Positions 1-64,000 of a stretch of DNA of 64,000 nt are shown one piece after another. The notes below the pieces were generated by a model. The model did no database searches and was not told the DNA's origin. It saw only the letters and a list, made by a program, of their open reading frames with translations. The stretch lies in contig NZ_LN890656.1 in assembly GCF_900066015.1 (NCBI RefSeq), positions 868,001 through 932,000 on the forward strand. Direction: 5' to 3'. Numbering within the stretch: the first letter of the stretch is position 1; every line of letters starts with the position of its first letter. The stretch comes from Candidatus Promineifilum breve. GTDB lineage: Bacteria; Chloroflexota; Anaerolineae; Promineifilales; Promineifilaceae. The translations under genes were made by a program, and so were the position numbers.

Positions 1-1231
1 CCGTGGCCTCGATGCCCCCATAGACGCTGTCCTGGCTGAAGACCATCAGGCCGGTCAGGGTCGCGTTGGCCCCCGCGCTGCTGTCCACGGTGTTGCCGGT
101 CAGGGTGATGGCGTCCACCCCGCCGCGCAGGTGCAGGCCATAGTTCGCTTGCGCCGCCGCCGGGTTGCCGCTGAAGGTGATCACGTTATTGATGATCGTC
201 ACCGCCGCGTGGGCCAGGCCGTTCTTCTGGGCCACGTCGATCACCCCGCGGTCGGCCGCCAGCGCCGCCGTGTCCTGATCGAACGTATTGTTATTGACCG
301 TGACCGCCCCACCCAGCCCGTTCTCGTCGCCGCTCAACAACTGCACCGAAGGCTGCTTGTTGTCGGTGAAGGTGTTATTCTGGATGAGGATGTTGCCCGC
401 CGCCGCGCCCGGCGAGAGGTAATAATCCAGCAGCCGGAAGCCGTGGCCGTTGCCGCTAAACGTCGACTCCTCGATCACCACATCGACCGCCTCCTCGACG
501 TGGATGCCGCTGAAACCGTTGTTGCTGAAGGTGCTATCGACCACGTGGAGGTTCTTCACGTAACCGTTGTTGCCGTCGTTGGCCTGATAGAAGCCCACGC
601 CATGCGAGGTGTTGGTGTGGTTCTGGAAGGTCGTGTTGTCGATGGTCAGGCCATCGACCACCGAGGACGACGACATCCGCAGCCCGCTCTCATTGTTGTC
701 GAACAGGCTGTCGATCACCTGCAAATTGGTGATCGTCGTGACCGAAATCTCGATCCCCCGCTGCGGGTTGTTCTTCACGTGCACCGTGTCGAAGACGATG
801 TTGGCCAGCGGCACGCCGATACTCAGGATGCGCACGCCATGCGTCCCGCCGGTCTGCACCGTCAGGTCTTGCACCGTCACGTTCGAGGCGGTGATCTCCA
901 AAAAGGTCACCGGGTCGATGATCGTCGTCGCCGGGCCGGCCCCGCTCAGCGTCAGCGCCTTGCCGATGACCACGTTCTCCGGGTAGGCCCCCGCGGCCAC
1001 GTTGACCGTGCCGCCGGCCGTCACCTGAGTGACCGCCGCCTGAATCGTCTTCTTGGCCGTGGCCGGCGTGTCGCCATCGTTGGCGTCGTTGCCGGTAGCC
1101 CCGTTGACATAACACAAATTGGTGCAGGCCGCGGCCGAAACCGAACCGGTTCCCAGCGCCGCCAGCCACACCATTGCCATGACCAGGGCCGCCACCAGAG
1201 CGCCCCGCCCCCGCCACATCGAACTTGACAT
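1..1231 (-). CDS. Secreted right-handed beta-helix protein, 3' end cut by window edge
   Basis: Reading from an ATG at 1231, 410 codons stay open to the window edge. The start is chosen because AGGAG lies 7 nt upstream. Residues 1-30 form a signal peptide (basic start, then a hydrophobic run ending near SVSAAA). The mature protein opens with a DUF1565-like segment (CYVNGATGNDANDGDTPATA) in which a short coordinate list is predicted to lead into a parallel beta-helix, followed by repeated NNTF/TFSGN-type turns typical of beta-helices. It is closely similar over about 300 residues to the middle of the giant at 36834-43631: both carry RMSS, a TTFQNHT-type motif and an LLDYY/LFDYY motif in the same order, so they are paralogues. 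Role is probably an extracellular or surface protein. The C-terminus is unseen. Confidence 0.85.
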   Translation of the reverse strand, partial: MSSSMWRGRGALVAALVMAMVWLAALGTGSVSAAACTNLCYVNGATGNDANDGDTPATAKKTIQAAVTQVTAGGTVNVAAGAYPENVVIGKALTLSGAGPATTIIDPVTFLEITASNVTVQDLTVQTGGTHGVRILSIGVPLANIVFDTVHVKNNPQRGIEISVTTITNLQVIDSLFDNNESGLRMSSSSVVDGLTIDNTTFQNHTNTSHGVGFYQANDGNNGYVKNLHVVDSTFSNNGFSGIHVEEAVDVVIEESTFSGNGHGFRLLDYYLSPGAAAGNILIQNNTFTDNKQPSVQLLSGDENGLGGAVTVNNNTFDQDTAALAADRGVIDVAQKNGLAHAAVTIINNVITFSGNPAAAQANYGLHLRGGVDAITLTGNTVDSSAGANATLTGLMVFSQDSVYGGIEAT

Positions 1232-1601
1232 AACATTACTCCTATATTCCCAACTTACTGTACAGTTCCATTGTCGATCTTGCTGATGAATGACTTAACC
1301 ACGGATCAACACGGAATCGACGGATGACCACGGCCCGAGAGAACTCAAGCCGTTGTGATCCGTTTTATCCGCGTCCTATCCGTGACTAATTTCTTAATCC
1401 CATCCCCATTCCCCATCAAAGCACTCAAATCCCTACGACAAACACCCCCGTTCGTCGTCAGGCGATTAAACGCCGTTCCGCGATGCAACCACGATAGCAC
1501 TTAGAACTAACAATTCTGCTTAAGGTGACAAATTGGTGGCGGGCGGCGGGTGGCGGGGGTAGTCCGGTAATCCGCCCCGTGGTATACTGAAGCTAACCTT
1601 G
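1232..1601. other. Intergenic region with an F-type inverted pair
   Basis: No gene is seen. An imperfect inverted pair of F-type arms lies at about 1298-1386 (units of CACGGAT on the left, ATCCGTG on the right). The 180 bases after it hold only the upstream region of the toxin-antitoxin genes; a TATACT hexamer at 1583-1588 could be their -10 box, but no good -35 is present. Confidence 0.5.
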
Positions 1602-1627
1602 CCCACGAGGTGGGCCCACGAGGTGGG
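1602..1627 (+). promoter_or_regulatory. Tandem 13-bp palindromes before the antitoxin start
   Basis: CCCACGAGGTGGG occurs twice head to tail (1602-1614 and 1615-1627), ending 2 nt before the antitoxin ATG. Each copy is itself palindromic. They could be an autoregulatory operator for the VapB dimer or could hide the ribosome binding site, which is formed by GGTGGG of the second copy. This is inference from position and symmetry. Confidence 0.45.
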
Positions 1628-1629
1628 TT

Positions 1630-1830
1630 ATGTTGCGCGAACTGGCATTGGACGATCAACTCATTCGCGAGGCTAAAACTGTCGGCCGTCATCGGACGGA
1701 TGTCGATGCGGTCACGGCCGCGCTGCGCGAGTATATAATCCGCCGCCGCCAGCAGGCGATCATCGCCCTCTTTGGCGCAATCGACTACGACCCCGATTAT
1801 GATTATAAGGCCCAGCGATTGCGACAGTGA
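1630..1830 (+). CDS. vapB: VapB-family antitoxin (DUF2191 type)
   Basis: A 66-residue protein with the full pattern of the DUF2191/VapB family: DDQLIREAK, an ALREYI helix, then a basic RRRQQ and an acidic tail ending DPDYDYKAQRLRQ. Members bind DNA as dimers through the N-terminal part and neutralise a PIN-domain toxin through the tail. The stop codon overlaps the toxin start by 4 nt (GTGA), the usual coupling for this operon. Since the partner toxin is frameshifted, this may be an antitoxin without an active toxin. Confidence 0.85.
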   Translation: MLRELALDDQLIREAKTVGRHRTDVDAVTAALREYIIRRRQQAIIALFGAIDYDPDYDYKAQRLRQ

Positions 1831-2239
1831 ACGTACTCGTTGATACATCTGTCTGGTCGCTCGCGCTCCGGCGATCGGCCTTGCTATCGACTCGACCGTC
1901 GAGCAACTCCGATTGCTCATCGATGATATGCGCGCCCACATCATTGGGCCGATTCGACAGGAAATCCTCTCCGGCATCCGTGAACCAGCCCAATATGAGA
2001 AATTGCGCGATGCCCTGCGCGCCTTTCCCGATCTAGAACTTACCAGCGCCGACTACGAACGGGCGGCCGAACTATTCAATCTTTGTCGGCGTAATGGCAT
2101 CCAAGGCTCCAATACGGATTTCCTCATCTGCGCCGTGGCCGAACGGCTTGACCTCGCCATCTTGACCACCGATCAAGACTTTCGGTTGTTCCAGGCTCAT
2201 ATTCCCCTGACTTTCTATTCTACTGGCGAAGACGCTTAG
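1827..2239 (+). pseudogene. vapC: VapC PIN-domain toxin, frameshifted
   Basis: A GTG at 1827 opens MNVLVDTSVWSLALRR, the normal first strand of a PIN-domain ribonuclease with the first catalytic Asp. In this frame the rest is meaningless. From about 1880 the family sequence continues in another frame (STVEQLRLLIDD, then IGPIRQEILSGI) to the stop at 2239. All four expected acidic residues can be found if the frames are joined: Asp in VDTS, Glu in IRQEIL, Asp in SNTDFLIC and Asp in TTDQDF. A single small indel between about 1870 and 1895 explains this. It may be a true inactivation or a sequencing or assembly error. Intact length would be about 136 residues. Confidence 0.8.
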
Positions 2240-2294
2240 GTGATTCTCTGTTGCCTGCCGTTATTGCGCCGCGCTTGACTGGTGGGTTGAAATC

Positions 2295-2347
2295 CGCCAC
2301 CCGCTACTCGCCACCCGCTACTCGCCACCCGCTACTCGCCACCCGCC
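2295..2347. repeat. 14-bp E-type tandem repeat
   Basis: CGCCACCCGCTACT is repeated three times with a partial fourth copy, immediately downstream of both convergent genes. It is preceded at 2279-2300 by a short K-like half (GGTGGGTTGAAATCCGCC). Confidence 0.75.
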
Positions 2348-2353
2348 CCCCCA

Positions 2354-2932
2354 TCACTGCCTAAATATCATCTCCCGCACATCGCTCAACCCCATCTCCG
2401 CCTCGTGCAGCGGGTGGCGCTCCAGGAATTGGGCCAGCAGCGCCAGAGCCAGGCCGAAGACCTCGCTGCGGTTGGCCCCGAAGGCGGCGTTGAGCGTGCC
2501 ATGCAGCCGCCCCATCTCCAACACCTGTTGCGGCGACAGGCGGATGCTGGTCCAGCGCTCGGCCTGCTCGCGGCGGGGCAGCGCCAAATCCCACAGCAGG
2601 TAGAGCGATTCCAGGTCGGTGACGCCTTCGGGGATTTCGCGGGTGCGGCCGACGACGGCCGTGCGCAGCGCCTCGACCCGCGCCGTCAGCACCGACACGG
2701 CCAGGTCGGGCAAGTCGGGCCGGCCCAACGTTGGCGGCAGCTTGGCGGCCAGCGCGTTGAGTTGGGCCTTCTGCTCCGGGTGCAGGGCCACGTAGACGTT
2801 TTGGCGGGCCACCTGTCGCCGCGGCCGGCCACGACGCGGCTTGTCGCGCATCAGCTCCTTCAAGGTGCTGACGCGCGGCTCCTCGTCGGTGGCCTTGTCG
2901 CGGGGGCGGTCTTTGGGCTTGTCGGCTTTCAT
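2354..2932 (-). CDS. Small basic protein of unknown function next to AAA ATPase
   Basis: 192 residues, family not recognised. The first 45 residues are highly charged and end in an AT-hook-like RRGRPRRQ, suggesting contact with DNA. Residues 45-100 (QNVYVALHPEQKAQLNALA, then a run of helices) and the helical C-terminal half look globular; there is no signal peptide or membrane segment. It lies 251 bp downstream of the ATPase gene on the same strand, with an A/G repeat block between. An accessory DNA-binding role with the ATPase is possible but only inferred from proximity and charge. Confidence 0.7.
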   Translation of the reverse strand: MKADKPKDRPRDKATDEEPRVSTLKELMRDKPRRGRPRRQVARQNVYVALHPEQKAQLNALAAKLPPTLGRPDLPDLAVSVLTARVEALRTAVVGRTREIPEGVTDLESLYLLWDLALPRREQAERWTSIRLSPQQVLEMGRLHGTLNAAFGANRSEVFGLALALLAQFLERHPLHEAEMGLSDVREMIFRQ

Positions 2933-2939
2933 CTTGGCA

Positions 2940-3170
2940 ATTACGAATTACGAATGACGAATGACGAATGAAGAGGCGTTGCCCCGGTGATTGGTTTTAA
3001 TGGAAATGGCGGTGGTTGACAACTGTTCTTCATGCTTTCCGGCCTCTCAAGCGGACACAGAGAGCACGGAGGAGTCACAGAGAGCACCGAGAAAAGAACG
3101 ACTTCTCCGAAAATCTCTGTGTAACTCTGTGGTTCTCTGTGTCCTCTGTGTTCCGTTGCCACTGCGAACT
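2940..3170. repeat. A-type and G-type repeat block
   Basis: An A-type run (7-bp units of ACGAATT/ACGAATG) lies at 2940-2970. A G-type inverted pair follows: CACAGAGAGCAC-like units at 3056-3090 and their complement at 3117-3155. The pair can form a long imperfect hairpin between the ATPase stop and the downstream gene. Confidence 0.7.
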
Positions 3171-3183
3171 CGTATCTCGTATA

Positions 3184-4053
3184 TCACTCCGCTTGTCGGT
3201 AGCCGCTGTGCGACTCCAGGAACTTAACCACGAACGCCTCATCGATGTGGCTGCCGCCGGTGACCAGCAGTTCCAGGCACAGGTGCAGGCACAGCAGGCA
3301 GATGGAGCGCGGATAGCCGCGGGTTTCGCGCCAGATGGGCAGGATGGCGTCGGGCAGGAAGAGGGGCGGCTGGCGGCCGTCGCGCCCGGCGGCCAGCAGG
3401 CGATACTCGATGAGCGCGGCCGTGTCGTCGGGGGCCAACGGGTCGAGCGAGGATCGCGTCGCCACGCGGTCGTTGAAGTCCTTCGACTGGCGCAGATTGA
3501 TGTCCAGTTCGGGGCGGCCGAGCAGGATGAGCTGATACGCCTTGCCGCCGCGCGGGTCGCGGAAGTTGAGCAGGCGGCGCAGCTCCTTGAACTGTTCCGG
3601 CTCCAATTCGTGGGCCTCGTCGATGATGACCAGGGGCAGCACGCTGCGGGCCGTGGTGTCGGTCAGGAAGTCGCGCAGTTCGTTGAGCTGGTCTTCGGTG
3701 GCGCGGCGAGTGCGCACGCCGAACTCGGCGGCGATGCGGCGCAACAGCAGCAGGCCGCTCTTCTTGGGCGGCTCATCGACGCGGGCGGCCACGAAATCGG
3801 GCCGGCGGTCATAGCGGCTGTGGAACCAGGAGGCCAGCGTGGTCTTGCCCGTGCCCACTTCGCCGACGACGACGGAAGCCCCCTGCCCCGCCTCGACCAT
3901 GTAGCTGACCTTCGACAGGGCGCGGCGCGTCTCGGTGGAGAGGTACATGAAGCGCGGGTCGGCCTCGATGGTGAACGGGGCCACGACGACGCCCAGTTTC
4001 TCCCAATCGGGTTTGTAGCGGGTTAGATCGGTTTCCAGAAGGCTTTCGACCAT
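3184..4053 (-). CDS. ExeA/MuB-like AAA ATPase
   Basis: 289 residues. Start at 4053 is preferred over an upstream in-frame start because GGAG lies 7 nt before it and the product then begins MVESLLETDL. Residues 20-45 contain PFTIEADPRFMYLS, the opening signature of the ExeA/general-secretion-A ATPase family. Walker A is GEVGTGKTT near residue 62, Walker B is LVIIDEAHEL near residue 138, followed by a sensor region LLGRPELD and a C-terminal helical lid with an R-rich PRSI segment. Relatives act as DNA-bound ATPases in transposition (TniB, IstB, TnsC, MuB) or in secretion. No secretin, transposase or TniQ gene is nearby, so the pathway is unknown. Confidence 0.85.
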   Translation of the reverse strand: MVESLLETDLTRYKPDWEKLGVVVAPFTIEADPRFMYLSTETRRALSKVSYMVEAGQGASVVVGEVGTGKTTLASWFHSRYDRRPDFVAARVDEPPKKSGLLLLRRIAAEFGVRTRRATEDQLNELRDFLTDTTARSVLPLVIIDEAHELEPEQFKELRRLLNFRDPRGGKAYQLILLGRPELDINLRQSKDFNDRVATRSSLDPLAPDDTAALIEYRLLAAGRDGRQPPLFLPDAILPIWRETRGYPRSICLLCLHLCLELLVTGGSHIDEAFVVKFLESHSGYRQAE

Positions 4054-4137
4054 GTGACAACTCCATGAGCCGGTGGGCTGATGAACATCAACAAATTCGT
4101 GCGACGTGGATATTTTGTTAATCCGAAATAACACATT

Positions 4138-4200
4138 GCCGGAAGGGCAGCGCCGCTTCCGGTTAGCCGGATTTTGGTTGGCAGCGGCGGATTAGACCCC
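4138..4200. repeat. Degenerate K element in the ATPase leader
   Basis: CCGGTTAGCCGGATTTTGG followed by GGCAGCGGCGGATTAGACC matches the order of the K element (CCGGCTTTAGCCGG hairpin, spacer TTTCGTGTGGCAGCGG, then GCGGGTTTGAACCCGC) with many changes. It lies in the untranslated leader expected for the ATPase mRNA. Confidence 0.5.
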
Positions 4201-4242
4201 GCGACCATAGTAGCAACATTCAACCAGATACATCCTATGGAC

Positions 4243-4271
4243 AGTATAGCCTATCTGTTACGCTTTGTACA
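4243..4271 (-). promoter_or_regulatory. Candidate promoter of the ATPase gene
   Basis: On the minus strand TGTACA (4271-4266), 17 bp, then TATACT (4248-4243). Transcription would start near 4236, giving a leader of about 180 nt. The decamer ATAGGCTATA (minus strand 4254-4245) overlaps the -10 and also occurs in the rightward promoter 86 bp away. Confidence 0.5.
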
Positions 4272-4325
4272 GGGTCTAGGCGGGGCAATTTTGGTTTGTT
4301 GGGCGTGTAGGTGATCAATTTTTAC

Positions 4326-4374
4326 AATCTATAGGCTATAGATTATTGACATGAGCGTTCCATGCGTTTATACT
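4326..4374 (+). promoter_or_regulatory. Near-consensus rightward promoter with adjoining operator-like palindrome
   Basis: TTGACA at 4346-4351, a 17-bp spacer and TATACT at 4369-4374 make a near-perfect sigma-70-type promoter. Immediately upstream, 4326-4344 is a perfect inverted repeat AATCTATAG-G-CTATAGATT containing the decamer ATAGGCTATA, ending 1 nt before the -35. The product of this promoter is unclear: it points at the convergent RNA gene below, and the only reading frame just downstream (from 4456) looks non-coding. Confidence 0.6.
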
Positions 4375-4403
4375 GTGGATCGACGTGCGCTATATAGGGC
4401 GCT

Positions 4404-4418
4404 GCTCACTTAGTGAGC
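4404..4418. promoter_or_regulatory. Perfect 7-1-7 palindrome downstream of the rightward promoter
   Basis: GCTCACT-T-AGTGAGC is a perfect palindrome about 25 nt after the predicted start of the rightward transcript. It could be an operator or a small 5' hairpin. Only symmetry and position support it. Confidence 0.4.
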
Positions 4419-4514
4419 GTGTGTGAACTATAGCATCGTTAAGAATGAGGGGCGAATGCCAAAGACCGCCATCCGCGGCAGCGCCAGGCGCAATAGACGT
4501 GGCTCTCTGCGCCG

Positions 4515-4545
4515 AAAAAAAGTGGCCCCGCCGAAGCAGGGCCAC
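4515..4545 (-). terminator. Intrinsic terminator of the RNA gene
   Basis: On the minus strand GTGGCCC (4545-4539), a 10-nt loop, GGGCCAC (4528-4522), then seven T (4521-4515). The perfect 7-bp GC-rich stem plus U-run is a textbook intrinsic terminator. Confidence 0.85.
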
Positions 4546-4681
4546 CAGTATAAGCGACGGCCTCCTTTCTGCTTATCGACGCCGCCAACGTCGTGGGTGA
4601 TCGCCCGAGGGCCATCATCCGAAGCAGCGCCCCTTAATTGGGGAGGGGGGTTTTATGCCCAAAGGAAGCCTACTCTATCCA
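4515..4681 (-). ncRNA. Structured non-coding RNA of about 165 nt
   Basis: A strong promoter (4688-4716) and an intrinsic terminator (4515-4545) frame a 165-nt transcript with no plausible reading frame. It folds on paper into a three-way junction. P1 pairs GGCUUCCUUU (4670-4661) with AAAGGAGGCC (4568-4559). P2 is a CCCC/GGGG hairpin with an AAUUAA loop (4643-4630). P3 pairs CUGCUU (4627-4622) with AAGCAG (4574-4569) and encloses two smaller hairpins, one closed by UGAU/AUCA and one by CGACG/CGUCG. Size and the closed outer stem recall 6S RNA, but the internal loop does not obviously fit, so identity is open. The AAA ATPase gene begins 460 bp downstream on the same strand. Confidence 0.6.
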
Positions 4682-4687
4682 GGTATG

Positions 4688-4716
4688 AGCATACCATAGT
4701 CGATGCAGCGTGTCAA
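4688..4716 (-). promoter_or_regulatory. Strong promoter of the RNA gene
   Basis: On the minus strand TTGACA (4716-4711), 17-bp spacer, TATGCT (4693-4688). Predicted start at 4681-4679. Confidence 0.75.
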
Positions 4717-4723
4717 TTATGGG

Positions 4724-4875
4724 GAATGACGAATGACGAATGACGAATGACGAATTAAGAGCGTAGCGGGTAGCAGGTGGCGAGTGGCAGGTAGCATTTA
4801 CCTTGCGACTCGCCACTCGCCACTTGCCACTCGCCCCTCTTCATTCGTAATTCGTCATTCGTAATTCGTAATTCC
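4724..4875. repeat. Nested A-E-E'-A' composite palindrome
   Basis: Outer arms are A-type runs (GACGAATGACGAATTAAGAG on the left, CTCTTCATTCGTAATTCG on the right). Between them sits a complete E-type palindrome (GGTGGCGAGTGGC... and GCGACTCGCCACTCGCC...). The element reads as one palindrome placed in the loop of another. Confidence 0.75.
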
Positions 4876-4907
4876 CTTGCTCCCGCCTGGCCAAGGCAAT
4901 CGAATCG

Positions 4908-6659
4908 GTGAAAACGCAGGATTTGCCTGCGGATGGCCGTGCTTTGCCCGCTGCCGGCGGGGAGCTATCGGAGGCCGTCCGGGCCGCGCAGGAAAGGTTG
5001 TTGGAACTACGCCGGGCGCACGGGGTGGAGGCGCGCGGCCGAACGACGAGCGACGTCAGCGGTGGGTTGAAACCCACCGCTGGCACACCAAGTGCGTTAA
5101 AACGCACTGCAAGCGAGGCTCTGCCCTCTTCAACCGGCTTTAGCCGGGTTTCGTGTGCCAGCCGCGGGTTTGAACCCGCGTCATCCCTCACCTACGACAG
5201 CCGCCACACCAGCCAAACCCTGGTGGCCCACCTGCGGGCGGCGGGGGCGCGGCGGGCGCGACAAGCGGCGGCCGATGACCAGCAATGGCTGGATGAATTA
5301 CGAATTACGAATTACGAATTACGAATTAAGAGAGGAGAGGACGATCGCGCGCTTTCTCCCCTGCCCCCCTGCTCCCCTGCCCCCCTGCTCCCCTGCTCCC
5401 CCGCCCCCCTGCTCCCCTGCCCCCCTGCCCCCCTGCCCGCTGTCCGCATCTACCCCGACCTCGCCCTCGCCATCCTGCGGCGCAAGAAGGCGGCGGCGGG
5501 GCGGGTGTGGCTGCTGCTGCGCCAGGCCGACGCGGCCGGGCGGGGGCGCGTGGCTGTGGCCGAGGCGCTGCGGCTGCTGTGCGGCGACGGCTCGCCGCTG
5601 CGCATCTGCGGCCGGCGGCAGTTGACCAATCTGCTGGCGGCGGGCGAGGGGCTGTTCTGGCAGCGCGACCGGGGGCGGGATGGGACGGAATGGCTGCGGC
5701 TGCATTCGGCGGCGCGGCTGGCGGCCGGGTTGGGCGTGGCGCGGCTGGGCGGGTCGCCGGTGGCCGTGCCCGTGGGCGCGCTGACGGGCACGATCGGCCA
5801 GGCGCGGGCGCATCTGTATGCCGCCTTCCACAGCGGCCGCACCAGCCACGATCTGCTCAGCGGCGAACGGCGCGCCCGTGGCCCCATCGCCCGCGAGACG
5901 TTATGTAAACTGTCCGGCGCGTCGCGCAATAGCCAGCGCAATTATGAGCGCCGGGCGGCCGTAGGGCGGCGCAGCGCCATCGCCCTCGGCCCGCGCCTGA
6001 CGGCCGTGGACGAGCACGAGGTGGCCTGGCAGCGCGGCCGGGCGCTGTTCCATTATCGCGACACAAAGGGGCGCTATGGTCGCCCCGGCGCGGTCTATCT
6101 GGCCTGGCAATTGCCCAACGAATACACCGGCCCCCACGCTACGCTGCCCCGCGGCGGCCAGAAGCGGCTCAATCGGGCCATCTCCGACCTGTTCCATGAC
6201 GGGATGACGGGTAATGGGGATGAGGACCGACCGCCGACGACTGACCACCGACCACCGACGACTGACCACCGACCGCGGGAAGAAAAACGCGAAGGCGCGC
6301 AGGTGAGAAAGTCAGCAGCCCCCCGGCTCCCTTTCTCCCCTGCTCCCCTGCTCCCCAGCCCCCCTGCTCCCCAGCGCCTCTTCTACAACTCAGCCAAGGC
6401 GGCCTTCCTGGCGCGGGGCGAGCATGAGCGGTATTGGCGGCAGGGCGGCGTGTGGCTATGGCAAAGAGAATTACGAATGACGAATGACGAATTACGAATG
6501 AAGAGGGCCGGCAGCCAGGCGCAGGCTCCAGCAAGCGACTCGCCACCCGCTACCTGCCACTCGCCACTCGCCACCCGCCACCCGCTACTCGCCACCCCTC
6601 CAAATTCGTCATTCGTCATTCGTAATTCGTCATTTGCCGGAAATTGTTTGCACCCATAA
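4908..6659 (+). CDS. DNA-binding-like protein of unknown function with many in-frame repeat elements
   Basis: 583 codons from a GTG at 4908. Family not recognised. Non-repeat parts look like real protein: residues 1-52 (helical, ELSEAVRAAQERLLELRRA), 94-128, 180-440 and 490-520. Residues 190-260 resemble a winged-helix (RVWLLLRQADAAGRGRVAV, then ICGRRQLTNLLAAGEG) and a second helix-turn-helix-like stretch follows (PIARETLCKLSGASRNSQ, about 325-345). Between these blocks lie in-frame copies of K (residues 53-93), A plus D (129-178), a GACCACCGACC run (440-457), D (470-489) and an A-E-A' composite (520-577). A replication- or partition-type DNA-binding role is a guess. Because the A and D units lack stop codons in most frames, part of the tail may not be functional protein. 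Confidence 0.6.
   Translation: MKTQDLPADGRALPAAGGELSEAVRAAQERLLELRRAHGVEARGRTTSDVSGGLKPTAGTPSALKRTASEALPSSTGFSRVSCASRGFEPASSLTYDSRHTSQTLVAHLRAAGARRARQAAADDQQWLDELRITNYELRIKRGEDDRALSPLPPCSPAPLLPCSPAPLLPCPPAPLPAVRIYPDLALAILRRKKAAAGRVWLLLRQADAAGRGRVAVAEALRLLCGDGSPLRICGRRQLTNLLAAGEGLFWQRDRGRDGTEWLRLHSAARLAAGLGVARLGGSPVAVPVGALTGTIGQARAHLYAAFHSGRTSHDLLSGERRARGPIARETLCKLSGASRNSQRNYERRAAVGRRSAIALGPRLTAVDEHEVAWQRGRALFHYRDTKGRYGRPGAVYLAWQLPNEYTGPHATLPRGGQKRLNRAISDLFHDGMTGNGDEDRPPTTDHRPPTTDHRPREEKREGAQVRKSAAPRLPFSPAPLLPSPPAPQRLFYNSAKAAFLARGEHERYWRQGGVWLWQRELRMTNDELRMKRAGSQAQAPASDSPPATCHSPLATRHPLLATPPNSSFVIRNSSFAGNCLHP
5064..5441. repeat. K, A and D elements inside a reading frame
   Basis: A full K element at 5064-5185 (AACCGGCTTTAGCCGGGTTT, then GCGGGTTTGAACCCGC), an A run at 5293-5332 and a D array of CCCCTGCTC units at 5353-5441 all sit inside the 583-codon gene without breaking it. 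Further copies in the same gene lie at 6226-6280, 6317-6376 (D) and 6466-6640 (A-E-A'). Confidence 0.8.
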
Positions 6660-6686
6660 TCGGGATAAAATAAAGATAGAGGGATT

Positions 6687-7595
6687 ATGAAACTCCACAT
6701 CCTTGACACCCACTTCCAGGGCATGCCCCAGGTAACGGCCGTCTACCTGCTGATTGGTCCCGACGGCCCGGTGCTGGTTGAATCCGGCCCCGGTTCCACG
6801 CTGCCGGCGGTGCTCGACGCGCTGGCCGGCCACGGATTTGCGCCGGCTGACGTGCGCGCCGTGTTGCTGACCCATATCCACCTCGACCATGCCGGAGCGG
6901 CCGGCTGGTGGGCCCAACAGGGGGCACAACTGTACGTCCACCACGTCGGCGCGCCCCACCTGATTGACCCGACCAAGCTGCTGGCCAGCGCCACACGCAT
7001 CTACGGCGACAACATGGGGCCGCTGTGGGGCGAGATGGTGGCCGCGCCGGCCGAGCGGGTGACGGCGGTCTATGACGGTGACACGATTGCGGCTGGGGGG
7101 CTGACGTTTACGGCCGTCGACACGCCCGGCCATGCCTACCACCACCACGCCTACCGGCTGAGCGACGGCCATGGCGGGGCGATCCTGTTCACCGGCGACG
7201 CGGCCGGGGTATCGCTGCCCCACATCGGCGTGGTCGATTTGCCCGCGCCGCCGCCGGAGTTCCACCTGGAGACGTGGCTGGGCACCCTGGCGCGGCTGGA
7301 GCAGGTGGACGCGCACACGTTCTATCCCACCCACTACGGCCCGGTGACCGACGTCCACGGCCATCTGACGGCGCTGCGGACGGTGATGATCGACGCGGTG
7401 GCCTTCGTGGCCGAGCGCGCCCACGCCGGAGCCGAGCGGGAGCAATTGCTGGCCGACTACATCGGCTGGAACCGGGAGCGGGCGGCGGCGCTGCACCTAT
7501 CGCCGACGATTATTCGCAGCTATGAGCTGGCGAATCCGTTGTTTATGTCGGTGGATGGGATATTAAGGTATTTGCGGAAGAGGGGGGCGGTTTAA
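6687..7595 (+). CDS. MBL-fold metallo-hydrolase
   Basis: 302 residues, start supported by GAGGG 5 nt upstream. The metal-binding signature THIHLDHAG (HxHxDH) lies at residues 60-66, with further ligands in DTPGHAYHH (about 150), FTGDAAG (about 170) and THYGPV (about 214). It is a metallo-beta-lactamase-fold hydrolase of the glyoxalase II-like type, about the usual length. Substrate cannot be told. It is monocistronic: repeat elements lie upstream and a convergent gene follows 12 bp downstream. Confidence 0.9.
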   Translation: MKLHILDTHFQGMPQVTAVYLLIGPDGPVLVESGPGSTLPAVLDALAGHGFAPADVRAVLLTHIHLDHAGAAGWWAQQGAQLYVHHVGAPHLIDPTKLLASATRIYGDNMGPLWGEMVAAPAERVTAVYDGDTIAAGGLTFTAVDTPGHAYHHHAYRLSDGHGGAILFTGDAAGVSLPHIGVVDLPAPPPEFHLETWLGTLARLEQVDAHTFYPTHYGPVTDVHGHLTALRTVMIDAVAFVAERAHAGAEREQLLADYIGWNRERAAALHLSPTIIRSYELANPLFMSVDGILRYLRKRGAV

Positions 7596-7607
7596 TCGGC
7601 CGCGGCG

Positions 7608-7835
7608 CTATGCCGGGACAAACTGCCGCACATCGACCAACGTGCCGGCTTCGGCCATTGCTTCCGCGTCCAGCAGCAGCCGCGCCGAAACGTCTTCGTC
7701 GAGATAGGCTTCACCACAATTGGGGCAAACCCGCGCCGGGACACCCTTGATCACCAACGTCAACCCGCCACGCTCCAATGTCACGGTCGTAAGGCCGGGA
7801 ATTACCTCTGCTTGGCGACAGATGATGCATTTCAT
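7608..7835 (-). CDS. YgiT-type zinc-finger protein (MqsA-like antitoxin domain), orphan
   Basis: 75 residues with two zinc-binding knuckles, CIIC at residues 3-6 and CPNC at 37-40, followed by EAYLDEDVS, the YgiT/MqsA N-terminal domain. In related genomes this protein is the antitoxin partner of a small DUF4258-type toxin encoded just upstream. Here the 60 bp upstream hold no such gene and the next gene is a hydrolase, so it appears to be an orphan. No helix-turn-helix domain follows, unlike full-length MqsA. Confidence 0.8.
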   Translation of the reverse strand: MKCIICRQAEVIPGLTTVTLERGGLTLVIKGVPARVCPNCGEAYLDEDVSARLLLDAEAMAEAGTLVDVRQFVPA

Positions 7836-7895
7836 TCGTTGAACTTAATTATAGCTTACTATTTTCAAACCGATTCGATTTCATTTACTTAGAAC

Positions 7896-9218
7896 CTAAT
7901 CCCCCTTGACATATCGATCAAAAAACTCCACCGACCGCCGCATCGCCGTATAGAAATTGTTGTCGATGTCGTGGCTGTCCAGGTCGTAGAGGTATAGTTC
8001 GGCCGTCCGCCCGGCGGCGAGCAGCTGGTCGTAGAGCAGGACCGAGGCCGCGGCGGGCACGGTCTCGTCGGTAATGGCGTGGTGGAGCTGGATGGGGCCG
8101 GACAGGTCGGCCAGATAGCCGTTGGCCGAGATGGAGGCCCAGAAGGCCGGGTTTTCCTCGGGCGAGCCGTAGGTTTCGACCAAGCCGCCGCGCCAGTTGC
8201 GGAAGGTAGGCGGGGCGGCCGTACCATTGGCCGGCGGGGCTTCCATCGTCATTGCAGCGGCGCGGGTGGCGGGCGACCCCTCTCCTAACCTCTCCCCCGG
8301 GGAGAGGGACGCGGCGCGGGTAGCCGCTTCGGCCTCGGCCGTGGCCGTGACCGCCGGCGCGCCGATGGCGGCTATGGCCGTGGCGATGGCTCCCTGGCGG
8401 TTGAACAGGTCGGGATATGGCCCGACGACCCCACCCCAGATGACCCCGGCGCGCACGTCGCCGCTGACGACCATGGCCCGCAGGGTGATGTGGCCGCCCA
8501 TGCTGTGGCCCCACATGCCGACGCGGGCCGGGTCGGCCTCGGCGTAGGCGCGGATGGCGGCCAGGCCGTTGAGCACGTCGATGGTGTAGTTGGGCGTGCT
8601 GTAGACGCCGCCGGCCTCGCCTTCGGAGTCGCCGTGGCCGCGATAGTCGGAGCGGAAGACGATGTAGCCGCTGCGGGCGAAGTAGTCGACGTACTGGACG
8701 TAGCGCTCGGTGGTGCGATATTCGTCGGGCGGCACGTAGCCATGGTTGAAGACGATGACCGGCCAGCCGCTAACGGGCCGCACGCCGCGCGGCACGGTCA
8801 GCAGGGCGTAGATCTTGTTACCGTCGGACAGGTAGGAGGCCACGTAGCGGTCGTAGTTGTCGCCCGGCTCCAGCACCGTTTCGATGGTGATGGCGCTGCC
8901 GGGGTAGTCGCGGCGGCGCATGACTTCGATCATGAGCGGGTGTTCGGGGGTGGGCGATGGGGTTGGGGTGGGAGTCGCGGGTGGCGAGTGGCGAGTGGCG
9001 GGTATCGTCGGCGTGGCGGAGGCAGTTGGCGATGGGTCAGTTGTGGGTGTGGCGGTAGCCGTGGCCGGTAATTGGGCGACGACTGATTGAGCCGGCGGGA
9101 AATGGCTATCAGCCGATGGCTGCTGGGCGATGCAACCGCCCAAGAAAAGATTAACGAACAAAACCGCTAGACAAAGCGATATGGATGAGATACTGGTTGT
9201 TCTAGAATGGTAAGTCAC
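7896..9218 (-). CDS. Lipoprotein alpha/beta hydrolase (prolyl-oligopeptidase-like)
   Basis: About 440 residues from a GTG at 9218; an in-frame ATG exists at 9287 but would put 23 polar residues before the signal peptide. The signal ends in LFLGGC, a lipobox, so the protein is likely a lipoprotein. A low-complexity TPTPSPTPE-rich linker follows. The hydrolase domain shows a nucleophile elbow GHSMGG, the acid in ITDETVP and the base His in YDLDSHD. Expected activity is ester or peptide hydrolysis outside the membrane. About 20 residues between core strands (SLSPGERLGEGSPATRAA) are encoded by an H-type repeat. Confidence 0.85.
   Translation of the reverse strand: MTYHSRTTSISSISLCLAVLFVNLFLGGCIAQQPSADSHFPPAQSVVAQLPATATATPTTDPSPTASATPTIPATRHSPPATPTPTPSPTPEHPLMIEVMRRRDYPGSAITIETVLEPGDNYDRYVASYLSDGNKIYALLTVPRGVRPVSGWPVIVFNHGYVPPDEYRTTERYVQYVDYFARSGYIVFRSDYRGHGDSEGEAGGVYSTPNYTIDVLNGLAAIRAYAEADPARVGMWGHSMGGHITLRAMVVSGDVRAGVIWGGVVGPYPDLFNRQGAIATAIAAIGAPAVTATAEAEAATRAASLSPGERLGEGSPATRAAAMTMEAPPANGTAAPPTFRNWRGGLVETYGSPEENPAFWASISANGYLADLSGPIQLHHAITDETVPAAASVLLYDQLLAAGRTAELYLYDLDSHDIDNNFYTAMRRSVEFFDRYVKGD
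8270..8325. repeat. H-type element inside the hydrolase gene
   Basis: CCTCTCCTAACCTCTCCCCC followed by GGGGAGAGGGACGC matches the H/I family seen at 14890, 23165 and 45000. It is in frame within the hydrolase coding sequence. Confidence 0.65.
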
Positions 9219-9372
9219 CTTGTCCACCGGGAGAAGGGGGTAACAAAACGTTACCCCCTTGATAACCTTCCGAAAGGATCTTGTCATCACGAATGCGGCG
9301 CACCTGGCCCTGTCGAGCCAAACCTAGCGCTTCGCACAAATGCCTAAGCGAGACATAATGATTTCTAATTGC
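9202..9372 (-). pseudogene. Fragment of a phage-antirepressor-type N-terminal domain
   Basis: The minus-strand frame reads RNHYVSLRHLCEALGLARQ then VRRIRDDKILSEG. This matches the P22-antirepressor N-terminal domain, where xYVPLRxLCDxLGLxxxxQxxRIxRDxxL is typical. Both ends are gone: the upstream part runs into the 3' end of the next gene and a stop follows after about 25 unrelated residues. It is best read as the remnant of a mobile or phage-derived gene. Confidence 0.5.
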
Positions 9373-9988
9373 GACTAAACGTACCACTAATCGCCGCATC
9401 CCGCCCACACAGCAGCGGCAAATCGAGGTCGGCGCGGGCGGTCAGGGTTTGGCCGTCGGCGGCCAGGTCGGCGGCCAGGCGCACGGTGATGGTGAAGCCA
9501 CTGACGGGAATCGTGCCGCTGGTCTCCAGGTGGTTAGGGGCGGCCGGGTCGAGGGTGCCGGCCGCGGTCTGGCCGCCGGCGGGCACGCTTTGCAGGCCGC
9601 AATTGCCGGCATCGAGGGCCAGGCCGGGGCCGATGTCGAGCTGGCCGGTGACGGCCGCGCCGTCGCTGACCAGGGTGATGGTGGCCGGGGCGGTGGAGCC
9701 GTTGTCGCCGCTGAGCGTGCCGCTGAAGGAGCCATTGAAGCCGCTGGGGTTGTCGGCCGCGGGCGGGGGCGCGCTGGTGGCCGTGTCGCCGCCGGATGAT
9801 GGCGCGGGCGGCAGGGCGGCCAGGGTGGGCGTGGCCGCGACCGTCGGCAGGACGGCGACCGTGGGGGCCGGGGGGACGGTGTTGCCGGGCGTGCGCAGGG
9901 TGATCCAGCCGCGGGCCAGCAGGACAGCCCCGACACCGCAGGCCAGCAGCAGGGCGATGACGAGAATGAGGGCGAGTAGTTGTTTCAT
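9365..9988 (-). CDS. Membrane-anchored hypothetical protein with Pro/Thr-rich linker
   Basis: 207 residues. Residues 4-25 form a hydrophobic segment (LLALILVIALLLACGVGAVL), either an uncleaved anchor or a lipobox-like cleavage at LLAC. A Pro/Ala/Thr linker (residues 35-85) leads to a beta-rich domain (GFNGSFSGTLSGD to the end) with a Cys pair, C127-region and C-terminal LLCG. Function is not recognisable; a cell-envelope protein is likely. Confidence 0.7.
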   Translation of the reverse strand: MKQLLALILVIALLLACGVGAVLLARGWITLRTPGNTVPPAPTVAVLPTVAATPTLAALPPAPSSGGDTATSAPPPAADNPSGFNGSFSGTLSGDNGSTAPATITLVSDGAAVTGQLDIGPGLALDAGNCGLQSVPAGGQTAAGTLDPAAPNHLETSGTIPVSGFTITVRLAADLAADGQTLTARADLDLPLLCGRDAAISGTFSRN

Positions 9989-10316
9989 AAGGGTATCTGG
10001 TCTGGTTATTGAAGAGAAGAAATGGCTACGGATTGGACGGAAGGAGCGGATTAAGACGGATAAGAATCGATTGAATGATAGTCGGTTGTGTTCAATTGCC
10101 TCACGGATTAATGCCGCGTCGTGATGATCCGGCTGCTAACTATAACGAATATTGGGCCGTGGGGGTTCCAAGATTATCAATCATTCAGATCGGGAGAAAT
10201 GAATTAACCACGGATTACACGGATTGTACGGATAAACACGGATAGGATTCTTAGCATTCCTCCTTTTCCGTGTAAATCCGTGAAATCCGTGTTTATCCGT
10301 AGCTAATTCTTCCCTC
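9989..10316. other. Intergenic region with an F-type inverted pair
   Basis: No gene is seen. Left arm CACGGATTACACGGATTGTA at about 10208 and right arm GTGAAATCCGTGTTTATCCG at about 10279 form an imperfect hairpin of the F family. A degenerate F copy (GGATTGGACGG...) lies near 10030-10060. Confidence 0.6.
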
Positions 10317-10345
10317 TTGACTTAGCTAAGCAGGTTAGCTAAGAT
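10317..10345 (+). promoter_or_regulatory. Promoter and operator of the Phd-VapC operon, probably leaderless
   Basis: TTGACT (10317-10322), 17 bp, TAAGAT (10340-10345). Two copies of TTAGCTAAG (10322-10330 and 10335-10343), each palindromic, overlap the promoter with centres 13 bp apart, as expected for antitoxin autorepression. The predicted start nucleotide, 7 nt after the -10, is the A of the antitoxin ATG, so the mRNA would lack a leader. Confidence 0.65.
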
Positions 10346-10351
10346 AGAAGA

Positions 10352-10579
10352 ATGCAATACACCGTACACGAAGCCAAGACCAATCTGTCGAAGCTCATCC
10401 GTCTGGCGCTGGCCGGGGAAGAGGTCATCATTGCCCGCGGCGACGAGCCGGTGGTGATGCTGGTGCCCGTGGCGGCCGAGAAGCCGCAGCGTCGTATTGG
10501 TGGGGCGAAGGGATTCATTCTCTATATGGCCGATGATTTTGACGCGCCACTAGAAGAGTTTGCGGAGTATATGGAGTGA
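10352..10579 (+). CDS. Phd/YefM-type antitoxin
   Basis: 75 residues with the Phd/YefM N-terminal fold signature: VHEAKTNLSKLI, then GEEVIIARGDEPVVMLVPV. The C-terminal part (ADDFDAPLEEFAEYME) is the acidic toxin-binding tail. The last codons overlap the toxin GTG start by 4 nt. No ribosome binding site is evident, which agrees with a leaderless transcript. Predicted role: binds the PIN toxin and represses its own promoter. Confidence 0.9.
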   Translation: MQYTVHEAKTNLSKLIRLALAGEEVIIARGDEPVVMLVPVAAEKPQRRIGGAKGFILYMADDFDAPLEEFAEYME

Positions 10580-10974
10580 GGTTACTTCTAGATACCCATG
10601 CCCTTTTGTGGCTACTAGACGACCGCGCATTGAGTACAGTTGCGCAGACTGTTTTCCTCGATCCTGAGAATGAATTATTCTTCAGCGTCGCCAGTTATTG
10701 GGAGATTTGCATTAAAGTCAGCCTTGGTAAGCTGAATATAGGCGACGATTGGATTAACCAGATCGATGAAGAGCTGGCGATTAACGGCATCACCTGGCTG
10801 CCCATCGAAAAGAGCCACTGCCTGGAACTCATGGCCCTGCCCCGCCCCGCGCAGGTGGCCGGCCACCGCGACCCGTTCGACCGGCTGCTCATCGCCCAGG
10901 CGCGGGCCGAGGGGCTGAGCGTGCTGTCGGCCGACCCCAACTTCGGGCGGTATGACGTGGCCGTGTTGTGGTAA
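10576..10974 (+). CDS. VapC-type PIN-domain ribonuclease toxin
   Basis: 132 residues from a GTG overlapping the antitoxin stop. Conserved acidic residues of the PIN active site are present: Asp in LLDTHALLW, Glu in SYWEICIK, Asp pair in HRDPFDRLLIAQA and Asp in LSADPNF. This is the VapC subgroup usually paired with Phd-type antitoxins. Unlike the pair at 1.6-2.2 kb the gene is intact. Expected activity is Mg-dependent cleavage of RNA, often tRNA. Confidence 0.9.
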   Translation: MRLLLDTHALLWLLDDRALSTVAQTVFLDPENELFFSVASYWEICIKVSLGKLNIGDDWINQIDEELAINGITWLPIEKSHCLELMALPRPAQVAGHRDPFDRLLIAQARAEGLSVLSADPNFGRYDVAVLW

Positions 10975-10979
10975 TTGCC

Positions 10980-11106
10980 CAGAGGTTACACGGAGATCAC
11001 GGAGGGACACAGAGGGCACAGAGTACGGAGCACAGAGAGTGAGAGGTTCCGGCTGAGCCTACTCTTTTCTCTGTGACCTCTGTGTCTCTCCGTGCCCTCT
11101 GTGTAA
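10980..11106. repeat. G-type inverted pair
   Basis: GGTTACACGGAGATCACGGA on the left and CTCTGTGTCTCTCCGTGCCC on the right, with CACAGAG units between, form an imperfect long palindrome directly after the toxin stop. It may act as a bidirectional terminator. Confidence 0.7.
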
Positions 11107-11188
11107 CCATCTGACATAGACGCACTTAAATTCGCCGTCGGCCGCAGACGGGTTACAATCGAGCGAAATTCTCAGGGAGTAGCCCATT

Positions 11189-12364
11189 ATGCTCGACACC
11201 GCCGATTGGCTCATCTTCGCCCTTGTTGTCCTGGCGCGCTTTTTGCTGCCGCTGCTTATCCCGTTTTTCCCCTTGCCGGCCATCATCGCCTGCCTGCTGC
11301 TTGACGGGGTTGACCAGACCATCTTCCAGGTCTTCACCAAGCTGCCGCTCGACGGCTACCAGAACTATGACAAGGCGCTGGATATCTACTACCTGAGCAT
11401 TGCCTATATCTCCACCTTCCGCAACTGGACCAATCTGTTCGCCTTTCGCGTCAGCCGGTTCCTCTATTACTACCGGCTGGTGGGGGTGGTGCTGTTCGAG
11501 TCGCTGCAACTGCGGCCGTTGCTGCTGCTATTCCCCAACACGTTTGAATATTTCTTCATCTGGTACGAGGCGGTGAAGCTGTGGTGGTACCCGCGCAAGC
11601 TGAGCCGCACGGCGGTGGTCAGCGCCGCGGCCGGCATCTGGATCATCGTCAAGCTGCCGCAGGAGTATTGGCTCCACATCGCCCAAAACGACATGACCGA
11701 CACGGTCAAGGCCCTGCTGGGCGGCGGGCCGGAGGACGCCTGGGGGCCGCTGCTGATCGGCAACCTGCTGCTCATCGTGGTGGTGCTGGCCGTGGCCGCG
11801 CTGCTGCTCTATGCCCTCGTGCGCTTTCTGCGGCGCAACACGCCGGCCGCGGACTACCGGCTGGGCTGGCGGGCCGACGACAACAACCCGCGGCCGACCC
11901 ATGAGCAGTTCGCCCAGGCCCGCCGCATCATCTACCAGCGCATCTTCGACCGCGATCTATTGGAGAAGATCATTCTGGTGGGCTTCCTGGTCTTCATTTT
12001 CGCCAACATCCTGCCCAGCGGGGCGGTGGCCGAGGATGCTTCGGGCCGGCTGCTGTTGGCGGCGCGGATGTTCCGGGGGGTGTCGCTGGCGCTCTACGTG
12101 ACCGTGCTGGTGTCGTCGACCACGGCCGTCAGCCACGTCCTGGCCCGGCGCGGCACGACGGTGGCCTCGGGCCTGGCCCACTTCGCCATCGTCTTTGCCT
12201 TCAATATGCTGATCGTTTTCGTCTTCTTCCGGATTGCCGACCGGCCGATCAACTGGCTCAATACGCTCATCTTCCAATTGCTGCTGGCGGTCATCGTGAC
12301 GCTGTATGACCGCTACCAGCCGTTCCATCTGGCCCGCTTTCCACGGCTGGCGGATGAAGAATAA
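11189..12364 (+). CDS. Multi-pass membrane protein of unknown function
   Basis: 391 residues, ATG preceded by AGGGAG at 12 nt. Hydrophobic segments lie at about 8-40, 90-118, 145-160, 190-215, 265-285, 305-325, 330-352 and 358-375, so roughly seven or eight membrane helices. A soluble loop of about 45 residues (AADYRLGWRADDNNPRP) separates the halves. No conserved catalytic motif is recognised. It stands alone between repeat blocks. Confidence 0.75.
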   Translation: MLDTADWLIFALVVLARFLLPLLIPFFPLPAIIACLLLDGVDQTIFQVFTKLPLDGYQNYDKALDIYYLSIAYISTFRNWTNLFAFRVSRFLYYYRLVGVVLFESLQLRPLLLLFPNTFEYFFIWYEAVKLWWYPRKLSRTAVVSAAAGIWIIVKLPQEYWLHIAQNDMTDTVKALLGGGPEDAWGPLLIGNLLLIVVVLAVAALLLYALVRFLRRNTPAADYRLGWRADDNNPRPTHEQFAQARRIIYQRIFDRDLLEKIILVGFLVFIFANILPSGAVAEDASGRLLLAARMFRGVSLALYVTVLVSSTTAVSHVLARRGTTVASGLAHFAIVFAFNMLIVFVFFRIADRPINWLNTLIFQLLLAVIVTLYDRYQPFHLARFPRLADEE

Positions 12365-12365
12365 G

Positions 12366-12471
12366 AAATCCACAGATTACACAGATTTCACAGATTTAAG
12401 AGAGTGAATAGTGGGCAGACTGCCCACTGCCCAGTGTCTACAATCTGTGAAATCTGTGTAATCTGTGGATG
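12366..12471. repeat. Nested F-C-F' palindrome
   Basis: Outer arms ATCCACAGATTACACAGATT and AATCTGTGTAATCTGTGGAT are complementary over more than 25 bp. The loop holds a C-type palindrome (GTGGGCAGACTGCCCAC). It lies between two convergent genes and would make a strong bidirectional terminator. Confidence 0.8.
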
Positions 12472-12480
12472 CTCTTCCTC

Positions 12481-14721
12481 TTAGTCCAACGGCAACTCGG
12501 CCACGTGCAGGGCGTTCACGTGGCGGGGCAGGCCGGCGTCGGCGGCCACGAAGTAGGGGCCGCTGAACGTCTCGGTGCCGAAGTCGTAGGCGTAGATCAT
12601 CGAGTGGCCGCCGGTGGCCGCGTCCACGTTGAACGTCGAGCGCGTGGTCAGGTAGAGCGCAGCCAGTTGCCCGTCACCATCGACTTCGGCGCTGATGCTG
12701 GTCGTGCTGTTGCGGGGCATGCCCTGGTCGCGGCCGTCGATGACCTTCGTCCACAACCCGGCGGTGTTATCGCCCAGGTTCGTGGCGCAGAAGCCGAGCA
12801 CATCCTCGCCGCTGAAGATAATCGCCGGCTCGCCGGTGTTGGACACGCGGCCCGGCCCCTGGGTGCTGATGAGCAGATAAGCCTGGCACGACCCGCCGCC
12901 GATGGGCGATTCGCTGCCGGGCAGCACGTGGAGGGCGTCGATCTTCTCCTGCGTCTTGTTGGTCAGATCGACGTCGTCGCCGTCGAACCACAGGCTGAAC
13001 TCCTGGGCGTCGGCGTCCCACCAGACCAGATCCATGCCGTCAACCTTGGGCGTGATGTTGCCCACAAAGCGGCTGTTCTGGCCGAACGAAAGCACGACAT
13101 CTTCTTCACTAGGATCGGGAACCCAGATGGCGTTGATATTGTGCTTGGCCCGGCCGTTGGGGGTCAGACCGGCGGCCGTGCCGTCGAAGAACTTGCTCCA
13201 GCCGTTGCCGTCCCAACGCAACACGTCATGGGGGCCGAAGTTCAGACCGTCGCCGGTTGTGCCCGCGGCGTTGGCGCTCATGAAGATGTCGGTTCCGCCG
13301 GGCACGGGGGACAGGTATTCGACCGCGCCGGCGTCGCAGGTGTTGGTCCCTTCGTTGCCCTGGCCGGCCACGTCGAACGGCCGGGGCGCGCCGCGCTGGT
13401 CGACGCCGTTGAGCGGTGGGGCGGCGCAGGCGGCGTCGTAGGTCAGGTCAACGGCCGGGCTGTCGGCCACCAGGTTGTGGGTCTCGGTCGGCCCGCCGTT
13501 GTCGGCCAGGGTCGTGTCCAGAATATCGCCCAGGGGGATGTTGTCGCCGTCGCTGGTGGCGTTCACGTCGTTCGCGCCGGGGGTGAAGTATCTAAACGCC
13601 TGCGCATTGTTCAGCCCGGCGTGGCCGAAGACGTTGCTGTCGTCAGCACTGATCGTGCCGTAGTTGACAATTTCCGCGCCAGTGACAGTGGCCGAGTTGC
13701 CGCTGATGATGCTGCGCGACAGGGTTACCGGATCAAAGTTAAAGATGGCACCGCCATAATTGGCCGAGTTGCCGGTCAGGGTGCTGTTGACAATCGTCAG
13801 CGCGTCATCGACGTAGATAGCCCCGCCGGAACCGGCCTCATTGCCGCTGAGCGTCGAATTGACGATGCTCATCGTGCCAACATAGTGGATGATCGCCCCG
13901 CCATCGTCGCCGGCCGAGTTGCCGCTGAAGGTGCTGTCGTGGATGGTGGCTGTCCCACCATATTGTGACAGGCCGCCGCCTTCGTCGCCGGCGTGGTTGT
14001 CGCTGATCGTGCCGCGGACGATGGTCACATCGCCGCCAAAGTTGGCGATACCGCCGCCGAAGCCGTACGTTACGACCTCGTTGCCGGTGATGGTGCTGCC
14101 GTAGACCGCCAGCCGGCCATCCGAGACCAGGATCCCGGCACCATTGAAATCAGTATACGCGGCCGCGAGCCGGCCGCCGCTGATCGTCACGTCGTTGAGC
14201 GTCAGGTCGCCGGTCGAATCGACGGCCAGGATACGAAATTCGGGCGCAGTGCCGTCGCGCGCGATGGTGTGGCCGTTGCCTTCGATGACGATCATGCTCG
14301 ACACCACCGGCGTGCCGCTGGGGCCAACGTAATTCACGTGCGACGCCGTCAGGGTCACGTCGACTTGCAGATCAATGGTGTCCGCGCCGGGGCTGCCGGC
14401 GATGCAACTGCCGCTGGCCGTGTCGGTGTTGGCGGCGATGATGGCGTCGACCAGGGTGCAGGCGCCGTCAACGGTGATCGTCGCCGCGCGGGCGGTGGGC
14501 ACGAGGAGCGGGCTGGCGGTCATGGCCAGCAGCAGGGCCGCGCCGGTGGCCGTGGCGGCCACGCGCCGCTGCCAGCGCCGCCGGACGGCGCGGGGGGTGG
14601 CCCGCCAGCGGGTCAGGGTGGCCGTCAGCCGGGGCAGAAAGCGGTCGGGCTGCCGCAGCAGCAGGGCGGCCAGCCAGGCGCGGCGGCCGTCGGTGGGGGG
14701 GGACAATTCGGTTGGTTCCAC
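12481..14721 (-). CDS. Secreted CSLREA/beta-helix protein with FDGSDVG-type C-terminal domain
   Basis: 746 residues from a GTG with AGGAG 10 nt upstream. A long basic N-terminus (1-50) precedes the export signal (AATATGAALLLAMTASPLLV). Then comes a CSLREA-like opening (CTLVDAIIAANTD) and a beta-helix of polymorphic-outer-membrane type repeats (STLSGNEAGSGGAIY, STLTGNSANYGGAIF) to about residue 420, the choice-of-anchor-Q arrangement. The C-terminal third contains FFDGTAAGL (about 513) and WFDGDDVDL (about 583), related to the C-terminus of the giant at 36834-43631. A strong promoter and a terminator-like leader hairpin lie upstream. Confidence 0.85.
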   Translation of the reverse strand: MEPTELSPPTDGRRAWLAALLLRQPDRFLPRLTATLTRWRATPRAVRRRWQRRVAATATGAALLLAMTASPLLVPTARAATITVDGACTLVDAIIAANTDTASGSCIAGSPGADTIDLQVDVTLTASHVNYVGPSGTPVVSSMIVIEGNGHTIARDGTAPEFRILAVDSTGDLTLNDVTISGGRLAAAYTDFNGAGILVSDGRLAVYGSTITGNEVVTYGFGGGIANFGGDVTIVRGTISDNHAGDEGGGLSQYGGTATIHDSTFSGNSAGDDGGAIIHYVGTMSIVNSTLSGNEAGSGGAIYVDDALTIVNSTLTGNSANYGGAIFNFDPVTLSRSIISGNSATVTGAEIVNYGTISADDSNVFGHAGLNNAQAFRYFTPGANDVNATSDGDNIPLGDILDTTLADNGGPTETHNLVADSPAVDLTYDAACAAPPLNGVDQRGAPRPFDVAGQGNEGTNTCDAGAVEYLSPVPGGTDIFMSANAAGTTGDGLNFGPHDVLRWDGNGWSKFFDGTAAGLTPNGRAKHNINAIWVPDPSEEDVVLSFGQNSRFVGNITPKVDGMDLVWWDADAQEFSLWFDGDDVDLTNKTQEKIDALHVLPGSESPIGGGSCQAYLLISTQGPGRVSNTGEPAIIFSGEDVLGFCATNLGDNTAGLWTKVIDGRDQGMPRNSTTSISAEVDGDGQLAALYLTTRSTFNVDAATGGHSMIYAYDFGTETFSGPYFVAADAGLPRHVNALHVAELPLD

Positions 14722-14787
14722 GGGTCAATTTCTCCTGTCATTCGTCAAACAAGGATCAAAATCGGCACCTGGCTCCCCCCGAACAAT

Positions 14788-14818
14788 AAAAAAAAGAGCA
14801 AGACATGACGTCCTGCTC
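14788..14818 (-). terminator. Terminator-like hairpin in the leader of the CSLREA gene
   Basis: On the minus strand GAGCAGGAC (14818-14810), loop, GTCTTGCTC (14804-14796, one G-U pair), then eight T (14795-14788). It lies 6 nt after the predicted transcription start and 67 nt before the gene, so it would cut transcription to about 37 nt unless bypassed. Confidence 0.7.
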
Positions 14819-14830
14819 CTTCCTGGCAAT

Positions 14831-14858
14831 AGTATAAAGGCTGAAAGTGAGTTGTCAA
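14831..14858 (-). promoter_or_regulatory. Near-consensus promoter of the CSLREA gene
   Basis: TTGACA (14858-14853), 16-bp spacer, TATACT (14836-14831) on the minus strand; start expected near 14824. Confidence 0.7.
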
Positions 14859-14871
14859 TGGGCTGTTTGGG

Positions 14872-15018
14872 GCGCTGGTCCCTCGCCCTGTGGGAGAGGT
14901 TAGGAGAGGGTTCCGGCCGGGCGCTGGTCCCTCGCCCTGTGGGAGAGGTTAGGAGAGGGTTCCGGCCGGGCGCTGGTCCCTCGCCCTGTGGGAGAGGTTA
15001 GGAGAGGGTTCTGTCGGC
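14872..15018. repeat. Three 49-bp tandem repeats of H type
   Basis: Units start at 14872, 14921 and 14970 and are almost identical; each holds CCTCGCCCTGTGGGAGAGG and TTAGGAGAGGGTT. A short F-type half (GTGAAATCCGTGAAATCTGT) follows at about 15055-15078. The remainder of 15019-15205 shows no gene. Confidence 0.8.
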
Positions 15019-15208
15019 CGGGTAGGGCCACCGAGACGGTGGCGATCCGATCAATCTGTGAAATCCGTGAAATCTGTGGATTCTCTTCTCCCGCCTGTTG
15101 CCAAAACCGGCATGATTGGGCATGATCCCTGTCTGTAACCAAAACGACATTACGACTTAATTATGCCTAGCTCATAATTTATTCGCACAACCTTAAAGAA
15201 TAGGGGAT

Positions 15209-15270
15209 AGGTTTTAGGTGCTAGGTGCTAGGGAAGAGCGTTCTTCCCTAGCACCTAGCACCTAAAACCT
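15209..15270. repeat. B-type palindrome with 29-bp perfect arms
   Basis: AGGTTTTAGGTGCTAGGTGC... is followed after a 4-nt GCGT loop by its exact complement. It lies 18 bp upstream of the RpiB-like gene. Relatives at 32497-32572 and 52592-52653 share the core GGTGCTAGGGAAGA. Confidence 0.9.
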
Positions 15271-15287
15271 AGAACCAAGAACTTGCC

Positions 15288-15833
15288 ATGAAGATTGCTA
15301 TTGGCTCCGACGAACGAACTGAAATGACCGACGCCATTGTGGCCGAGTTGCGGCGGCGGGGGCATGGGGTGTGGGCGGCCGGGCCACTGGCCGGGCCGCT
15401 GGTCGATTCGCCGCCGGACCTGAGCGGTGGCGCGGGCGACGTTTCAACGCCAGCGGCCGATGCCCCCACCCCGCCGATCCGGCCCGATCACCTATGGCCG
15501 AGCGTGGCGCGGACGGTGGCCGAGGCGGTGGCCGGCGGCGCGGCCGATGAGGGGCTGCTGTTGTGCTGGACGGGCACGGGCGTCAGCATGGCGGCCAACA
15601 AAGTGCCGGGCATTCGCGCCGCGCTGTGCGCCGACGCGGCCACGGCCCGCGGCGCGCGCCTGTGGAACAACGCCAACGTGCTCTGCCTCTCCCTGCGGCT
15701 GACCACGGCGGCCGTCGCCACGGAAATCCTGGATGCCTGGTTCGATACTTCGTTCATTCCCAACGACAACGATAACGCCTGCCTGGCGCTTCTCGAAGCA
15801 ATGGAAACTAATAAATTAGGAATTACGAATTAG
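15288..15833 (+). CDS. rpiB: RpiB/LacAB-family sugar-phosphate isomerase
   Basis: 181 residues. The start MKIAIGSDE and the block CWTGTGVSMAANKVPGIRAA with WNNANVLCLSLR match ribose-5-phosphate isomerase B, including the active-site Cys and the GTG phosphate loop. RpiB interconverts ribose-5-phosphate and ribulose-5-phosphate in the cytosol. Family members are near 150 residues. The excess comes from an insert at about residues 35-65 (LSGGAGDVSTPAADAPTPP) that replaces the usual short loop, and from a C-terminal tail (NKLGITN) encoded by an A-type repeat. The HP/DHxG residues of the N-terminal half are altered, so substrate could differ (LacAB or another sugar phosphate). Confidence 0.8.
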   Translation: MKIAIGSDERTEMTDAIVAELRRRGHGVWAAGPLAGPLVDSPPDLSGGAGDVSTPAADAPTPPIRPDHLWPSVARTVAEAVAGGAADEGLLLCWTGTGVSMAANKVPGIRAALCADAATARGARLWNNANVLCLSLRLTTAAVATEILDAWFDTSFIPNDNDNACLALLEAMETNKLGITN

Positions 15834-15891
15834 GAATTAGGAATGAAGAGCGCGTTCTTCATTCCTAATTCGTAATTCCTAATTCCTAATT
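15815..15891. repeat. A-type palindrome overlapping a gene end
   Basis: ATTAGGAATTACGAATTAGG on the left, GAAGAGCGCGTTCTTC at the centre and the mirror complement on the right. The stop codon of the RpiB-like gene lies inside the left arm, and the next gene's GGAG lies just beyond the right arm. Confidence 0.85.
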
Positions 15892-15900
15892 GGAGAAAAT

Positions 15901-16602
15901 ATGTCCCCACCAAGCGCATTCACCGTTCCCACCTTCTTCGGCTACACGGCCATCCTGCTCTGGGCCATCTCGGGGGCCATTGTCGGCTGGCGCAAGGGGT
16001 ATGACGTCGTCGGCGTGTTTGTCATCGCCTTTGTCTCGGCGTTCGGCGGCGGCCTCATGCGCGACGGGCTGTTTCTGCAACGCCTGCCGGTGGTGCTGAC
16101 CGACCCCAACTATATGTTCCTGCTGCTGGTGGCCGTGGGGCTGGTCACCATCGTCGGCCGCCGTTTGCAGCGCGACCGCACGCTGGGCAAGGTGGTGTCG
16201 ATCATCGACGCGGCCGGGGTGCCGATGTTTGTGGTCATCGGGGCCGAGCTGGCCCGCGGCCGCATCCTGACCCTGCCGGCTATCATCCTGGTGGCGACGG
16301 TGTCGGGCGTGGGCGGCGGTCTGGCGCGCGACGTGCTGGCCGGCGACACGCCGGAACTGTTGCGGCCGGGGCAGTATAACACGCTGCTGGTCGTGCTGGC
16401 GGCCATTGCCTATATGGTCTTGTCCTACGACGTAGGCTTTAACCGGCTGTGGGTGGCCTGGGGGGTGGTCTTCGCGTTTTTCATCGCCCGGCTGCTGACC
16501 ATCCACTTCAACTGGCGCACCCGGCCGCTGCACGATTTCCACATCCGCGAGATGGTGGAGGGGGTGGTGGAGTGGATTCCGGGGTGGAAGAAGGAAGAGT
16601 AA
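15901..16602 (+). CDS. TRIC-type (UPF0126/YicG) cation channel family protein
   Basis: 233 residues, ATG with GGAG 6 nt upstream. Two tandem UPF0126 units, each with three helices and the signature GGGLxRD: FGGGLMRDGLF near residue 40 and GGGLARDVLAG near residue 140. Seven hydrophobic helices in total. Bacterial members are homologues of trimeric intracellular cation channels and probably conduct K+. The stop TAA lies at the edge of the next A-type palindrome. Confidence 0.9.
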   Translation: MSPPSAFTVPTFFGYTAILLWAISGAIVGWRKGYDVVGVFVIAFVSAFGGGLMRDGLFLQRLPVVLTDPNYMFLLLVAVGLVTIVGRRLQRDRTLGKVVSIIDAAGVPMFVVIGAELARGRILTLPAIILVATVSGVGGGLARDVLAGDTPELLRPGQYNTLLVVLAAIAYMVLSYDVGFNRLWVAWGVVFAFFIARLLTIHFNWRTRPLHDFHIREMVEGVVEWIPGWKKEE

Positions 16603-16668
16603 TTACGAATTACGAATTACGAATTACGAATTGCGCAATTCGTAATTCGTAATTCGTAATTCGTAATT
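16601..16668. repeat. Perfect 68-bp A-type palindrome
   Basis: Four and a half 7-bp units (AATTACG) mirror their complement about the centre GCGC (16633-16636). Arms are 34 bp with no mismatch. It lies between the TRIC and MscS genes and begins at the TRIC stop codon. Confidence 0.95.
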
Positions 16669-16686
16669 CATGCTATGCTATAGGCT

Positions 16687-17961
16687 ATGCTCATCCGTCG
16701 TGCTCTCTGGTTGATATTGTTGCTGGCCTTGCTGGGCGGGGCGGCGGGGGCACGGGCGCAGGAGGAGACGGCCCCGGTGCGGGTCGATGGGCGCACCATC
16801 TTTCGCGTGGGGCCGGCCGACGATGCCGACGCCGCGGCCCGCGCCGAGCGCATCGAAGACCGTCTGGCGGCGCTGCTGGAGAACCCGCGCACCATTGCCC
16901 CGGCGGTCATTGAGGCCAGCCGGCCCGACGAGCGGCGCATCACCGTGTCGGCCGTGCCCATCGTCACCATAACGGCCGCCGACGCCGAGGAGAACGTGAC
17001 CACGGTCGATGCCCTGGCCGCCGAGTGGGCCGCGGCCATCGACGTGGCCCTGCGCGAGGGGCGCGAGCGGCGCGGCGGCGGCCTGAGCGACGTGTGGCTG
17101 CTGGTGGAGGCGGCGGCGGTGCGGCTCTATGAGTCGGCGCGCACCATTTTGCCGCGGGCGCTGGCGACCGTGTTCGTGCTGCTGCTGTTCGGCGTCATCG
17201 CCATCGCCACGCGCTTCCTCATGCGCCGCCTGTTCCGGCTTATCCTGCGCGATCGGACGCTGGAGAATTTGCTGACGCAGGTCATCTATTACTCCATCTG
17301 GGTGCTGGGCATCATCATCGCCGTCAACGCGCTGGGCTTCGATCCGCAATCGCTGGCAACCGGGCTGGGCCTCACCAGTCTGGCGCTGGGCTTTGCCTTG
17401 CAGGATATTTTGTCCAACTTCATCAGTGGCATGCTGATTCTGGTATTGCGGCCGTTCGAGCTGGACGATCAGATCGTCATCGGCGACACGGAGGGGTCGG
17501 TGGAGCAGATCGATCTGCGGGCCACGCGCATCCGCACCTATGACGGCCGGCTGGTGCTGGTGCCCAACGCCGAGCTGTTCACCTCGCGGGTGACGAACAA
17601 CACGGCCTCGCCGGTGTTACGCAGCAGCATTCTGGTGGTGCTGGGCTACGAGGAAGACCTGGCGCGGGCGGCGCGGGTGCTGCTGGCGGCCACGCGCACG
17701 GCCGAAGGGGTGCTGGAAGCGCCGCCGCCCTCGACGCTGTTCCGCGAACTAGCCAACAACACGCTGGCGATTGAGGTGCGTTTCTGGACCGATTCGCGCC
17801 GCTCGGACTTTCTGGCGTCGTCGTCGGCCGTGCGGCTGGCGCTGCTGGAGGCGCTGAAGCGGGAGGGGATCGCGTTGGCGAATCCGGCGTTTGTGACGTT
17901 GGAGTGGGGGAAGAAGAGTGGGCAGAGGACAGAGGGTAGTGAACTGACTACTGACCACTGA
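16687..17961 (+). CDS. MscS-type mechanosensitive channel
   Basis: 424 residues. Signal peptide 1-24 (ending GAAGARA-QEE) and a periplasmic domain to about residue 145, then three membrane helices (150-180, 200-222, 228-262). The last is the Gly/Ala-rich pore helix (GLGLTSLALGFALQDILSNF). The MscS beta domain follows, with FELDDQIVIGDTEGSVEQI and LVLVPNAELFTSRVTN. The channel releases solutes under hypo-osmotic stress. The last 16 residues (from KKSGQRTEGS) and the stop lie in a C-type repeat, beyond the conserved fold. Confidence 0.9.
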   Translation: MLIRRALWLILLLALLGGAAGARAQEETAPVRVDGRTIFRVGPADDADAAARAERIEDRLAALLENPRTIAPAVIEASRPDERRITVSAVPIVTITAADAEENVTTVDALAAEWAAAIDVALREGRERRGGGLSDVWLLVEAAAVRLYESARTILPRALATVFVLLLFGVIAIATRFLMRRLFRLILRDRTLENLLTQVIYYSIWVLGIIIAVNALGFDPQSLATGLGLTSLALGFALQDILSNFISGMLILVLRPFELDDQIVIGDTEGSVEQIDLRATRIRTYDGRLVLVPNAELFTSRVTNNTASPVLRSSILVVLGYEEDLARAARVLLAATRTAEGVLEAPPPSTLFRELANNTLAIEVRFWTDSRRSDFLASSSAVRLALLEALKREGIALANPAFVTLEWGKKSGQRTEGSELTTDH

Positions 17962-18055
17962 CCACTGACCACAGACCACAGACGACTGAAGAGCGATTGC
18001 GATTGCGATAGCGATTGCGATTGCGAGCTACTGCCCACTGCCCACTATCCGCGGA
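17930..18055. repeat. C-type and J-type repeat block
   Basis: Runs of GACCACTGACCAC (C family) cover the 3' end of the MscS gene, then GATTGCGATTGCGATAGCG (J family), then GCCCACTGCCCAC. The remaining bases to 18143 hold the next gene's leader. Confidence 0.75.
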
Positions 18056-18143
18056 GGGTAACTCGTAGGGGCAACGAACGGGAAGCGCCCGTTGACTTCA
18101 TCCTGCGCGCTATGGTACTGTGGGTTCAGGAGGTAACGGAGCC

Positions 18144-20303
18144 ATGTTACCATTCACCCGGCGATTGTCCCTCACTTTGATCGTTGTGCTGGTCGGATTG
18201 ACGGCCGTTGCCGCCCAGGCAACGGCGGCCCGGGCCACGGCCGGCGGCTACCCCTACCCCGACGAATGGGTCATCGAATGTGTCGATTGCCCGCGCAGCT
18301 TCGCCGAGCTAACGGCTGCCGCGGCCGCCGTGGGGCCGGATGGCGCGCTCCACGCCGTCTATGGCGGCGAGGGGCTTTATCATCTGACCTACCGTGACGG
18401 CGCCTGGGACGTTGAGACCATCGCCGAGGCGGGAACCGGCCTGCGCCCGCCGGTCATGGGCATCGGCGGCGACGGCCGCGTCCACGCTCTCTATGTCGTC
18501 GGCCAGACCGGCAGCCTGCGCCATGCCTACCAGACCGCCTCGGGTTGGCAGATCGAGACACTGCCGTTCCTCGCCGATGCGTACGCGCTGGTCGTTGATT
18601 CGGCGGGCCAGCCCCATGTGGCCTATCTCAAATGGCACGCCCCCGGCCTGTTCTACGCCCGCGCCGACGGCGGCGCGTGGCCCACCACGGTGATCGACGA
18701 GCACGGCGGCGCCCCCGCGCTGGCCCTGGATGCCGACGGCCGCCCGGCCGTTTGCTACAACAACTCCGGGCAGCGCCGGTTCACCGTCAACCGCTTCGAT
18801 GGCGCGGCCTGGAACCCGGAAGTTATTGGCCCAGATGAGTATGAAGCCATCGATTGCGCCCTGGCCTTCGCCGCCGACGGCACGCTCCACACCGCCCAGC
18901 GCACGGCGACCGGGCTGCACCACAGCGTGCGCCGGGCGGCGGGCTGGGAAACGGAAATGGTCGCTCCCGGCAATGACAACGACCGCCAGACCGGCCTAAC
19001 CCCGTCGCTGCGGCTGGATGCCACCGGCGCGCCCCACATCACCTATTCCATCCTCCACCAGCCGGGCTATCCCTTCCCGAATGTCTTCTTCCACACGCAA
19101 CATTACGCCGTGGAGACGCCGGACGGCTGGCAGTTGGAAACAGTTGACGACACGATCAACGCCCGCACGGGCACGCTCCTGCTGGACGGCGGCCGGCTGC
19201 GCGTTGTCTATCGCGACCGGCTGGGGTTGGCGCTGGCCGAACGGGTGAGCGGCGAATGGCAGCGTGTTCGGTTGGATCGCAGCGGTGACGTCGGCCGCGA
19301 CCCGATCATCGCCTTCCATGGCACGGCCATGCGCGCCGGCTATTCTGACATCCAGAACCATGCCTTGTTCTACGCCGCGCAAACGGGCCAGGGTTGGACG
19401 GCCGAGGTGATCGATCAGGGGCCACCCGGCGGCGAACCGGGCAGCCTCAGGGGGCTGGCCCCGGGGCCGGATGGCGCGCCGCACGCGATCTTCAACCGCC
19501 CCTACGACCGCAACTATCCCTTGAACTACGTCGTCCGCGACGCCGACGGCTGGCAGTTCCACGAGCTGGCGGACAGCGAATACGCCGGCCCCAGCGGCCT
19601 GATCGTTGACAACATGGGCCGCGCCCACATCGCCACGGCCCGCCGGCGGGGCGCTATACTCGAATACCTGCCCTGGACTGTGCCGGGCGCGCCTGGCCCC
19701 GGCGAGTTGATCGACAGTGGCAGCGCCGGGGGTGAGCGGCTGGGCTGGGTTGCCGGGCCGGGCGGCGAGTTGCACGCGGCCTACGTCAACTGGGCAGGGA
19801 GTGGGGTGAGCTATGCCACGCGCTCGCCCGGCGGCGTCTGGTCGGTCGAGACCATCTTCTGCTGCACGCTCAATATCGTCACCGAGGCCGTTCTGGCGCT
19901 GGACGACGACGGACGGCCGCACGTGGCCTACGCCATCGAGGGCGTGGGGGTGGTATATGCCACGCAGGAAAGCGCCGGTGGGCCGTGGCAAATCGACCTG
20001 ACCCTGCCCCGCACCGATTGGGCCACCGAGGCCGCTCTGGCCGTCGATCTGCGGGGGGACGTTCACCTGAGCTACTACGATAACGAAGCAGGCGCGTTGA
20101 TCTATGCCCTGTGGGATGGCTCGGAATGGCAATGGGGGCCGCTCGAGCTGGGCGAAGGCGAGGGCATGGATAGCGCGTTGGCTCTCGATCCGTTCGGCAA
20201 CCCGGCCATCGTCTACCGCGCCCCGGCTACTGGTGACGTGATGGTGGCCTATATTCCGGCCGATGCGCCGGCGGCCGTGTTTTTGCCTGTGGTTAGCCGG
20301 TGA
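18144..20303 (+). CDS. Secreted repeat protein, probable beta-propeller
   Basis: 720 residues. ATG at 18144 is preferred because AGGAGG lies 10 nt upstream and the signal peptide (FTRRLSLTLIVVLVGL, cut near ARA) starts at once. The body is built of about 12-14 units of 45-50 residues with a hallmark xLALDxxGxPHVAYxxx followed by xxxWxxExI, for example LALDADGRPAVCYNN and LALDDDGRPHVAYAI. This is typical of propeller-like secreted proteins. It ends AAVFLPVVSR; a terminal xFLPLVxR motif is common on exported Chloroflexota proteins and may be a surface-retention signal (inference). Ligand unknown. Confidence 0.8.
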   Translation: MLPFTRRLSLTLIVVLVGLTAVAAQATAARATAGGYPYPDEWVIECVDCPRSFAELTAAAAAVGPDGALHAVYGGEGLYHLTYRDGAWDVETIAEAGTGLRPPVMGIGGDGRVHALYVVGQTGSLRHAYQTASGWQIETLPFLADAYALVVDSAGQPHVAYLKWHAPGLFYARADGGAWPTTVIDEHGGAPALALDADGRPAVCYNNSGQRRFTVNRFDGAAWNPEVIGPDEYEAIDCALAFAADGTLHTAQRTATGLHHSVRRAAGWETEMVAPGNDNDRQTGLTPSLRLDATGAPHITYSILHQPGYPFPNVFFHTQHYAVETPDGWQLETVDDTINARTGTLLLDGGRLRVVYRDRLGLALAERVSGEWQRVRLDRSGDVGRDPIIAFHGTAMRAGYSDIQNHALFYAAQTGQGWTAEVIDQGPPGGEPGSLRGLAPGPDGAPHAIFNRPYDRNYPLNYVVRDADGWQFHELADSEYAGPSGLIVDNMGRAHIATARRRGAILEYLPWTVPGAPGPGELIDSGSAGGERLGWVAGPGGELHAAYVNWAGSGVSYATRSPGGVWSVETIFCCTLNIVTEAVLALDDDGRPHVAYAIEGVGVVYATQESAGGPWQIDLTLPRTDWATEAALAVDLRGDVHLSYYDNEAGALIYALWDGSEWQWGPLELGEGEGMDSALALDPFGNPAIVYRAPATGDVMVAYIPADAPAAVFLPVVSR

Positions 20304-20379
20304 TCGTTGAGGCGGTATGAGTTTGGAGCGACGGATTGGGGGGTGGGTTGCCAGGAGATTAAAAATAATAGACGTGTTC

Positions 20380-20456
20380 TCGACGCGGGTTCAAACCCGC
20401 GGCTGCTACACAAAACCCGGCTGAAGCCGGTTGCAGAGGCGCAGGCAACGCGTTTT
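20380..20456. repeat. K element
   Basis: GCGGGTTCAAACCCGCGGC, then AACCCGGCTGAAGCCGGTT and GCGTTTTAGG: the two K hairpins in reverse orientation to the copies at 5064 and 48028. Confidence 0.8.
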
Positions 20457-20477
20457 AGGTTAACAAATTAAAGCGGT

Positions 20478-20640
20478 GTAGGGGCGAGGCGGCGGCGATG
20501 GGGGTAGGTGGAAACAATGCGCCTTGTCTCGCCGCCGCTCCGCCCTCTTGGGTCACGGCCGAAGAGGGGTCTGGCAACCGGGAGACAAGGCCGACCGTTT
20601 CCCATTAACGTCTATCCCGGTTGCCAGACCCCTACCACCC
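20478..20640. repeat. L element, single copy
   Basis: The 5' half is AGGGGCGAGGCGGCGGCGA and its complement CTCGCCGCCGCTCCGCCCTC. The 3' half is GGGTCTGGCAACCGGGAG and TCCCGGTTGCCAGACCC. The order is that of the five-copy array at 47.2-48.0 kb. Confidence 0.8.
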
Positions 20641-20668
20641 GCCACGGCCGGGCTGCCCTAGTGGCTTT

Positions 20669-20765
20669 CTGAAGAACGATGGCGATTGCGATTGCGATAG
20701 CGATTGCGAGCTACTGCTCACTGCCCACTGCCCACTGTCCACTGTCCACTGCCCACTACCCACTA
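20669..20765. repeat. J plus C repeat
   Basis: GAAGAACGATGGCGATTGCG and GCGATAGCGATTGCG followed by CACTGCCCACTGTCCAC runs up to the stop of the minus-strand glycosyltransferase gene. Same J-C order as at 17990, 24595 and 49558. Confidence 0.75.
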
Positions 20766-23210
20766 CTCACTGGTCAGCCGCAACTCCCGCACGTGGATCT
20801 TCACATCTTCGCCCGCGTTGAGGTCGCGTATCTCCACCGTCATCTCGGCCACCAACGGCGGCGCGCCGGGGAAGGGCATCTCGACATGCGGGTCGGGGCC
20901 GAGGCCGCGGAACTCCTGGGTGATGGTCACCGGCGCGCCGTCGGGCGGGGTCAGAGTGACCGTCAGGCCCACGTCCATCGTGCCGAAATCGGCCGCCAAC
21001 CCGCCCACCGGCCGCGGCGCGTCGAAGACGAAGCTGTAACTCACCGGGTTGCCGGCGATGTGGCGCACCAGGGTGAAGGTGTCGCCGTCGAACAGGTCGG
21101 CCAGCTGCCCGGCCTCGAAGCGCGTGTGGGTCACGGTCACCGGTTGGCCGTCGAGAGTGATGGTCTCGGTCACCGGTTGCCGCAACGCCTCCAGCTCGGC
21201 GGCGAACACCTCCGCCACGTTGGGCGCGTAGGCCAGCCGGGCCAGCAGGAAGCCCGGCCGCCCGTCGGGATAGGCCACCGTCTCCTCCACGGCCACGGCG
21301 GCGAATTTGCCGCTGGCCTGCGCCCGCTCCACCTCGTCGGGCATCATAATGAACAGCATGTCGGGCGTCAGCGGGCGTGGCTCGGCCAGGAAGGCATCGA
21401 CGTTGAGCGTGCGCACGCGCTGCTGGTCGGCGTCGCTCAGGAAGAAGCGCGGGAACATGTCCGCGCCGTTGGCCCAATTGGGGGTCAGGATGATCTCCGT
21501 CGCCGGGTCGGCCGCCAGCCGCTGCTCGATCAGGGCGAACAGTTGCGCCGCGCCATACTGCATGCCGCCCATCGTGTAATCGCTATACCAGCGCGGCCCT
21601 TCGGCCAGGGCGTAGCGGAGCGTGCCCAGGCTCATCAGAGCGAGTAGGATAAAGATGAGCGTGGAGAGGCGGGTGGCGAGGGGCGCGTGGCGGGTGGCGG
21701 GTGGCGCGTGGTGGGTGGCGAGTGGCGGGTGGTGGGTGGCGAGTGGCGCGGGGCGGGTGGCGGGTGAAGAGCGTGGCGTCGGTTCGGCCGTTTCACTGCC
21801 CACTGCCCACTGACCACTGACCACTGTCAAAAGCCAATCGATGCCGATGCCAATCAACAGCGTGACCGGAACGACGACCGACAGCACCCGCGTAATCGCC
21901 ACATCGACCAGCGCCGCGCCCACCGGCGCGGCCAGCAGGGCCAGCAATACCACGCGATACGCCGCCGCTGGTGCGACCCTCTCGGGTGCGCCCCTCTCGG
22001 GTGCGACCCACTTTCTGAAGTGGGTTGCACCTTGCGCTGGTTCTAGTGTGTCTCCTTCAGGTGCAACCCACTCAGGAAAGTGGGTCGCACTTGGGTCGCT
22101 ATTGACTCCAGAAGGTGCAACCCACTCAGGAAAGTGGGTCGCACCGGGGGATTTCCGCAGCCCACGCCCCACCGCAACCACAACCCCCAACACCACCAAC
22201 GGCAAAAACACCACCCGCATATGCCCCAACGACTCGCCCATGCGATGGCGAATCAGGTCATGGTCGTTGGGCTGGAACCAGTAGGCCGGGCTGAGGCCAT
22301 AGAGGTAGCGCCGGGCGAATTCGGCCAGCTTGTCGGCCGCCGCTATATCGCGGAACCAGTAGGAATCGAGCGAACGCAGGTGATAGGCCAGGTCGGTGGG
22401 ATAGGCGAGACGGAAGCGGAGGTAGGGCCAGGCCAACAGGGCGGCCAAGGCCAGGAAAAGGAGCAGGGGAGCAGGGGAGCGGGGGAGCAGGGGTGCGGAA
22501 TTCTCCCCTGCCCCCCTGCTCCCCTGCTCCCCTGCTCCCCCCCGCACCACCCGCCAATGATACGGCGCATCCACCACCGCCAGCGCCAGGGCCAGCACGC
22601 CGATGATCGCCTGCCCATTGCTGTAGCTATAGAAGGCCGCCGCGGCGAAGACGAGGGCCGGGTAGACATAACGTGGCGAACGGGTGCGGTAGAGCAGGTA
22701 GCAATAGATGAACAGGGCGTAGAAGGCCACCATTTCGGCCGTCTCGAACGCCGTGCGGCTGTGGAGGAACCAGGCCGGGGTGGCCGCCAATACCAGCACG
22801 CTCAGATACCAGCCGCGGGCGCGAAACACGTTGCGCAGCGTGCCGGCCACGGCGGCCATGCCCAGCAGCCCCACCCAGACGCTGACCAGCCGCGTGACCA
22901 ACACCGACAGGCCCAGCAGCCGCGCCGGCAGCAGTTGCAGATAGACCGACAGGCTCAGATTCCACACAGCGTAGTTCTTGAAATAGGGCGGCCAGAGCAG
23001 CCCGTCGCTGTTGCGGAAGCCGTCGCGGATGAGTTCGGCGGCCGATACGGCCTGGATGGCCTCGTCGGAGAAGAAGTAGATGGGGAAATCGGCCAGCCCG
23101 ATGAGGCGCGTGGCGGCATAGATGAGCAGGGCGGCCACGAACAGGGCCAACGCCGGCCCCTCTCCTGACCGCTGCCGGGGAGAGAGGGAACGTCTCTCGC
23201 GTGTTGTCAT
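20763..23210 (-). CDS. GT39-type membrane glycosyltransferase with large repeat-encoded inserts
   Basis: 815 residues from an ATG at 23210 whose ATGA overlaps the stop of the upstream gene, so translation is likely coupled. About ten membrane helices lie in residues 20-540. The first extracytoplasmic loop has FPIYFFSDEAIQA, with the acidic pair typical of ArnT/PMT-like lipid-phosphate-sugar transferases. A soluble beta-rich domain follows from about 550. Four repeat-encoded inserts are in frame: H (residues 5-17), D (222-251, GGAGEQGSRGAGEN), N (354-413, three copies of ATHFPEWVAP) and C+E (460-523). All lie between or beside predicted helices. With the upstream gene it probably forms a two-gene operon for envelope glycan or glycoprotein synthesis. 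Confidence 0.85.
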   Translation of the reverse strand: MTTRERRSLSPRQRSGEGPALALFVAALLIYAATRLIGLADFPIYFFSDEAIQAVSAAELIRDGFRNSDGLLWPPYFKNYAVWNLSLSVYLQLLPARLLGLSVLVTRLVSVWVGLLGMAAVAGTLRNVFRARGWYLSVLVLAATPAWFLHSRTAFETAEMVAFYALFIYCYLLYRTRSPRYVYPALVFAAAAFYSYSNGQAIIGVLALALAVVDAPYHWRVVRGGAGEQGSRGAGENSAPLLPRSPAPLLLFLALAALLAWPYLRFRLAYPTDLAYHLRSLDSYWFRDIAAADKLAEFARRYLYGLSPAYWFQPNDHDLIRHRMGESLGHMRVVFLPLVVLGVVVAVGRGLRKSPGATHFPEWVAPSGVNSDPSATHFPEWVAPEGDTLEPAQGATHFRKWVAPERGAPERVAPAAAYRVVLLALLAAPVGAALVDVAITRVLSVVVPVTLLIGIGIDWLLTVVSGQWAVGSETAEPTPRSSPATRPAPLATHHPPLATHHAPPATRHAPLATRLSTLIFILLALMSLGTLRYALAEGPRWYSDYTMGGMQYGAAQLFALIEQRLAADPATEIILTPNWANGADMFPRFFLSDADQQRVRTLNVDAFLAEPRPLTPDMLFIMMPDEVERAQASGKFAAVAVEETVAYPDGRPGFLLARLAYAPNVAEVFAAELEALRQPVTETITLDGQPVTVTHTRFEAGQLADLFDGDTFTLVRHIAGNPVSYSFVFDAPRPVGGLAADFGTMDVGLTVTLTPPDGAPVTITQEFRGLGPDPHVEMPFPGAPPLVAEMTVEIRDLNAGEDVKIHVRELRLTSE
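21640..22148. repeat. C/E and N elements inside the glycosyltransferase gene
   Basis: 21640-21830 holds E units (GGTGGCGAGTGGCGGGTGG) and a C run. 21970-22148 holds three N units, each GTGCAACCCACTCAGGAAAG or a variant followed by TGGGTCGCAC, that is, short palindromes about AGTGGGT/ACCCACT. All are in frame. A D array (GGGGAGCAGGGGAGCGGGGG) lies in the same gene at 22456-22545 and an H element at 23160-23195. Confidence 0.8.
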
Positions 23211-24568
23211 GCTGTTCTGCCCCACATTTCCTCCGGCAGGCGCGACCACAGCCAACGCAACCCCGCGGCGGCGCACAGGCACATGGGCGCGGTCATAATC
23301 AGGCTATATTGGGGCCATTTAGTGCTCCAGAGCAACAGAAACAGCAGCCCCATGCCCCACCACAGGACGATCACCCGCCCCCGGCCACCCTGAGACAGCC
23401 ATTGCGGCCGCAGCCCGATGACCCCCAATGCGGCCGTCACCGTGTCCAGCGGCGTCACGATGGCCCCCGGATGCCACGTCGCCGGCTGGGCCGTGAACAG
23501 CCATACGAACGGCTGCCACCACGGGTAGCCCGATTGGGCCACGTGTTCCCCCTGCGAAAAGGCGGCGTGGAACAGGATGGAGTCGATCAGGCGGCCGAAG
23601 GGGTCGGTCCATAGGTACGGGTTGGCGGCGTAGAAGACGAGGAGGGCCAGGGTGCCCCAGGCGAGGAGGGGGAGGAGAGGCGCAGGGGAGCGGGGGTGCA
23701 GGGGGGCAGGGGAGATTGCTGCTTCTGTCGCTCTCCCTTGCTCCCCTGCTCCCTTTCTCCCCTGCTCCCCTGCCCCCCAGCCCCCCTGCACCCCTGCTCT
23801 GCGCCCACTCAGCCAACGCCAGAGGTAATCGGCGGCAATGGCCAGCCCGGCCACGGCGTAGACGTATTTGCCGGCGGCGGTCAGGCCGAGGGCGACGGCC
23901 GAGAGTGTCCACCAGAAGAGCAGGGGGGCAGGGGAGCGGGGGTGCAGGGGGGATGAAGAATGCAGGGGTGCATTCTCCTGCTCCACTGCCCCCCTGCCCC
24001 CCTGCTCCCCTGCGCTCACGGCCAACGCCCGCATGTAGGCCAGGACGGCCACCGAGGCCGTCAACATCGGCAGGGCTTCCAGATAGATTTGCGCCGTGTA
24101 TTTGACGGTGTAGGTATGGACGGCCAGCAGCGCCCCGGCCGCCGGGCTGACCAGGGCCAGCAGCAGCACGTGGAGCACGCCGAACAGGGCCGAGGCGCGC
24201 CGGCTGCCCAGAAAGATGGCGTTGATCTGATCCAGCGCCGGCCGGTTGGCCGGGTTGGCGGCCCAGGCTTCGAAGGTGGTGCCGGCGGCGGCCGTGTCGC
24301 CGATGGGCACACCGGCCGGCAGCGGCGGGTGGCGCAGGAAGACGGCGGCGTAGAGCAGCTTGACCAGGCCGGGATGCTCCGGCGTGGGATCATTGCTGAC
24401 CAGTTGCCGCAGGTCACCGGCCCGGATGGCCTCGGCATAGGCGTAGCCCGCCTCGAAATAGACCGGCTCGTCGAAGTCGAGCGGCAGCCGCTGCACGGCC
24501 AGCGCCCGCAGGCCCACGGCCAGCAGGACGACGGCGACGATCAAGAGCCAGCGGCGGCGTATGCTCAT
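23207..24568 (-). CDS. GT39-type membrane glycosyltransferase
   Basis: 453 residues. N-terminal helix RRRWLLIVAVVLLAVGLRAL, then LDFDEPVYFEAGYAY with the acidic DE pair of the GT39/PMT superfamily, followed by about nine more helices. Two D-type inserts are in frame: residues 184-217 (SAGEQGGRGAVEQENAP) and 258-298 (AGVQGGWGAGEQGRKG), both in loops between helices. Expected to transfer a sugar from a polyprenyl-phosphate donor outside the membrane. The stop overlaps the next gene's start by ATGA. Confidence 0.85.
   Translation of the reverse strand: MSIRRRWLLIVAVVLLAVGLRALAVQRLPLDFDEPVYFEAGYAYAEAIRAGDLRQLVSNDPTPEHPGLVKLLYAAVFLRHPPLPAGVPIGDTAAAGTTFEAWAANPANRPALDQINAIFLGSRRASALFGVLHVLLLALVSPAAGALLAVHTYTVKYTAQIYLEALPMLTASVAVLAYMRALAVSAGEQGGRGAVEQENAPLHSSSPLHPRSPAPLLFWWTLSAVALGLTAAGKYVYAVAGLAIAADYLWRWLSGRRAGVQGGWGAGEQGRKGAGEQGRATEAAISPAPLHPRSPAPLLPLLAWGTLALLVFYAANPYLWTDPFGRLIDSILFHAAFSQGEHVAQSGYPWWQPFVWLFTAQPATWHPGAIVTPLDTVTAALGVIGLRPQWLSQGGRGRVIVLWWGMGLLFLLLWSTKWPQYSLIMTAPMCLCAAAGLRWLWSRLPEEMWGRTA
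23675..24016. repeat. Two D arrays inside a glycosyltransferase gene
   Basis: 23675-23795 and 23917-24016 each hold GGGGAGCGGGGGTGCAGGGG-like units on the left and CCCCTGCTCCCCTGC-like units on the right, so each is an imperfect palindrome. Both keep the reading frame. Confidence 0.8.
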
Positions 24569-24591
24569 ATCAGACTGCCTACTACTTATGG

Positions 24592-24866
24592 AGCACTGAA
24601 GAACGATTGCGATTGCGATAGCGATTGCGATAGCGACAGGGACTTACTGCCCACTGTCCACTACCCACTGTCCACTACTTCGGTTACATGGCCCGATCGT
24701 AGCCAAGATGCGGCCGGTCGGCAAACGGAGTGGGGGAAGTGTCAACCGTGGTTGACAGTTGCAGGAAATGGAACGCAGATGACACGGATTGCACGGATTT
24801 TCGCGGATTGGAGCAGCTTCTGATCCGTGGAAATCCGTGCAATCCGCGTCATCCGTGTTCCAATCT
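24592..24866. repeat. J, C and F repeats between divergent genes
   Basis: 24592-24640 J (GATTGCGATAGCGATTGCG), 24648-24676 C, and 24770-24866 an F-type inverted pair (GACACGGATTGCACGGATTT; AAATCCGTGCAATCCGCG). 24680-24770 shows nothing recognisable. No gene lies in this gap. Confidence 0.75.
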
Positions 24867-24874
24867 GCTATAAT
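24866..24874 (+). promoter_or_regulatory. Extended -10 promoter giving a leaderless mRNA
   Basis: TGCTATAAT is a perfect extended -10. The start nucleotide 7 nt later would be the A of the DUF4058 ATG at 24881. The right arm of the F element abuts the -10. Confidence 0.55.
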
Positions 24875-24880
24875 CCTCTT

Positions 24881-25639
24881 ATGCCGACACCATTTCCGGG
24901 CATGGATCCCTATCTGGAGCGGCCGGGGTTGTGGATTGAAGTGCACACCGGCCTCATCAGCGCCATCCAGCGGGCGCTCACGCCGCTGGTTCGGCCGCGC
25001 TACCGGGTGGCAATCGAGCGGCGCGTCTATCTGGCCGTGCTCCCCCCGGCGCTGCTGGGCATACCGGACGTGTCCATCCTCGATTCCCACGCCCCCTATG
25101 CGCTGGCGGGGCGGCCGGCGGCGATTGGTCAGCCGGTGCTGGTGCAGTTGCCACAGCCGGAAGAAGTGGTTGAGCGCTATTTGACCATTCAGGAAACGGC
25201 CACGGCCGAAGTGGTCACGGTCATCGAACTGCTGTCGCCGACGAACAAAGTGGCCCCGGCCGGCCGCGAACAATACGAACGCAAGCGCCGGGATATTCTG
25301 ACCAGCCGAACCAACCTGGTGGAGATTGACCTGTTGCGCACCGGCGAGCCACTGCCCATGCAGGCCGCCACCCCCAGCGATTACCGCGTGATCGTCAGTC
25401 GTGCCGAGTACCGCCCCAACGCCGACGCCTATTTATTCTCCGTGCGCGACCCGCTGCCCGACGTGCCCATCCCCCTGCGCCCGGCTGACCCCGAGCCACT
25501 CCTGTCGCTCAACGATGCGCTCCACACCCTGTACGATGAGGCCGGGTTCGATCTGGCGATTGACTACACCGCCCCACCGGAACCGCCACTCTCCTCGGCC
25601 GATACGGAGTGGGCCAAGATGCTCCTAACCCGAACCTAA
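24881..25639 (+). CDS. DUF4058 family protein
   Basis: 252 residues. The start MPTPFPGMDPYLE is the invariant opening of DUF4058, which fixes the start codon. Other family blocks are HTGLISAIQRAL, VIELLSPTNKVAP (acidic and Lys residues recalling nuclease-like folds), RREIL-type KRRDILTSRTNLVEIDLLR and YRVIVSRAEYRP. No function is established for the family, which is abundant in Cyanobacteria and Chloroflexota. No ribosome binding site is seen and the promoter suggests a leaderless mRNA. Its stop overlaps the convergent gene by 4 bp. Confidence 0.9.
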   Translation: MPTPFPGMDPYLERPGLWIEVHTGLISAIQRALTPLVRPRYRVAIERRVYLAVLPPALLGIPDVSILDSHAPYALAGRPAAIGQPVLVQLPQPEEVVERYLTIQETATAEVVTVIELLSPTNKVAPAGREQYERKRRDILTSRTNLVEIDLLRTGEPLPMQAATPSDYRVIVSRAEYRPNADAYLFSVRDPLPDVPIPLRPADPEPLLSLNDALHTLYDEAGFDLAIDYTAPPEPPLSSADTEWAKMLLTRT

Positions 25640-25923
25640 TGATGGTTGTCGCCAAATTGAGAAATGGCGTTGGCTTTTGCGGTTCGTATGAGGTGTTCCA
25701 GAGCTTCTATCTGTTGCCACTCTTCTTCTTCGGCCACAGACAAATCCTCATTTAGGGCTTTCGCCAGCAATTCGTCAATGTGCGATTGCAAACCGGCCGA
25801 CGGCCGCAGCGCCAGAACCTCTTCCGGCGAAGGTTGCCCCGCCAGAAATCTCAGCACGTCGGCCGCATGCCGGGTCGTATTCGGGTCGGTCGTGTTCAAT
25901 GAACCAGTGGCCTGCACCGGCAT
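25636..25923 (-). CDS. Small conserved protein of unknown function
   Basis: 95 residues. The pattern LRPSxxLQxxIDELLxKxxxxxLSxxEExEWxxxExLEHLxRxAKA is seen here as LRPSAGLQSHIDELL and EEEEWQQIEALEHLIRTAKA. Short proteins of this kind are common in Cyanobacteria and Chloroflexota, often before a small nuclease or toxin-like gene; no such partner follows here. Helical, acidic, no signal peptide. Confidence 0.65.
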   Translation of the reverse strand: MPVQATGSLNTTDPNTTRHAADVLRFLAGQPSPEEVLALRPSAGLQSHIDELLAKALNEDLSVAEEEEWQQIEALEHLIRTAKANAISQFGDNHH

Positions 25924-25962
25924 AGGTTTGGAACGTCGCTGTGGGTTAGGGCTAGAAGGCCA

Positions 25963-26553
25963 TCATGTGGTTCGGTCATTGACGTTTCCACTGTCCACCG
26001 GTACGCCAAGTTGCTCATGCAATACGACACACAATGCTCTACCGGAATTTGGGTTTATGTGGCCTATCAATTTCTTTGCATAACCTTTACCCTTCATTGG
26101 GTGAGCCCTTAGTGCATGGCGGATAGCCTTGGATGTATAATCCTGTTCTACAACGACACGCTCCAGATCGGCCATTTTAATGCGACCACCCTCTTCCGAT
26201 TTGGATAGTGGTCGATGTTGACAGACCAATTCCCCTTCTTCAACGGTAAAGTCTGCCCGACCGATGAAGAAGTCGATAACATCTCTCCAAAGGAAAATAG
26301 GTGCGAGAACGAGACCGGTAAATAAAGAAATGACAAGGCGCTCGGCAAGGCTTACGTTGAACTGATCGTTGAAGTTAGTTAAAAAGAAGGCACCCATGGC
26401 GATGATTACACCAGCGAACAGCATCACGCCCAGAAAGTCCCAAATGCTCTGGTTCAAACGAAGTGGGTAACTGACGATGGTGCCCCGATCAGATTGTTTA
26501 ATGCGAATGGAATTGGGAACATCGGGAAGTGAAGGCCCAGACAGTGAATTCAT
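25963..26553 (-). CDS. Hypothetical protein with two membrane helices
   Basis: 196 residues, ATG with AGGAGG 7 nt upstream. Two hydrophobic helices at about residues 37-60 and 70-95 are followed by a cytoplasmic, PH-like beta-rich region (FTVEEGELVCQHRPLSKSE, ADLERVVVEQDY) to the end. The gene has lower GC than its neighbours, possibly a transfer. Family not recognised. Confidence 0.7.
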   Translation of the reverse strand: MNSLSGPSLPDVPNSIRIKQSDRGTIVSYPLRLNQSIWDFLGVMLFAGVIIAMGAFFLTNFNDQFNVSLAERLVISLFTGLVLAPIFLWRDVIDFFIGRADFTVEEGELVCQHRPLSKSEEGGRIKMADLERVVVEQDYTSKAIRHALRAHPMKGKGYAKKLIGHINPNSGRALCVVLHEQLGVPVDSGNVNDRTT

Positions 26554-26744
26554 GGCAAATCCTCCTAAACGAACGTGGCATTGTTAGCTACCTTCCAGTG
26601 CCGAAAGCAGGGTAAAGAACATCGCCAAATGCTATGAATATGGTCTGCTAACCGAGTCAACACAGTATAGATCAGGGCTGATCCAAAAGCAATAAGCCTG
26701 AGATGATTTTCTGCGATTTAAGGCAAATGGGGAGGCAATCCAAG
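26554..26744. other. Upstream region of the two-helix gene
   Basis: Lower-GC spacer free of the palindromic repeats. On the minus strand TTGACT and, 17 bp on, TCATAG is a weak promoter candidate. Confidence 0.35.
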
Positions 26745-28034
26745 CTATTTAAATAATTTAAGTTGAAATTCCGGCTGTCGCCCATCGAGCAACACAAACG
26801 GTTCGATATCCTTCGTCCGCACGCCGATCTGCCTGAGATCGCCCACCGAGCGCAGGGTGGCCTGCCGCCGGGCGCGCAGAATGGCCGCCGCGCCCTTCGG
26901 CCCGATGCCCGGCACGCGCAATAGCTCCTCCCGCGCTGCCCGGTTCACCTCCACCGGGGCGTGGCGCAGGTTGGCCGCGGCCCAGGCCCGCTTGGGGTCG
27001 GTGTCCAGCGGCAGGCGGCCGGCGGCGTCGAACGGCATCTCCTCCAGGTCGAAGCCGTAGTCGCGGAACAGGAACGAGGCCTGATAGAGCCGGTGCTCGC
27101 GCCACGGGTCTTCGGCCGTGCGGTTCTCCAGCGGCGTATCGGCCACCGGCCGGAAAGCCGAGAAGTAGGCCCGCTGCAAGCTGGCCGTGTGGTTCAGATG
27201 CGCCACGGCGCTGAGCAGCTCCAGGTCGGTCTCATCCACCGCGCCGACGACGAACTGGGTGACCGACGACGGCCAGCGCCCCTTGACGTTCTCGTGGGCC
27301 GGGCGCTCGCGGCGGAACTGCTCGATCCAGCGCAACGGGGTCAGCAGCTCGTCGATGAACTGCTTCTTGGGGGCCAGCGCCGCCAGCCGTTGGGGCGTGG
27401 GCGCTTCCAGATTGATCGACAGCCGGTCGGCCAACTGCGCCGCCCGCAGCACCTGGTCGCGCTCCGCGCCGGGCATGATCTTCAGATGGACGTAGCCGCG
27501 ATAGCCGAATTTGTGGCGGATGATGTCGACCGTATCCAGCAGCTTGTCCTGCGCCCGCACCCCGCCGCCGATGATGCCGCTGCTCAGGAACAGCCCATCG
27601 ACCGCCCCGGCGCGGCGCATGTCGTTGAACGCCTTCGCCATTTCGTCGGGCGAAAATGTCACCCGGCGGGTTTGGCTGCGCCCGGCGCGGAAGGGGCAGT
27701 AGTGGCAATCGCGCTCGCAGGCGGTGGTCATCATCGTTTTGAGCAGGGGCATCAGGCGGCCGTTGGGCAAGTGGACGTGGGTGACGCCGAGGGAGGCGGC
27801 CTGGGCGGCGGCTTTCCGGTCGGCCGTGTTGCTGGATAAACCGCAGGGGAGCGGGGCAGAGGGCAGGGGTGCAGGGGAGCGGGGGAGCAGGGGAGATGCA
27901 GAGAGAACGTCGGTTCTCCCCTGCACCCCTGCACCCCTGCCCCCCTGCGCTTCAGGCGGCAAGCGGCCGACCTCCTCAGCCGGCTCCAGCGCCATGTGGA
28001 CGGCGATCTCCTGCAATTTGATAAGGGTGTCCAT
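26745..28034 (-). CDS. Radical SAM protein of the DNA modification/repair type with HhH domain
   Basis: 429 residues. The radical SAM cluster motif is CERDCHYC (CxxxCxxC) near residue 103, in the context TTACERDCHYCPFRAGR. A C-terminal helix-hairpin-helix (LLRVPGIGPKGAAAILRARR) follows. This architecture is that of the putative DNA modification/repair radical SAM family (TIGR03916), usually next to a uracil-DNA-glycosylase-like gene, which is absent here. Residues 26-63 (QGGRGAGVQGRTDVLSASP onward) are an in-frame D-type insert just after the N-terminal helix. Conserved members run straight through at this place, which makes the insertion easy to recognise. Confidence 0.9.
   Translation of the reverse strand: MDTLIKLQEIAVHMALEPAEEVGRLPPEAQGGRGAGVQGRTDVLSASPLLPRSPAPLPSAPLPCGLSSNTADRKAAAQAASLGVTHVHLPNGRLMPLLKTMMTTACERDCHYCPFRAGRSQTRRVTFSPDEMAKAFNDMRRAGAVDGLFLSSGIIGGGVRAQDKLLDTVDIIRHKFGYRGYVHLKIMPGAERDQVLRAAQLADRLSINLEAPTPQRLAALAPKKQFIDELLTPLRWIEQFRRERPAHENVKGRWPSSVTQFVVGAVDETDLELLSAVAHLNHTASLQRAYFSAFRPVADTPLENRTAEDPWREHRLYQASFLFRDYGFDLEEMPFDAAGRLPLDTDPKRAWAAANLRHAPVEVNRAAREELLRVPGIGPKGAAAILRARRQATLRSVGDLRQIGVRTKDIEPFVLLDGRQPEFQLKLFK
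27845..27957. repeat. D array inside the radical SAM gene
   Basis: GGGGAGCGGGGCAGAGGGC-like units on the left and CCCCTGCACCCCTGCACCCC on the right form an imperfect palindrome of about 110 bp that keeps the reading frame. Confidence 0.85.
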
Positions 28035-28075
28035 GAGGGTATGATAGAACAGATGTTCAGGGAAGTCAATTGAAT

Positions 28076-28567
28076 GACGAATGACGAATGACGAATGACG
28101 AATGGGGTGTGGCGGGTGGCGGGTGACGAATGGCGGGTGGCGGGTGGCGGGTGGCGGGTAATGGTTGGCGTTCGGCCGCCGGTGGGGCGCCAGTCGGTTG
28201 CCGTGCGTTCACCGGCGGGTTCAAAACCCGCCGCTGGTACACGAAACCCGGCTGAAGCCGGTTGAAGAGGGTGACACGGTTCTTTAGTGCGTTTTTGCCG
28301 ATTAAGAAATTAAACACGGATAGGACACGGATATAACGGATGGAACGGATTGAATCTACGCTCTATCCGTTTGATCCGTGTAATCCGTGTCCTATCCGTG
28401 TTTAATTTATTCATCTTCAGTTACGCACTTTGGGTGGCAGCGGTGGGTTTCAACCCAACGGGGCTGAGGCCGGGTGGCGGGTTGCGGGTTGCGAATAACA
28501 AGCATGCCCAGAATTCGTCATTCGTCATTTCGTCGGACGACAGGAGTCGTCATTCGTCATTATTCCG
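28076..28567. repeat. Cluster of A, E, K and F elements
   Basis: 28076-28102 A; 28104-28165 E (GGTGGCGGGTGGCGGGTGG); 28205-28292 K (GGCGGGTTCAAAACCCGCC, AACCCGGCTGAAGCCGGTT); 28313-28405 an F-type pair; 28432-28460 half K (GCGGTGGGTTTCAACCC); 28513-28560 A. No gene is seen. Confidence 0.8.
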
Positions 28568-28792
28568 TCAACCGTGGTTGACAGATGGCAACGATTCATC
28601 CCCGCCCTCCTCATCACACCGCTTACACACCAACACAACCCCCACAAACCGCGCCCGCCCCTCGGCCGACAACACCCACGGCCGCTCCACCAACGGCGGG
28701 TTGTGGCGCACGTGCTGCCGGTGGCCGCAGGCCAGAATCGCCCGCCAATCGCCCACTTCGTCCTGATCGAAATCGATGATGGGTTGTTGCAT
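28568..28792 (-). CDS. DUF3565 family protein
   Basis: 74 residues from ATG at 28792, chosen because the family begins MQQPIIxFxQDExGDW. The conserved blocks ACGHRQHVRHNPP and RPWV are present, then CKRC, a probable zinc site (Cys/His...CxxC). Function unknown; the pattern suggests a small metal-binding protein. An upstream in-frame extension to 28864 is encoded by F-type repeat and is not counted. Confidence 0.85.
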   Translation of the reverse strand: MQQPIIDFDQDEVGDWRAILACGHRQHVRHNPPLVERPWVLSAEGRARFVGVVLVCKRCDEEGGDESLPSVNHG

Positions 28793-28802
28793 GGGAGAAT
28801 GA

Positions 28803-29217
28803 TTTAACCACGGATTGGCACGGATTTCACGGATTGGCACGGATGAAATGGAATGAACCAACATTTAATCCGTTCCCTCCGTTCCTATCCGTCGCCAATT
28901 ATTACCCTGCCGGCAACCGGCCGCAACCCCTACGATTGGCCGAATCGTGTATTTGGCGGTAGGGGTCAGGCAACCGGGAGTGGCGTTGCTGGGAAACGGG
29001 CGGATTTCTCTCCCGGTTGCCTGACCCTTTCGGGGGAAGGGCGACACCGGGCGAAGAGGGCGAGGCAGCGGCGAGACGAGATGATTCTGCATGGCGGGGT
29101 TGATTTCGCCGCTGCCTCGCCCCTACCGATGACCATGTGCCGCATGGGCGGTAGGGGCGTGCCTGTGTTCGCCCTTTGGTGTATGTGCCCCACAGGGCAA
29201 GGAATACAGGTCTGCCC
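28803..29217. repeat. F, L and O elements
   Basis: 28803-28895 F-type pair. 28955-29130 an L element in reverse order (GGGTCAGGCAACCGGGAG, CTCCCGGTTGCCTGACCC, then GGCGAGGCAGCGGCGA and its complement). 29148-29222 an O element with arms GTAGGGGCGTGCCTGTGTTC and GGAATACAGGTCTGCCCCTA. No gene is seen. Confidence 0.75.
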
Positions 29218-31950
29218 CTACGACACTCGCGACAGATAGTGACGCACGCTTTGTGTGTTGGGATGGTCGGGGCCAAGCCGTTTTTCGTAAATGGCCAGGG
29301 CACGGCTATATAAGGCACGGGCCTTATCTTTGGCCCCATCCTGTTCGTTCAAGACTCCCATCCACCACAGGCTCTGTGCCGTATCGGGGTGCTCCGGGCC
29401 GAGCACGCGCTCGCGGATGCCCAGGGCGCGCTCGTAATACGGCCGCGCCCCCGCCAGGTCGCCCATTGCCCGCAGCAGGTAGCCCAGGTTGTTGTAGTCT
29501 GACGCTGTGTCAGGGTGCTCCGTGCCGAGTACCTTCTCGTCGATGGACAGGGCGCGCTCGTAATACAGCCGCGCCCCCGCCAGGTCGCCCATCACCTGCA
29601 GAAGTCCGCCCAGGTTGTTGTAGTCTATGGCCGTTAAGGGGTGCTCGGTGCCAAGTACCTTCTCGTCGATAGCCAGAGCGCGCTCGTAATACGGTCGCGC
29701 CCCCGGCAGGTCGCCCATCGCCTGCAGCAGCGCGCCCAGGTTGTTGAGGCTCGTCGCCGTGTCGGGGTGCTCCGGGCCGAGGACGCACTCGCTGATGGCC
29801 AGTGCACGCTCGTAATACGGCCGCGCTCCCGCCAGGTCACCTATCGCTTGCAGCAGGTAGCCCAGGTTGTTGAGGCTCGTTGCCGTATCGGGATGCTCCG
29901 GGCCTAGAACACGCTCGCAGATGGTCAAAGCGCGCTCGATATACGGCCGCGCCGCTGCCAGGTCGCCCACTGCCTGCAGCAGTGTGCCCAGGTTGTTGAG
30001 GCTGCCCGCCGTGTCGGGGTGATCGGGACCGAGAACGCGCTCGCGGATGGCCAGAGCGCGCTCGTAATACGACTGCGCCGCCACCAAATCGCCAAGAGAC
30101 TGCAGCAATGAGCCCAGGTTGTTGAGGCTCACCGCCGTATTGGGATGCTCCGGGCCGAGAACGCGCTCCCAGATGCCCAGGGCGCGCTCGTAATACGGCT
30201 GCGCCGCCGCCAGATCGCCCATCACCCGCAGCAGCACGCCCAGGTTGTTGAGGCTCGCCGCAGTGTCGGGATGCTCTAGGCCGAAGGCGAGCTCTCGGAT
30301 TTCAAGCGCTCGGCGACTATATGGCAGCGCACCGCTCAGATCGCCGCTGAATCTCAGACAATAACCCAGCCAGTGGCAAAGTGTGGCTGCCTGTTCATCC
30401 TCTCGCCCCAGAGCGGCATCGGTCACGTGTCGGAAGTGGATCAACCACTGGCGCAGGGGTCGCGGATCACGTTTCACATCCTGCTCTTGAGCCAGCGATA
30501 TAACCGCCCCTTCCACCGCCGCCCGCGCCGCCCCCATCTCCTCCGCCGCCACCCCAGCCACAAACCGCGCCACCAGCCGGTGCAGCCGGTAGAGACGTTC
30601 CGCTGGAACGTCTCCATACGCTGGAACGTCTCCACCCCCTGGAACGTCACCATCTTCCACCCCATCGCCCACCGCCGCCCGCTCCCCCGCCTCCTCCAGC
30701 AACCCCACCGCCACCAGCGCCCCCAACCCGTCGCTCACGTCGAGGCTGTCGAGTTCCTCGGCCATCGCCCGGCGCAGCAGCCCGCCCGGCAGCGGTTCGC
30801 CGGGGGCCAGGCAGGCGGCGCGGGCCAGCAGCGCCGCCGCCATCGCGCCGCCGTCGGCCGTCACCGTCGCCAGCCGTTGCCAACTGAGCAGAAAGGTATT
30901 GGCGACGTGGAGTTCGTGGGCGGTGGGTGAATCGGCCGCCCCCCGGCCAATGAGCGCCGCCGCTTGCAGCCCCAGGACCGGGTCGCGCAACTGGGCCAGC
31001 AGCGCCGCCGGCGTCCCGGCCGGGTCGCCGGCGTAGCTCTCCAGATAGCTGCCGGCCAGATGCAGGGCGAGGGGGAGATCGCCGAGTTCGGCGGCTATCT
31101 CGGACAGGGTGGTGGGTAGCGGGTGGCGGGTGGCGGGTGGCGTGGCGCGGCCGGTCACGTACTTAGCCAGCAGGGCCACCGCCTGTTCGCGCGGCAACGC
31201 CCCCACCGGCAGCTGGGCCACGCCGGCGATGCGCGGCCAATGCCCGCGCCGCGTCGTGGCCAGAATGCGCGCCCCGCCGCTCCCCGGCCGCCATTGGGCC
31301 AGCAGCCCCGGCTCCTCGCAATTGTCAAAGATGATCAGCCGCGCCGCCGGCTCGCCCCAGGCCGCCAGCGTCAGCCGCGTCTGCGCCTCCAGCGGCAGGC
31401 TGTCGAAATCCGGCCGCAGCCCCATTAGCGCGCCGCATTGGGCGATCTCCGTGCCCACCGCCGCCGGGTCGGCCATACTGACCCAATGCACGCCGTGGAA
31501 GTAGCGCCCGTAGCGGTAGGCGAACTCGACGGCCAGTTGGGTCTTGCCGATGCCGCCGATGCCGGTGGCGATGACCGCCGGGCGTCCGGGCGGGCCGTAG
31601 AGCAAGGCCTGGGCCAGCGCGCGCATCTCGTTCTCGCGGCCGGTGAAGAAGGGGTTGCGGTCATAATCGAGGCGCGAGCCGGGGGGCAGGGGGACGGGGT
31701 CGGGCAGGGGCGGGCGGCCGTCGGGGGCGAGGGGAGGCAGAGGAGCAGGGGTGAAAGGGGGCAGGGGGGATCGGTCGCCATATTGATGAACAATCTTGAC
31801 GCCAACCTCGTCGCCCATGACCGTCTTGGCTCCCAGGTTGATGTCGCTGCCGGCCTGGAAACCGCCGCCGCTGACGTGGGCGCCGCCGCCGGCGTGGGCG
31901 CCGCCGCCGGTTTGGATCGTGGGGTTGGGATCGGTTGAATCCGGCATCAT
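29218..31950 (-). CDS. NB-ARC (STAND) NTPase with TPR array
   Basis: 910 residues, AGGGAGG just before tandem ATGs. Residues 10-55 are Gly-rich (GGGAHAGGGAHVSGGG), a linker often found before STAND domains. NB-ARC: Walker A GIGGIGKTQ near 130, Walker B LIIFDNCEE near 207, GLPL-like LGDLPLALHLAG near 300, then a winged-helix region. Residues 560-910 hold eight full and one partial 42-residue kinesin-light-chain TPRs (ERALxIxExVLGPEHPDTAxSLNNLG). STAND proteins are ligand-triggered switches in signalling or phage defence. No catalytic effector domain is seen. D (58-75), E (268-280) and a GGAACGTCTCC repeat (432-451) are in frame. Confidence 0.85.
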   Translation of the reverse strand: MMPDSTDPNPTIQTGGGAHAGGGAHVSGGGFQAGSDINLGAKTVMGDEVGVKIVHQYGDRSPLPPFTPAPLPPLAPDGRPPLPDPVPLPPGSRLDYDRNPFFTGRENEMRALAQALLYGPPGRPAVIATGIGGIGKTQLAVEFAYRYGRYFHGVHWVSMADPAAVGTEIAQCGALMGLRPDFDSLPLEAQTRLTLAAWGEPAARLIIFDNCEEPGLLAQWRPGSGGARILATTRRGHWPRIAGVAQLPVGALPREQAVALLAKYVTGRATPPATRHPLPTTLSEIAAELGDLPLALHLAGSYLESYAGDPAGTPAALLAQLRDPVLGLQAAALIGRGAADSPTAHELHVANTFLLSWQRLATVTADGGAMAAALLARAACLAPGEPLPGGLLRRAMAEELDSLDVSDGLGALVAVGLLEEAGERAAVGDGVEDGDVPGGGDVPAYGDVPAERLYRLHRLVARFVAGVAAEEMGAARAAVEGAVISLAQEQDVKRDPRPLRQWLIHFRHVTDAALGREDEQAATLCHWLGYCLRFSGDLSGALPYSRRALEIRELAFGLEHPDTAASLNNLGVLLRVMGDLAAAQPYYERALGIWERVLGPEHPNTAVSLNNLGSLLQSLGDLVAAQSYYERALAIRERVLGPDHPDTAGSLNNLGTLLQAVGDLAAARPYIERALTICERVLGPEHPDTATSLNNLGYLLQAIGDLAGARPYYERALAISECVLGPEHPDTATSLNNLGALLQAMGDLPGARPYYERALAIDEKVLGTEHPLTAIDYNNLGGLLQVMGDLAGARLYYERALSIDEKVLGTEHPDTASDYNNLGYLLRAMGDLAGARPYYERALGIRERVLGPEHPDTAQSLWWMGVLNEQDGAKDKARALYSRALAIYEKRLGPDHPNTQSVRHYLSRVS
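29225..30345. repeat. 126-bp tandem TPR-coding repeats
   Basis: Eight full units of 126 bp, each with CGCGCTCGTAATACGG-like and CCAGGTTGTTGAGGCTC-like blocks, make up the 5'-to-3' TPR array on the minus strand. High identity invites unequal crossing-over. Confidence 0.85.
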
Positions 31951-31991
31951 CCTCCCTCTATCGGCTCAGGTCATACAGGAACGCTACCGGA

Positions 31992-32122
31992 GATTAACGC
32001 AAAGACGCGAAGACGCAAAGAGAAGGCAGTGGGCAGTGGTCAGTGGTCAGTGGGTAGTGGACAGACTGTCCACTGCCCACTACCCACTGTCCACTGTCTT
32101 CCTTGCGTCTTCGCGCCTTTGC
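31992..32122. repeat. Nested P-C-P' palindrome
   Basis: Outer arms AACGCAAAGACGCGAAGACG and CGTCTTCGCGCCTTTGCGTT; inner C palindrome GTGGACAGACTGTCCAC with flanking CAGTGGTCAGTGG units. It lies between divergent genes. Confidence 0.85.
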
Positions 32123-32138
32123 GTTATATCTTCCCCCC

Positions 32139-32498
32139 ATGCCACCAGAAAACACCCACTACATTGGCGAGATCATCACCGTCGAATTCGACCGGCCGCC
32201 GCTGTTCAGCAAGCGGCCGCATTGCCCCGACCGCTTCGTCTGGCGCGGCGAGACGCTGGTCATCGTCGAGGTGCTGGGGCAGCGGGTGGATTTTGGGCGG
32301 CGGGGGCGGATGGCCCAGAATATGCAGCCCGAACACGCGGCGCGGGCGACGCAACAGGGGTCGTGGGGGGTGGGGCGCTACTTTTTCACCGTGCGCACGG
32401 CCGACGGGCGCGTGTTTGAGCTGTACTACGACCGCGCGCCGAAGGGCAGCGACCGGCCGGAGGGAGAGTGGTTTTTGAGATACGAAATAGTAGAATAG
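32139..32498 (+). CDS. DUF6504-like protein
   Basis: 119 residues from ATG at 32139. The pattern of a small beta-barrel with RFVWRGETLVIVEVL, then YFFTVRTADGRVFELYYD and a terminal WFLRYEI matches the DUF6504 group of actinobacterial and Chloroflexota proteins. Function unknown. No ribosome binding site is seen; TATATC 9 nt upstream may be a -10 for a leaderless mRNA. The end abuts a B-type palindrome. Confidence 0.65.
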   Translation: MPPENTHYIGEIITVEFDRPPLFSKRPHCPDRFVWRGETLVIVEVLGQRVDFGRRGRMAQNMQPEHAARATQQGSWGVGRYFFTVRTADGRVFELYYDRAPKGSDRPEGEWFLRYEIVE

Positions 32499-32572
32499 GT
32501 TCTAGGTGCTAGGTTCTAGGTGCTAGGGAAGAACGTTCTTCCCTAGCACCTAGAACCTAGCACCTAAAACCT
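32497..32572. repeat. B-type palindrome, 38-bp arms
   Basis: AGGTTCTAGGTGCTAGGTTC and on to GGGAAGAAC, centre ACGT, then the complement with one mismatch. It overlaps the stop of the upstream gene and may end its transcript. Confidence 0.9.
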
Positions 32573-32593
32573 AAAACCAAAGGAGATCGATTT

Positions 32594-34552
32594 ATGCCCC
32601 CACAAGCCCCTGTTCCCGCGCCGGCGGCCACTCCGGCGACGCTGACTGTTACGGTGATGACTGCCCCGTCCAGCACGGCGAGTTTTGAGATGACGCTCCA
32701 TGCGGCCGTGCCGCGCTACGTGGGGCAATGGGGCCGGGGGCAGGCGCGGTTTGCGGCCCCGCGCGACGTGGCTGTGGATGGGGCGGGCAACCGCTACGTC
32801 ATCGACGGCGGCCCCAAATGCATCCAGGTGTATGACGCCGACGGCAACTACAAGTTCAGTTGGGGCAGCGATGGGGTCGGCGAGGGCCAGTTCCAACAGA
32901 TGTCGGGCGTGGCGGTGGATGGGGCGGGCCACGTCTACGTGGTCGATAAGAAGGCCAGCCGTGTGCAGAAGTTCGACGGCGACGGCCGCTATCTGATCCA
33001 ATGGGGCAGCTGGGGCGAGGGGAACGGCCAGTTCATGTACCCGGAGGACGTGGCCGTGGACGGAGCGGGCAACGTCTACGTGGCCGATACGCTCAACCAG
33101 CGTGTGCAGAAATTCGATAGCGACGGTGTCTACCTGGCTTCCTTTGGCGGGCAGCACGGCGGCACGAATCCGACCTATGACCCTACCGGCGTGGCCGTGG
33201 ACGCCGCGGGCAACGTCTATTTCGCCGATCGAGGGCAGAACCGCGTCCAGAAATTCGCGCCCGACGGCCGCTTTCTAAGCTATCTGGGCGGCAGCGATTG
33301 GGGCCAAGGGGATGGTGAGTTCATCAAACCCGAAGAGTTGGCGGTGGATGGCGCGGGCAACCTCTACGTCAACGACACGGGCAACAAGCGCATCCAGAAG
33401 TTCGACAGCAGCGGCAATTACGTCCGCCATTGGGGCGGCGGGGGGCCGGTGGCGGTGGACGGGGCGGGCAACGTCTACGTTGTCGGCGGGTCGAACATCC
33501 AAAAGTTCGACGGCGACGGCAAGCTATTGCACGATCTGGTCAAATTTGGCCGGGGTGAGGGCGAGCTGAACAACCCCCAGGGCGCGGCCGTGGACCGGGC
33601 GGGCAACGTCTACGTGGCCGACACGAGTAATAACCGCATTCAGAAGTTCGACAGCAACGGCGGCTATCTGGGCCAGTGGGGCGCGTGGGGCAGCGGCCAT
33701 GGGAGTTTCCGCTTTCCGGTGGGCGTGGCGGTGGATGCCGGCAACAACGTCTACGTCGCCGACCGGGAGAACCGCCGCATTCAGGTGTTCGATGGCGACG
33801 GCAACTTCCTGAATGAGTTTACCGGCGACGTGTTTAGCCAGGAGTTTCGCCCCGGCGGCGTGGCGGTGGACACGGCGGGCAATTTCTACGTGGTCGACAC
33901 GCTGAAAAAGCGCATCCTGAAGTTCGAGAGCAGCGGCCACATGCGGAGCGAGTGGGACGGCTACTCCCTGCCCATGGGAGTGGCCGTGGACGCCTGGCGC
34001 AATGTCTTCGTGGCCGACCACGGCAACCATACCGTGGGCATGCGCGACGCCCAGGGCACCGTCCCGGCCAACCAATGGGCCGGCCACGGCCACGGCACGG
34101 GCGACGGCCAGTTCCAACAGCCCACCGGCGTGGCGACGGACGCCAAAGGCCGGGCCTACGTGGCCGACATGGGCAACGACCGCATCCAGAAGTTCGGCAA
34201 TCAGGGCGACTATCTGGGGCAATGGGGCAAGGGGCGCGGCGCGGCCGACGGCCAGTTCGACATGCCCCAGGGCGTGGCCGCGGACGGGGCGGGCAACGTC
34301 TACGTGGCCGACACCCGCAACCACCGCATCCAGAAGTTCAGTGATGCGCTGCTGAAGGTGCCGCTGACCCACAGCCAGAGCTTCACGTTCTCCGACCTGC
34401 TGCCGGGGACGTACCGGCTGAGCGCCAAAGAAACGGGCCTGACGCTGAGCGACATCACGTGCAGCGGCGGCAACCCCATCGTGGACGGGCATGAGGTCAG
34501 TGTGACGCTGGTCGCGGGCGATAACGTGACCTGCACGTATACCTTTTCGTAG
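32594..34552 (+). CDS. NHL-repeat beta-propeller protein with prealbumin-like C-terminal domain
   Basis: 652 residues, AGGAG 8 nt before the ATG. About 11-12 NHL repeats of 45-50 residues, each with GVAVDGAGNVYVADxxNxRIQKFD; they should fold into one or two six-bladed propellers. Residues 585-652 (SFTFSDLLPGTYRLSAKE, then NVTCTYTFS) form a small beta domain with the same spacing as the six repeats of the giant at 36834-43631. Oddly there is no signal peptide: the protein starts with a Pro/Ala-rich stretch, although such domains are usually extracellular. Export might use another route, or the true start may be missed. Confidence 0.85.
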   Translation: MPPQAPVPAPAATPATLTVTVMTAPSSTASFEMTLHAAVPRYVGQWGRGQARFAAPRDVAVDGAGNRYVIDGGPKCIQVYDADGNYKFSWGSDGVGEGQFQQMSGVAVDGAGHVYVVDKKASRVQKFDGDGRYLIQWGSWGEGNGQFMYPEDVAVDGAGNVYVADTLNQRVQKFDSDGVYLASFGGQHGGTNPTYDPTGVAVDAAGNVYFADRGQNRVQKFAPDGRFLSYLGGSDWGQGDGEFIKPEELAVDGAGNLYVNDTGNKRIQKFDSSGNYVRHWGGGGPVAVDGAGNVYVVGGSNIQKFDGDGKLLHDLVKFGRGEGELNNPQGAAVDRAGNVYVADTSNNRIQKFDSNGGYLGQWGAWGSGHGSFRFPVGVAVDAGNNVYVADRENRRIQVFDGDGNFLNEFTGDVFSQEFRPGGVAVDTAGNFYVVDTLKKRILKFESSGHMRSEWDGYSLPMGVAVDAWRNVFVADHGNHTVGMRDAQGTVPANQWAGHGHGTGDGQFQQPTGVATDAKGRAYVADMGNDRIQKFGNQGDYLGQWGKGRGAADGQFDMPQGVAADGAGNVYVADTRNHRIQKFSDALLKVPLTHSQSFTFSDLLPGTYRLSAKETGLTLSDITCSGGNPIVDGHEVSVTLVAGDNVTCTYTFS

Positions 34553-34750
34553 GAAGGATGAAGGATGAAGGCTGAATTATGAAGGAAGAGCGCTCTTGAT
34601 TCATAATTCATCCTTCATCCTTCATCCTTCACTTGACATAGTGTTTCCCGGGAAACATTTGTTGTGGTGGTGCAGCAGGGGGGAATAGTGGTCGGTGGTC
34701 AGTGGTCAGACAGACCACAGACCACTGACCACTGACCACCGACCACTGTA
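34553..34750. repeat. Q-type and C-type palindromes
   Basis: 34553-34632: GGATGAAGGATGAAGGCTGA, centre GAGCGCTC, then TCATCCTTCATCCTTCA. 34686-34748: GTGGTCGGTGGTCAGTGG with its complement about the centre CAGACAGACC. Both lie between convergent genes. Confidence 0.8.
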
Positions 34751-35401
34751 TTACTTAGGTTGGTGCGTCCCGCAATAGGCCGAGCCGGCGGCGGCGGTGC
34801 GTTTGCAGCGCTCGCCGCTCTTGGTCAGGGCGATGCAGCGCTGCGGCTCGGCCGATTGGGCGGCGGCGGCGGCGATGATGGCTTCGGCCGCTTCCTGGCC
34901 GCGGGCCATGTCGGCGTCGGCGTCGGCCTGGCTGAAGCGGCCTTCGATGGCGTCGGCGGCGCGCCGGGCCAGCCCGCCGGCGGCATGGGCCGCGCCACCC
35001 AATGCCGCGCCCAGGCCGGATTTGGCCGTGGCCGCGGCCGAACGGGCGGCCTCGGCCGCCCCACCGGCGGCGCGCTCCACGGCCTCGCCCACCACGGTCG
35101 GCTCAGCGTCGGCGTCGGTGTCGCGCTCGATGAGGATGCTGACCTCGGCGAACCAGGCGGCGATGAGGGCCAGCACCGTCCAGGAGCCGACGAACAGCAC
35201 GCCCAGGACGCCGGCGTAGAGCGGGATCTCGATCAGGGTGCGGCCGGTCTTGTCCTGGATGGTGATCTTGCGCACGGCGGCCTCGCGCAGCAGGGATTGG
35301 ACGGTCTTGATCAGGTCGCTGCCGGCCACGGAGATACGCTCGGTGGCGCGGCGGGTCTCTTCCTTCAGTTCTTCCACGTTCTCGGTCATTTCGTCGGTCA
35401 T
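34751..35401 (-). CDS. DUF4342 protein with C-terminal zinc-ribbon-like motif
   Basis: 216 residues. N-terminal 85 residues match DUF4342: a helical start, VRKITIQDKTGRTLIEIPL, then a hydrophobic pair of helices (GVLGVLFVGSWTVLALIAAW). An Ala-rich region (100-180) follows. The end has CIALTKSGERCKRTA and YCGTHQ, a Cys-Cys-Cys-His pattern like DUF5763-type zinc motifs. A membrane-associated helper is likely, function unknown. The paralogue at 35539-35913 lies just upstream on the same strand, lacking the Ala-rich and zinc parts. Confidence 0.75.
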   Translation of the reverse strand: MTDEMTENVEELKEETRRATERISVAGSDLIKTVQSLLREAAVRKITIQDKTGRTLIEIPLYAGVLGVLFVGSWTVLALIAAWFAEVSILIERDTDADAEPTVVGEAVERAAGGAAEAARSAAATAKSGLGAALGGAAHAAGGLARRAADAIEGRFSQADADADMARGQEAAEAIIAAAAAQSAEPQRCIALTKSGERCKRTAAAGSAYCGTHQPK

Positions 35402-35427
35402 GTTTTTCTCCAGATTAAGAAGAAGAA

Positions 35428-35537
35428 GAAACCACAGATTTCACAGATTTCACAGATTGGGGAAAGTGGACAGTGGTCATTGGACAGTGCTGTCCGCTTC
35501 TTCAAACCTGTGCAATCTGTGTAATCTGTGGTTTTCT
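35428..35537. repeat. Nested F-C-F' palindrome
   Basis: AACCACAGATTTCACAGATT on the left and AATCTGTGTAATCTGTGGTT on the right enclose GGACAGTGCTGTCC. It lies between the two DUF4342 genes and may separate their transcripts. Confidence 0.8.
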
Positions 35538-35538
35538 T

Positions 35539-35913
35539 CTAAGCAACACGGGGTTCGATTTGGCGGACGGCTGGAATCTCCTCGGCGGGGGCGGGGAGTT
35601 CCTCGTATTCGATGAGGATGGACACGCGGGTGAGCCAGGCGGCGGCCAGGAGGGCGGCCGTCCAGGGGCCGATGATGAGCATCCCGGCCGCGCCGAGGGC
35701 GAGGGGAATCTCGACCAGGGTCTTGCCGTAGCGGTTGCGGACGGTGATCTTGCGGGCGCGCCCTTCCTGGGCCAGACGGCCGAGGGTGTCGCGCAGTTCG
35801 CGGCCGTGGACGGTGATTTCGTCGCGGCGGCCGTCGGTGGTGGCCGGCTGGTGGCCTTCTTCTTCGATGTGGATCAGTTCAAAATCCATTTCATTGTTTG
35901 TGTTTTCGGTCAT
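35539..35913 (-). CDS. DUF4342 family protein
   Basis: 124 residues from ATG at 35913 with AAGGAGA 9 nt upstream. The DUF4342 core is clear: ARKITVRNRYGKTLVEIPL, then the hydrophobic segment GAAGMLIIGPWTAALLAAAW and VSILIEYEE. Same spacing as in the neighbouring 216-residue paralogue, so an old tandem duplication is likely. Confidence 0.75.
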   Translation of the reverse strand: MTENTNNEMDFELIHIEEEGHQPATTDGRRDEITVHGRELRDTLGRLAQEGRARKITVRNRYGKTLVEIPLALGAAGMLIIGPWTAALLAAAWLTRVSILIEYEELPAPAEEIPAVRQIEPRVA

Positions 35914-35997
35914 GGTGGGTTGTCTCCTTAAAAGAATGACGATTCTATAGTAGCGCAATTGGGGCGGGTTGTCAGGGGTTTGTGGGGGAACATTTAT

Positions 35998-36118
35998 GTA
36001 GGTGGAGCTTCCAGCTCCACCATTGCCGGAGCGGAACTGGAAGTTCCGCCTACGGTCCGGAGCGGAACTGGAAGTTCCGCGTACGATCCAGAGCGGAACT
36101 GGAAGTTCCGCCTACGGG
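35998..36118. repeat. M-type tandem palindromes
   Basis: GGAACTGGAAGTTCCGCCTA is repeated three times, about 38 bp apart, after a related unit GGTGGAGCTTCCAGCTCCACC. Each unit is a short hairpin (GGAACTggAAGTTCC). A GGGCGGGATGCCATCCCGCC hairpin follows at 36183-36205. Confidence 0.85.
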
Positions 36119-36289
36119 GCCGGGCTGATACCGGGTGGTAGGGGGAGGCGTTGGTTGGTATTGTTATGTAAAGGTGAAGATGGGCGGGATGCCATCCCGC
36201 CCTACATGCTGTACGTTGGGGTGGGGTGGGGGGTTGCGGATGGGGGGAGAAGAAGAACCCTCTCCCTAGCCCCTAGAACCTATTTTCTA

Positions 36290-36833
36290 TCGTAATCCAA
36301 ATTGTAAGATTAGTCGCTTATGCTTTGTTAATATAGCCGGTTCTTGTACGTTCAATGAGTTCTGGGGGTGGGCCATTCCCGGAACGCAGCGCGAGACGAT
36401 CATTGCCTTTTATTGCCGGTCTCGCTTAGTTGCATACCACCATGCTGCCCGCAAGAGCCGGCGGTGGTATTGACATTACAGGTCTTATTGATGTTCCAGT
36501 CGCCCGCATCCTAAGGAGGGGTCGGGCGAGGAGGTTATGTGTATCGGTATGTGTTAACGGATTCGTGACCGCCCGGCCGGCGGAGCCACTGCCCAGTTCC
36601 TTCGGTGCCTGCTTTGCGACTGCCCATGCTTTCCGTGCCGGAAATTTGCGCCTGATTGCCAATTGAATTCGTCGGTTCCCGGACGGTGGCCCGCTGTGTT
36701 TGGCGCGCCACCTGGCCGGTAGCCGGCACCTGGCGGCCGCCCGCCGCCGCGGCATTGGTCGCGGCCCCCGACTGCCCTTTTATCCGGTCGCTCGTGCAGT
36801 TTTGTTTAACAACTTTCTTTGGAGGAACATTCC
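36290..36833 (+). promoter_or_regulatory. Long leader region of the giant beta-helix gene with three hairpins
   Basis: No gene is seen. Three consecutive potential hairpins: GCGAGAC/GTCTCGC (36391-36425), ATACCACC/GGTGGTAT (36434-36470) and TCGCCCG/CGGGCGA (36500-36529), the last with CTAAGGAGGGG in its loop. They recall a structured mRNA leader, but no known riboswitch consensus was matched by eye. GGAGG at 36821-36825 is the ribosome binding site. Confidence 0.4.
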
Positions 36834-39800
36834 ATGTCTACACACAATTCGACGCGGCGGCGCGTCGTGATGGCCGTTATTCTCGGCCTGTTGTTGGTGT
36901 CGTTGGGAGCCTTGACGGCCTCGGCCGATTCCCAGGTCATCGACTTTGAGTCCTACACCGTGGGCAATATCAACGGCCAAGACGGCTGGATTAAGACGAA
37001 CGCCAACTTTGACGCGGCCATCGTCAATCAGTCAACCTTCGGCCTGGCCTATCCAGCCTTCGGCAGCCGCAGCTTGCGCATTTCCAATGCCTATACCGTC
37101 GGTTCGTTCGGCGACCAGACATTCAGCAAGCCGCTGGTCGACGAAGCGGGCGAGACGAGCGCGGCCAACAATGGCATGTCGGGCGGCACGCGCCAGCCCT
37201 ACTATGAGGCCACGTTCGACTTTGCCTCGACCGTGCCCGGCGCGGAGCAGCCCGGCCTGATGGTCGGCGTTAGCCCCGACCGCGGCGACGGAGCGCGCAT
37301 GAGCCTGTTCCGCCTGTATGACAAACCGGCCGGCCTGGAAGTCGAATTCTACGATTTCGACCAGACGCGGCCGGGTACGTGCGTCGATGGCCTGGACTTC
37401 CAGCCTGCCACCGTCGCCACCGGTCTGGCGCGCAACGCCGTCCACAACGTGCGCATCACGATGAATTTCATCGACGGCGTGAACAATGACGTGGTGAAGG
37501 TCTATGTCGATGGCGGTCTGGTCCATACCGGCACGAGTTGGGAAGATTATTTCCGCGATTGCGAACCTAACCCGACGCGCACGGTCGATTCACTGCTGTT
37601 CCGCGCCAGCGGCACGGCCGCGCCAGCCACCAGCGGCAACGGCTTCCTCATTGACAATGTGAGCCAGTATTCCGGCCCGGAGCCCTGCACCACCACCTGC
37701 TACGTGGACGACGCGGCGGGCAGCGACAGCAACGGCGGCACCAGCCCGAGCGACGCCTTCCTGACAATCCAGAAGGCGCTCGACACGGTACAGCCCGGCG
37801 GCACCGTGCGCGTGTTGCCCGGCGACTATAGCGAGACGGCGTCCGACCGCCTCGTGCTGGAAGGCACGCCGCACCAGGAAGGCCCGTACGTGTTCGGCCT
37901 GTTCATGGAGAAGGACGGCGTCACCCTCCAGGGCGTGACCGCCGCCGACGTAGCCATCACCGACCCGACGTTAACCGAGGCCCTCATCGAGACCAACTCG
38001 ACGGCCGGCTTCGGCCCCGACGGTATCTTCGTCCAGGGCGATAACATCACCATCGCCGGCGTGGAGATCGGCACGAACTGCTGCGGCCAGAACAAGACGA
38101 TCGAGATCATCGGCGACGGCTTCACCCTGAAGGATAACTTCGTCAGTGACCAGTGGGGTTCGATCTACTTCGGTGACTGGCAGTTTGACACCGACACGAA
38201 CACGTCCCACATCCAGAGCTACACCATTGACAACAACGATTTTGCCGATGGTGTCAGCGTCGATCTGGCCAATGGCACCGGTCTGACCGGCCCGATCGCC
38301 GGCCGGACGATCACCGATAACGAATTCACCTTTTCGGCCGGCGAATATTGGGCGACCATCAGCTTCACCGGCTCGGGCACCGGCGTGGAGTGGTTCATCC
38401 ATTCCGTCGGCGGCGCGATCATCACCGGCAACACCTTCCACAATACCGATCATGGGGCCGAGATCTGGATTCGCGCCCGCGGCGATTACGACAACGCGCA
38501 GTTCAACTGGCAGTCGTACTGGGATGACAACACCTTCGATACGGCCGTCATGTTCGGTTCCAATCCGCCGACCGTGCCCGGTGAATATAGCTACAGCAGT
38601 GGGTCGTACACGTTCAACCACGTGCGGCGCATTGGGGCCATGATTCAACCGGAAGTGGACCATGCCGCCGCCGGCGACACGGTGCTCATCGCCCCCGGAA
38701 GCTACCCGGAGAACGTGGTGGTCGATAAGGCGTTGACGCTGACCGGCGCGGGCGACGGCACGAACCCGGCCGTCGATACCATCCTGGAAGGGACGGACCT
38801 CAGCGGTGTGGGTATCTTCATCAACTCGGGCATCACCGACGTTACCATCGAGGAGTTGCGCGTCCAGAATTATACCGGCGCGAGCAGCAGCGGTATCTGG
38901 GGCGATGGCAGCAACAGTGACTTCGTGGCCCGGAACCTGACCGTCCACAATAACGGCAACGGCAGTGTCGCCGGCGGGGGCATCCGCCTCAGCGCCGGGG
39001 GCGGTATCGACAACGTGTTGATTACCGGCAATACGCTGAGCAACAACACGGGCCGCGGCTTCGTTATCTGGGACGGCTACAAGACCAACATCACCATCAC
39101 CAACAACACCGTGACCGGCAACAACTGCTGCGGCATCGAGTTGCAGGACGGCACGGCCAGCGGTGTGACGATGACGGGCAACACGGTGACGGGCAACGTC
39201 GACAGCGGCATGTCGGCCGTGGGCCTTATGGCCGGCGCGGGGCCGAACGTCATCGCCAACAATACGCTGACCAACAACGGCCGCTTCGGCATCGAGATCA
39301 AGCTGCCCAACGGCACGGGGCAGACCAGCGGCGACGGCAGTATCGTCGTCGAGAACAACACCGTGACGCTGACGGTACCGAAGGTCGACCTGCGCGACTT
39401 CGCCGGCATCGCCGCCTTCCGCCGCGGCTGGGTCTCCGGCTATAACAACGTCGACATCCCCACCGGCGTCGTCATCCGCAACAATACGGTCAGCGGCTAC
39501 CAGCAGTCCAGCACCAGCGACGGCTTCGGCATCGTCGTGGAAGGCACGAACATGCACGTGAGCGGCAACACGTTGAATAACAACGATGTCGGCGTGCAGG
39601 TTCAGGCCGGGCACACGCCCTACGTCGCCAACACCGGCACCAACGGTGACCAGGAATTCCAGGGCGACCTATACTTCGGCCGCGGCAATTCGCCCGTCGG
39701 TTGCGCCGTTATCGGCAGCAACACCTTCAGCGGCAACACGGTCAACACTCGCAACGTCAACGCGGGCGGCGGCGTGGTCACCAACGTGAACACGAGTGAG

Positions 39801-42800
39801 ACGTTCTGTAGCATCCAGGCGGCCATCAATGACGCCCAGACGCTGAACGGCCACGTCATCGAGGCGTCGGCCGGAACGTATGTCGAGACCGTGGCGGTCA
39901 ACAAGGAAGTGACGATCCGTGGTGCTGACCCGACGACGACGATCATCGACCCGCCGCCTTCGGGCAACGCCCTGAACATCACCGTCGGCAACGTGACCAT
40001 CGAAGACCTGAAGATCACTGACGCCGCCCAGGGCGCGCGCCTGTCCGGGGCCATTGCCAACATCACCTTCGACAACGTTCACTTCGTGAACAACACGTCG
40101 CGGGGCATTGAGATGCAGAATGGCGCGACGCTGCTCATCAGCAACGTGCAGGTGCTCAACAGCCTCTTCGATAACAACGTCGTCGGCGTCCGCATGTCTT
40201 CCACCACCAGGGTCGATGGTGTCCTGATTGAAAACACAACCTTCCAGAACCACACCGGTTCGGGGTTCAATCAGGCCAACGACAACGCCGCCGGCTGGGT
40301 GAAGAACCTGACGGTGAAGGACAGCACTTTCACCAACAACGGCACCACCAGCGGCCATGCCGGGGTCTATGCGGAAGAGTTCAGCAATGTCCTCATCGAG
40401 GAGTCGACCTTCACCGGCAACCTGTTCGGCATCAACCTGTTCGACTACTACTCCACGGCCGCGTCGGTGACCACCAACGTCACCATCCGCAACAATACGT
40501 TCACCGACCACAAGTCAACGACCATCGCCCTGAAGTCCGCCACGAGCGACCCGAACGCCCAACTGTTCCTGATCGAGGACAACACGATCACTCAGAACGT
40601 TGGCGCGCTGGTCGGCGCGGCCCAGGCCCATCTCGCCGTGACGTTATCCTCCTCGACTGTCAATGGCGCGGTGGATGTGGTCGATAACACGCTCACCTTC
40701 TCGGGCACGTTCCCGACCGGCATTCTGGCGACCTACGGCATCTACCTCGCCGGTGGGGCCCAGGATGTCCGTGTCGAGAACAACGCGATCGACGGCGGCA
40801 ACGTCGGCACCAACGGCGCGGCAATTCCCAGCTCCGGCATCCGGATTGTCACGTCTACTTTCCAGACCAATGCCGACATCGTCGCCACCAAGAACACGAT
40901 CAACAACTTCGTCAACGGCGTTGTCATCCACAACGGCAGCAACGTTCCGGGCGGCGTCCAGGCGACTTCGGTCGTGCAGATCATCCGCAACAACCTGAGC
41001 GCCAACTCCGCTTACGGCATCCAGAGCGGGCCGGCCGTTGACAGCGACGGCACCTGCAACTGGTGGGGCAACGCCAGCGGCCCGGCGGGCGTAGGCCCGG
41101 GCACGGGTTCGCCGGTCAGCGTCAACGTGGACTACACCCCCTGGCTCTTCAGCAACGACCTCGACGGCGCCTGCTACACCCCCGGCACAATCACCGTGGT
41201 GAAGCAGACCACGCCCGAGGGCGACACGACGCTGTTCGAGTTCGACCCGTCGTGGGGGGCCAACTTCACGCTGGCCGATAACGGCAGCGCCAGCAGCGGG
41301 CCGCTGGCCCCCGGCAACTACAGCGTGGCCGAGGTCAACATCCCGGCCGGCTACGTGGCGACCGGCTCCTCCTGCACCAATGGGGTGGCGACGGTTGCGC
41401 CGTCCGCCATCACGCTGGGCGACGGCGAAAACTGGACGTGCACGTTCAACAACGCCAAGCAGGGGTCGATCACCGTGGCCAAGGAGACGACGCCCAACGG
41501 TGACCCGACGCTGTTCACCTTCAACCCGTCGTGGAGCGCGACTGACTTCACGCTGAGCGACGGCCAGAACCACAGCAGCGGGCCGCTGGCCGCCGGCAGC
41601 TACGACGTGGCCGAGGCCGGCAATCCGGCCTGGGTGCTGACCAGCGCCACCTGCGACAACGCGGCGACGGTGCCGGTCGAAACGGTCAATCCGGCGGCCA
41701 TCACCGTAGCCAACGGCGACGCCTGGACGTGCACCTTCAACAATGCCAAGAAGGGCACGATCACCGTGGCCAAGGAGACGACGCCCAACGGTGACCCGAC
41801 GCTGTTCACCTTCAACCCGTCGTGGAGCGCGACTGACTTCACGCTGAGCGACGGCCAGAACCACAGCAGCGGGCCGCTGACGGCCGGCAGCTACAGCGTG
41901 GTCGAAACCGTCAACCCGGCCTACGCGCTGACCAGCGCCTCGTGCGTCAACGGCGCGGCGACGGCCGACCCCAGCAGCATCACCGTGGCCAACGGCGACG
42001 CCTGGGTCTGCACCTTCAACAATGCCAAGAAGGGCACGATCACCGTCACGAAGCAGACGCTGCCCGACGGCGACCCGACCCTGTTCACCTTTGACCCGTC
42101 GTGGAGCGCGAGTAACTTCTCGCTGAGCGACGGCCAGAGCGCGAGCAGCGGGCCGCTGACGGCCGGCAGCTTCAACGTGGCCGAGATCAACATCCCGGCC
42201 GGCTGGGCGCTGACCAACGCGACGTGCGCCAACGGCCTGGCGACGGCCGACCCCAGCAGCATCACCGTGGCCAACGGCGACGCCTGGGTCTGCACCTTCA
42301 CCAACACCAAGCAGGGCACGGTCACCGTCATCAAGCAGACGCTGCCCGACGCCGACCCGACGGTGTTCGAGTTCAACCAGTCGTGGGCCGGGCCGAACAT
42401 CCTGCTGAGCGACGGCCAGAGCGCGAACAGCGGGCCGCTGGCCGCCGGCACATACTCGGTGGCCGAGGTGAACATCCCGTCCGCCTGGGTGCTGACCAAC
42501 GCCTCGTGCGCCAACGGCGCGGCGACGGCCGACCCCAGCAGCATCACCGTCGCTAACGGCGATGCCTGGGTGTGCACCTTCACCAATGCCAAGAAGGGCA
42601 CCATCTCGGTCATCAAGCAGACGACGCCCGATGGCGACCCGACGCTGTTCAGCTTTGACCCGTCGTGGAGCGCGAGTAACTTCACGCTGAGCGACGGCCA
42701 GAGCGCCAGCAGCGGGCCGCTGGCGGCCGGCAGCTACTCGGTGGTCGAGCTGGCCGCGCCGGCCAACTGGACGCTGAGCAGCGCCAGCTGCACCAACGGC

Positions 42801-43631
42801 GTGACGACCGTGGCCCCCAACGCCATCGTTCTGGCGAACAACGAGGCCTGGACGTGCACGTTCAACAACACCTACGACCCGCCCGGCGACGGCAATCTCT
42901 ACATCGCCCCCAACCGCAACAACGGCGTGGTCGGCGGCGTGGCCTACATGGACGAGGACATCGTCGTCAATGCGCTGGGCACGAATAGCTGGGCGATGTA
43001 CTTCGACGGCTCCGACGTGGGCATCACCAAGAATCTGACCGACTTCACCTTCACGCCCGACGGCTGTATGCTGATGACCTTCAACGGCAATCAGAACGTG
43101 CCGGGGGTGGGGCTGGTGAAGCCGCAAGACCTGGTGAAGTTCTGCGCGACGCAGACGGGCACGACGACGGCCGGGACGTTCACGATGTACTTCGACGGCT
43201 CCGACGTGGGGCTGGCCGCGGGCGGCGAGATCATCGACGCGGTGGAAGTGCGGCCCAATGGCGACCTGGTGATCAGCACCAAGGGGACGGCCAACATCCC
43301 GCAGCCGCCGGCCGCGCCGGTGAAGGCCAAGAAGAACGACCTGCTCATCTTCCACGGCACGCAGTATGGGCCGACGACGATGGGCACGTGGGACGTATTC
43401 TTCTCTAACCAGTTGGTGACCGGGCTGAAGAAGGAAAACATCATCAGCCTCTACATCGACGGGGCGCAGGGCAAGTACGTGTCCTTCTGGGACGGCTACA
43501 ACGTGGGCGGCGTGATTGGCGATGCGAACGACATCCTGATCATCCACCCCAACAACACCGTGACGAAGTTCTGGGAAGGCTCCGATTGGGGCTATACCGG
43601 GCGGGTGCATGGGTTGCACATTGTGCCGTAA
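36834..43631 (+). CDS. Giant secreted beta-helix protein with six prealbumin-like repeats
   Basis: About 2,265 residues from ATG at 36834 (GGAGG 8 nt upstream; an in-frame TTG further up is not used). Signal peptide 1-31 (VVMAVILGLLLVSLGALTAS). Residues 35-280 are beta-rich, lectin- or jelly-roll-like. A DUF1565 segment (AAGSDSNGGTSPSDAF, about 292) starts the first parallel beta-helix, to about 980; a second beta-helix (about 990-1440) is paralogous to the gene at 1-1231. Then six units of about 94 residues (TLFTFDPSWSA, SLSDGQSASSGPL, WVCTFNN; 1450-2012) are predicted as prealbumin-like stalk domains. The end has two YFDGSDVGx motifs (2056 and 2119), shared with the gene at 12481-14721. Likely a surface or matrix protein. 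Confidence 0.9.
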   Translation: MSTHNSTRRRVVMAVILGLLLVSLGALTASADSQVIDFESYTVGNINGQDGWIKTNANFDAAIVNQSTFGLAYPAFGSRSLRISNAYTVGSFGDQTFSKPLVDEAGETSAANNGMSGGTRQPYYEATFDFASTVPGAEQPGLMVGVSPDRGDGARMSLFRLYDKPAGLEVEFYDFDQTRPGTCVDGLDFQPATVATGLARNAVHNVRITMNFIDGVNNDVVKVYVDGGLVHTGTSWEDYFRDCEPNPTRTVDSLLFRASGTAAPATSGNGFLIDNVSQYSGPEPCTTTCYVDDAAGSDSNGGTSPSDAFLTIQKALDTVQPGGTVRVLPGDYSETASDRLVLEGTPHQEGPYVFGLFMEKDGVTLQGVTAADVAITDPTLTEALIETNSTAGFGPDGIFVQGDNITIAGVEIGTNCCGQNKTIEIIGDGFTLKDNFVSDQWGSIYFGDWQFDTDTNTSHIQSYTIDNNDFADGVSVDLANGTGLTGPIAGRTITDNEFTFSAGEYWATISFTGSGTGVEWFIHSVGGAIITGNTFHNTDHGAEIWIRARGDYDNAQFNWQSYWDDNTFDTAVMFGSNPPTVPGEYSYSSGSYTFNHVRRIGAMIQPEVDHAAAGDTVLIAPGSYPENVVVDKALTLTGAGDGTNPAVDTILEGTDLSGVGIFINSGITDVTIEELRVQNYTGASSSGIWGDGSNSDFVARNLTVHNNGNGSVAGGGIRLSAGGGIDNVLITGNTLSNNTGRGFVIWDGYKTNITITNNTVTGNNCCGIELQDGTASGVTMTGNTVTGNVDSGMSAVGLMAGAGPNVIANNTLTNNGRFGIEIKLPNGTGQTSGDGSIVVENNTVTLTVPKVDLRDFAGIAAFRRGWVSGYNNVDIPTGVVIRNNTVSGYQQSSTSDGFGIVVEGTNMHVSGNTLNNNDVGVQVQAGHTPYVANTGTNGDQEFQGDLYFGRGNSPVGCAVIGSNTFSGNTVNTRNVNAGGGVVTNVNTSETFCSIQAAINDAQTLNGHVIEASAGTYVETVAVNKEVTIRGADPTTTIIDPPPSGNALNITVGNVTIEDLKITDAAQGARLSGAIANITFDNVHFVNNTSRGIEMQNGATLLISNVQVLNSLFDNNVVGVRMSSTTRVDGVLIENTTFQNHTGSGFNQANDNAAGWVKNLTVKDSTFTNNGTTSGHAGVYAEEFSNVLIEESTFTGNLFGINLFDYYSTAASVTTNVTIRNNTFTDHKSTTIALKSATSDPNAQLFLIEDNTITQNVGALVGAAQAHLAVTLSSSTVNGAVDVVDNTLTFSGTFPTGILATYGIYLAGGAQDVRVENNAIDGGNVGTNGAAIPSSGIRIVTSTFQTNADIVATKNTINNFVNGVVIHNGSNVPGGVQATSVVQIIRNNLSANSAYGIQSGPAVDSDGTCNWWGNASGPAGVGPGTGSPVSVNVDYTPWLFSNDLDGACYTPGTITVVKQTTPEGDTTLFEFDPSWGANFTLADNGSASSGPLAPGNYSVAEVNIPAGYVATGSSCTNGVATVAPSAITLGDGENWTCTFNNAKQGSITVAKETTPNGDPTLFTFNPSWSATDFTLSDGQNHSSGPLAAGSYDVAEAGNPAWVLTSATCDNAATVPVETVNPAAITVANGDAWTCTFNNAKKGTITVAKETTPNGDPTLFTFNPSWSATDFTLSDGQNHSSGPLTAGSYSVVETVNPAYALTSASCVNGAATADPSSITVANGDAWVCTFNNAKKGTITVTKQTLPDGDPTLFTFDPSWSASNFSLSDGQSASSGPLTAGSFNVAEINIPAGWALTNATCANGLATADPSSITVANGDAWVCTFTNTKQGTVTVIKQTLPDADPTVFEFNQSWAGPNILLSDGQSANSGPLAAGTYSVAEVNIPSAWVLTNASCANGAATADPSSITVANGDAWVCTFTNAKKGTISVIKQTTPDGDPTLFSFDPSWSASNFTLSDGQSASSGPLAAGSYSVVELAAPANWTLSSASCTNGVTTVAPNAIVLANNEAWTCTFNNTYDPPGDGNLYIAPNRNNGVVGGVAYMDEDIVVNALGTNSWAMYFDGSDVGITKNLTDFTFTPDGCMLMTFNGNQNVPGVGLVKPQDLVKFCATQTGTTTAGTFTMYFDGSDVGLAAGGEIIDAVEVRPNGDLVISTKGTANIPQPPAAPVKAKKNDLLIFHGTQYGPTTMGTWDVFFSNQLVTGLKKENIISLYIDGAQGKYVSFWDGYNVGGVIGDANDILIIHPNNTVTKFWEGSDWGYTGRVHGLHIVP
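41185..42880. repeat. Six tandem repeats of about 282 bp in the giant gene
   Basis: Units start near 41188, 41467, 41758, 42040, 42319 and 42601. Blocks such as GACGCCTGGGTCTGCACCTT recur unchanged. Units 2-4 are most alike, suggesting recent expansion. Confidence 0.85.
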
Positions 43632-44221
43632 GTGAGTAGTGGGTAGCGGGTAGCGGGTGGTGGGTGTGGAACACCCGCCACCCGCTACCCCCCGAATCCC
43701 CCCCAGACAGCAACAAATAGTTATTAGTAACTCACAACAAAATACAGGGTAATCATACGATTGATTCGCATAGTCGGTATGATAACACCGAAATACCCCC
43801 TCAACCCCGCCCCAATCCTCTCCCACACCCGCCAAACACCCTCCCACGCCCCCATTATCGCCCCCCGCCGCCCCAATTGCCCCGCCGCCGGTGCCCAGCC
43901 CTCGCCAACTAGCTATTGCCCCATCACCACCCGGCCGCCCAAGGATCGAATCCACGTTCAATCACAAGTTCGGCCGCGCGACATGTAGGGCGGGATGGTA
44001 TCCCGCCGCAGGGGAGGGCGGGTTGCCAACCCGCCCTACATCCCCGGCGCGCGGAATGGCGATGCAATGCCATGGGCAGCACGGATTAACCCACCCGCTA
44101 ATCCGCGTTCATCCGCCCAATCCGCGTCATCCGCGTTCAATTCTTCCCCCACCGATAACCAGCCGTGTTGAATTATTTTGCGCTATACTAAAGGCTACCT
44201 GTCGCCTAACGTACAAGCTCC
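43632..44221. other. Intergenic region with E, palindromic and F repeats
   Basis: 43632-43692 E palindrome (GGTAGCGGGTGGTGGG and CCCGCCACCCGCTACC). 43984-44042 two nested hairpins, GGCGGGATGGTATCCCGCC and GGGCGGGTTGCCAACCCGCCC. 44075-44145 a degenerate F pair. GCTATACT at 44192-44199 may be the -10 for the next gene. The Pro-rich stretch 43780-43930 does not look coding. Confidence 0.6.
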
Positions 44222-47140
44222 ATGGACGCACCCGATCCCTCACCCCTCGATTTCGACCTGAGGCTTCGCCTCGCCGCCGACCGGGTCTTGCGGGCCGTCA
44301 CTCTCCGGCGACAGGCGAAAGTGGCCGTCCTGGCCTCGGCCGCGCTGTCGATCGTGGCCGCTGTCCAACCCGGCCTGCTCCCCCCGGATTTAATCGTCCT
44401 CAAAGACCTGCTCAACGTGGGGGCAATTAGCTCCCTCTTGCAAGACGTGGCCGCCGGCGACAAGCTGACCGACGAACAGATCGCCGCGCGCATGGCGGCG
44501 ACGCTGCCGCTCAACCGGCTGGACGAACTGGCCATTGGGCAGCGCGATTTGCTGCGCGCCCTCACCAGCCAGGACACCTGGCGGCAGCAGATGTTGCGCC
44601 TGCAAAAGGAAGACATTGAGACCGGCGCGCGCCTGCTGGCCGCCTTCGCCCCCTTGCCCGGCGATCTGGCCGCCATCCAGGCGAGTTTGGCCCAGACCGC
44701 CACGCGCGAACAGCTGGATGACTTGACGCGGCTCATCAAAGAGCACGTGCTGCCGCTCCAGACCCAACGCGTCCCGCCTGTCCCCCTACAACTCCCCCCA
44801 GCCGCCACCCACTTCACCGGCCGCGCCCCCGAACTGGCCGCCCTGCTGGCCGCGCTCCAACCCGGCCGCATCGTCACCCTCTACGGCCCCGGCGGCATCG
44901 GCAAGACGGCCTTGTCGGCCGAGGCATTGCGGGCGCTACTGGCCGAGCAGAACCCTCCCCCAACCCCTCCCGAAGGGAGGGGGGCCGGACTCCCTCTCCC
45001 TCCGGGAGAGGGTTGGGGAGAGGGCGTCCGGCTCCCTCTCCCCTTGGGAGAGGGCTGGGGAGAGGGCGTCCGGCTCCCTCTCCCCTTGGGAGAGGGCTGG
45101 GGAGAGGGTCTTCCTCCCCGCTTCCCCGGCGGCGTCCTCTTCCACACCTTCTACGGCCGCCCCGCCGCCGCCGAAGCCGCGGCCGACTTCGCCCGCGCCT
45201 ATGGCCTGGACCCCAACCCCGACCCCTTCGCCGCCCTCGGCGCGGCCCTGCGCGGCCGGGTGGCCCTGCTCATCCTCGACGGCGCGGAGGAGGCCGACGA
45301 CCTCCACCAGCTATTGGCCCGGCGCGACCGCTGCGGCGTGCTCATCACCAGCCGGAAGCGGGCCGACGTGGTGGACGTGGGCATTGAGGTCGAGCGGCTG
45401 CCGTTGGATAAGGCGCTGGAGTTGTTGTGGGTTATGGCGCACCCCGCGGGCCCTTTCCTCGGGCCAGACCCTCTCGCCGCGCCAGAGCCTCTCCCCGCGC
45501 CAGACCCTCTCCCCAACCCTCTCCCTGAGGGAGAGGGGGCCGGACCGTGGGAGGGGGAGGCCGCGCGGGAGATCTGCGAACTGGTCGGCAACCTGCCGCT
45601 GGCCTTGCGGCTGGCCGGGGCCTATCTGTTCCAACACGACGAGAAACCGGCCGAGTATCGGGCCTGGCTGCGCGCCTCGACGCTGGCGGCGCTGGACTTC
45701 GGCCAACGGCGGGACAAGAGCGTGCCCGTCCTGATGGCTAAGTCCGTGGCCCAACTGAGCGACGCGGGGCGGGCGGCGTTGGGCGTGGCCGGCTGCCTGG
45801 CCCTGACCCCGTTCGACGTTGCGCCAATGGCCGCCGCGCTGGCCGTGGACGAGCGCGCCGCCCGCCGGGCGCTGGGCGAACTGGTCAACTACGAACTGTT
45901 GCGCCGCCCGGCCGAACGGTACGAGACGACCCACGCCCTGGTCTACGCCTACGCCCGCGACCGGCTGCCCGTAGAGCCGCCCGCGCTGCGGCGGCTGGGC
46001 GCGTATTACAATTCACTGGCGCGAACCGAGAGCGCCAAAGGCCTGCCCGGCTACCAACGGCTCGACCCGGAACGCGGCCATATCCTGGCCCTGCTGCCCC
46101 GGCTGGCGGCGGCCGGGGAATGGGCCACGGCCAACCGGCTGGTCTGGGCGGTGCACTCGTGGCTAGGCATTCAGGGCTACCCGCGCGACCGGATCGGTGC
46201 GCTGGAGGTGGGGCTGGCCGCGGCGCAAGCGCTCAACGATCAATATGATCAGGCGGCGCACTTAGGCCATCTGGGCAACGCCTACGCCGACCTTGGGCAG
46301 GTGGCGCGGGCCATCGGGCAGTACGATGAGGCGCTGGAGATATACCGCGAGATCGGCGACAGGCACAATGAGGGAGTGTGGTTGGGCAACCTGGGTCTGG
46401 CCTACGCCGACCTGGGGCAGGTGGAGCGGGCCATCGAATTGTACGAGGCGGCGCTGGCCGTGGCCCGCGAGATCGGCGACCGGCGCGGCGAGGGGCAACG
46501 CCTGGGCAACCTGGGCATCGCCTACCGCAACCTGGGGCAGGTGGAGCGGGCCATCGAACTGTACGAGGCGGCGCTGGCCGTGGCCCGCGAAATCGGCGAC
46601 CGGCGTGGCGAGGGGGCCGACCTGGGCAACATGGGCAACGCCTACGCCGACCTGGGGCAGGTGGAGCGGGCCATCGAAGTCTACGAGGCGGCGTTGGCAG
46701 TCGCCCGCGAGATCGGCGACCGGCGCGGCGAGGGGAACCACCTGGGCAACCTGGGCAACGCCTACCTAGACCTGGGGCAGGTGGAGCGGGCCATCGAGCA
46801 GTACGAGGCGGCGCTGGCCGTAGCCCGCGAGATCGGCGACCGGCGCGGCGAGGGGAACCGTTTGGGCAACCTGGGCATCGCCTACCGCAACCTGGGGCAG
46901 GTGGAGCGTGCCATCGAACTGTACGAGGCGGCGCTGGCCGTGGCCCGCGAGGTCGGCGACCGGCGTGGCGAGGGCAACCACCTGTACAATCGCGCATTGG
47001 CGCTGGAGAAGTTGGCGCGGCCGGATCAGGCTATCGAATCAATGGCCGCCGCGTTGGCCGCCTATGAATCCATCGACGCCCCAACCATGGCCGCCAAAGC
47101 CCGCGAGGAATTGGCCCGCCTGCGCGGCGCGGCCGGTTGA
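44222..47140 (+). CDS. NB-ARC (STAND) NTPase with TPR array and repeat-encoded inserts
   Basis: 972 residues. Residues 1-190 are helical with a hydrophobic stretch (VAVLASAALSIVAAVQ) and may be an effector-associated or membrane-touching domain. NB-ARC: FTGRAPELAALLAAL, Walker A GPGGIGKTA near 221, Walker B ALLILDGAEE near 348, NLPLALRLAGAYL near 460. C-terminal TPRs: one divergent and five near-identical 40-residue units (LGNLGNAYADLGQVERAIE, REIGDRRGEG) plus a last degenerate one. Residues 242-297 (PLPPGEGWGEGVRLPLPLGE) between Walker A and the following strand, and about 413-440, are encoded by I/H repeats. Upstream GCTATACT may be a -10; no ribosome binding site is seen. Confidence 0.85.
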   Translation: MDAPDPSPLDFDLRLRLAADRVLRAVTLRRQAKVAVLASAALSIVAAVQPGLLPPDLIVLKDLLNVGAISSLLQDVAAGDKLTDEQIAARMAATLPLNRLDELAIGQRDLLRALTSQDTWRQQMLRLQKEDIETGARLLAAFAPLPGDLAAIQASLAQTATREQLDDLTRLIKEHVLPLQTQRVPPVPLQLPPAATHFTGRAPELAALLAALQPGRIVTLYGPGGIGKTALSAEALRALLAEQNPPPTPPEGRGAGLPLPPGEGWGEGVRLPLPLGEGWGEGVRLPLPLGEGWGEGLPPRFPGGVLFHTFYGRPAAAEAAADFARAYGLDPNPDPFAALGAALRGRVALLILDGAEEADDLHQLLARRDRCGVLITSRKRADVVDVGIEVERLPLDKALELLWVMAHPAGPFLGPDPLAAPEPLPAPDPLPNPLPEGEGAGPWEGEAAREICELVGNLPLALRLAGAYLFQHDEKPAEYRAWLRASTLAALDFGQRRDKSVPVLMAKSVAQLSDAGRAALGVAGCLALTPFDVAPMAAALAVDERAARRALGELVNYELLRRPAERYETTHALVYAYARDRLPVEPPALRRLGAYYNSLARTESAKGLPGYQRLDPERGHILALLPRLAAAGEWATANRLVWAVHSWLGIQGYPRDRIGALEVGLAAAQALNDQYDQAAHLGHLGNAYADLGQVARAIGQYDEALEIYREIGDRHNEGVWLGNLGLAYADLGQVERAIELYEAALAVAREIGDRRGEGQRLGNLGIAYRNLGQVERAIELYEAALAVAREIGDRRGEGADLGNMGNAYADLGQVERAIEVYEAALAVAREIGDRRGEGNHLGNLGNAYLDLGQVERAIEQYEAALAVAREIGDRRGEGNRLGNLGIAYRNLGQVERAIELYEAALAVAREVGDRRGEGNHLYNRALALEKLARPDQAIESMAAALAAYESIDAPTMAAKAREELARLRGAAG
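44945..45115. repeat. I-type array inside a STAND ATPase gene
   Basis: CCCTCTCCCCTTGGGAGAGG plus GCTGGGGAGAGGGCGTCCGG recurs about every 51 bp, three times, in frame, between the Walker A and the next core strand. A related element lies at 45465-45560 in the same gene. Confidence 0.85.
46255..46985. repeat. 120-bp tandem TPR-coding repeats
   Basis: Units of 120 bp, each with GGCAACCTGGGCAACGCCTA and CTGGGGCAGGTGGAGCGGGC; five are nearly identical. Confidence 0.85.
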
Positions 47141-47178
47141 TGGTTGGTCGCGGCCCTTCTTCGGTCACGGTCGAAGAA

Positions 47179-48000
47179 GGGTCAGGCAACCGAGAGAGAA
47201 GGCCGTCCGTTTCCCGGCGACACCTATCCCGGTTGCCAGACCCCTACAATGGGGCGCATGTCCGGCCGATCGTAGGGGCTAGGCGGCGGCGCTTAACGTG
47301 GTTGAAAACGAACGGTCTTGTCTCGCCGCCGCCTCGCCCCCTCTTCGCACTACCGTCGTCGAAGAAGGGTCAGGCAACCGGGAGAGAAGTCCGTCCGTTT
47401 CCCGGCGACACCTATCCCGGTTGCCAGACCCCTACAATGGGGCGCGCGTCCGGCCGATCGTAGGGGCTAGGCGGCGGCGAAAAACGTGGTTGAAAACGAA
47501 CGGTCTTGTCTCGCCGCCGCCTCGCCCCCTCTTCGCGCCACCGCCGTCAAAGAAGGGTCAGGCAACCGGGAGAGAAGGCCACAGGTTTCCCGGCGACACC
47601 AATCCCGGTTGCCAGACCCCTACAATGTGGGGCGCACGTCTGGCCGATCGTAGGGGCGAGGCGGCGGCGAAAAACGTGGTTGAAAACGAACGGTCTTGTC
47701 TCGCCGCCGCCTCGCCCCCTCTTCGCGCCGCCGTCGTCGAAGAAGGGTCAGGCAACCGGGAGAGAAGTCCGTCCGTTTCCCGGCGACACCTATCCCGGTT
47801 GCCAAACCCCTACAATGGGGCGCGCGTCCGGCCGATCGTAGGGGCGAGGCGGCGGCGCATAACGTGGTTGAAAACGAACGGTCTTGTCTCGCCGCCGCCT
47901 CGCCCCCTCTTCGCGCCGCCGCCGTCGAAGAAGGGTCAGGCAACCGGGAGAGAAGTCCGTCCGTTTCCCGGCGACACCTATCCCGGTTGCCAGACCCCTA
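47179..48000. repeat. Five-copy tandem array of the 188-bp L element
   Basis: Copies begin at 47179, 47367, 47555, 47745 and 47933 (spacing 188, 188, 190, 188), the last partial. Each unit has two hairpins: GGGTCAGGCAACCGGGA with TCCCGGTTGCCAGACCC, and GGCGAGGCGGCGGCG with CGCCGCCGCCTCGCC. Open frames across the array are repeat-made and not counted as genes. Single L copies occur at 20478 and 28955. Confidence 0.9.
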
Positions 48001-48027
48001 CGCGACACTTGATTATTTTGTTTACCC

Positions 48028-48195
48028 GCAAAAACGCACTGAAGAGGCCCGGCGCTCTGGGGCAACCGGCTTTAGCCGGTTTCGTGTGGCAGCGGCGGGT
48101 TTGAACCCGCCGGCATTTGAACCCGCCGGCGCACGAACGCCACGTGCCACGCGCCACCCGCCACGTGCCACCCGCCCCCCGCCACCCGCCCCCCA
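48028..48195. repeat. K element followed by E array
   Basis: AAAACGCACTGAAGAGGCCC, AACCGGCTTTAGCCGGTTTC, then GCGGGTTTGAACCCGCC (48028-48128). E units CGCCACCCGCCACGTGCC run up to the stop of the dehydrogenase gene. Confidence 0.8.
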
Positions 48196-49413
48196 TTAAG
48201 GAATATACATCCGATAGATCGGCTTACTATCATCAAACGACCCAAGATAAAGCGTCCCATCGCCCGCCTCGCCAAAGGTGGTGAAGAGACCCTCCGGCTG
48301 CGTCCCCAGCGGCGTCGATTGCCACGTATCCCCCACCAGACTGAGCGCGTGCGGCTCCCGCGAGCACAGATCGCCATAGATGAAGCGGCCGTCGTCGGGA
48401 TTGTGGGGCGGACGATAGACCCGACCGGCGATGACGGCGCAGACCGGGGCGGCCTGGTGGGCGTATTGGTAGATGGCCGGCGTGAATGGCCGCCGGCACG
48501 CCGCCTCCTCGGTAAAATCTCCGTTGACCAGCGACCCCTCCAGGCACGGCCAGCCGTAATTGTCGTCGCCATCCAGCGCTAACAGGTTGATCTCCTCCCA
48601 GCTGCCGTCGCCCACGTCGCCGATGAACAGGCGATTGTCGGCCGCGTCCAGGGCGATCCGCCACGGGTTGCGCAGACCCGAGGCCACGATCTCCGGCCGC
48701 GCGAAAACCCGCGCGTCGCCGGCGATGGCTTGCGGAACCTGGTTCACGTCCAGGCGGATGATCTTGCCCTTGTAGCTGTCCTCCTGCTGGGCGACGAGGT
48801 AGCCGGAATCATCCCCCAGGCTGGCGTAGAGCCGGGCGTTGCGCGGATCAAACTCCAGCGCGCCCCCTTTGTGGACGGTGGAGTGTTGGCCTTCCACGAG
48901 CAACCGCGTCTCGGAGCCGGCGTCGGCGGCGTTGGCATCGCTGCCGACGCGGAAGCGGGCCAGGATGTAATCCACGTCGCGCTCTTCCCCATCGTCCCAG
49001 CCGGTGGTGTAGATGACGTAGAAAAAGCCGAAACCCGGCGAAGCGGGGTCGCTGTAGCCGGGGTGGAAGGCCAGGTCGAACAGGCCGTACTCGCCGCCGG
49101 TGGACAGCACGCGATCCGTTATGTCAAGAAAAACCGAGATGTGGCCGTCGGGCTGCATCACCTTGATCACCCCGGCCAGTTCGGCCACGAACAGGCGGGC
49201 GTCACCGGCGTGGGTGATGGCCGTGACCTTGGTGAAGCCTTCCCCGACGGGCGTCAACGACAGCGCCGGGCGGCCGATGACGACCGGCAGATCGATCACG
49301 CTCGATTGGGCCACCTCTCCGGGCGGCGGCGCGACGGCGGCCAGCCTGCCCGTCAGGAGCAGCAACAGCAGTAGGGGGGCGAGGAGGCGGGTTTTGGTGG
49401 CGGTGGTCATCAT
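48196..49413 (-). CDS. Secreted PQQ-dependent sugar dehydrogenase-like protein
   Basis: About 405 residues from ATG at 49413; an upstream in-frame extension lacks signal features. Signal peptide TRLLAPLLLLLLLTGRLAA. Six-bladed propeller of the soluble glucose/sorbosone dehydrogenase family: GLFDLAFHPGY, TVHKGGALEFDP, ASLGDDSGY, GLRNPWRIALDAADNRLFIG, DVGDGSWEEIN, and YGWPCLEG near the end. Members oxidise aldose sugars with PQQ in the exoplasm; cofactor contacts cannot be checked in full by eye. Monocistronic, with repeats on both sides. Confidence 0.85.
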   Translation of the reverse strand: MMTTATKTRLLAPLLLLLLLTGRLAAVAPPPGEVAQSSVIDLPVVIGRPALSLTPVGEGFTKVTAITHAGDARLFVAELAGVIKVMQPDGHISVFLDITDRVLSTGGEYGLFDLAFHPGYSDPASPGFGFFYVIYTTGWDDGEERDVDYILARFRVGSDANAADAGSETRLLVEGQHSTVHKGGALEFDPRNARLYASLGDDSGYLVAQQEDSYKGKIIRLDVNQVPQAIAGDARVFARPEIVASGLRNPWRIALDAADNRLFIGDVGDGSWEEINLLALDGDDNYGWPCLEGSLVNGDFTEEAACRRPFTPAIYQYAHQAAPVCAVIAGRVYRPPHNPDDGRFIYGDLCSREPHALSLVGDTWQSTPLGTQPEGLFTTFGEAGDGTLYLGSFDDSKPIYRMYIP

Positions 49414-49557
49414 TGCTTGTATTGTCACGTCCCACGGTGGCGCGGTCAAACAATTGTCGCCGATGCCCACGCCCTCCACGTTCGTTCCAAACCTTTGCCG
49501 CCGGCCATCTTTGCGTTAAATTCCTTCAGCCAAACGGAACTCACTGAGTATTGACCG

Positions 49558-49640
49558 ATTGAAGAACGATAACGATTGCGATCACGATAGCGATTGCCAA
49601 CCACTGCCCACTGCCCACTATCCACTACCCACTGATTACC
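49558..49640. repeat. J plus C repeat
   Basis: GAAGAACGATAACGATTGCG and CACGATAGCGATTGCC, then CACTGCCCACTGCCCAC runs. The rest of the gap from 49414 is the divergent promoter region, with no motif recognised. Confidence 0.7.
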
Positions 49641-50150
49641 ATGACCTCACCCACCCAAATCCAAGTCAACGACCTGATGCAACGCGGCTACGTCTACATT
49701 CTGACCGAGCCGGAAGGGGCCAACTTCGCCCCCGACTTCCGCCCCGAGCTGACCCCGGCCGAGTTGCTGGCCCTGGGCGTCTTCGGCGGGCGCTACATGA
49801 CCGATTGCGCCGCCGAGTTCCCGGCCGATTGGTTCGCCCAGGCCAGGCTCTCCCCCGGCCGGCGCGACCCGACGCTCAACTACTTTGGCGTCAATGCCTC
49901 GCAGCCGCTGGCCGTGTGGCGGGCGCGCGGCTGGCTGCACCCCGACGACCCGCGCGGCTGGTTCCAGTGGTACTGCCGCTACTTTCGCGGCCGGCGCATG
50001 GCCGACGACGCCCGGCAGATCGGCCGCTGGCGGGCCTACCGCCGCCATCTTGTCCAGGTCGAGCGCAACTGCCTGCCCGGCGACATGACCTGCCGCCGCC
50101 GCCAGCGCCAATCCCTCCTCCACTGGGCCTACGACGCGCGGAGAATATAA
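49641..50150 (+). CDS. Conserved hypothetical protein
   Basis: 169 residues. Blocks RGYVYILTEPEGANF, DFRPELTPAELLALGVFGG and HPDDPRGWFQWYCRYFRGRR look like a conserved soluble family with many aromatic residues; related proteins are widespread in bacteria but have no known role. No signal peptide or membrane segment. No clear ribosome binding site: a J/C repeat ends just before the ATG. Confidence 0.7.
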   Translation: MTSPTQIQVNDLMQRGYVYILTEPEGANFAPDFRPELTPAELLALGVFGGRYMTDCAAEFPADWFAQARLSPGRRDPTLNYFGVNASQPLAVWRARGWLHPDDPRGWFQWYCRYFRGRRMADDARQIGRWRAYRRHLVQVERNCLPGDMTCRRRQRQSLLHWAYDARRI

Positions 50151-50154
50151 GAAG

Positions 50155-50290
50155 AGAAGAGAATCCACAGATTACACAGATTTCACAGATGGAAGAAAGT
50201 GAATAGTGGGCAGTGGGCAGTGGGCAGTCTGCTCACTGCCCACTGCCCACTGCCCACTAATCTGTGACATCTGTGAAATCTGTGGTTTCT
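50155..50290. repeat. Nested F-C-F' palindrome overlapping a gene end
   Basis: AATCCACAGATTACACAGAT and the complementary CATCTGTGAAATCTGTGG enclose a C palindrome (GTGGGCAGTGGGCAGTCTGC and its mirror). The right arm encodes the last residues and stop of the EamA gene. Confidence 0.85.
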
Positions 50291-51168
50291 CTTTCTCTTC
50301 CCCTCCCCACCACCAGGGCCACGCTGACCAGGATAATCGCCAGCCCGGCCAACATCCCCAGGCTGAACCTCTCGTTGAGAAAAAGGATGGCCCACACGGA
50401 GCCGAACACCGGCACCAGGAAGGTGACGCTGGCCGTGCGCGTTGGCCCCACGTTCTTTAATAGGAAGAAGTAGAGCAGATAGGCGAAGGTCGTCGAGAGC
50501 AGGATGAGCGCCGCCAGCGCGGCCACGGCCGCTCCCGGCGGCGGCGTGCGCGGCGCGGCCACCACGCCCGGCCCCACCAGCCACACCGCCGCGGCCAATA
50601 GCTGCACCGTCGAAGCCGTGGCCGCCGGCAACCCGGTGATGTGGCGGGCGGCATAGACCGTGCCCGTGCCATAGGCCAGCGCCGCCAGCAACGACGCCCC
50701 GACCGCCAGCAGCGCCGCCCGATCCAGCGTCAGCGGCGCGCCACCCACCAGCACGGCCACGCCGGCCATGCCCAGGATGACCCCCAGCCCCTTGCGGCCG
50801 GTCAACGGCTCGCTGCCCCAGGCCGCGGCCATCAGCGCCGTGAACAGCGGCGTGGTCGAATTCAGAATGGCCGCCAGCGACGCCGGCAGCCGCAACTCGG
50901 AGAAGGCGATCAACGTGAAGGGCAGGGCGGAGTTGAGCAGGCCGATCGCCAGATAGATACGCCAGTTGGCGCGCAACTGCAACGTGCCCCCCACCGGCCG
51001 CCCCTGCGTCACCACGGCCACGCCCAGCATCAGCAGCCCGGCCACCAGCACGCGCACCAACATCAGCGTCAACGGCCCAAACGCCGGCGCGGCCACGCCA
51101 ATGAACAAAAACGACGCGCCCCAGACGGCGCCGAGCAAGAGAAGGGATAGGTAGTGGATTGGTTTCAT
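50257..51168 (-). CDS. EamA/DMT-family transporter
   Basis: 303 residues with ten membrane helices and two EamA repeats; the first shows WGASFLFIGVAAPAFGP and PASLAAILNSTTPLFTALMA, the second FAYLLYFFLLKNVGPTRTAS and PVFGSVWAILFLNERFS, all typical of the drug/metabolite exporter superfamily. Substrate unknown. The last residues (TTDFTDVTD) and the stop codon come from an F-type repeat, past the conserved fold. The cupin gene lies upstream on the same strand behind a D/E repeat block. Confidence 0.9.
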   Translation of the reverse strand: MKPIHYLSLLLLGAVWGASFLFIGVAAPAFGPLTLMLVRVLVAGLLMLGVAVVTQGRPVGGTLQLRANWRIYLAIGLLNSALPFTLIAFSELRLPASLAAILNSTTPLFTALMAAAWGSEPLTGRKGLGVILGMAGVAVLVGGAPLTLDRAALLAVGASLLAALAYGTGTVYAARHITGLPAATASTVQLLAAAVWLVGPGVVAAPRTPPPGAAVAALAALILLSTTFAYLLYFFLLKNVGPTRTASVTFLVPVFGSVWAILFLNERFSLGMLAGLAIILVSVALVVGRGRERETTDFTDVTD

Positions 51169-51176
51169 GGTGGGAA

Positions 51177-51298
51177 AGGGGGCAGAGGAGCGGGGGAGCA
51201 GGGGGGCAGGGGAGCAGGGGAGATCGTTGTCATTGGGATGCCGCTTGTTCGGCGGTCGGCCGTCGGCGGTCTACTCGCCACTCGCCACTCGTCACTCG
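51177..51298. repeat. D and E elements
   Basis: GGGGAGCAGGGGGGCAGGGG at 51190-51220 (D) and CTCGCCACTCGCCACTCGTC at 51270-51300 (E), between the EamA and cupin genes; the E run reaches into the last cupin codons (LASGE). Confidence 0.75.
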
Positions 51299-51646
51299 TC
51301 ACTCGCCACTCGCCAGGTCTTCCTGCACGATCCGTGGCGAGGGATGGATGCAGACCATCTCCAGCACCGCCGGCCCCAGGCTGACGAACTGATGGGGGAC
51401 GGCCGCCGGGGCCACCACGATGTCGCCCGGCCCGGCCTCGCTGTCCTGGCCGCCCACCGTGAAGCGCACCCGCCCGGCCAGCACCAGCCACGTCTCCGGG
51501 TAGGGGTGGACGTGGCGCGCCGCGCCCGTTCCGGCGATGTCGCGCACGTGGAAGAACGACGCGCCGGAGCCGTGCGCCTCGCCCTCGAAGCGCACCGTGC
51601 CGCCCGGCCGCAATTCCAGTTCGGCCGATTTGATGATCTTGACCAT
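51299..51646 (-). CDS. Cupin-domain protein
   Basis: 115 residues, ATG with AGGAG 8 nt upstream. The cupin motif 1 is HVHPYPETWLVLAGRVRFTV and motif 2 is PGDIVVAPAAVPHQFVSLGP, with the His and Glu metal ligands in place. One small beta-barrel; such proteins are sugar or amino-acid binding, isomerase-like or regulatory. Substrate not predictable. Confidence 0.85.
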   Translation of the reverse strand: MVKIIKSAELELRPGGTVRFEGEAHGSGASFFHVRDIAGTGAARHVHPYPETWLVLAGRVRFTVGGQDSEAGPGDIVVAPAAVPHQFVSLGPAVLEMVCIHPSPRIVQEDLASGE

Positions 51647-51997
51647 CGGTCTACTCCTGGGGCAGAGAATCCACAGATTTCCCAGATGGAAGAGGGTTTA
51701 TCCGCAGATTTCGCAGATTACGCAGATTTTTAAGAAAATTTCTTAAATCTGCGAAATCTGCGAAATCTGCGGATCGATCTCTTAATCTGTTGATCTATCC
51801 ATTCCAGAGAATTATATCGCTTCTCTATTGTAATCGACCCACTCCCAGCGCCCACTTACCGGGGAGGTTTTTATGACGAATACCTATGTCCAAGATTAAA
51901 AACCGATAAATGATGTACAAAATATGGACAAAACCTATTATACTGTCCCCAACATCGCGCGGGAGATGAAATCAGTCTACTGGATACGGAGGTTAGA
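51647..51997. other. Upstream region of the fasciclin gene with F repeats
   Basis: 51668-51776 holds two nested F-type pairs (ATCCACAGATTTCCCAGATG; AAATCTGCGAAATCTGCGGA). 51780-51997 is AT-richer: TATTATACTGTCC near 51937 may contain the -10 (TATACT) of the fasciclin gene. GGAGG stands 5 nt before its ATG. Confidence 0.55.
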
Positions 51998-52510
51998 ATG
52001 AAACTGAACAAAGCTCACCGATTGTTTGTTGTGGCTCTGACCGCCTTGCTGGCCCTGGCGGCCGTCGTGCCCGCCTTTGCCGGCACCAAGCGGCAGAATA
52101 TCGTCGAGATCGCCGCCTCGAATCCCGACTTCTCCACCCTCGTGGCCGCCGTGGTCAAGGCCGATCTGGTCGATGCCCTCGACGGCCCCAAGCGCGTCAC
52201 CGTCTTCGCCCCCACCAACGCCGCCTTCGATGACCTGGCCGGCGAACTGGGCTATGCCAACGGCATGGCCCTGGTCGATGCCCTATCCGCCGAACAATTG
52301 ACCCCCATCCTCCTCTACCACGTGACCAACGGCAACCGTTCGGCCAACACCCTCTTCCCGCCCCAGTCCGTCCGCATGCTCAGCGGCGACCGCGCCCTCA
52401 CCGCCATCGACAACGGCATGAAGACCATCGACGGTCAGCCCATTGTCGCCACCAACATCCGCGCCAGCAACGGCTTCATCCACGTCATCGGCGGGGTGAT
52501 GCTGCCCTAA
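51998..52510 (+). CDS. Secreted fasciclin (FAS1) domain protein
   Basis: 170 residues. Signal peptide 1-28 (LFVVALTALLALAAVVPAFA). One FAS1 domain: NPDFSTLVAAVVKADL, the H1 box VTVFAPTNAAFDDL, the YH motif LLYHVTNG and the H2 box ASNGFIHVIGGVMLP, which ends the protein exactly as in single-domain FAS1 proteins. Likely secreted adhesion or matrix protein. A good intrinsic terminator follows. Confidence 0.95.
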   Translation: MKLNKAHRLFVVALTALLALAAVVPAFAGTKRQNIVEIAASNPDFSTLVAAVVKADLVDALDGPKRVTVFAPTNAAFDDLAGELGYANGMALVDALSAEQLTPILLYHVTNGNRSANTLFPPQSVRMLSGDRALTAIDNGMKTIDGQPIVATNIRASNGFIHVIGGVMLP

Positions 52511-52542
52511 TTTTCCTTGCGCCTGATCGCTCACTATGAAGG

Positions 52543-52571
52543 AAAGAGGTAGCCCGCGCTGCCTCTTTTCG
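52543..52571 (+). terminator. Intrinsic terminator after the fasciclin gene
   Basis: AAAGAGGTAGC (52543-52553), CCGC loop, GCTGCCTCTTTT (52558-52569; one G-U pair), then CGTTT. Located 33 nt after the stop. Confidence 0.8.
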
Positions 52572-52591
52572 TTTGATAGGGGCTAGGTACT

Positions 52592-52653
52592 AGGTTCTAG
52601 GTGCTAGGTGCTAGGGAAGAGCGCTCTTCCCTAGCACCTAGCACCTAGAACCT
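52592..52653. repeat. Perfect 62-bp B-type palindrome
   Basis: AGGTTCTAGGTGCTAGGTGC... to GAAGAGC and its exact complement, 31-bp arms without a loop. Closely related to 15209-15270. Confidence 0.95.
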
Positions 52654-52735
52654 TCTTCCAAACGCTTTTCAAACGCCCCGCCTGCTATCCTTTCAGCATG
52701 GATAGCCGCCACGCCGCCGCGCCGAGGATTCGCCG

Positions 52736-53119
52736 GTGAACGCCATCTCGATGGCGACCGGCGCCGTGCAGCACATCGTCCTGCCCGTGGGTGACCTGGG
52801 CCGCGCCGCCGATTTCTATTGCCGGCTGCTCGGTTTCCAGCCCGTCACCGACTACGACACGTTCATGCTGCTGACCAACGGCCACGTCACGCTGACCCTG
52901 CGGCCGCGCGCCGACGGCGAGTCCCCCTGGGGCTACACCCAGTTCGGCCTGTCGCTGCCCGGCCGGACCGAGCTGGAGGCCGCCGCCCGCCTGTTGGCTG
53001 ATTGCGGCGTGCCCCATCAGGCTATCCACCATTTTGCCGACATCGGCATTCTCGTGCTGAGCCTGCGCGACCCGGACGACAATCGCGTCGACCTGATCGT
53101 GCCGGCCGATAAGGGGTGA
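52736..53119 (+). CDS. VOC-family (glyoxalase-like) protein
   Basis: 127 residues from a GTG at 52736 with GAGG 8 nt upstream; an ATG 15 nt further in is the alternative. A single VOC unit pair: VQHIVLPVGDLGRAADFYCR with LLGFQPV, later TQFGLSLP and DPDDNRVDLIVPA. First His and later Asp/Glu positions suit a divalent metal. Function could be dioxygenase, glyoxalase or resistance type; not predictable. Confidence 0.9.
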   Translation: MNAISMATGAVQHIVLPVGDLGRAADFYCRLLGFQPVTDYDTFMLLTNGHVTLTLRPRADGESPWGYTQFGLSLPGRTELEAAARLLADCGVPHQAIHHFADIGILVLSLRDPDDNRVDLIVPADKG

Positions 53120-53195
53120 GCCATTCGCGACGCCAGTTCGCGGAGGGAGGAGTTGGGGTGGCCGGCCACTAAGCCGGCCCCCCCACACCTTTGAG

Positions 53196-53314
53196 AAATT
53201 GAACGCGGATGACGCGGATTGACACGGATACACGCGGCTCGGAATACGTTCCAGCAGTGTAAATCCGCGAAAATCCGTGTCATCCGCGTTCTATCTCTTC
53301 AAATCCGCTATAAT
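53196..53314 (+). promoter_or_regulatory. F-type inverted pair abutting a perfect -10 box
   Basis: F arms AACGCGGATGACGCGGATTG (53200) and GTGTCATCCGCGTTC (53278) form a hairpin; TATAAT at 53309-53314 follows. The start of transcription would fall at 53321-53323, so the mRNA of the SARP-like gene (ATG 53323) would have almost no leader. The layout repeats that of the DUF4058 gene at 24.8 kb. Confidence 0.5.
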
Positions 53315-53322
53315 GGCCGCTC

Positions 53323-56316
53323 ATGGCCCTTCTCACCATCCACCTGCTGGGCACATTCCGGCTGCTCGACGGCGACCGGCCGCTGACCACGCGCCACACG
53401 CCCCGCCTCCAGGCTTTGCTGGCCTACCTGCTGCTCCATCGCGCCGCGCCCGTGCCCCGCGCCCGGCTGGCCGTCCTCTTCTGGCCCGACACCACCGACG
53501 CCCAGGCCCGCACCAATCTGCGTAACCTGCTCCACGCCCTGCGCGAGGCCCTGCCCCCCGGCGATTACCTGCTGGCCGACACCCAGACCATCGGCTGGAA
53601 CCCGGCCGCCGCCCTCCGCCTCGACGTGGCCGACTTCGAGGCCGCCTGCGCCGCCGCCGACCCCGCCGGGCTGCAAGCCGCCGTCGCCCATTACAGCGGC
53701 GACCTGCTGCCCGAACTCTACGACGATTGGGTCGCCGCCGAGCGCGACCGGCTGCGCGCCCTGCTGGCCGATGCCCTGCAACGGCTGGCCGCCCGCCTGG
53801 AGGCCGACGGCCGCCACGCCGAAGCCCTCACCGCCGCCCACCGCCTGCTGCGCCTCGACCCGCTGCACGAGGAGGCCACCGTCCGCCTCATGCGCCTTAA
53901 CGCCCTGGCCGGCGACCGGGCCGGGGTGCGCCGCGCCTATGAGAGCCTGGCCTCCGTCCTGCGTCTGGAGGTCGGCGTGGAACCGGCGGCCGACACCACC
54001 GCCGCCTACCACCATTGGCTCAGCGCCGCCCCCGCGCCGCGCCGCCCCGCCGCCGCCCGCGCCGCGCTGCCCCTGCCCGCCGACACCCTCTTCGGCCGCG
54101 AGCCGGACGTGGCCGCCGTGGCCGCCCTCGTTGCCCGGCACCGGCTGGTGACGCTGACCGGCTACGGCGGCGTGGGCAAGACGCGCCTGGCCCTGGCCGC
54201 CGCCGCCGCCGCCCAGTCCGACCACTTCGCCGACGGGGCCTGCTGGGTCGATCTGGCCCCGCTCATCGCCGCCGACGCCGTCATCCCCGCCGCCGTGGCC
54301 GCCCTCAACGCCCCAGAGCAGGCCGGGCGCGCGCCTTCGGTCAACCTGGTCGATTTCCTGGCCGCCCGTCGGCTGCTACTCGTCCTCGATAATTGCGAGC
54401 ACGTCCTCGTCGGCGCGGCGGCGCTCATCGAGGCCGTCCGCCGCGATTGCCCCGGCGTCCACGTCCTGGCCACCAGCCGGGTGCGGCTGCGGCTGCCCGG
54501 CGAGCATGTCTATATGGTCGAGCCGTTGGCGTTGCCGGGAGTGGCGGGTGGCGAGTGGCGGGTGGCGGGTGGCGAGGAGCAAGGGGCGGGTGGCGGGTTG
54601 CGGGTGGCCGGGGTGGTGTGGGGCGCGTCGGCCGTGGCGGCGGTGCGGGAGAATCCCAGCGTGCAGTTGTTCGTCGACCGGGCGGCGGCCGTCTGGCCCA
54701 CCTTCGCCCTGACCCCGGCCAACGCCCCGGCCGTGGCCCACATCTGCCGCCGTCTGGAGGGCATCCCTCTGGCGATTGAACTGGCCGCCGGGCGGGTGCG
54801 CCTGCTCTCCACACGCCACATCGCCGAACGGCTGGATAGCGCCTTCGACCTGTTGGCCGCCGGGCCGACCCAGCCGCGCCAACACCGCACCCTGCGCGGC
54901 GTGCTCGATTGGAGCTACGACCTGCTGAGCGCCGACGAGAAAACGGTGCTGCGCCGGCTGGCCGTCTTTGCCGGCAGCTTCTCGCTGGCAGCGGCCGAAT
55001 CGGTGGCCGGCGGCGACCCCCTGCCGCCCGGGGCCACGCTGGAACTGCTGGCCGGGCTGATCGACCACTCGCTGGTGGCCGGCGAAGAGGGCGACGACGA
55101 GCGCCGTTACCGGCTGCATGAGATGACCCGCCAATACGCGCTGGAGCAACTGGCCGCCGCCGGCGAGCGCGAGGTGGTCATGGCCCGACTGCTGGCCTAC
55201 GTGGCCGCGCTGGCCCGCCGCGCCCGCGACGAATTGCGCGGCGAGCAGCAGGCCGTCTGGTTGCGCCGGCTGGATGCCAAGACGGCCACCATCGAGGTCG
55301 CCCTGGAGTGGGGCAGCCGCGCCGCCGACGATGTCGCCGCCGCCGACACGCTGCGGGTCGTGGCCGAACTCTATTTCTACTGGACGCTGCGCGGCCGGCA
55401 GCCCTATGCCACGCGGCTCACCGAGCGGGCGCTGGCCGCCGCCGCCGGCCGCGATCTGCCGCCCGACGCCCCGGCCCAGGCCCACGTCACCGCCGCCGCG
55501 CTATCGATTATCCACACCGACCCCACCGCCGCCGCCGACCATCTGGCCGCCGCCCTGGCCGACCCGGCCGCCCTCGACGACGCCTACACCGCCGTGGCCC
55601 ACCACGTGCGCGGCCTCGTCGCCTACATCGCCCGCGACCACGCCGCGGCCGAAGCCATCTGGCGCGCCGCCCTCGACGCGACGCAGACCGACTGGTGCCG
55701 GGCCACGCTGCTCGACGACCTGGGCAACGTCTACATGCGCCTCGATCAGCCGGAGCGGGCGCTGGCCGTCTTCCAGGAAGAACGGGCCATCGCCGCCCGC
55801 ATTGGCGACCGCATCAGCCGCTTCTACGCCCTCACCAATCTGGGCATCGTCCTGGGGCGGCTCGGCGACCCGGCCCCGGCCCGCGCCTATGCCGCCGAGG
55901 CCGTGGCCCTGGCCCGCCAGATGGACAGCGCCCGCCTCATCGCCTACGCCCTGCGCAATCAGGCCCGGCTGGCGCTGGCCGGCGGCGACGCGCCCACGGC
56001 CTACCGGCTCTTGCGCGAGGCCACGGCCCTGGCCTGGGAGATTCGCAACCGCGACCTGACGTTGAGCGCGCTGGAGCAATTGGCCCTGGCCGCCGAACGG
56101 CTGCGGCCCGACGCGCGGGCGGTCATGCTCTTCGCCGCCGTGGCCGCCGCCCGCGAATCGTTCCGCCTGCCGCCCCACCCGGCCGACGAAGCCGCCACCA
56201 CCGCCGCCCGCGCCCGGCTGGCCGCCGCCCTGCCGCCCGCCGCCTTCGCCCGCGCCTGGGACGAGGGGCAGCGGCTGGATTGGGTCGAGGTCGTGGCGTT
56301 GGCGGAAGAGGAATGA
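53323..56316 (+). CDS. SARP/AfsR-like transcriptional regulator with BTAD, NB-ARC and TPR domains
   Basis: 997 residues. Residues 1-90: OmpR-type winged helix (IHLLGTFRLLDGDRPL, RTNLRNLLHALREAL). Residues 95-245: bacterial activator domain (YSGDLLPELYDDWVAAERDR, LRLEVGVEP). NB-ARC: Walker A GYGGVGKTR near 281, Walker B LLLVLDNCEH near 353, LEGIPLAIELAAGRV near 482, then winged helix (GVLDWSYDLLSADEK) and helical TPR-like repeats to the end. It is a large AfsR/LuxR-type regulator that presumably senses a ligand and binds DNA. Residues 405-427 (VAGGEWRVAGGEEQGAGG) between VEPLALP and NPSVQLFVDRA are an E-type insert. No ribosome binding site. Confidence 0.9.
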   Translation: MALLTIHLLGTFRLLDGDRPLTTRHTPRLQALLAYLLLHRAAPVPRARLAVLFWPDTTDAQARTNLRNLLHALREALPPGDYLLADTQTIGWNPAAALRLDVADFEAACAAADPAGLQAAVAHYSGDLLPELYDDWVAAERDRLRALLADALQRLAARLEADGRHAEALTAAHRLLRLDPLHEEATVRLMRLNALAGDRAGVRRAYESLASVLRLEVGVEPAADTTAAYHHWLSAAPAPRRPAAARAALPLPADTLFGREPDVAAVAALVARHRLVTLTGYGGVGKTRLALAAAAAAQSDHFADGACWVDLAPLIAADAVIPAAVAALNAPEQAGRAPSVNLVDFLAARRLLLVLDNCEHVLVGAAALIEAVRRDCPGVHVLATSRVRLRLPGEHVYMVEPLALPGVAGGEWRVAGGEEQGAGGGLRVAGVVWGASAVAAVRENPSVQLFVDRAAAVWPTFALTPANAPAVAHICRRLEGIPLAIELAAGRVRLLSTRHIAERLDSAFDLLAAGPTQPRQHRTLRGVLDWSYDLLSADEKTVLRRLAVFAGSFSLAAAESVAGGDPLPPGATLELLAGLIDHSLVAGEEGDDERRYRLHEMTRQYALEQLAAAGEREVVMARLLAYVAALARRARDELRGEQQAVWLRRLDAKTATIEVALEWGSRAADDVAAADTLRVVAELYFYWTLRGRQPYATRLTERALAAAAGRDLPPDAPAQAHVTAAALSIIHTDPTAAADHLAAALADPAALDDAYTAVAHHVRGLVAYIARDHAAAEAIWRAALDATQTDWCRATLLDDLGNVYMRLDQPERALAVFQEERAIAARIGDRISRFYALTNLGIVLGRLGDPAPARAYAAEAVALARQMDSARLIAYALRNQARLALAGGDAPTAYRLLREATALAWEIRNRDLTLSALEQLALAAERLRPDARAVMLFAAVAAARESFRLPPHPADEAATTAARARLAAALPPAAFARAWDEGQRLDWVEVVALAEEE
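54538..54612. repeat. E element inside the SARP-like gene
   Basis: GGAGTGGCGGGTGGCGAGTG and GGTGGCGGGTTGCGGGTGGC, in frame at the linker between two conserved NB-ARC blocks. Confidence 0.8.
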
Positions 56317-56319
56317 TTT

Positions 56320-56462
56320 AACCACGGATTTTCACGGATTTCGCGGATGGACACGGAAAGAAGAAATCCGATCCGTGTTCATCCGTGCTGATCCGTGGAA
56401 TCCGTGTTGAATTCATTTGAGGAATGAATTAGCCACGGATTTCATGGATGGACATGGAAAAT
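56320..56462. repeat. F-type inverted pair
   Basis: ACCACGGATTTTCACGGATT and its complement AATCCGTGTTCATCCGTG with extra half units (GCCACGGATTTCATGGATGG). GCTATACT (56501-56508) downstream is a possible -10 for the next gene. Confidence 0.75.
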
Positions 56463-56519
56463 TTCAATCCACCGCCGGGCTGCCGGTTACTCATATTTGC
56501 GCTATACTAGGGAGCGAAG

Positions 56520-56759
56520 ATGTCGCCAACGATATTAAGACAAGGGTCAAATCGCTTTTTCTTCAACAGCCGTGAAGAAACGCGCATGCACATCCACGTG
56601 ATGACCCCCGACGGCACAGCCAAGTTTTGGCTGGAACCATTGGTAGCCCTTGCCGACTACTACGGGTTAAATCGCAAAGAACTGCGCCAACTGGAAGAGA
56701 TCGTGAGGGAACGACAAGATGACTTTATTAACGCGTGGCGAAAACACTTCAATAGCTGA
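56520..56759 (+). CDS. DUF4160 family protein
   Basis: 79 residues. SPTILRQGSNRFFFNSREET, then MHIHVMTPDGTAKFWLEP match DUF4160 (xxRFxFYSxExxEPPHIHVxxxxxxAKFWL). It overlaps the next gene by 41 bp. DUF4160 and DUF2442 genes are regularly adjacent and have been discussed as possible toxin-antitoxin-like pairs; activity is unproven. GGAG 5 nt upstream may be a ribosome binding site. Confidence 0.85.
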   Translation: MSPTILRQGSNRFFFNSREETRMHIHVMTPDGTAKFWLEPLVALADYYGLNRKELRQLEEIVRERQDDFINAWRKHFNS

Positions 56760-56982
56760 AGTCACCGGCATCAGTGCCATCGGTCTCTGGCTGGTGGCGG
56801 CCGACCGCGAATATTTTGTCCCTTTTGCCGATTATCCCGACTTTCTGCAAGCAACCGTGGCCCAAATCTACCGCGTTGAAAACCCGTCACCGACGCAGCT
56901 CTATTGGCCTGATCTTGACGTGGATATCGATCTCAATGCGTTGCAGGAACCGGAACGGTTCCCATTGGTGTTTCAGCGGTAA
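56719..56982 (+). CDS. DUF2442 family protein
   Basis: 87 residues, starting within the previous gene. LWLVAADREYFVPFADYPDF, then PTQLYWPDLDVDIDL show the DUF2442 pattern (xxExxVPFxxFPxLxxA...W xDLDxDI). Probable partner of the DUF4160 protein; translational coupling is likely from the 41-bp overlap. Confidence 0.85.
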   Translation: MTLLTRGENTSIAEVTGISAIGLWLVAADREYFVPFADYPDFLQATVAQIYRVENPSPTQLYWPDLDVDIDLNALQEPERFPLVFQR

Positions 56983-57012
56983 CCATGCTGACCCTCGAAT
57001 TACCCGCTCCAT

Positions 57013-57142
57013 AAAAGGCAAAGAATTACACAGAGGAACACAGAGTTCACAGAGGAACACAGAGGAGCACAGAGCGTTCAGATAGTTCTGTTTCTGAAAA
57101 TCTCTGTGCAACTCTGTGCTTCTCTGTGACCTCCGTGTAACT
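57013..57142. repeat. G-type inverted pair
   Basis: TTACACAGAGGAACACAGAG with further units on the left and CTCTGTGACCTCCGTGTAAC on the right; lies between convergent genes and may terminate both. Confidence 0.8.
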
Positions 57143-57157
57143 ATCCCCAGCCGCCTA

Positions 57158-60100
57158 CTAGAAGTTGACCGCCCCGGGCGTGCCGCCGGCTTCGTTGCTG
57201 GGCGACCAGTTGCCCGCGTCGCCGTTATCCAGCGCCGGATCATCCAGCGCCAGCGACGACCCCGTGCCGTCCGGTTCCGTGGGCCAGGCCCCGCTGTCGC
57301 CATAGGTCACGCTATCGACCGTCTGGCCGCGGCTGTTCAGCAGCTCCAGCGTCTCGCCGTCGTCGGCCAGATCGCCGCTCGTCCATTGCCGCCACGTCGG
57401 CTGCCCGGTGGCGTCGGCGGCGATGACCACGTACGCGCCCGCGGCCAGCGTCGTGCCCGCCGGGAAGGTGTACTCCACCCCCACCAGCGTGAAGTTGCCC
57501 AGGACGACGGCCGCCGCGCCACTGTTGACCAGTTCGATGAACTCGATGCCCACCGTGGGGGTGATCACCGGGTTATAGTGGATCTCGTTGATGACCACGG
57601 GCAGGGCCGGGAAGTTGGCCGCGCCGGGCGTGCCGCCCACCAGGTCACTGGCCGCCCAGTGGGCCGGGTTGCTGTTATTCTGCGCCGGGTCGAGCAGCGA
57701 CAGGGACGGCCCGCTGCCATCCGGCCCCGCCGGCCAGTCGCCATCGTCGTCGTAGGCCACGCTGTCCACCGTCTGAGCATACGCATCGAACAGGGCCACT
57801 GTCTCGCCGTCATCATCCAGCGCGCCACTCGTCCATTGCCGCCAGGTCGGCTGGCCGCTGTTGTCGGCGGCGATGACCAGGTAGGCCCCGGCGGCCAGAT
57901 TCGTGCCGGTCGGGAAGGTGTACTCCACGCCGCTGAGGGTGAAGCCATCCAGCGCCACCGGGTCGGGGCCGTTGTTCACCAGTTCGATGAACTCACTGCC
58001 GCTCGCCGGGTTGTAGTGAATCTCGTTGATGACCACCGCCGGTACAGGCGGCAGGGGCGGGAAGTTGACCGCGCCGGGTGAGCCGCCATTCTGCCGGCTC
58101 TTGGCCCAGTTGGCCGCGTTGCTGTTGTTGAGCGCCGGGTCGAGCAGCGACAGGGACGGCCCGCTGCCATCCGGCTCCGTCGGCCAGTCGCCATCGTCGT
58201 CGTAGGCCACGGTATCGACCGTCTGGCCGTAGCCGTCGAGCAGGGCCACCGTCTCGCCGTCGTCGTGCAGCGCGCCGCTCGTCCATTGCAGCCACGCCGG
58301 CTGGCCGCTGTTGTCGGCGGCGATGACCAGGTACGCGCCCGCGGCCAGATTCGTGCCGGCCGGGAAGGTGTACTCCACGCCACTCAGGGTGAAGCCGTCG
58401 AGCGCCACCGGGTCGGGGCCGTCATTCACCAGTTCGATGAACTCCGCGCCGCTCGCCGGGTTGTAGTGGATCTCGTTGATGACCACCGCCGGTACGGGCG
58501 GCAGGGGCGGGAAGTTGACCGCGCCGGGCGAGCCGCCATTCTGCCGGCTCTTGGCCCAGTTGGCCGCGTTGCTGTTGTTGAGCGCCGGGTCGAGCAGCGA
58601 CAGGGACGGCCCGCTGCCATCCGGCTCCGTCGGCCAGTCGCCGCCATCGTCGTAGGCCACGGTATCGACCGTCTGGCCGTAGCCGTCGAGCAGGGCCACC
58701 GTCTCGCCGTCGTCGTGCAGCGCGCCGCTCGTCCATTGCAGCCACGCCGGCTGGCCGCTGTTGTCGGCGGCGATGACCAGGTACGCGCCCGCGGCCAGAT
58801 TCGTGCCGGTCGGGAAGGTGTACTCCACGCCACTGAGGGTGAAGCCATCCAGCGCCACCGGGTCGGGGCCGTCGTTCACCAGTTCGATGAACTCCGCGCC
58901 GCTCGCCGGGTTGTAGTGAATCTCGTTGATCACCACCGCCGGTACGGGCGGCAGGGGCGGGAAGTTGACCGCGCCAGGCGAGCCGCCATTCTGCCGGCTC
59001 TTGGCCCAGTTGGCCGCGTTGCTGTTGTTGAGCGCCGGGTCGAGCAGCGACAGGGACGGCCCGCTGCCATCCGGCTCCGTCGGCCAGTCGCCGCCGTCGT
59101 CGTAGGTCACGGTATCGACCGTCTGGCCGTAGCCGTCAAGCAGGGCCACCGTCTCGCCATCGTCGTGCAGCGCGCCACTCGTCCATTGCAGCCAGGTCGG
59201 CTGGCCGCTGTTGTCGGCGGCGATGACCAGGTAGGCCCCGGCGGCCAGATTCGTGCCGGTCGGGAAGGTGTACTCCACGCCGCTCAGGGTGAAGCCGGCC
59301 AGCGCCACTGTATCCGGGCCGTCATTCACCAGTTCGATGAACTCCGCGCCGCTCGCCGGGTTGTAGTGAATCTCGTTGATCACCACCGCCGGTACAGGCG
59401 GCAGGGGCGGGAAGTTGACCGCGCCGGGCGAGCCGCCATTCTGCCGGCTGGCTGCCCAATTGGTCGCCACGGTGTTATCCAGCGCCGGATCGAGCAGGGA
59501 GAGCGACGGCCCGGTGGCGGTCGTGGTCGGCCAGGGCGCGGCCACGCCGTAGTTCACCGTGTCGGCCACGTTGCCGAACGGGTCGGAAACCGTGAGCAAC
59601 TCGCCGCTGCCGCTGAGGCCGCCGCTGAAGTCGAACACCTGATAGCCGTGGCCGCTGTAGGTGGACGGGGTGTCGGCCACAACGATGTACTCGCCGGCGG
59701 CAATCGACGACCCGGCCGGGAAGGTGAAGGTGACGCCGAACAGCGTATAGCCGCTCAGGTCAATCGGGCCGCTCCCGGTGTTAACCAGTTCCAGGTACTC
59801 ATACGTATCATCGTTCAACGGCGCGGGCGACGAGTGGTGCACTTCGTTGATGACGATGGGCAGCGGCGGGAAGTTGACCGCGCCGGGCGTGCCGCCACTC
59901 TGGCGGCTGGCGCCCCAGTTGGCCGGGTTGCTGTTTTCCAGGGCCAGGCGGCCGAGGGCCAGCGACGGGCCAAGCCCATCGGGCGCGGCCGGCCACGGCG
60001 CGGCGTCGTCGTAGCTGACGGTATCGACCGTCTGATTGTCGCCATCGAGCAGGGCCACCGTCTCGCCGTCGTCGCTCAGGTCGCCGCTCGTCCATTCCAG

Positions 60101-62986
60101 CCAGCCCGGCTGGCCGCTGTTGTCGGCGGCGATGACCAGGTAGGCCCCGGCGGCCAGATTCGTGCCCGTCGGGAAGGTGTAGTCGATGCCGCTGAAGGTG
60201 AAGCCGGCCAGCGCCACCGTATCGGGGCCGTTGTTCACCAGTTCGATGAACTCACTGCCGCTCGCCGGGTTGTAGTGAATCTCATTGATGACCACCGGCG
60301 GGACGGGCGGCAGCGGCGGGAAGTTGACCGCGCCGGGCGAGCCGCCAAGCTGCCGGCTGGCCGCCCAATTCGTCGCCACGGTGTTATCGAGCGCCGGATC
60401 GAGCAGCGACAGGCTGAGGTTGGTGGCGTTGGTGTTGCCCGGCCAGGGCGCGGCCGTGCCGTAGCTCACGCTGTCGGACGGCTGATTGAAGGTGTCGAAG
60501 ATGGTGATCGTCTCGCCGCTGCCGCTGAGGCCGCCGTCGAAGTCGAACACCTGATAGCCGTGGCCGGTGTAGTTGGCCGGCGTATCGGCCACGATGATGT
60601 ATTCGCCGGGGGCAATCGACGACCCGGCCGGGAAGGTGAAGGTGACGCCGAAGATGGTGAAACCGCTCAGATTGACGGCCGTGCTGCCGGGGTTATAGAT
60701 CTCCAGGAACTCGTAGGCGTTATCGTCCACCGGCGTATGGTGCAGTTCGTTGATGACCAGATTGGGCGCGGCGGGCGGCGGCGGCTCGGCCTCGAAGACG
60801 GCCCGCAGCGTCAGATTGGCGGTGAAGGGCAAGCTGAGGGCGGCCGTGTTATACGTCGTGCCCGGCCCCACCACTTCCCAATGGCTGAAATCGTCCCCCT
60901 GGCCGGGGATGGCGAGGTAATTGATGGGGATGTTGCGGAAGTGAGGGCCGCTATAGCCGTCGCTCACCTCGGCCCCGGCCACCAGCACCTTGCCGTCGCC
61001 CACGATGTCGATGGTCAGGGTGGAATCGGGGTTGCCGCCCAGCCGGCTGCGCAGATGGTTGCGCGAATTGGTGACCCGCGCCAGGGCCACGGTGCGCAAC
61101 TCCTGCACCTCGGCCTCCCAGGCGGCCACGTTGGCCGGCTTGCCCCAACGGGCGGTCTGGGCCGCCATCTCCGGGCGGATGCCGGCGGCCATGCTGTCGA
61201 GCAGGCTGTTGATGCGCGCCGCGCTGAGGGTCGTGTTCAGATGGGCCGCGTAGCGCTGGGAGAACTCGTAGCGGTAGGTGGTATTATCCCACAGCTTCTT
61301 GGCGATGAAGCCCATCGGGTTGCCGGTCGAGAAGCCGTAGGCGAACATATCCTTGTTGGCGTTTCTGACGAAGAACGAAAAATCGAGATCGTGCATCGCC
61401 CAGCGCCAGCGGTAGGCGGTGCCGTAATCGTCCCAATAGCGCACGTTGTTGCGCCCCCAGTCGGTGTTGGCCGAAAAGGTCTCGATGATCAGGTAGTTCA
61501 TGAACTCGTCCACGTCCATGCGCTCGCGCACCTGGGCGTAGGCCGCACTCTGCGTGATGTTGACCGCTTTTATAAAGTTGTAGAAATCGCGGAAGGCCAC
61601 GTCGGTGCCGTTCATGACGCGGAAGTTCTTTTCCAGAAAGTCGAACTGATCCTCCTCGAGACCGTAGTTGTTCTCGACGTAATCCTCGTCCATCTTCTCG
61701 CGCAACTCGTAGAGGCCCCAATATTGGCCGTTGAGGTAGACGACGGCCGGGCGATAGGCCTGGCGGTCCACGTCCATGCGGCCGCGGGCCAGCGTCTGGG
61801 CGAACGAGTCGCGCAGATAGGCGTGGTAGTTGTCGTTGCCGCCGTTGCGCAGGATGAGCCGGCTATAGCTGGTCATGGGCTTGTCGCCGGGGAAGAAGGC
61901 GTAATCCATGTCGTTGTCGCCGTAGAGCTTCTTGGGCTTGATCTCCAGCGACTTCTGCGGGAAGTTGCGGGTGCAGTTGCCGGAAATCTCCAGCCCCACT
62001 TCCTGATTGACGCGCGGTGTGCCGTTGATCTCGTAGAACTCGATGGACGCCGGGCGCTCCCACTTGCGGTGCCAGTTGGCCGTGCCCCGGCAGTCGGCCA
62101 CGCCATTGCTGCCGCGCACGTAGATGCCCATGTAGTTGTCCCACAAGTTGGGCGGGTCGGTGACCACGGAGACGATGGGCAGGTTGGTGGGGATGTTGAC
62201 CAGATAGGTCTGGGTGGCCGTGGGGCTGACCATCTTGCCCGCCACCCAGGCCCGCGCCCGCAGCACGGTGCTGCCGTTGACGGCGATGGGGCCGCTATAG
62301 AGGGGCGAAGTGGCCTTGGGCCGCGAGCCGTCGGTGGTATAGCGGATGGTCGCCCCGCTGTCGGGCGAGCTGAGGCTGACGCTGGTTCCACCACTGCGCG
62401 GGCCGCCGGGCACGGAGAATTGCGGCCGGGCGGCGAAGGATGACGGGTTGTTGTTGGCGTAGGCCGGCGACGTGTTGGCCCCGCCGAAGGTCGGCTGATC
62501 GTAGAAGGCCCACGCGCCGCCGCCGTCGGGCGTGCGGCCATAGGACACATCGGGCGATTGCGCCCCGAAGGTGACCTGATCGATGAGCGCGCCGCTGGGG
62601 TTGCGCAGCGTCAACTGGCCGCCGTCCATGTCCATTTGAAACAACATGTGGGCGCCGCTGTTCTTCTCGTCGGCCCAGATGATGGCCCGGCCGTTGGCGG
62701 GCAGGTTCAGGCCGGTCTTGACCGTGCCGTTCAGGGTCACCGTCTCGCCGGCGGGCAGGAAGGAGAGCTTGTAATTATTGAGATTGATGTTGCTGCCGGT
62801 CGTGTTGCGCAGCTCAATCCAGCCGGAGTAATTGACGTAATCGGCATCGAGGGTCGTGCCGGTGTTGCCGACGAGGATTTCGTTGATCAGGATGGCCGGC
62901 GTTTGGGCACGGCCACCGCGGGCGAAAACCGCCAGGCAGACGAATAACAGGAGCACCACGAACAGAGCGCGACGTGAACGAGTCAT
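57158..62986 (-). CDS. Secreted CotH-kinase/lamin-tail giant
   Basis: 1,942 residues from ATG at 62986 (GGAGG 9 nt upstream). Signal peptide 1-26 (RRALFVVLLLFVCLAVF). Lamin-tail domain (LTD) about 28-150 (ILINEILVGNTG); chitobiase C-terminal-like domain about 195-245 (GATIRYTTDGSRPKATSPLY); CotH kinase about 265-640, with QEVGLEISGNCTRNFPQKSL, YLNGQYWGLYELREKMDED and HDLDFSF as the nucleotide/metal site; then a linker and eight LTDs (740-1942; hallmark VVINEIHYNPASGSEFIELV). CotH proteins phosphorylate secreted or spore-coat proteins. LTDs may bind ligands or the cell surface. Four LTDs are almost identical. No membrane anchor or sorting signal is seen. Confidence 0.9.
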   Translation of the reverse strand: MTRSRRALFVVLLLFVCLAVFARGGRAQTPAILINEILVGNTGTTLDADYVNYSGWIELRNTTGSNINLNNYKLSFLPAGETVTLNGTVKTGLNLPANGRAIIWADEKNSGAHMLFQMDMDGGQLTLRNPSGALIDQVTFGAQSPDVSYGRTPDGGGAWAFYDQPTFGGANTSPAYANNNPSSFAARPQFSVPGGPRSGGTSVSLSSPDSGATIRYTTDGSRPKATSPLYSGPIAVNGSTVLRARAWVAGKMVSPTATQTYLVNIPTNLPIVSVVTDPPNLWDNYMGIYVRGSNGVADCRGTANWHRKWERPASIEFYEINGTPRVNQEVGLEISGNCTRNFPQKSLEIKPKKLYGDNDMDYAFFPGDKPMTSYSRLILRNGGNDNYHAYLRDSFAQTLARGRMDVDRQAYRPAVVYLNGQYWGLYELREKMDEDYVENNYGLEEDQFDFLEKNFRVMNGTDVAFRDFYNFIKAVNITQSAAYAQVRERMDVDEFMNYLIIETFSANTDWGRNNVRYWDDYGTAYRWRWAMHDLDFSFFVRNANKDMFAYGFSTGNPMGFIAKKLWDNTTYRYEFSQRYAAHLNTTLSAARINSLLDSMAAGIRPEMAAQTARWGKPANVAAWEAEVQELRTVALARVTNSRNHLRSRLGGNPDSTLTIDIVGDGKVLVAGAEVSDGYSGPHFRNIPINYLAIPGQGDDFSHWEVVGPGTTYNTAALSLPFTANLTLRAVFEAEPPPPAAPNLVINELHHTPVDDNAYEFLEIYNPGSTAVNLSGFTIFGVTFTFPAGSSIAPGEYIIVADTPANYTGHGYQVFDFDGGLSGSGETITIFDTFNQPSDSVSYGTAAPWPGNTNATNLSLSLLDPALDNTVATNWAASRQLGGSPGAVNFPPLPPVPPVVINEIHYNPASGSEFIELVNNGPDTVALAGFTFSGIDYTFPTGTNLAAGAYLVIAADNSGQPGWLEWTSGDLSDDGETVALLDGDNQTVDTVSYDDAAPWPAAPDGLGPSLALGRLALENSNPANWGASRQSGGTPGAVNFPPLPIVINEVHHSSPAPLNDDTYEYLELVNTGSGPIDLSGYTLFGVTFTFPAGSSIAAGEYIVVADTPSTYSGHGYQVFDFSGGLSGSGELLTVSDPFGNVADTVNYGVAAPWPTTTATGPSLSLLDPALDNTVATNWAASRQNGGSPGAVNFPPLPPVPAVVINEIHYNPASGAEFIELVNDGPDTVALAGFTLSGVEYTFPTGTNLAAGAYLVIAADNSGQPTWLQWTSGALHDDGETVALLDGYGQTVDTVTYDDGGDWPTEPDGSGPSLSLLDPALNNSNAANWAKSRQNGGSPGAVNFPPLPPVPAVVINEIHYNPASGAEFIELVNDGPDPVALDGFTLSGVEYTFPTGTNLAAGAYLVIAADNSGQPAWLQWTSGALHDDGETVALLDGYGQTVDTVAYDDGGDWPTEPDGSGPSLSLLDPALNNSNAANWAKSRQNGGSPGAVNFPPLPPVPAVVINEIHYNPASGAEFIELVNDGPDPVALDGFTLSGVEYTFPAGTNLAAGAYLVIAADNSGQPAWLQWTSGALHDDGETVALLDGYGQTVDTVAYDDDGDWPTEPDGSGPSLSLLDPALNNSNAANWAKSRQNGGSPGAVNFPPLPPVPAVVINEIHYNPASGSEFIELVNNGPDPVALDGFTLSGVEYTFPTGTNLAAGAYLVIAADNSGQPTWRQWTSGALDDDGETVALFDAYAQTVDSVAYDDDGDWPAGPDGSGPSLSLLDPAQNNSNPAHWAASDLVGGTPGAANFPALPVVINEIHYNPVITPTVGIEFIELVNSGAAAVVLGNFTLVGVEYTFPAGTTLAAGAYVVIAADATGQPTWRQWTSGDLADDGETLELLNSRGQTVDSVTYGDSGAWPTEPDGTGSSLALDDPALDNGDAGNWSPSNEAGGTPGAVNF
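57580..59840. repeat. 450-bp tandem LTD-coding repeats
   Basis: The marker CACCGCCGGTACRGGCGGCA recurs at about 58034, 58484, 58934 and 59384, exactly 450 bp apart. Four copies are nearly identical, with older divergent copies on either side. Strong identity points to recent duplication and probable copy-number variation. Confidence 0.9.
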
Positions 62987-63134
62987 CTTCCAATACCTCC
63001 CGATGGTAAAACAGCGTCCGGCCGAGGCCAAAACGGCCACACAAATAAAGGCGGGGCCGCGCTCCGGGCAACAAGGAGCGCGCCATCTTCATCGTAGCGG
63101 GTCAAGCTTACGGCTGGAGTTAAGGTGGACGAAC

Positions 63135-63171
63135 AAAAAACCGAGTTTCCGGGAAGAAACTCGGTTTTTTT
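63135..63171. terminator. Bidirectional terminator hairpin
   Basis: AAAAAACCGAGTTTC (63135-63149), CGGGAA loop, GAAACTCGGTTTTTT (63156-63170), with A and T runs on either side. It lies 150 bp upstream of the CotH gene start; the region 62987-63134 holds its leader. Confidence 0.75.
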
Positions 63172-63261
63172 GGGGGAGAAGCGGCTGAGCGCTGCCGGAT
63201 GGGGGAGAGGGAGGGGGACTCCCCTATCCGGCCGGCGCTGCGTACCGGTTGTTGTTTAGAT

Positions 63262-63294
63262 AAAAACCGAGTTTTCAAGAAAAAACTCGGTTTT
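63262..63294 (-). terminator. Terminator hairpin after the HtrA gene
   Basis: AAAACCGAGTTTT and AAAACTCGGTTTT share the stem ACCGAGTTT with the hairpin at 63135. On the minus strand it follows the protease stop by 7 nt. The region 63172-63261 between them shows no gene. Confidence 0.75.
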
Positions 63295-63300
63295 CAGGTG

Positions 63301-64000
63301 TTACGGCGCTTGCTCGAATTCGCTCTGCGGCACGGCCGCCGGGCGCTCGCCCAGCGTCAGGCTCAGGGTCTGCGGCTGGCCGTCGCGCAGGATGGTCAGC
63401 GTCACCGTCTGGCCCACCTGCGTGTTCTGCACGATGTAGCCCAGCAGGTCATCGAACTCGACCACGGTCAGGCTGTCGATGCCGGTGATGATGTCGGCCC
63501 CGCTGTTGGTGGCCGCGTCCAGGCCGCGCAGGCCGGCCGTCGCCGCCGGGCCGCCGGTCGTCACTTCGCTGACCAGCACACCGCGGGTCTCGCGCGGCAG
63601 CCCCAGCTCTTCGGCCGCGTCGGGCGACAGCGTGCCGCCGGCGATGCCCAGCCACGGGTAGCTGACTTCGCCGCTGGTGCGCAACTGGCCGATGATGACC
63701 TTGACCACGTTCGACGGCACGGCGAAGCCCACGCCGCTATTGGCCCGCACCGGCGACTCGATGGCCGTGTTGACGCCGATGACCTCGCCCGACATGGTCA
63801 GCAGCGGCCCGCCGGAGTTGCCGGGGTTGATGGCCGCGTCGGTCTGCACCACGTTGGGCACCTGATAGTTGGTGGCAATGCCCAGTTCCTCGACCGGCAT
63901 CTGCCGGTTCAGACCACTGACGATGCCCGTGGTCAGCGAATTGGACAGGCCAAACGGCGCGCCGATGGCGATGACGCTCTGGCCCACTTGCAGGGCGTCG
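63301..64000 (-). CDS. HtrA/DegP-type serine protease with PDZ domain, 5' part cut by window edge
   Basis: The last 233 codons of the gene are seen. The nucleophile block [20 protein letters not shown] and the upstream [20 protein letters not shown] are those of trypsin-like HtrA proteases; catalytic His and Asp lie beyond the edge. One PDZ domain follows ([48 protein letters not shown]). Likely a membrane-anchored or exported quality-control protease. A terminator hairpin follows at once. Confidence 0.95.

Follow-up and report, generated by a model that had tools for sequence, protein, structure and literature searches.

Our analysis of a 64,000-nt stretch of the ‘Candidatus Promineifilum breve’ genome (hereafter, the window, that is, the whole stretch of DNA analysed) revealed what is, judging from its sequence and that of its homologues, a real small-RNA gene, previously uncatalogued and not represented in Rfam. 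Most likely, this RNA is a cis-encoded antisense (counter-transcribed) copy-control RNA that restrains the divergently oriented gene rep in a second-chromosome replicon. Antisense control of initiators is classical, as in the cases of CopA, Inc RNA, RNAIII and the repABC ctRNA (PMC6090056; PMC5304414). Novelty lies in the families to which the RNA and the initiator belong, in the phylum, and in an antisense RNA being combined with a predicted RepE/Pi-like initiator fold on a probable second chromosome; a search of the literature found no paper describing the RNA/rep system. For second chromosomes, detailed knowledge of how replication is controlled exists for few lineages (Vibrio RctB, repABC). 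If our interpretation is correct, second chromosomes and plasmids throughout a family of Chloroflexota would have a candidate origin, initiators of a novel sequence family and a matching antisense RNA, all of them unannotated so far: Rfam lacks the RNA, and Pfam the initiator. The RNA and rep could then serve as replicon-typing markers for this group and would constitute a testable copy-control circuit.

The first-pass annotation had described, at 4515–4716, a promoter, a structured RNA devoid of a reading frame and a terminator, leaving the strand unstated. The unit is real and its coordinates are correct, with the promoter, an RNA of ~167 nt and the terminator all located there, and we now place it on the minus strand. 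The TTGACA-17-TATGCT promoter has its −35 element at 4716–4711 and its −10 element ending at 4688, the 10-bp closing stem (P1) pairs 4670–4661 with 4568–4559, and the intrinsic terminator comprises a stem at 4546–4521 followed by 7 U; as previously proposed, a conserved open reading frame is absent from the unit. The predicted fold of the minus strand from 4681 to 4515 has an energy of −77.3 kcal/mol (z = −3.95), with none of 200 shuffled sequences being equally stable, whereas the plus-strand fold is far less notable (z = −1.99). Transcription of the small RNA is thus predicted from the promoter, the fold and the terminator.

Table 1. Coordinates of the RNA gene, the predicted rep leader and the adjacent genes in the window
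Feature	Positions	Strand	Basis
192-aa protein after the ATPase, gene order conserved; no family match above cut-off	2354–2932	−	ORF clustering
AAA ATPase (AAA_22/TniB-like)	3184–4134	−	adjoins the RNA in the main clade only
Promoter-like site of the ATPase gene; relatives TTGACA..TATACGAT	4243–4271	−	sequence, alignment
Palindrome ATCTATAGGCTATAGATT, putative operator directly next to the rep promoter	4327–4344	+	alignment, genome scan
Predicted rep leader promoter TTGACA-17-TATACT, directed across the RNA locus toward rep	4346–4374	+	sequence; 23/23 main-clade loci
Small RNA, putative antisense, ~167 nt	4515–4681	−	promoter and terminator, fold z −3.95, homologues, covariation
Intrinsic terminator of the RNA	4515–4546	−	sequence; stem covaries
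Closing stem P1, 3′ arm AAAGGAGGCC, partner of 4661–4670	4559–4568	−	fold and covariation
Hairpin P4, conserved loop UUGGCGG; stem variants CGACG/CGUCG, GGUG/CACC	4577–4593	−	alignments
Near-invariant core CCCCCCUCCCCAAUUAAGGGGC with hairpin CCCC-AAUUAA-GGGG	4629–4650	−	alignments, pattern scan
Shine-Dalgarno-like GGGGAGGGGGG and start codon ATG, opposite the RNA core	4640–4657	+	57-RNA comparison
Short leader ORF, MPKGSLLYPGMSIP	4655–4699	+	starts at the ATG opposite the RNA core
Closing stem P1, 5′ arm GGCUUCCUUU	4661–4670	−	predicted fold and covariation
Sigma-70 promoter of the RNA, TTGACA-17-TATGCT, extended −10 (TG)	4688–4716	−	sequence; invariant in family alignment
rep, replication-initiator-like gene; conserved core 5427–6230, predicted tandem winged helices	4908–6659	+	neighbour clustering, alignment, predicted structure

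Homologues of the RNA are widespread within one family of Chloroflexota. Searching 98 relatives with blastn yielded close copies within the genus (77–86% identity), and the promoter together with the 5′ half of the RNA was recovered from most family genomes. When 84,980 species were scanned for CCCCCTCCCCANNNAAGGGGC, 89 loci were retrieved, mostly from Chloroflexota (Promineifilum, Ardenticatenaceae and Anaerolineae MAGs), which have the promoter-core-hairpin-terminator layout in common; these and later loci furnished a set of 57 non-redundant RNAs. Counts across loci, here and below, are not independent because related sequences are included. Viral contigs retrieved by an 18-nt pattern share that 18-mer only and represent chance matches. 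Among the 34 sampled family genomes that are at least 90% complete, the RNA was detected in 29 (in one as a weak match) and rep in 30, with one to four copies each. Outside the family, the RNA model (R1) is near absent from the rest of the class, a range that parallels that of rep, which was found in 4 of ~363 other genomes of the class. At some loci (L111 1292–2262, L214 2903–4166, L046, L115, L118), two or three tandem RNAs, each copy with its own promoter and terminator, lie upstream of a single rep.

The predicted structure is supported by covariation across the homologous loci, which is strong for the closing stem singled out by the first-pass annotation. Pairing in P1 is retained with unrelated sequences, namely, GGCUUCCUUU/AAAGGAGGCC, AGUGAGCUACC/GGUAGCUUGCU, GACCGCAUA/UAUGCGGUU, AACAACCAC/GUGGUUGUU and UCAGACUCAU/AUGGGUCUGA. 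In an alignment of 16 sequences, 94.5% of the cells are paired, a value that drops to 39–54% when the alignment is slid by one column, and two-sided changes occur at 8 pairs compared to a mean of 2.8 in shuffled alignments, with the score reached in 0 of 500 shuffles. The terminator stem covaries as well, and G-U pairing within P1 and within the terminator indicates that the fold under selection is that of the minus strand. In P4, the loop UUGGCGG is retained in the main clade while the stem changes. By contrast, the hairpin GGGG-ACAUAAAAU-CCCC shows weak pairing support, with 8 of the 16 sequences unpaired at one pair, so that the opposite strand offers a better explanation for why it is conserved.

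Clustering of neighbouring open reading frames identified the constant partner of the RNA as the divergent gene rep, at ~70 loci; when rep loci were instead sampled by protein, the RNA promoter pointed away from rep in 28 of 30, and the strict RNA core was present in 24 of 30. Each of the 23 main-clade loci has a TTGACA-17-TA[TGA]ACT promoter that matches the consensus at 10–11 of 12 positions, lies beyond the RNA terminator and is aimed back through the RNA at rep, and the interval between the RNA and rep contains no promoter above 9 of 12 consensus matches at these loci. With the rep promoter in this position, the leader of the rep mRNA would hold the full complement of the RNA. The comparison thereby establishes, for the main clade specifically, that the RNA gene is antisense to the predicted rep leader; at more distant paralogous loci, which belong to other elements and often carry 2–3 tandem RNAs, a search over 330 nt mostly failed to find a strong promoter directed at rep. 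The palindrome ATCTATAnnnTATAGAT, which is conserved throughout the family, precedes the rep promoter at 17 of the 23 main-clade loci, and the combination of palindrome and rep promoter occurs a single time in the genome. This palindrome is likely to provide a second, protein-based control, and could be bound by the 192-aa protein or by the ATPase encoded nearby.

The leader strand opposite the RNA core reads GGGGAGGGGGnUUUUnUG, in which a start codon follows a Shine-Dalgarno sequence. Across the 57 RNAs, AUG, GUG or UUG occurs 4–7 nt after GGGGAGGGG in 51, compared to 3–12 of 57 in control windows, and at the same offsets NUG was counted 64 times and CUG 0 times. Nearly all of the tandem RNAs in L111, L214 and L046 have a leader start site of their own. 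The peptides potentially encoded in the leader are short and not conserved, with only the initiation site being kept, and most of these ORFs end before rep; because frames and sequences differ, we rejected the possibilities that the leader peptide forms the N-terminus of Rep or is itself conserved. Retention of the start site without the peptide is expected if translation of the leader ORF, rather than its product, is what matters. Such is reported to be the case in R1 and in REx-C (PMC5304414; for R1, citing Blomberg 1992).

The locus displays three features of a counter-transcribed RNA, namely, location opposite the rep leader (in the main clade), a constitutive-type promoter and an intrinsic terminator of its own, and strongly folded stems under selection; as in CopA/tap-like systems, the leader also has a start codon and a ribosome site where it faces the RNA. 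We propose that the RNA represses rep and lowers copy number, as follows. The RNA would pair with the rep mRNA leader via exposed loops, and the resulting duplex would hide the leader ribosome site, leaving the leader ORF untranslated and, if translation of the leader ORF and rep is coupled, reducing rep expression. At higher copy number, more RNA would be made and hence less Rep, setting the replication rate of the replicon; tandem RNAs would act as serial brakes, and a protein bound at the palindrome would add another layer of regulation at the rep promoter. A less likely alternative is that the RNA triggers early termination of the rep mRNA.

The near-invariant, C-rich core, which resembles an anti-Shine-Dalgarno sequence and is perfectly complementary to an idealised ribosome-binding site with a start codon, could also be read as belonging to a trans-acting RNA that represses many mRNAs and sits beside rep for historical reasons, and the tandem copies at several loci are compatible with such a role. 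We consider this unlikely, given that the genome contains no second near-complement of the core beyond the RNA's own locus, that the strong RNA matches in the family adjoin rep genes, and that the opposite strand accounts for the conserved start codon (never CTG). Trans targets sought by complementarity in the same genome or at transposase starts included none that was convincing.

The gene rep is new to the databases: searches against Pfam, PHROG and PDB sequences returned nothing, none of 24 members yielded a match to a Pfam Rep family, and comparison with PLSDB plasmids and INPHARED phages produced no match. The 24-member alignment (A2) contains 39 invariant columns. AlphaFold models of a rep relative and of the window core 5427–6230 (the latter with pLDDT 88 and pTM 0.82) consist of two winged-helix domains. 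Among the aligned PDB chains, it is the initiators RepE54 of mini-F (160–179 residues, Z up to 7.7) and Pi of R6K (176 residues, Z 6.0) whose alignments extend over both domains, with all matches below Z 8; single winged helices of the MarR or ORC type reach similar scores over half the length, and Foldseek alone gave nothing significant. Scores in this range are suggestive, rather than proof, of a RepE/Pi-like tandem winged-helix fold. A distant rep homologue was identified in another Chloroflexota family (G246:C6; L234, L235), on a contig with a 1,713-bp identical terminal overlap, which implies a circle of 35,187 bp. This circle, a mobilisable plasmid, encodes a MobA/MobL relaxase, a VirD4-like ATPase, and actin-like and primase-like proteins. 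No locus-specific iteron-like 14-mer repeated three times was found near rep. The rep linkers in the window are enlarged by local repeats, and arrays of the heptamers GAATTAC/GACGAAT with inverted repeats are found at 4719–4878 (between the RNA promoter and rep) and at 5290–5330 (inside rep); the GAATTAC arrays form 41 clusters dispersed over contig C2, a distribution that argues against their being iterons.

‘Ca. P. breve’ has been reported to possess two chromosomes and a plasmid (PMC6753630), in agreement with a genome of 5.03 Mb divided into 3.99, 1.00 and ~0.04 Mb. On the 1,004,044-bp contig C2, joined from pieces, the detrended cumulative GC skew has its minimum at 870,525 and its maximum near 437,000, with the RNA at 872,505; the minimum is shallow, the regions 860–885 and 920–930 kb being nearly as low. 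In two other genera, the skew changes sign close to the RNA, at ~30 kb with the RNA at 27.5 kb (G050:C12), and at 600–603.5 kb, following 200 kb of constant negative skew, with the RNA at 601.6 kb (G013:C12). A GC-skew minimum at the rep locus, as expected of a second-chromosome origin, is observed in three genera. On contig C1, which carries the 16S rRNA gene, sparsely sampled skew shows a separate minimum. The dnaA gene is on C2 (G000:C2:670190) rather than on C1, which, like the shallow skew minimum, counts against the proposed reading, and no cluster of DnaA boxes was found at the RNA/rep locus. Most likely, this locus is the origin region of the second chromosome, the 1.0-Mb C2, and the fold, the plasmid relative and the skew minimum suggest that Rep starts replication.

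Location of the skew minimum at the locus and convergent transcription across it raise another, less probable scenario, in which direct action at the origin, as a primer or through transcriptional activation, is the main role of the RNA or of the leader transcript opposing it, and control of rep is secondary. However, the RNA ends in a strong, covarying terminator, no site of an RNA-DNA hybrid was identified, and the initiator is predicted to be RepE/Pi-like, a type that works without primer RNA. Even less credence can be given to a role of the RNA as a guide, as suggested in the first-pass annotation, or as a cofactor RNA for the neighbouring AAA ATPase in a mobile or defence system. The ATPase gene is indeed kept downstream of the RNA at ~36 loci and encodes a TniB-like domain, but the constant partner is rep, on the other side; the ATPase adjoins the RNA in the main clade alone and has a promoter-like site of its own, many loci combine the RNA and rep without it, and the main clade lacks a transposase, a nuclease or a variable guide segment. 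Elsewhere in the window, two toxin-antitoxin-like pairs with PIN-like second genes (1630–2239 and 10352–10974, both on the plus strand) were recognised by eye from translations.

The RNA itself fits no known family. Rfam gave zero matches at the gathering score across the entire window and chance-level matches only at a relaxed threshold for the RNA locus and six homologous loci; the MIR matches seen at the relaxed threshold correspond to the palindromic AATTACG repeat at 4719–4878 rather than to an RNA family. Together with the clear covariation, this result favours the new RNA class that had been offered as one reading of the locus over another, 6S RNA, which is rejected: the RNA locus has no match to the 6S covariance model (RF00013), and the genome's own 6S RNA is located at C1:2082756-2082933 (53.5 bits). 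A divergent housekeeping RNA of any kind (6S, SRP, RNase P or tmRNA), for which the size and the stand-alone gene would be suitable, is next to inconceivable, in view of the lack of an Rfam match, the 6S RNA elsewhere in the genome, and an RNA that is missing from most of the class and multicopy in some genomes.

Comparison with known systems underscores both the familiar logic and the distinct components of the proposed circuit. The predicted tandem winged-helix fold over ~170 residues links Rep to RepE (mini-F) and Pi (R6K), but there is no detectable sequence similarity, and the replicons of RepE and Pi use iterons, not antisense RNA, whereas no clear iterons are present here. RNAIII/repR of pIP501 involves a counter-transcribed, multi-stem RNA in the rep leader that is similar in length to the RNA described here; the mechanism of RNAIII is transcription attenuation, whereas blocking of the leader ribosome site is proposed for the present RNA. 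A parallel in layout is CopA/tap/repA of R1 (and Inc RNA of IncI/IncK), where the antisense RNA opposes the rep leader and is positioned so as to block ribosome entry at a short leader ORF (PMC5304414, citing Blomberg 1992). The RNA described here differs from CopA in sequence and fold, with a closed three-way junction and an invariant C-rich core, and the initiator is predicted to be RepE/Pi-like rather than an IncFII RepA, in another phylum and on a probable second chromosome. The REx-C module of Pseudomonas RepJ/RepA-PFP plasmids likewise combines a putative antisense RNA, covarying stems, a terminator, an opposing promoter and a short, non-conserved leader peptide gene, with rep downstream (PMC5304414); no sequence relation is known, and both the rep family and the host differ. 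Finally, the repABC ctRNA (RepE/incA) of alphaproteobacterial megaplasmids and chromids is an antisense RNA that represses a second-chromosome initiator, but it is ~50 nt long and lies within an operon, between repB and repC, with RepC as the initiator (PMC6090056), whereas the RNA here is 145–170 nt long, multi-stemmed and upstream of a lone rep.

A ~32-nt version of the core (GGGCATAAAATCCCCCTCCCCATCAAAGGGGC and variants) was also observed in antisense orientation downstream of transposases of four unrelated Bacillota families: IS91 (with a tyrosine recombinase), IS110, IS1380 and ISAs1. These loci comprise L042, L055 and L063 (Eubacterium plexicaudatum), L044, L049, L057 and L108 (IS91-type), L050, L060 and L103 (Paenibacillus, IS1380), and L089 (ISAs1); the core lies ~35–55 nt past the transposase stop codon, or 131 nt in E. 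plexicaudatum. Matches to the core on plasmids are at chance level. Conceivably, albeit doubtfully, the core is a portable copy-control element, a single module of RNA and ribosome site taken up by both replicons and transposons, across two phyla, as a means of keeping their own multiplication in check. Its occurrence in both the RNA and unrelated transposons is a puzzle that deserves a separate study. In E. plexicaudatum, the core is clearly inside the transposon element, and 12 copies were detected compared to none for a reversed control pattern.
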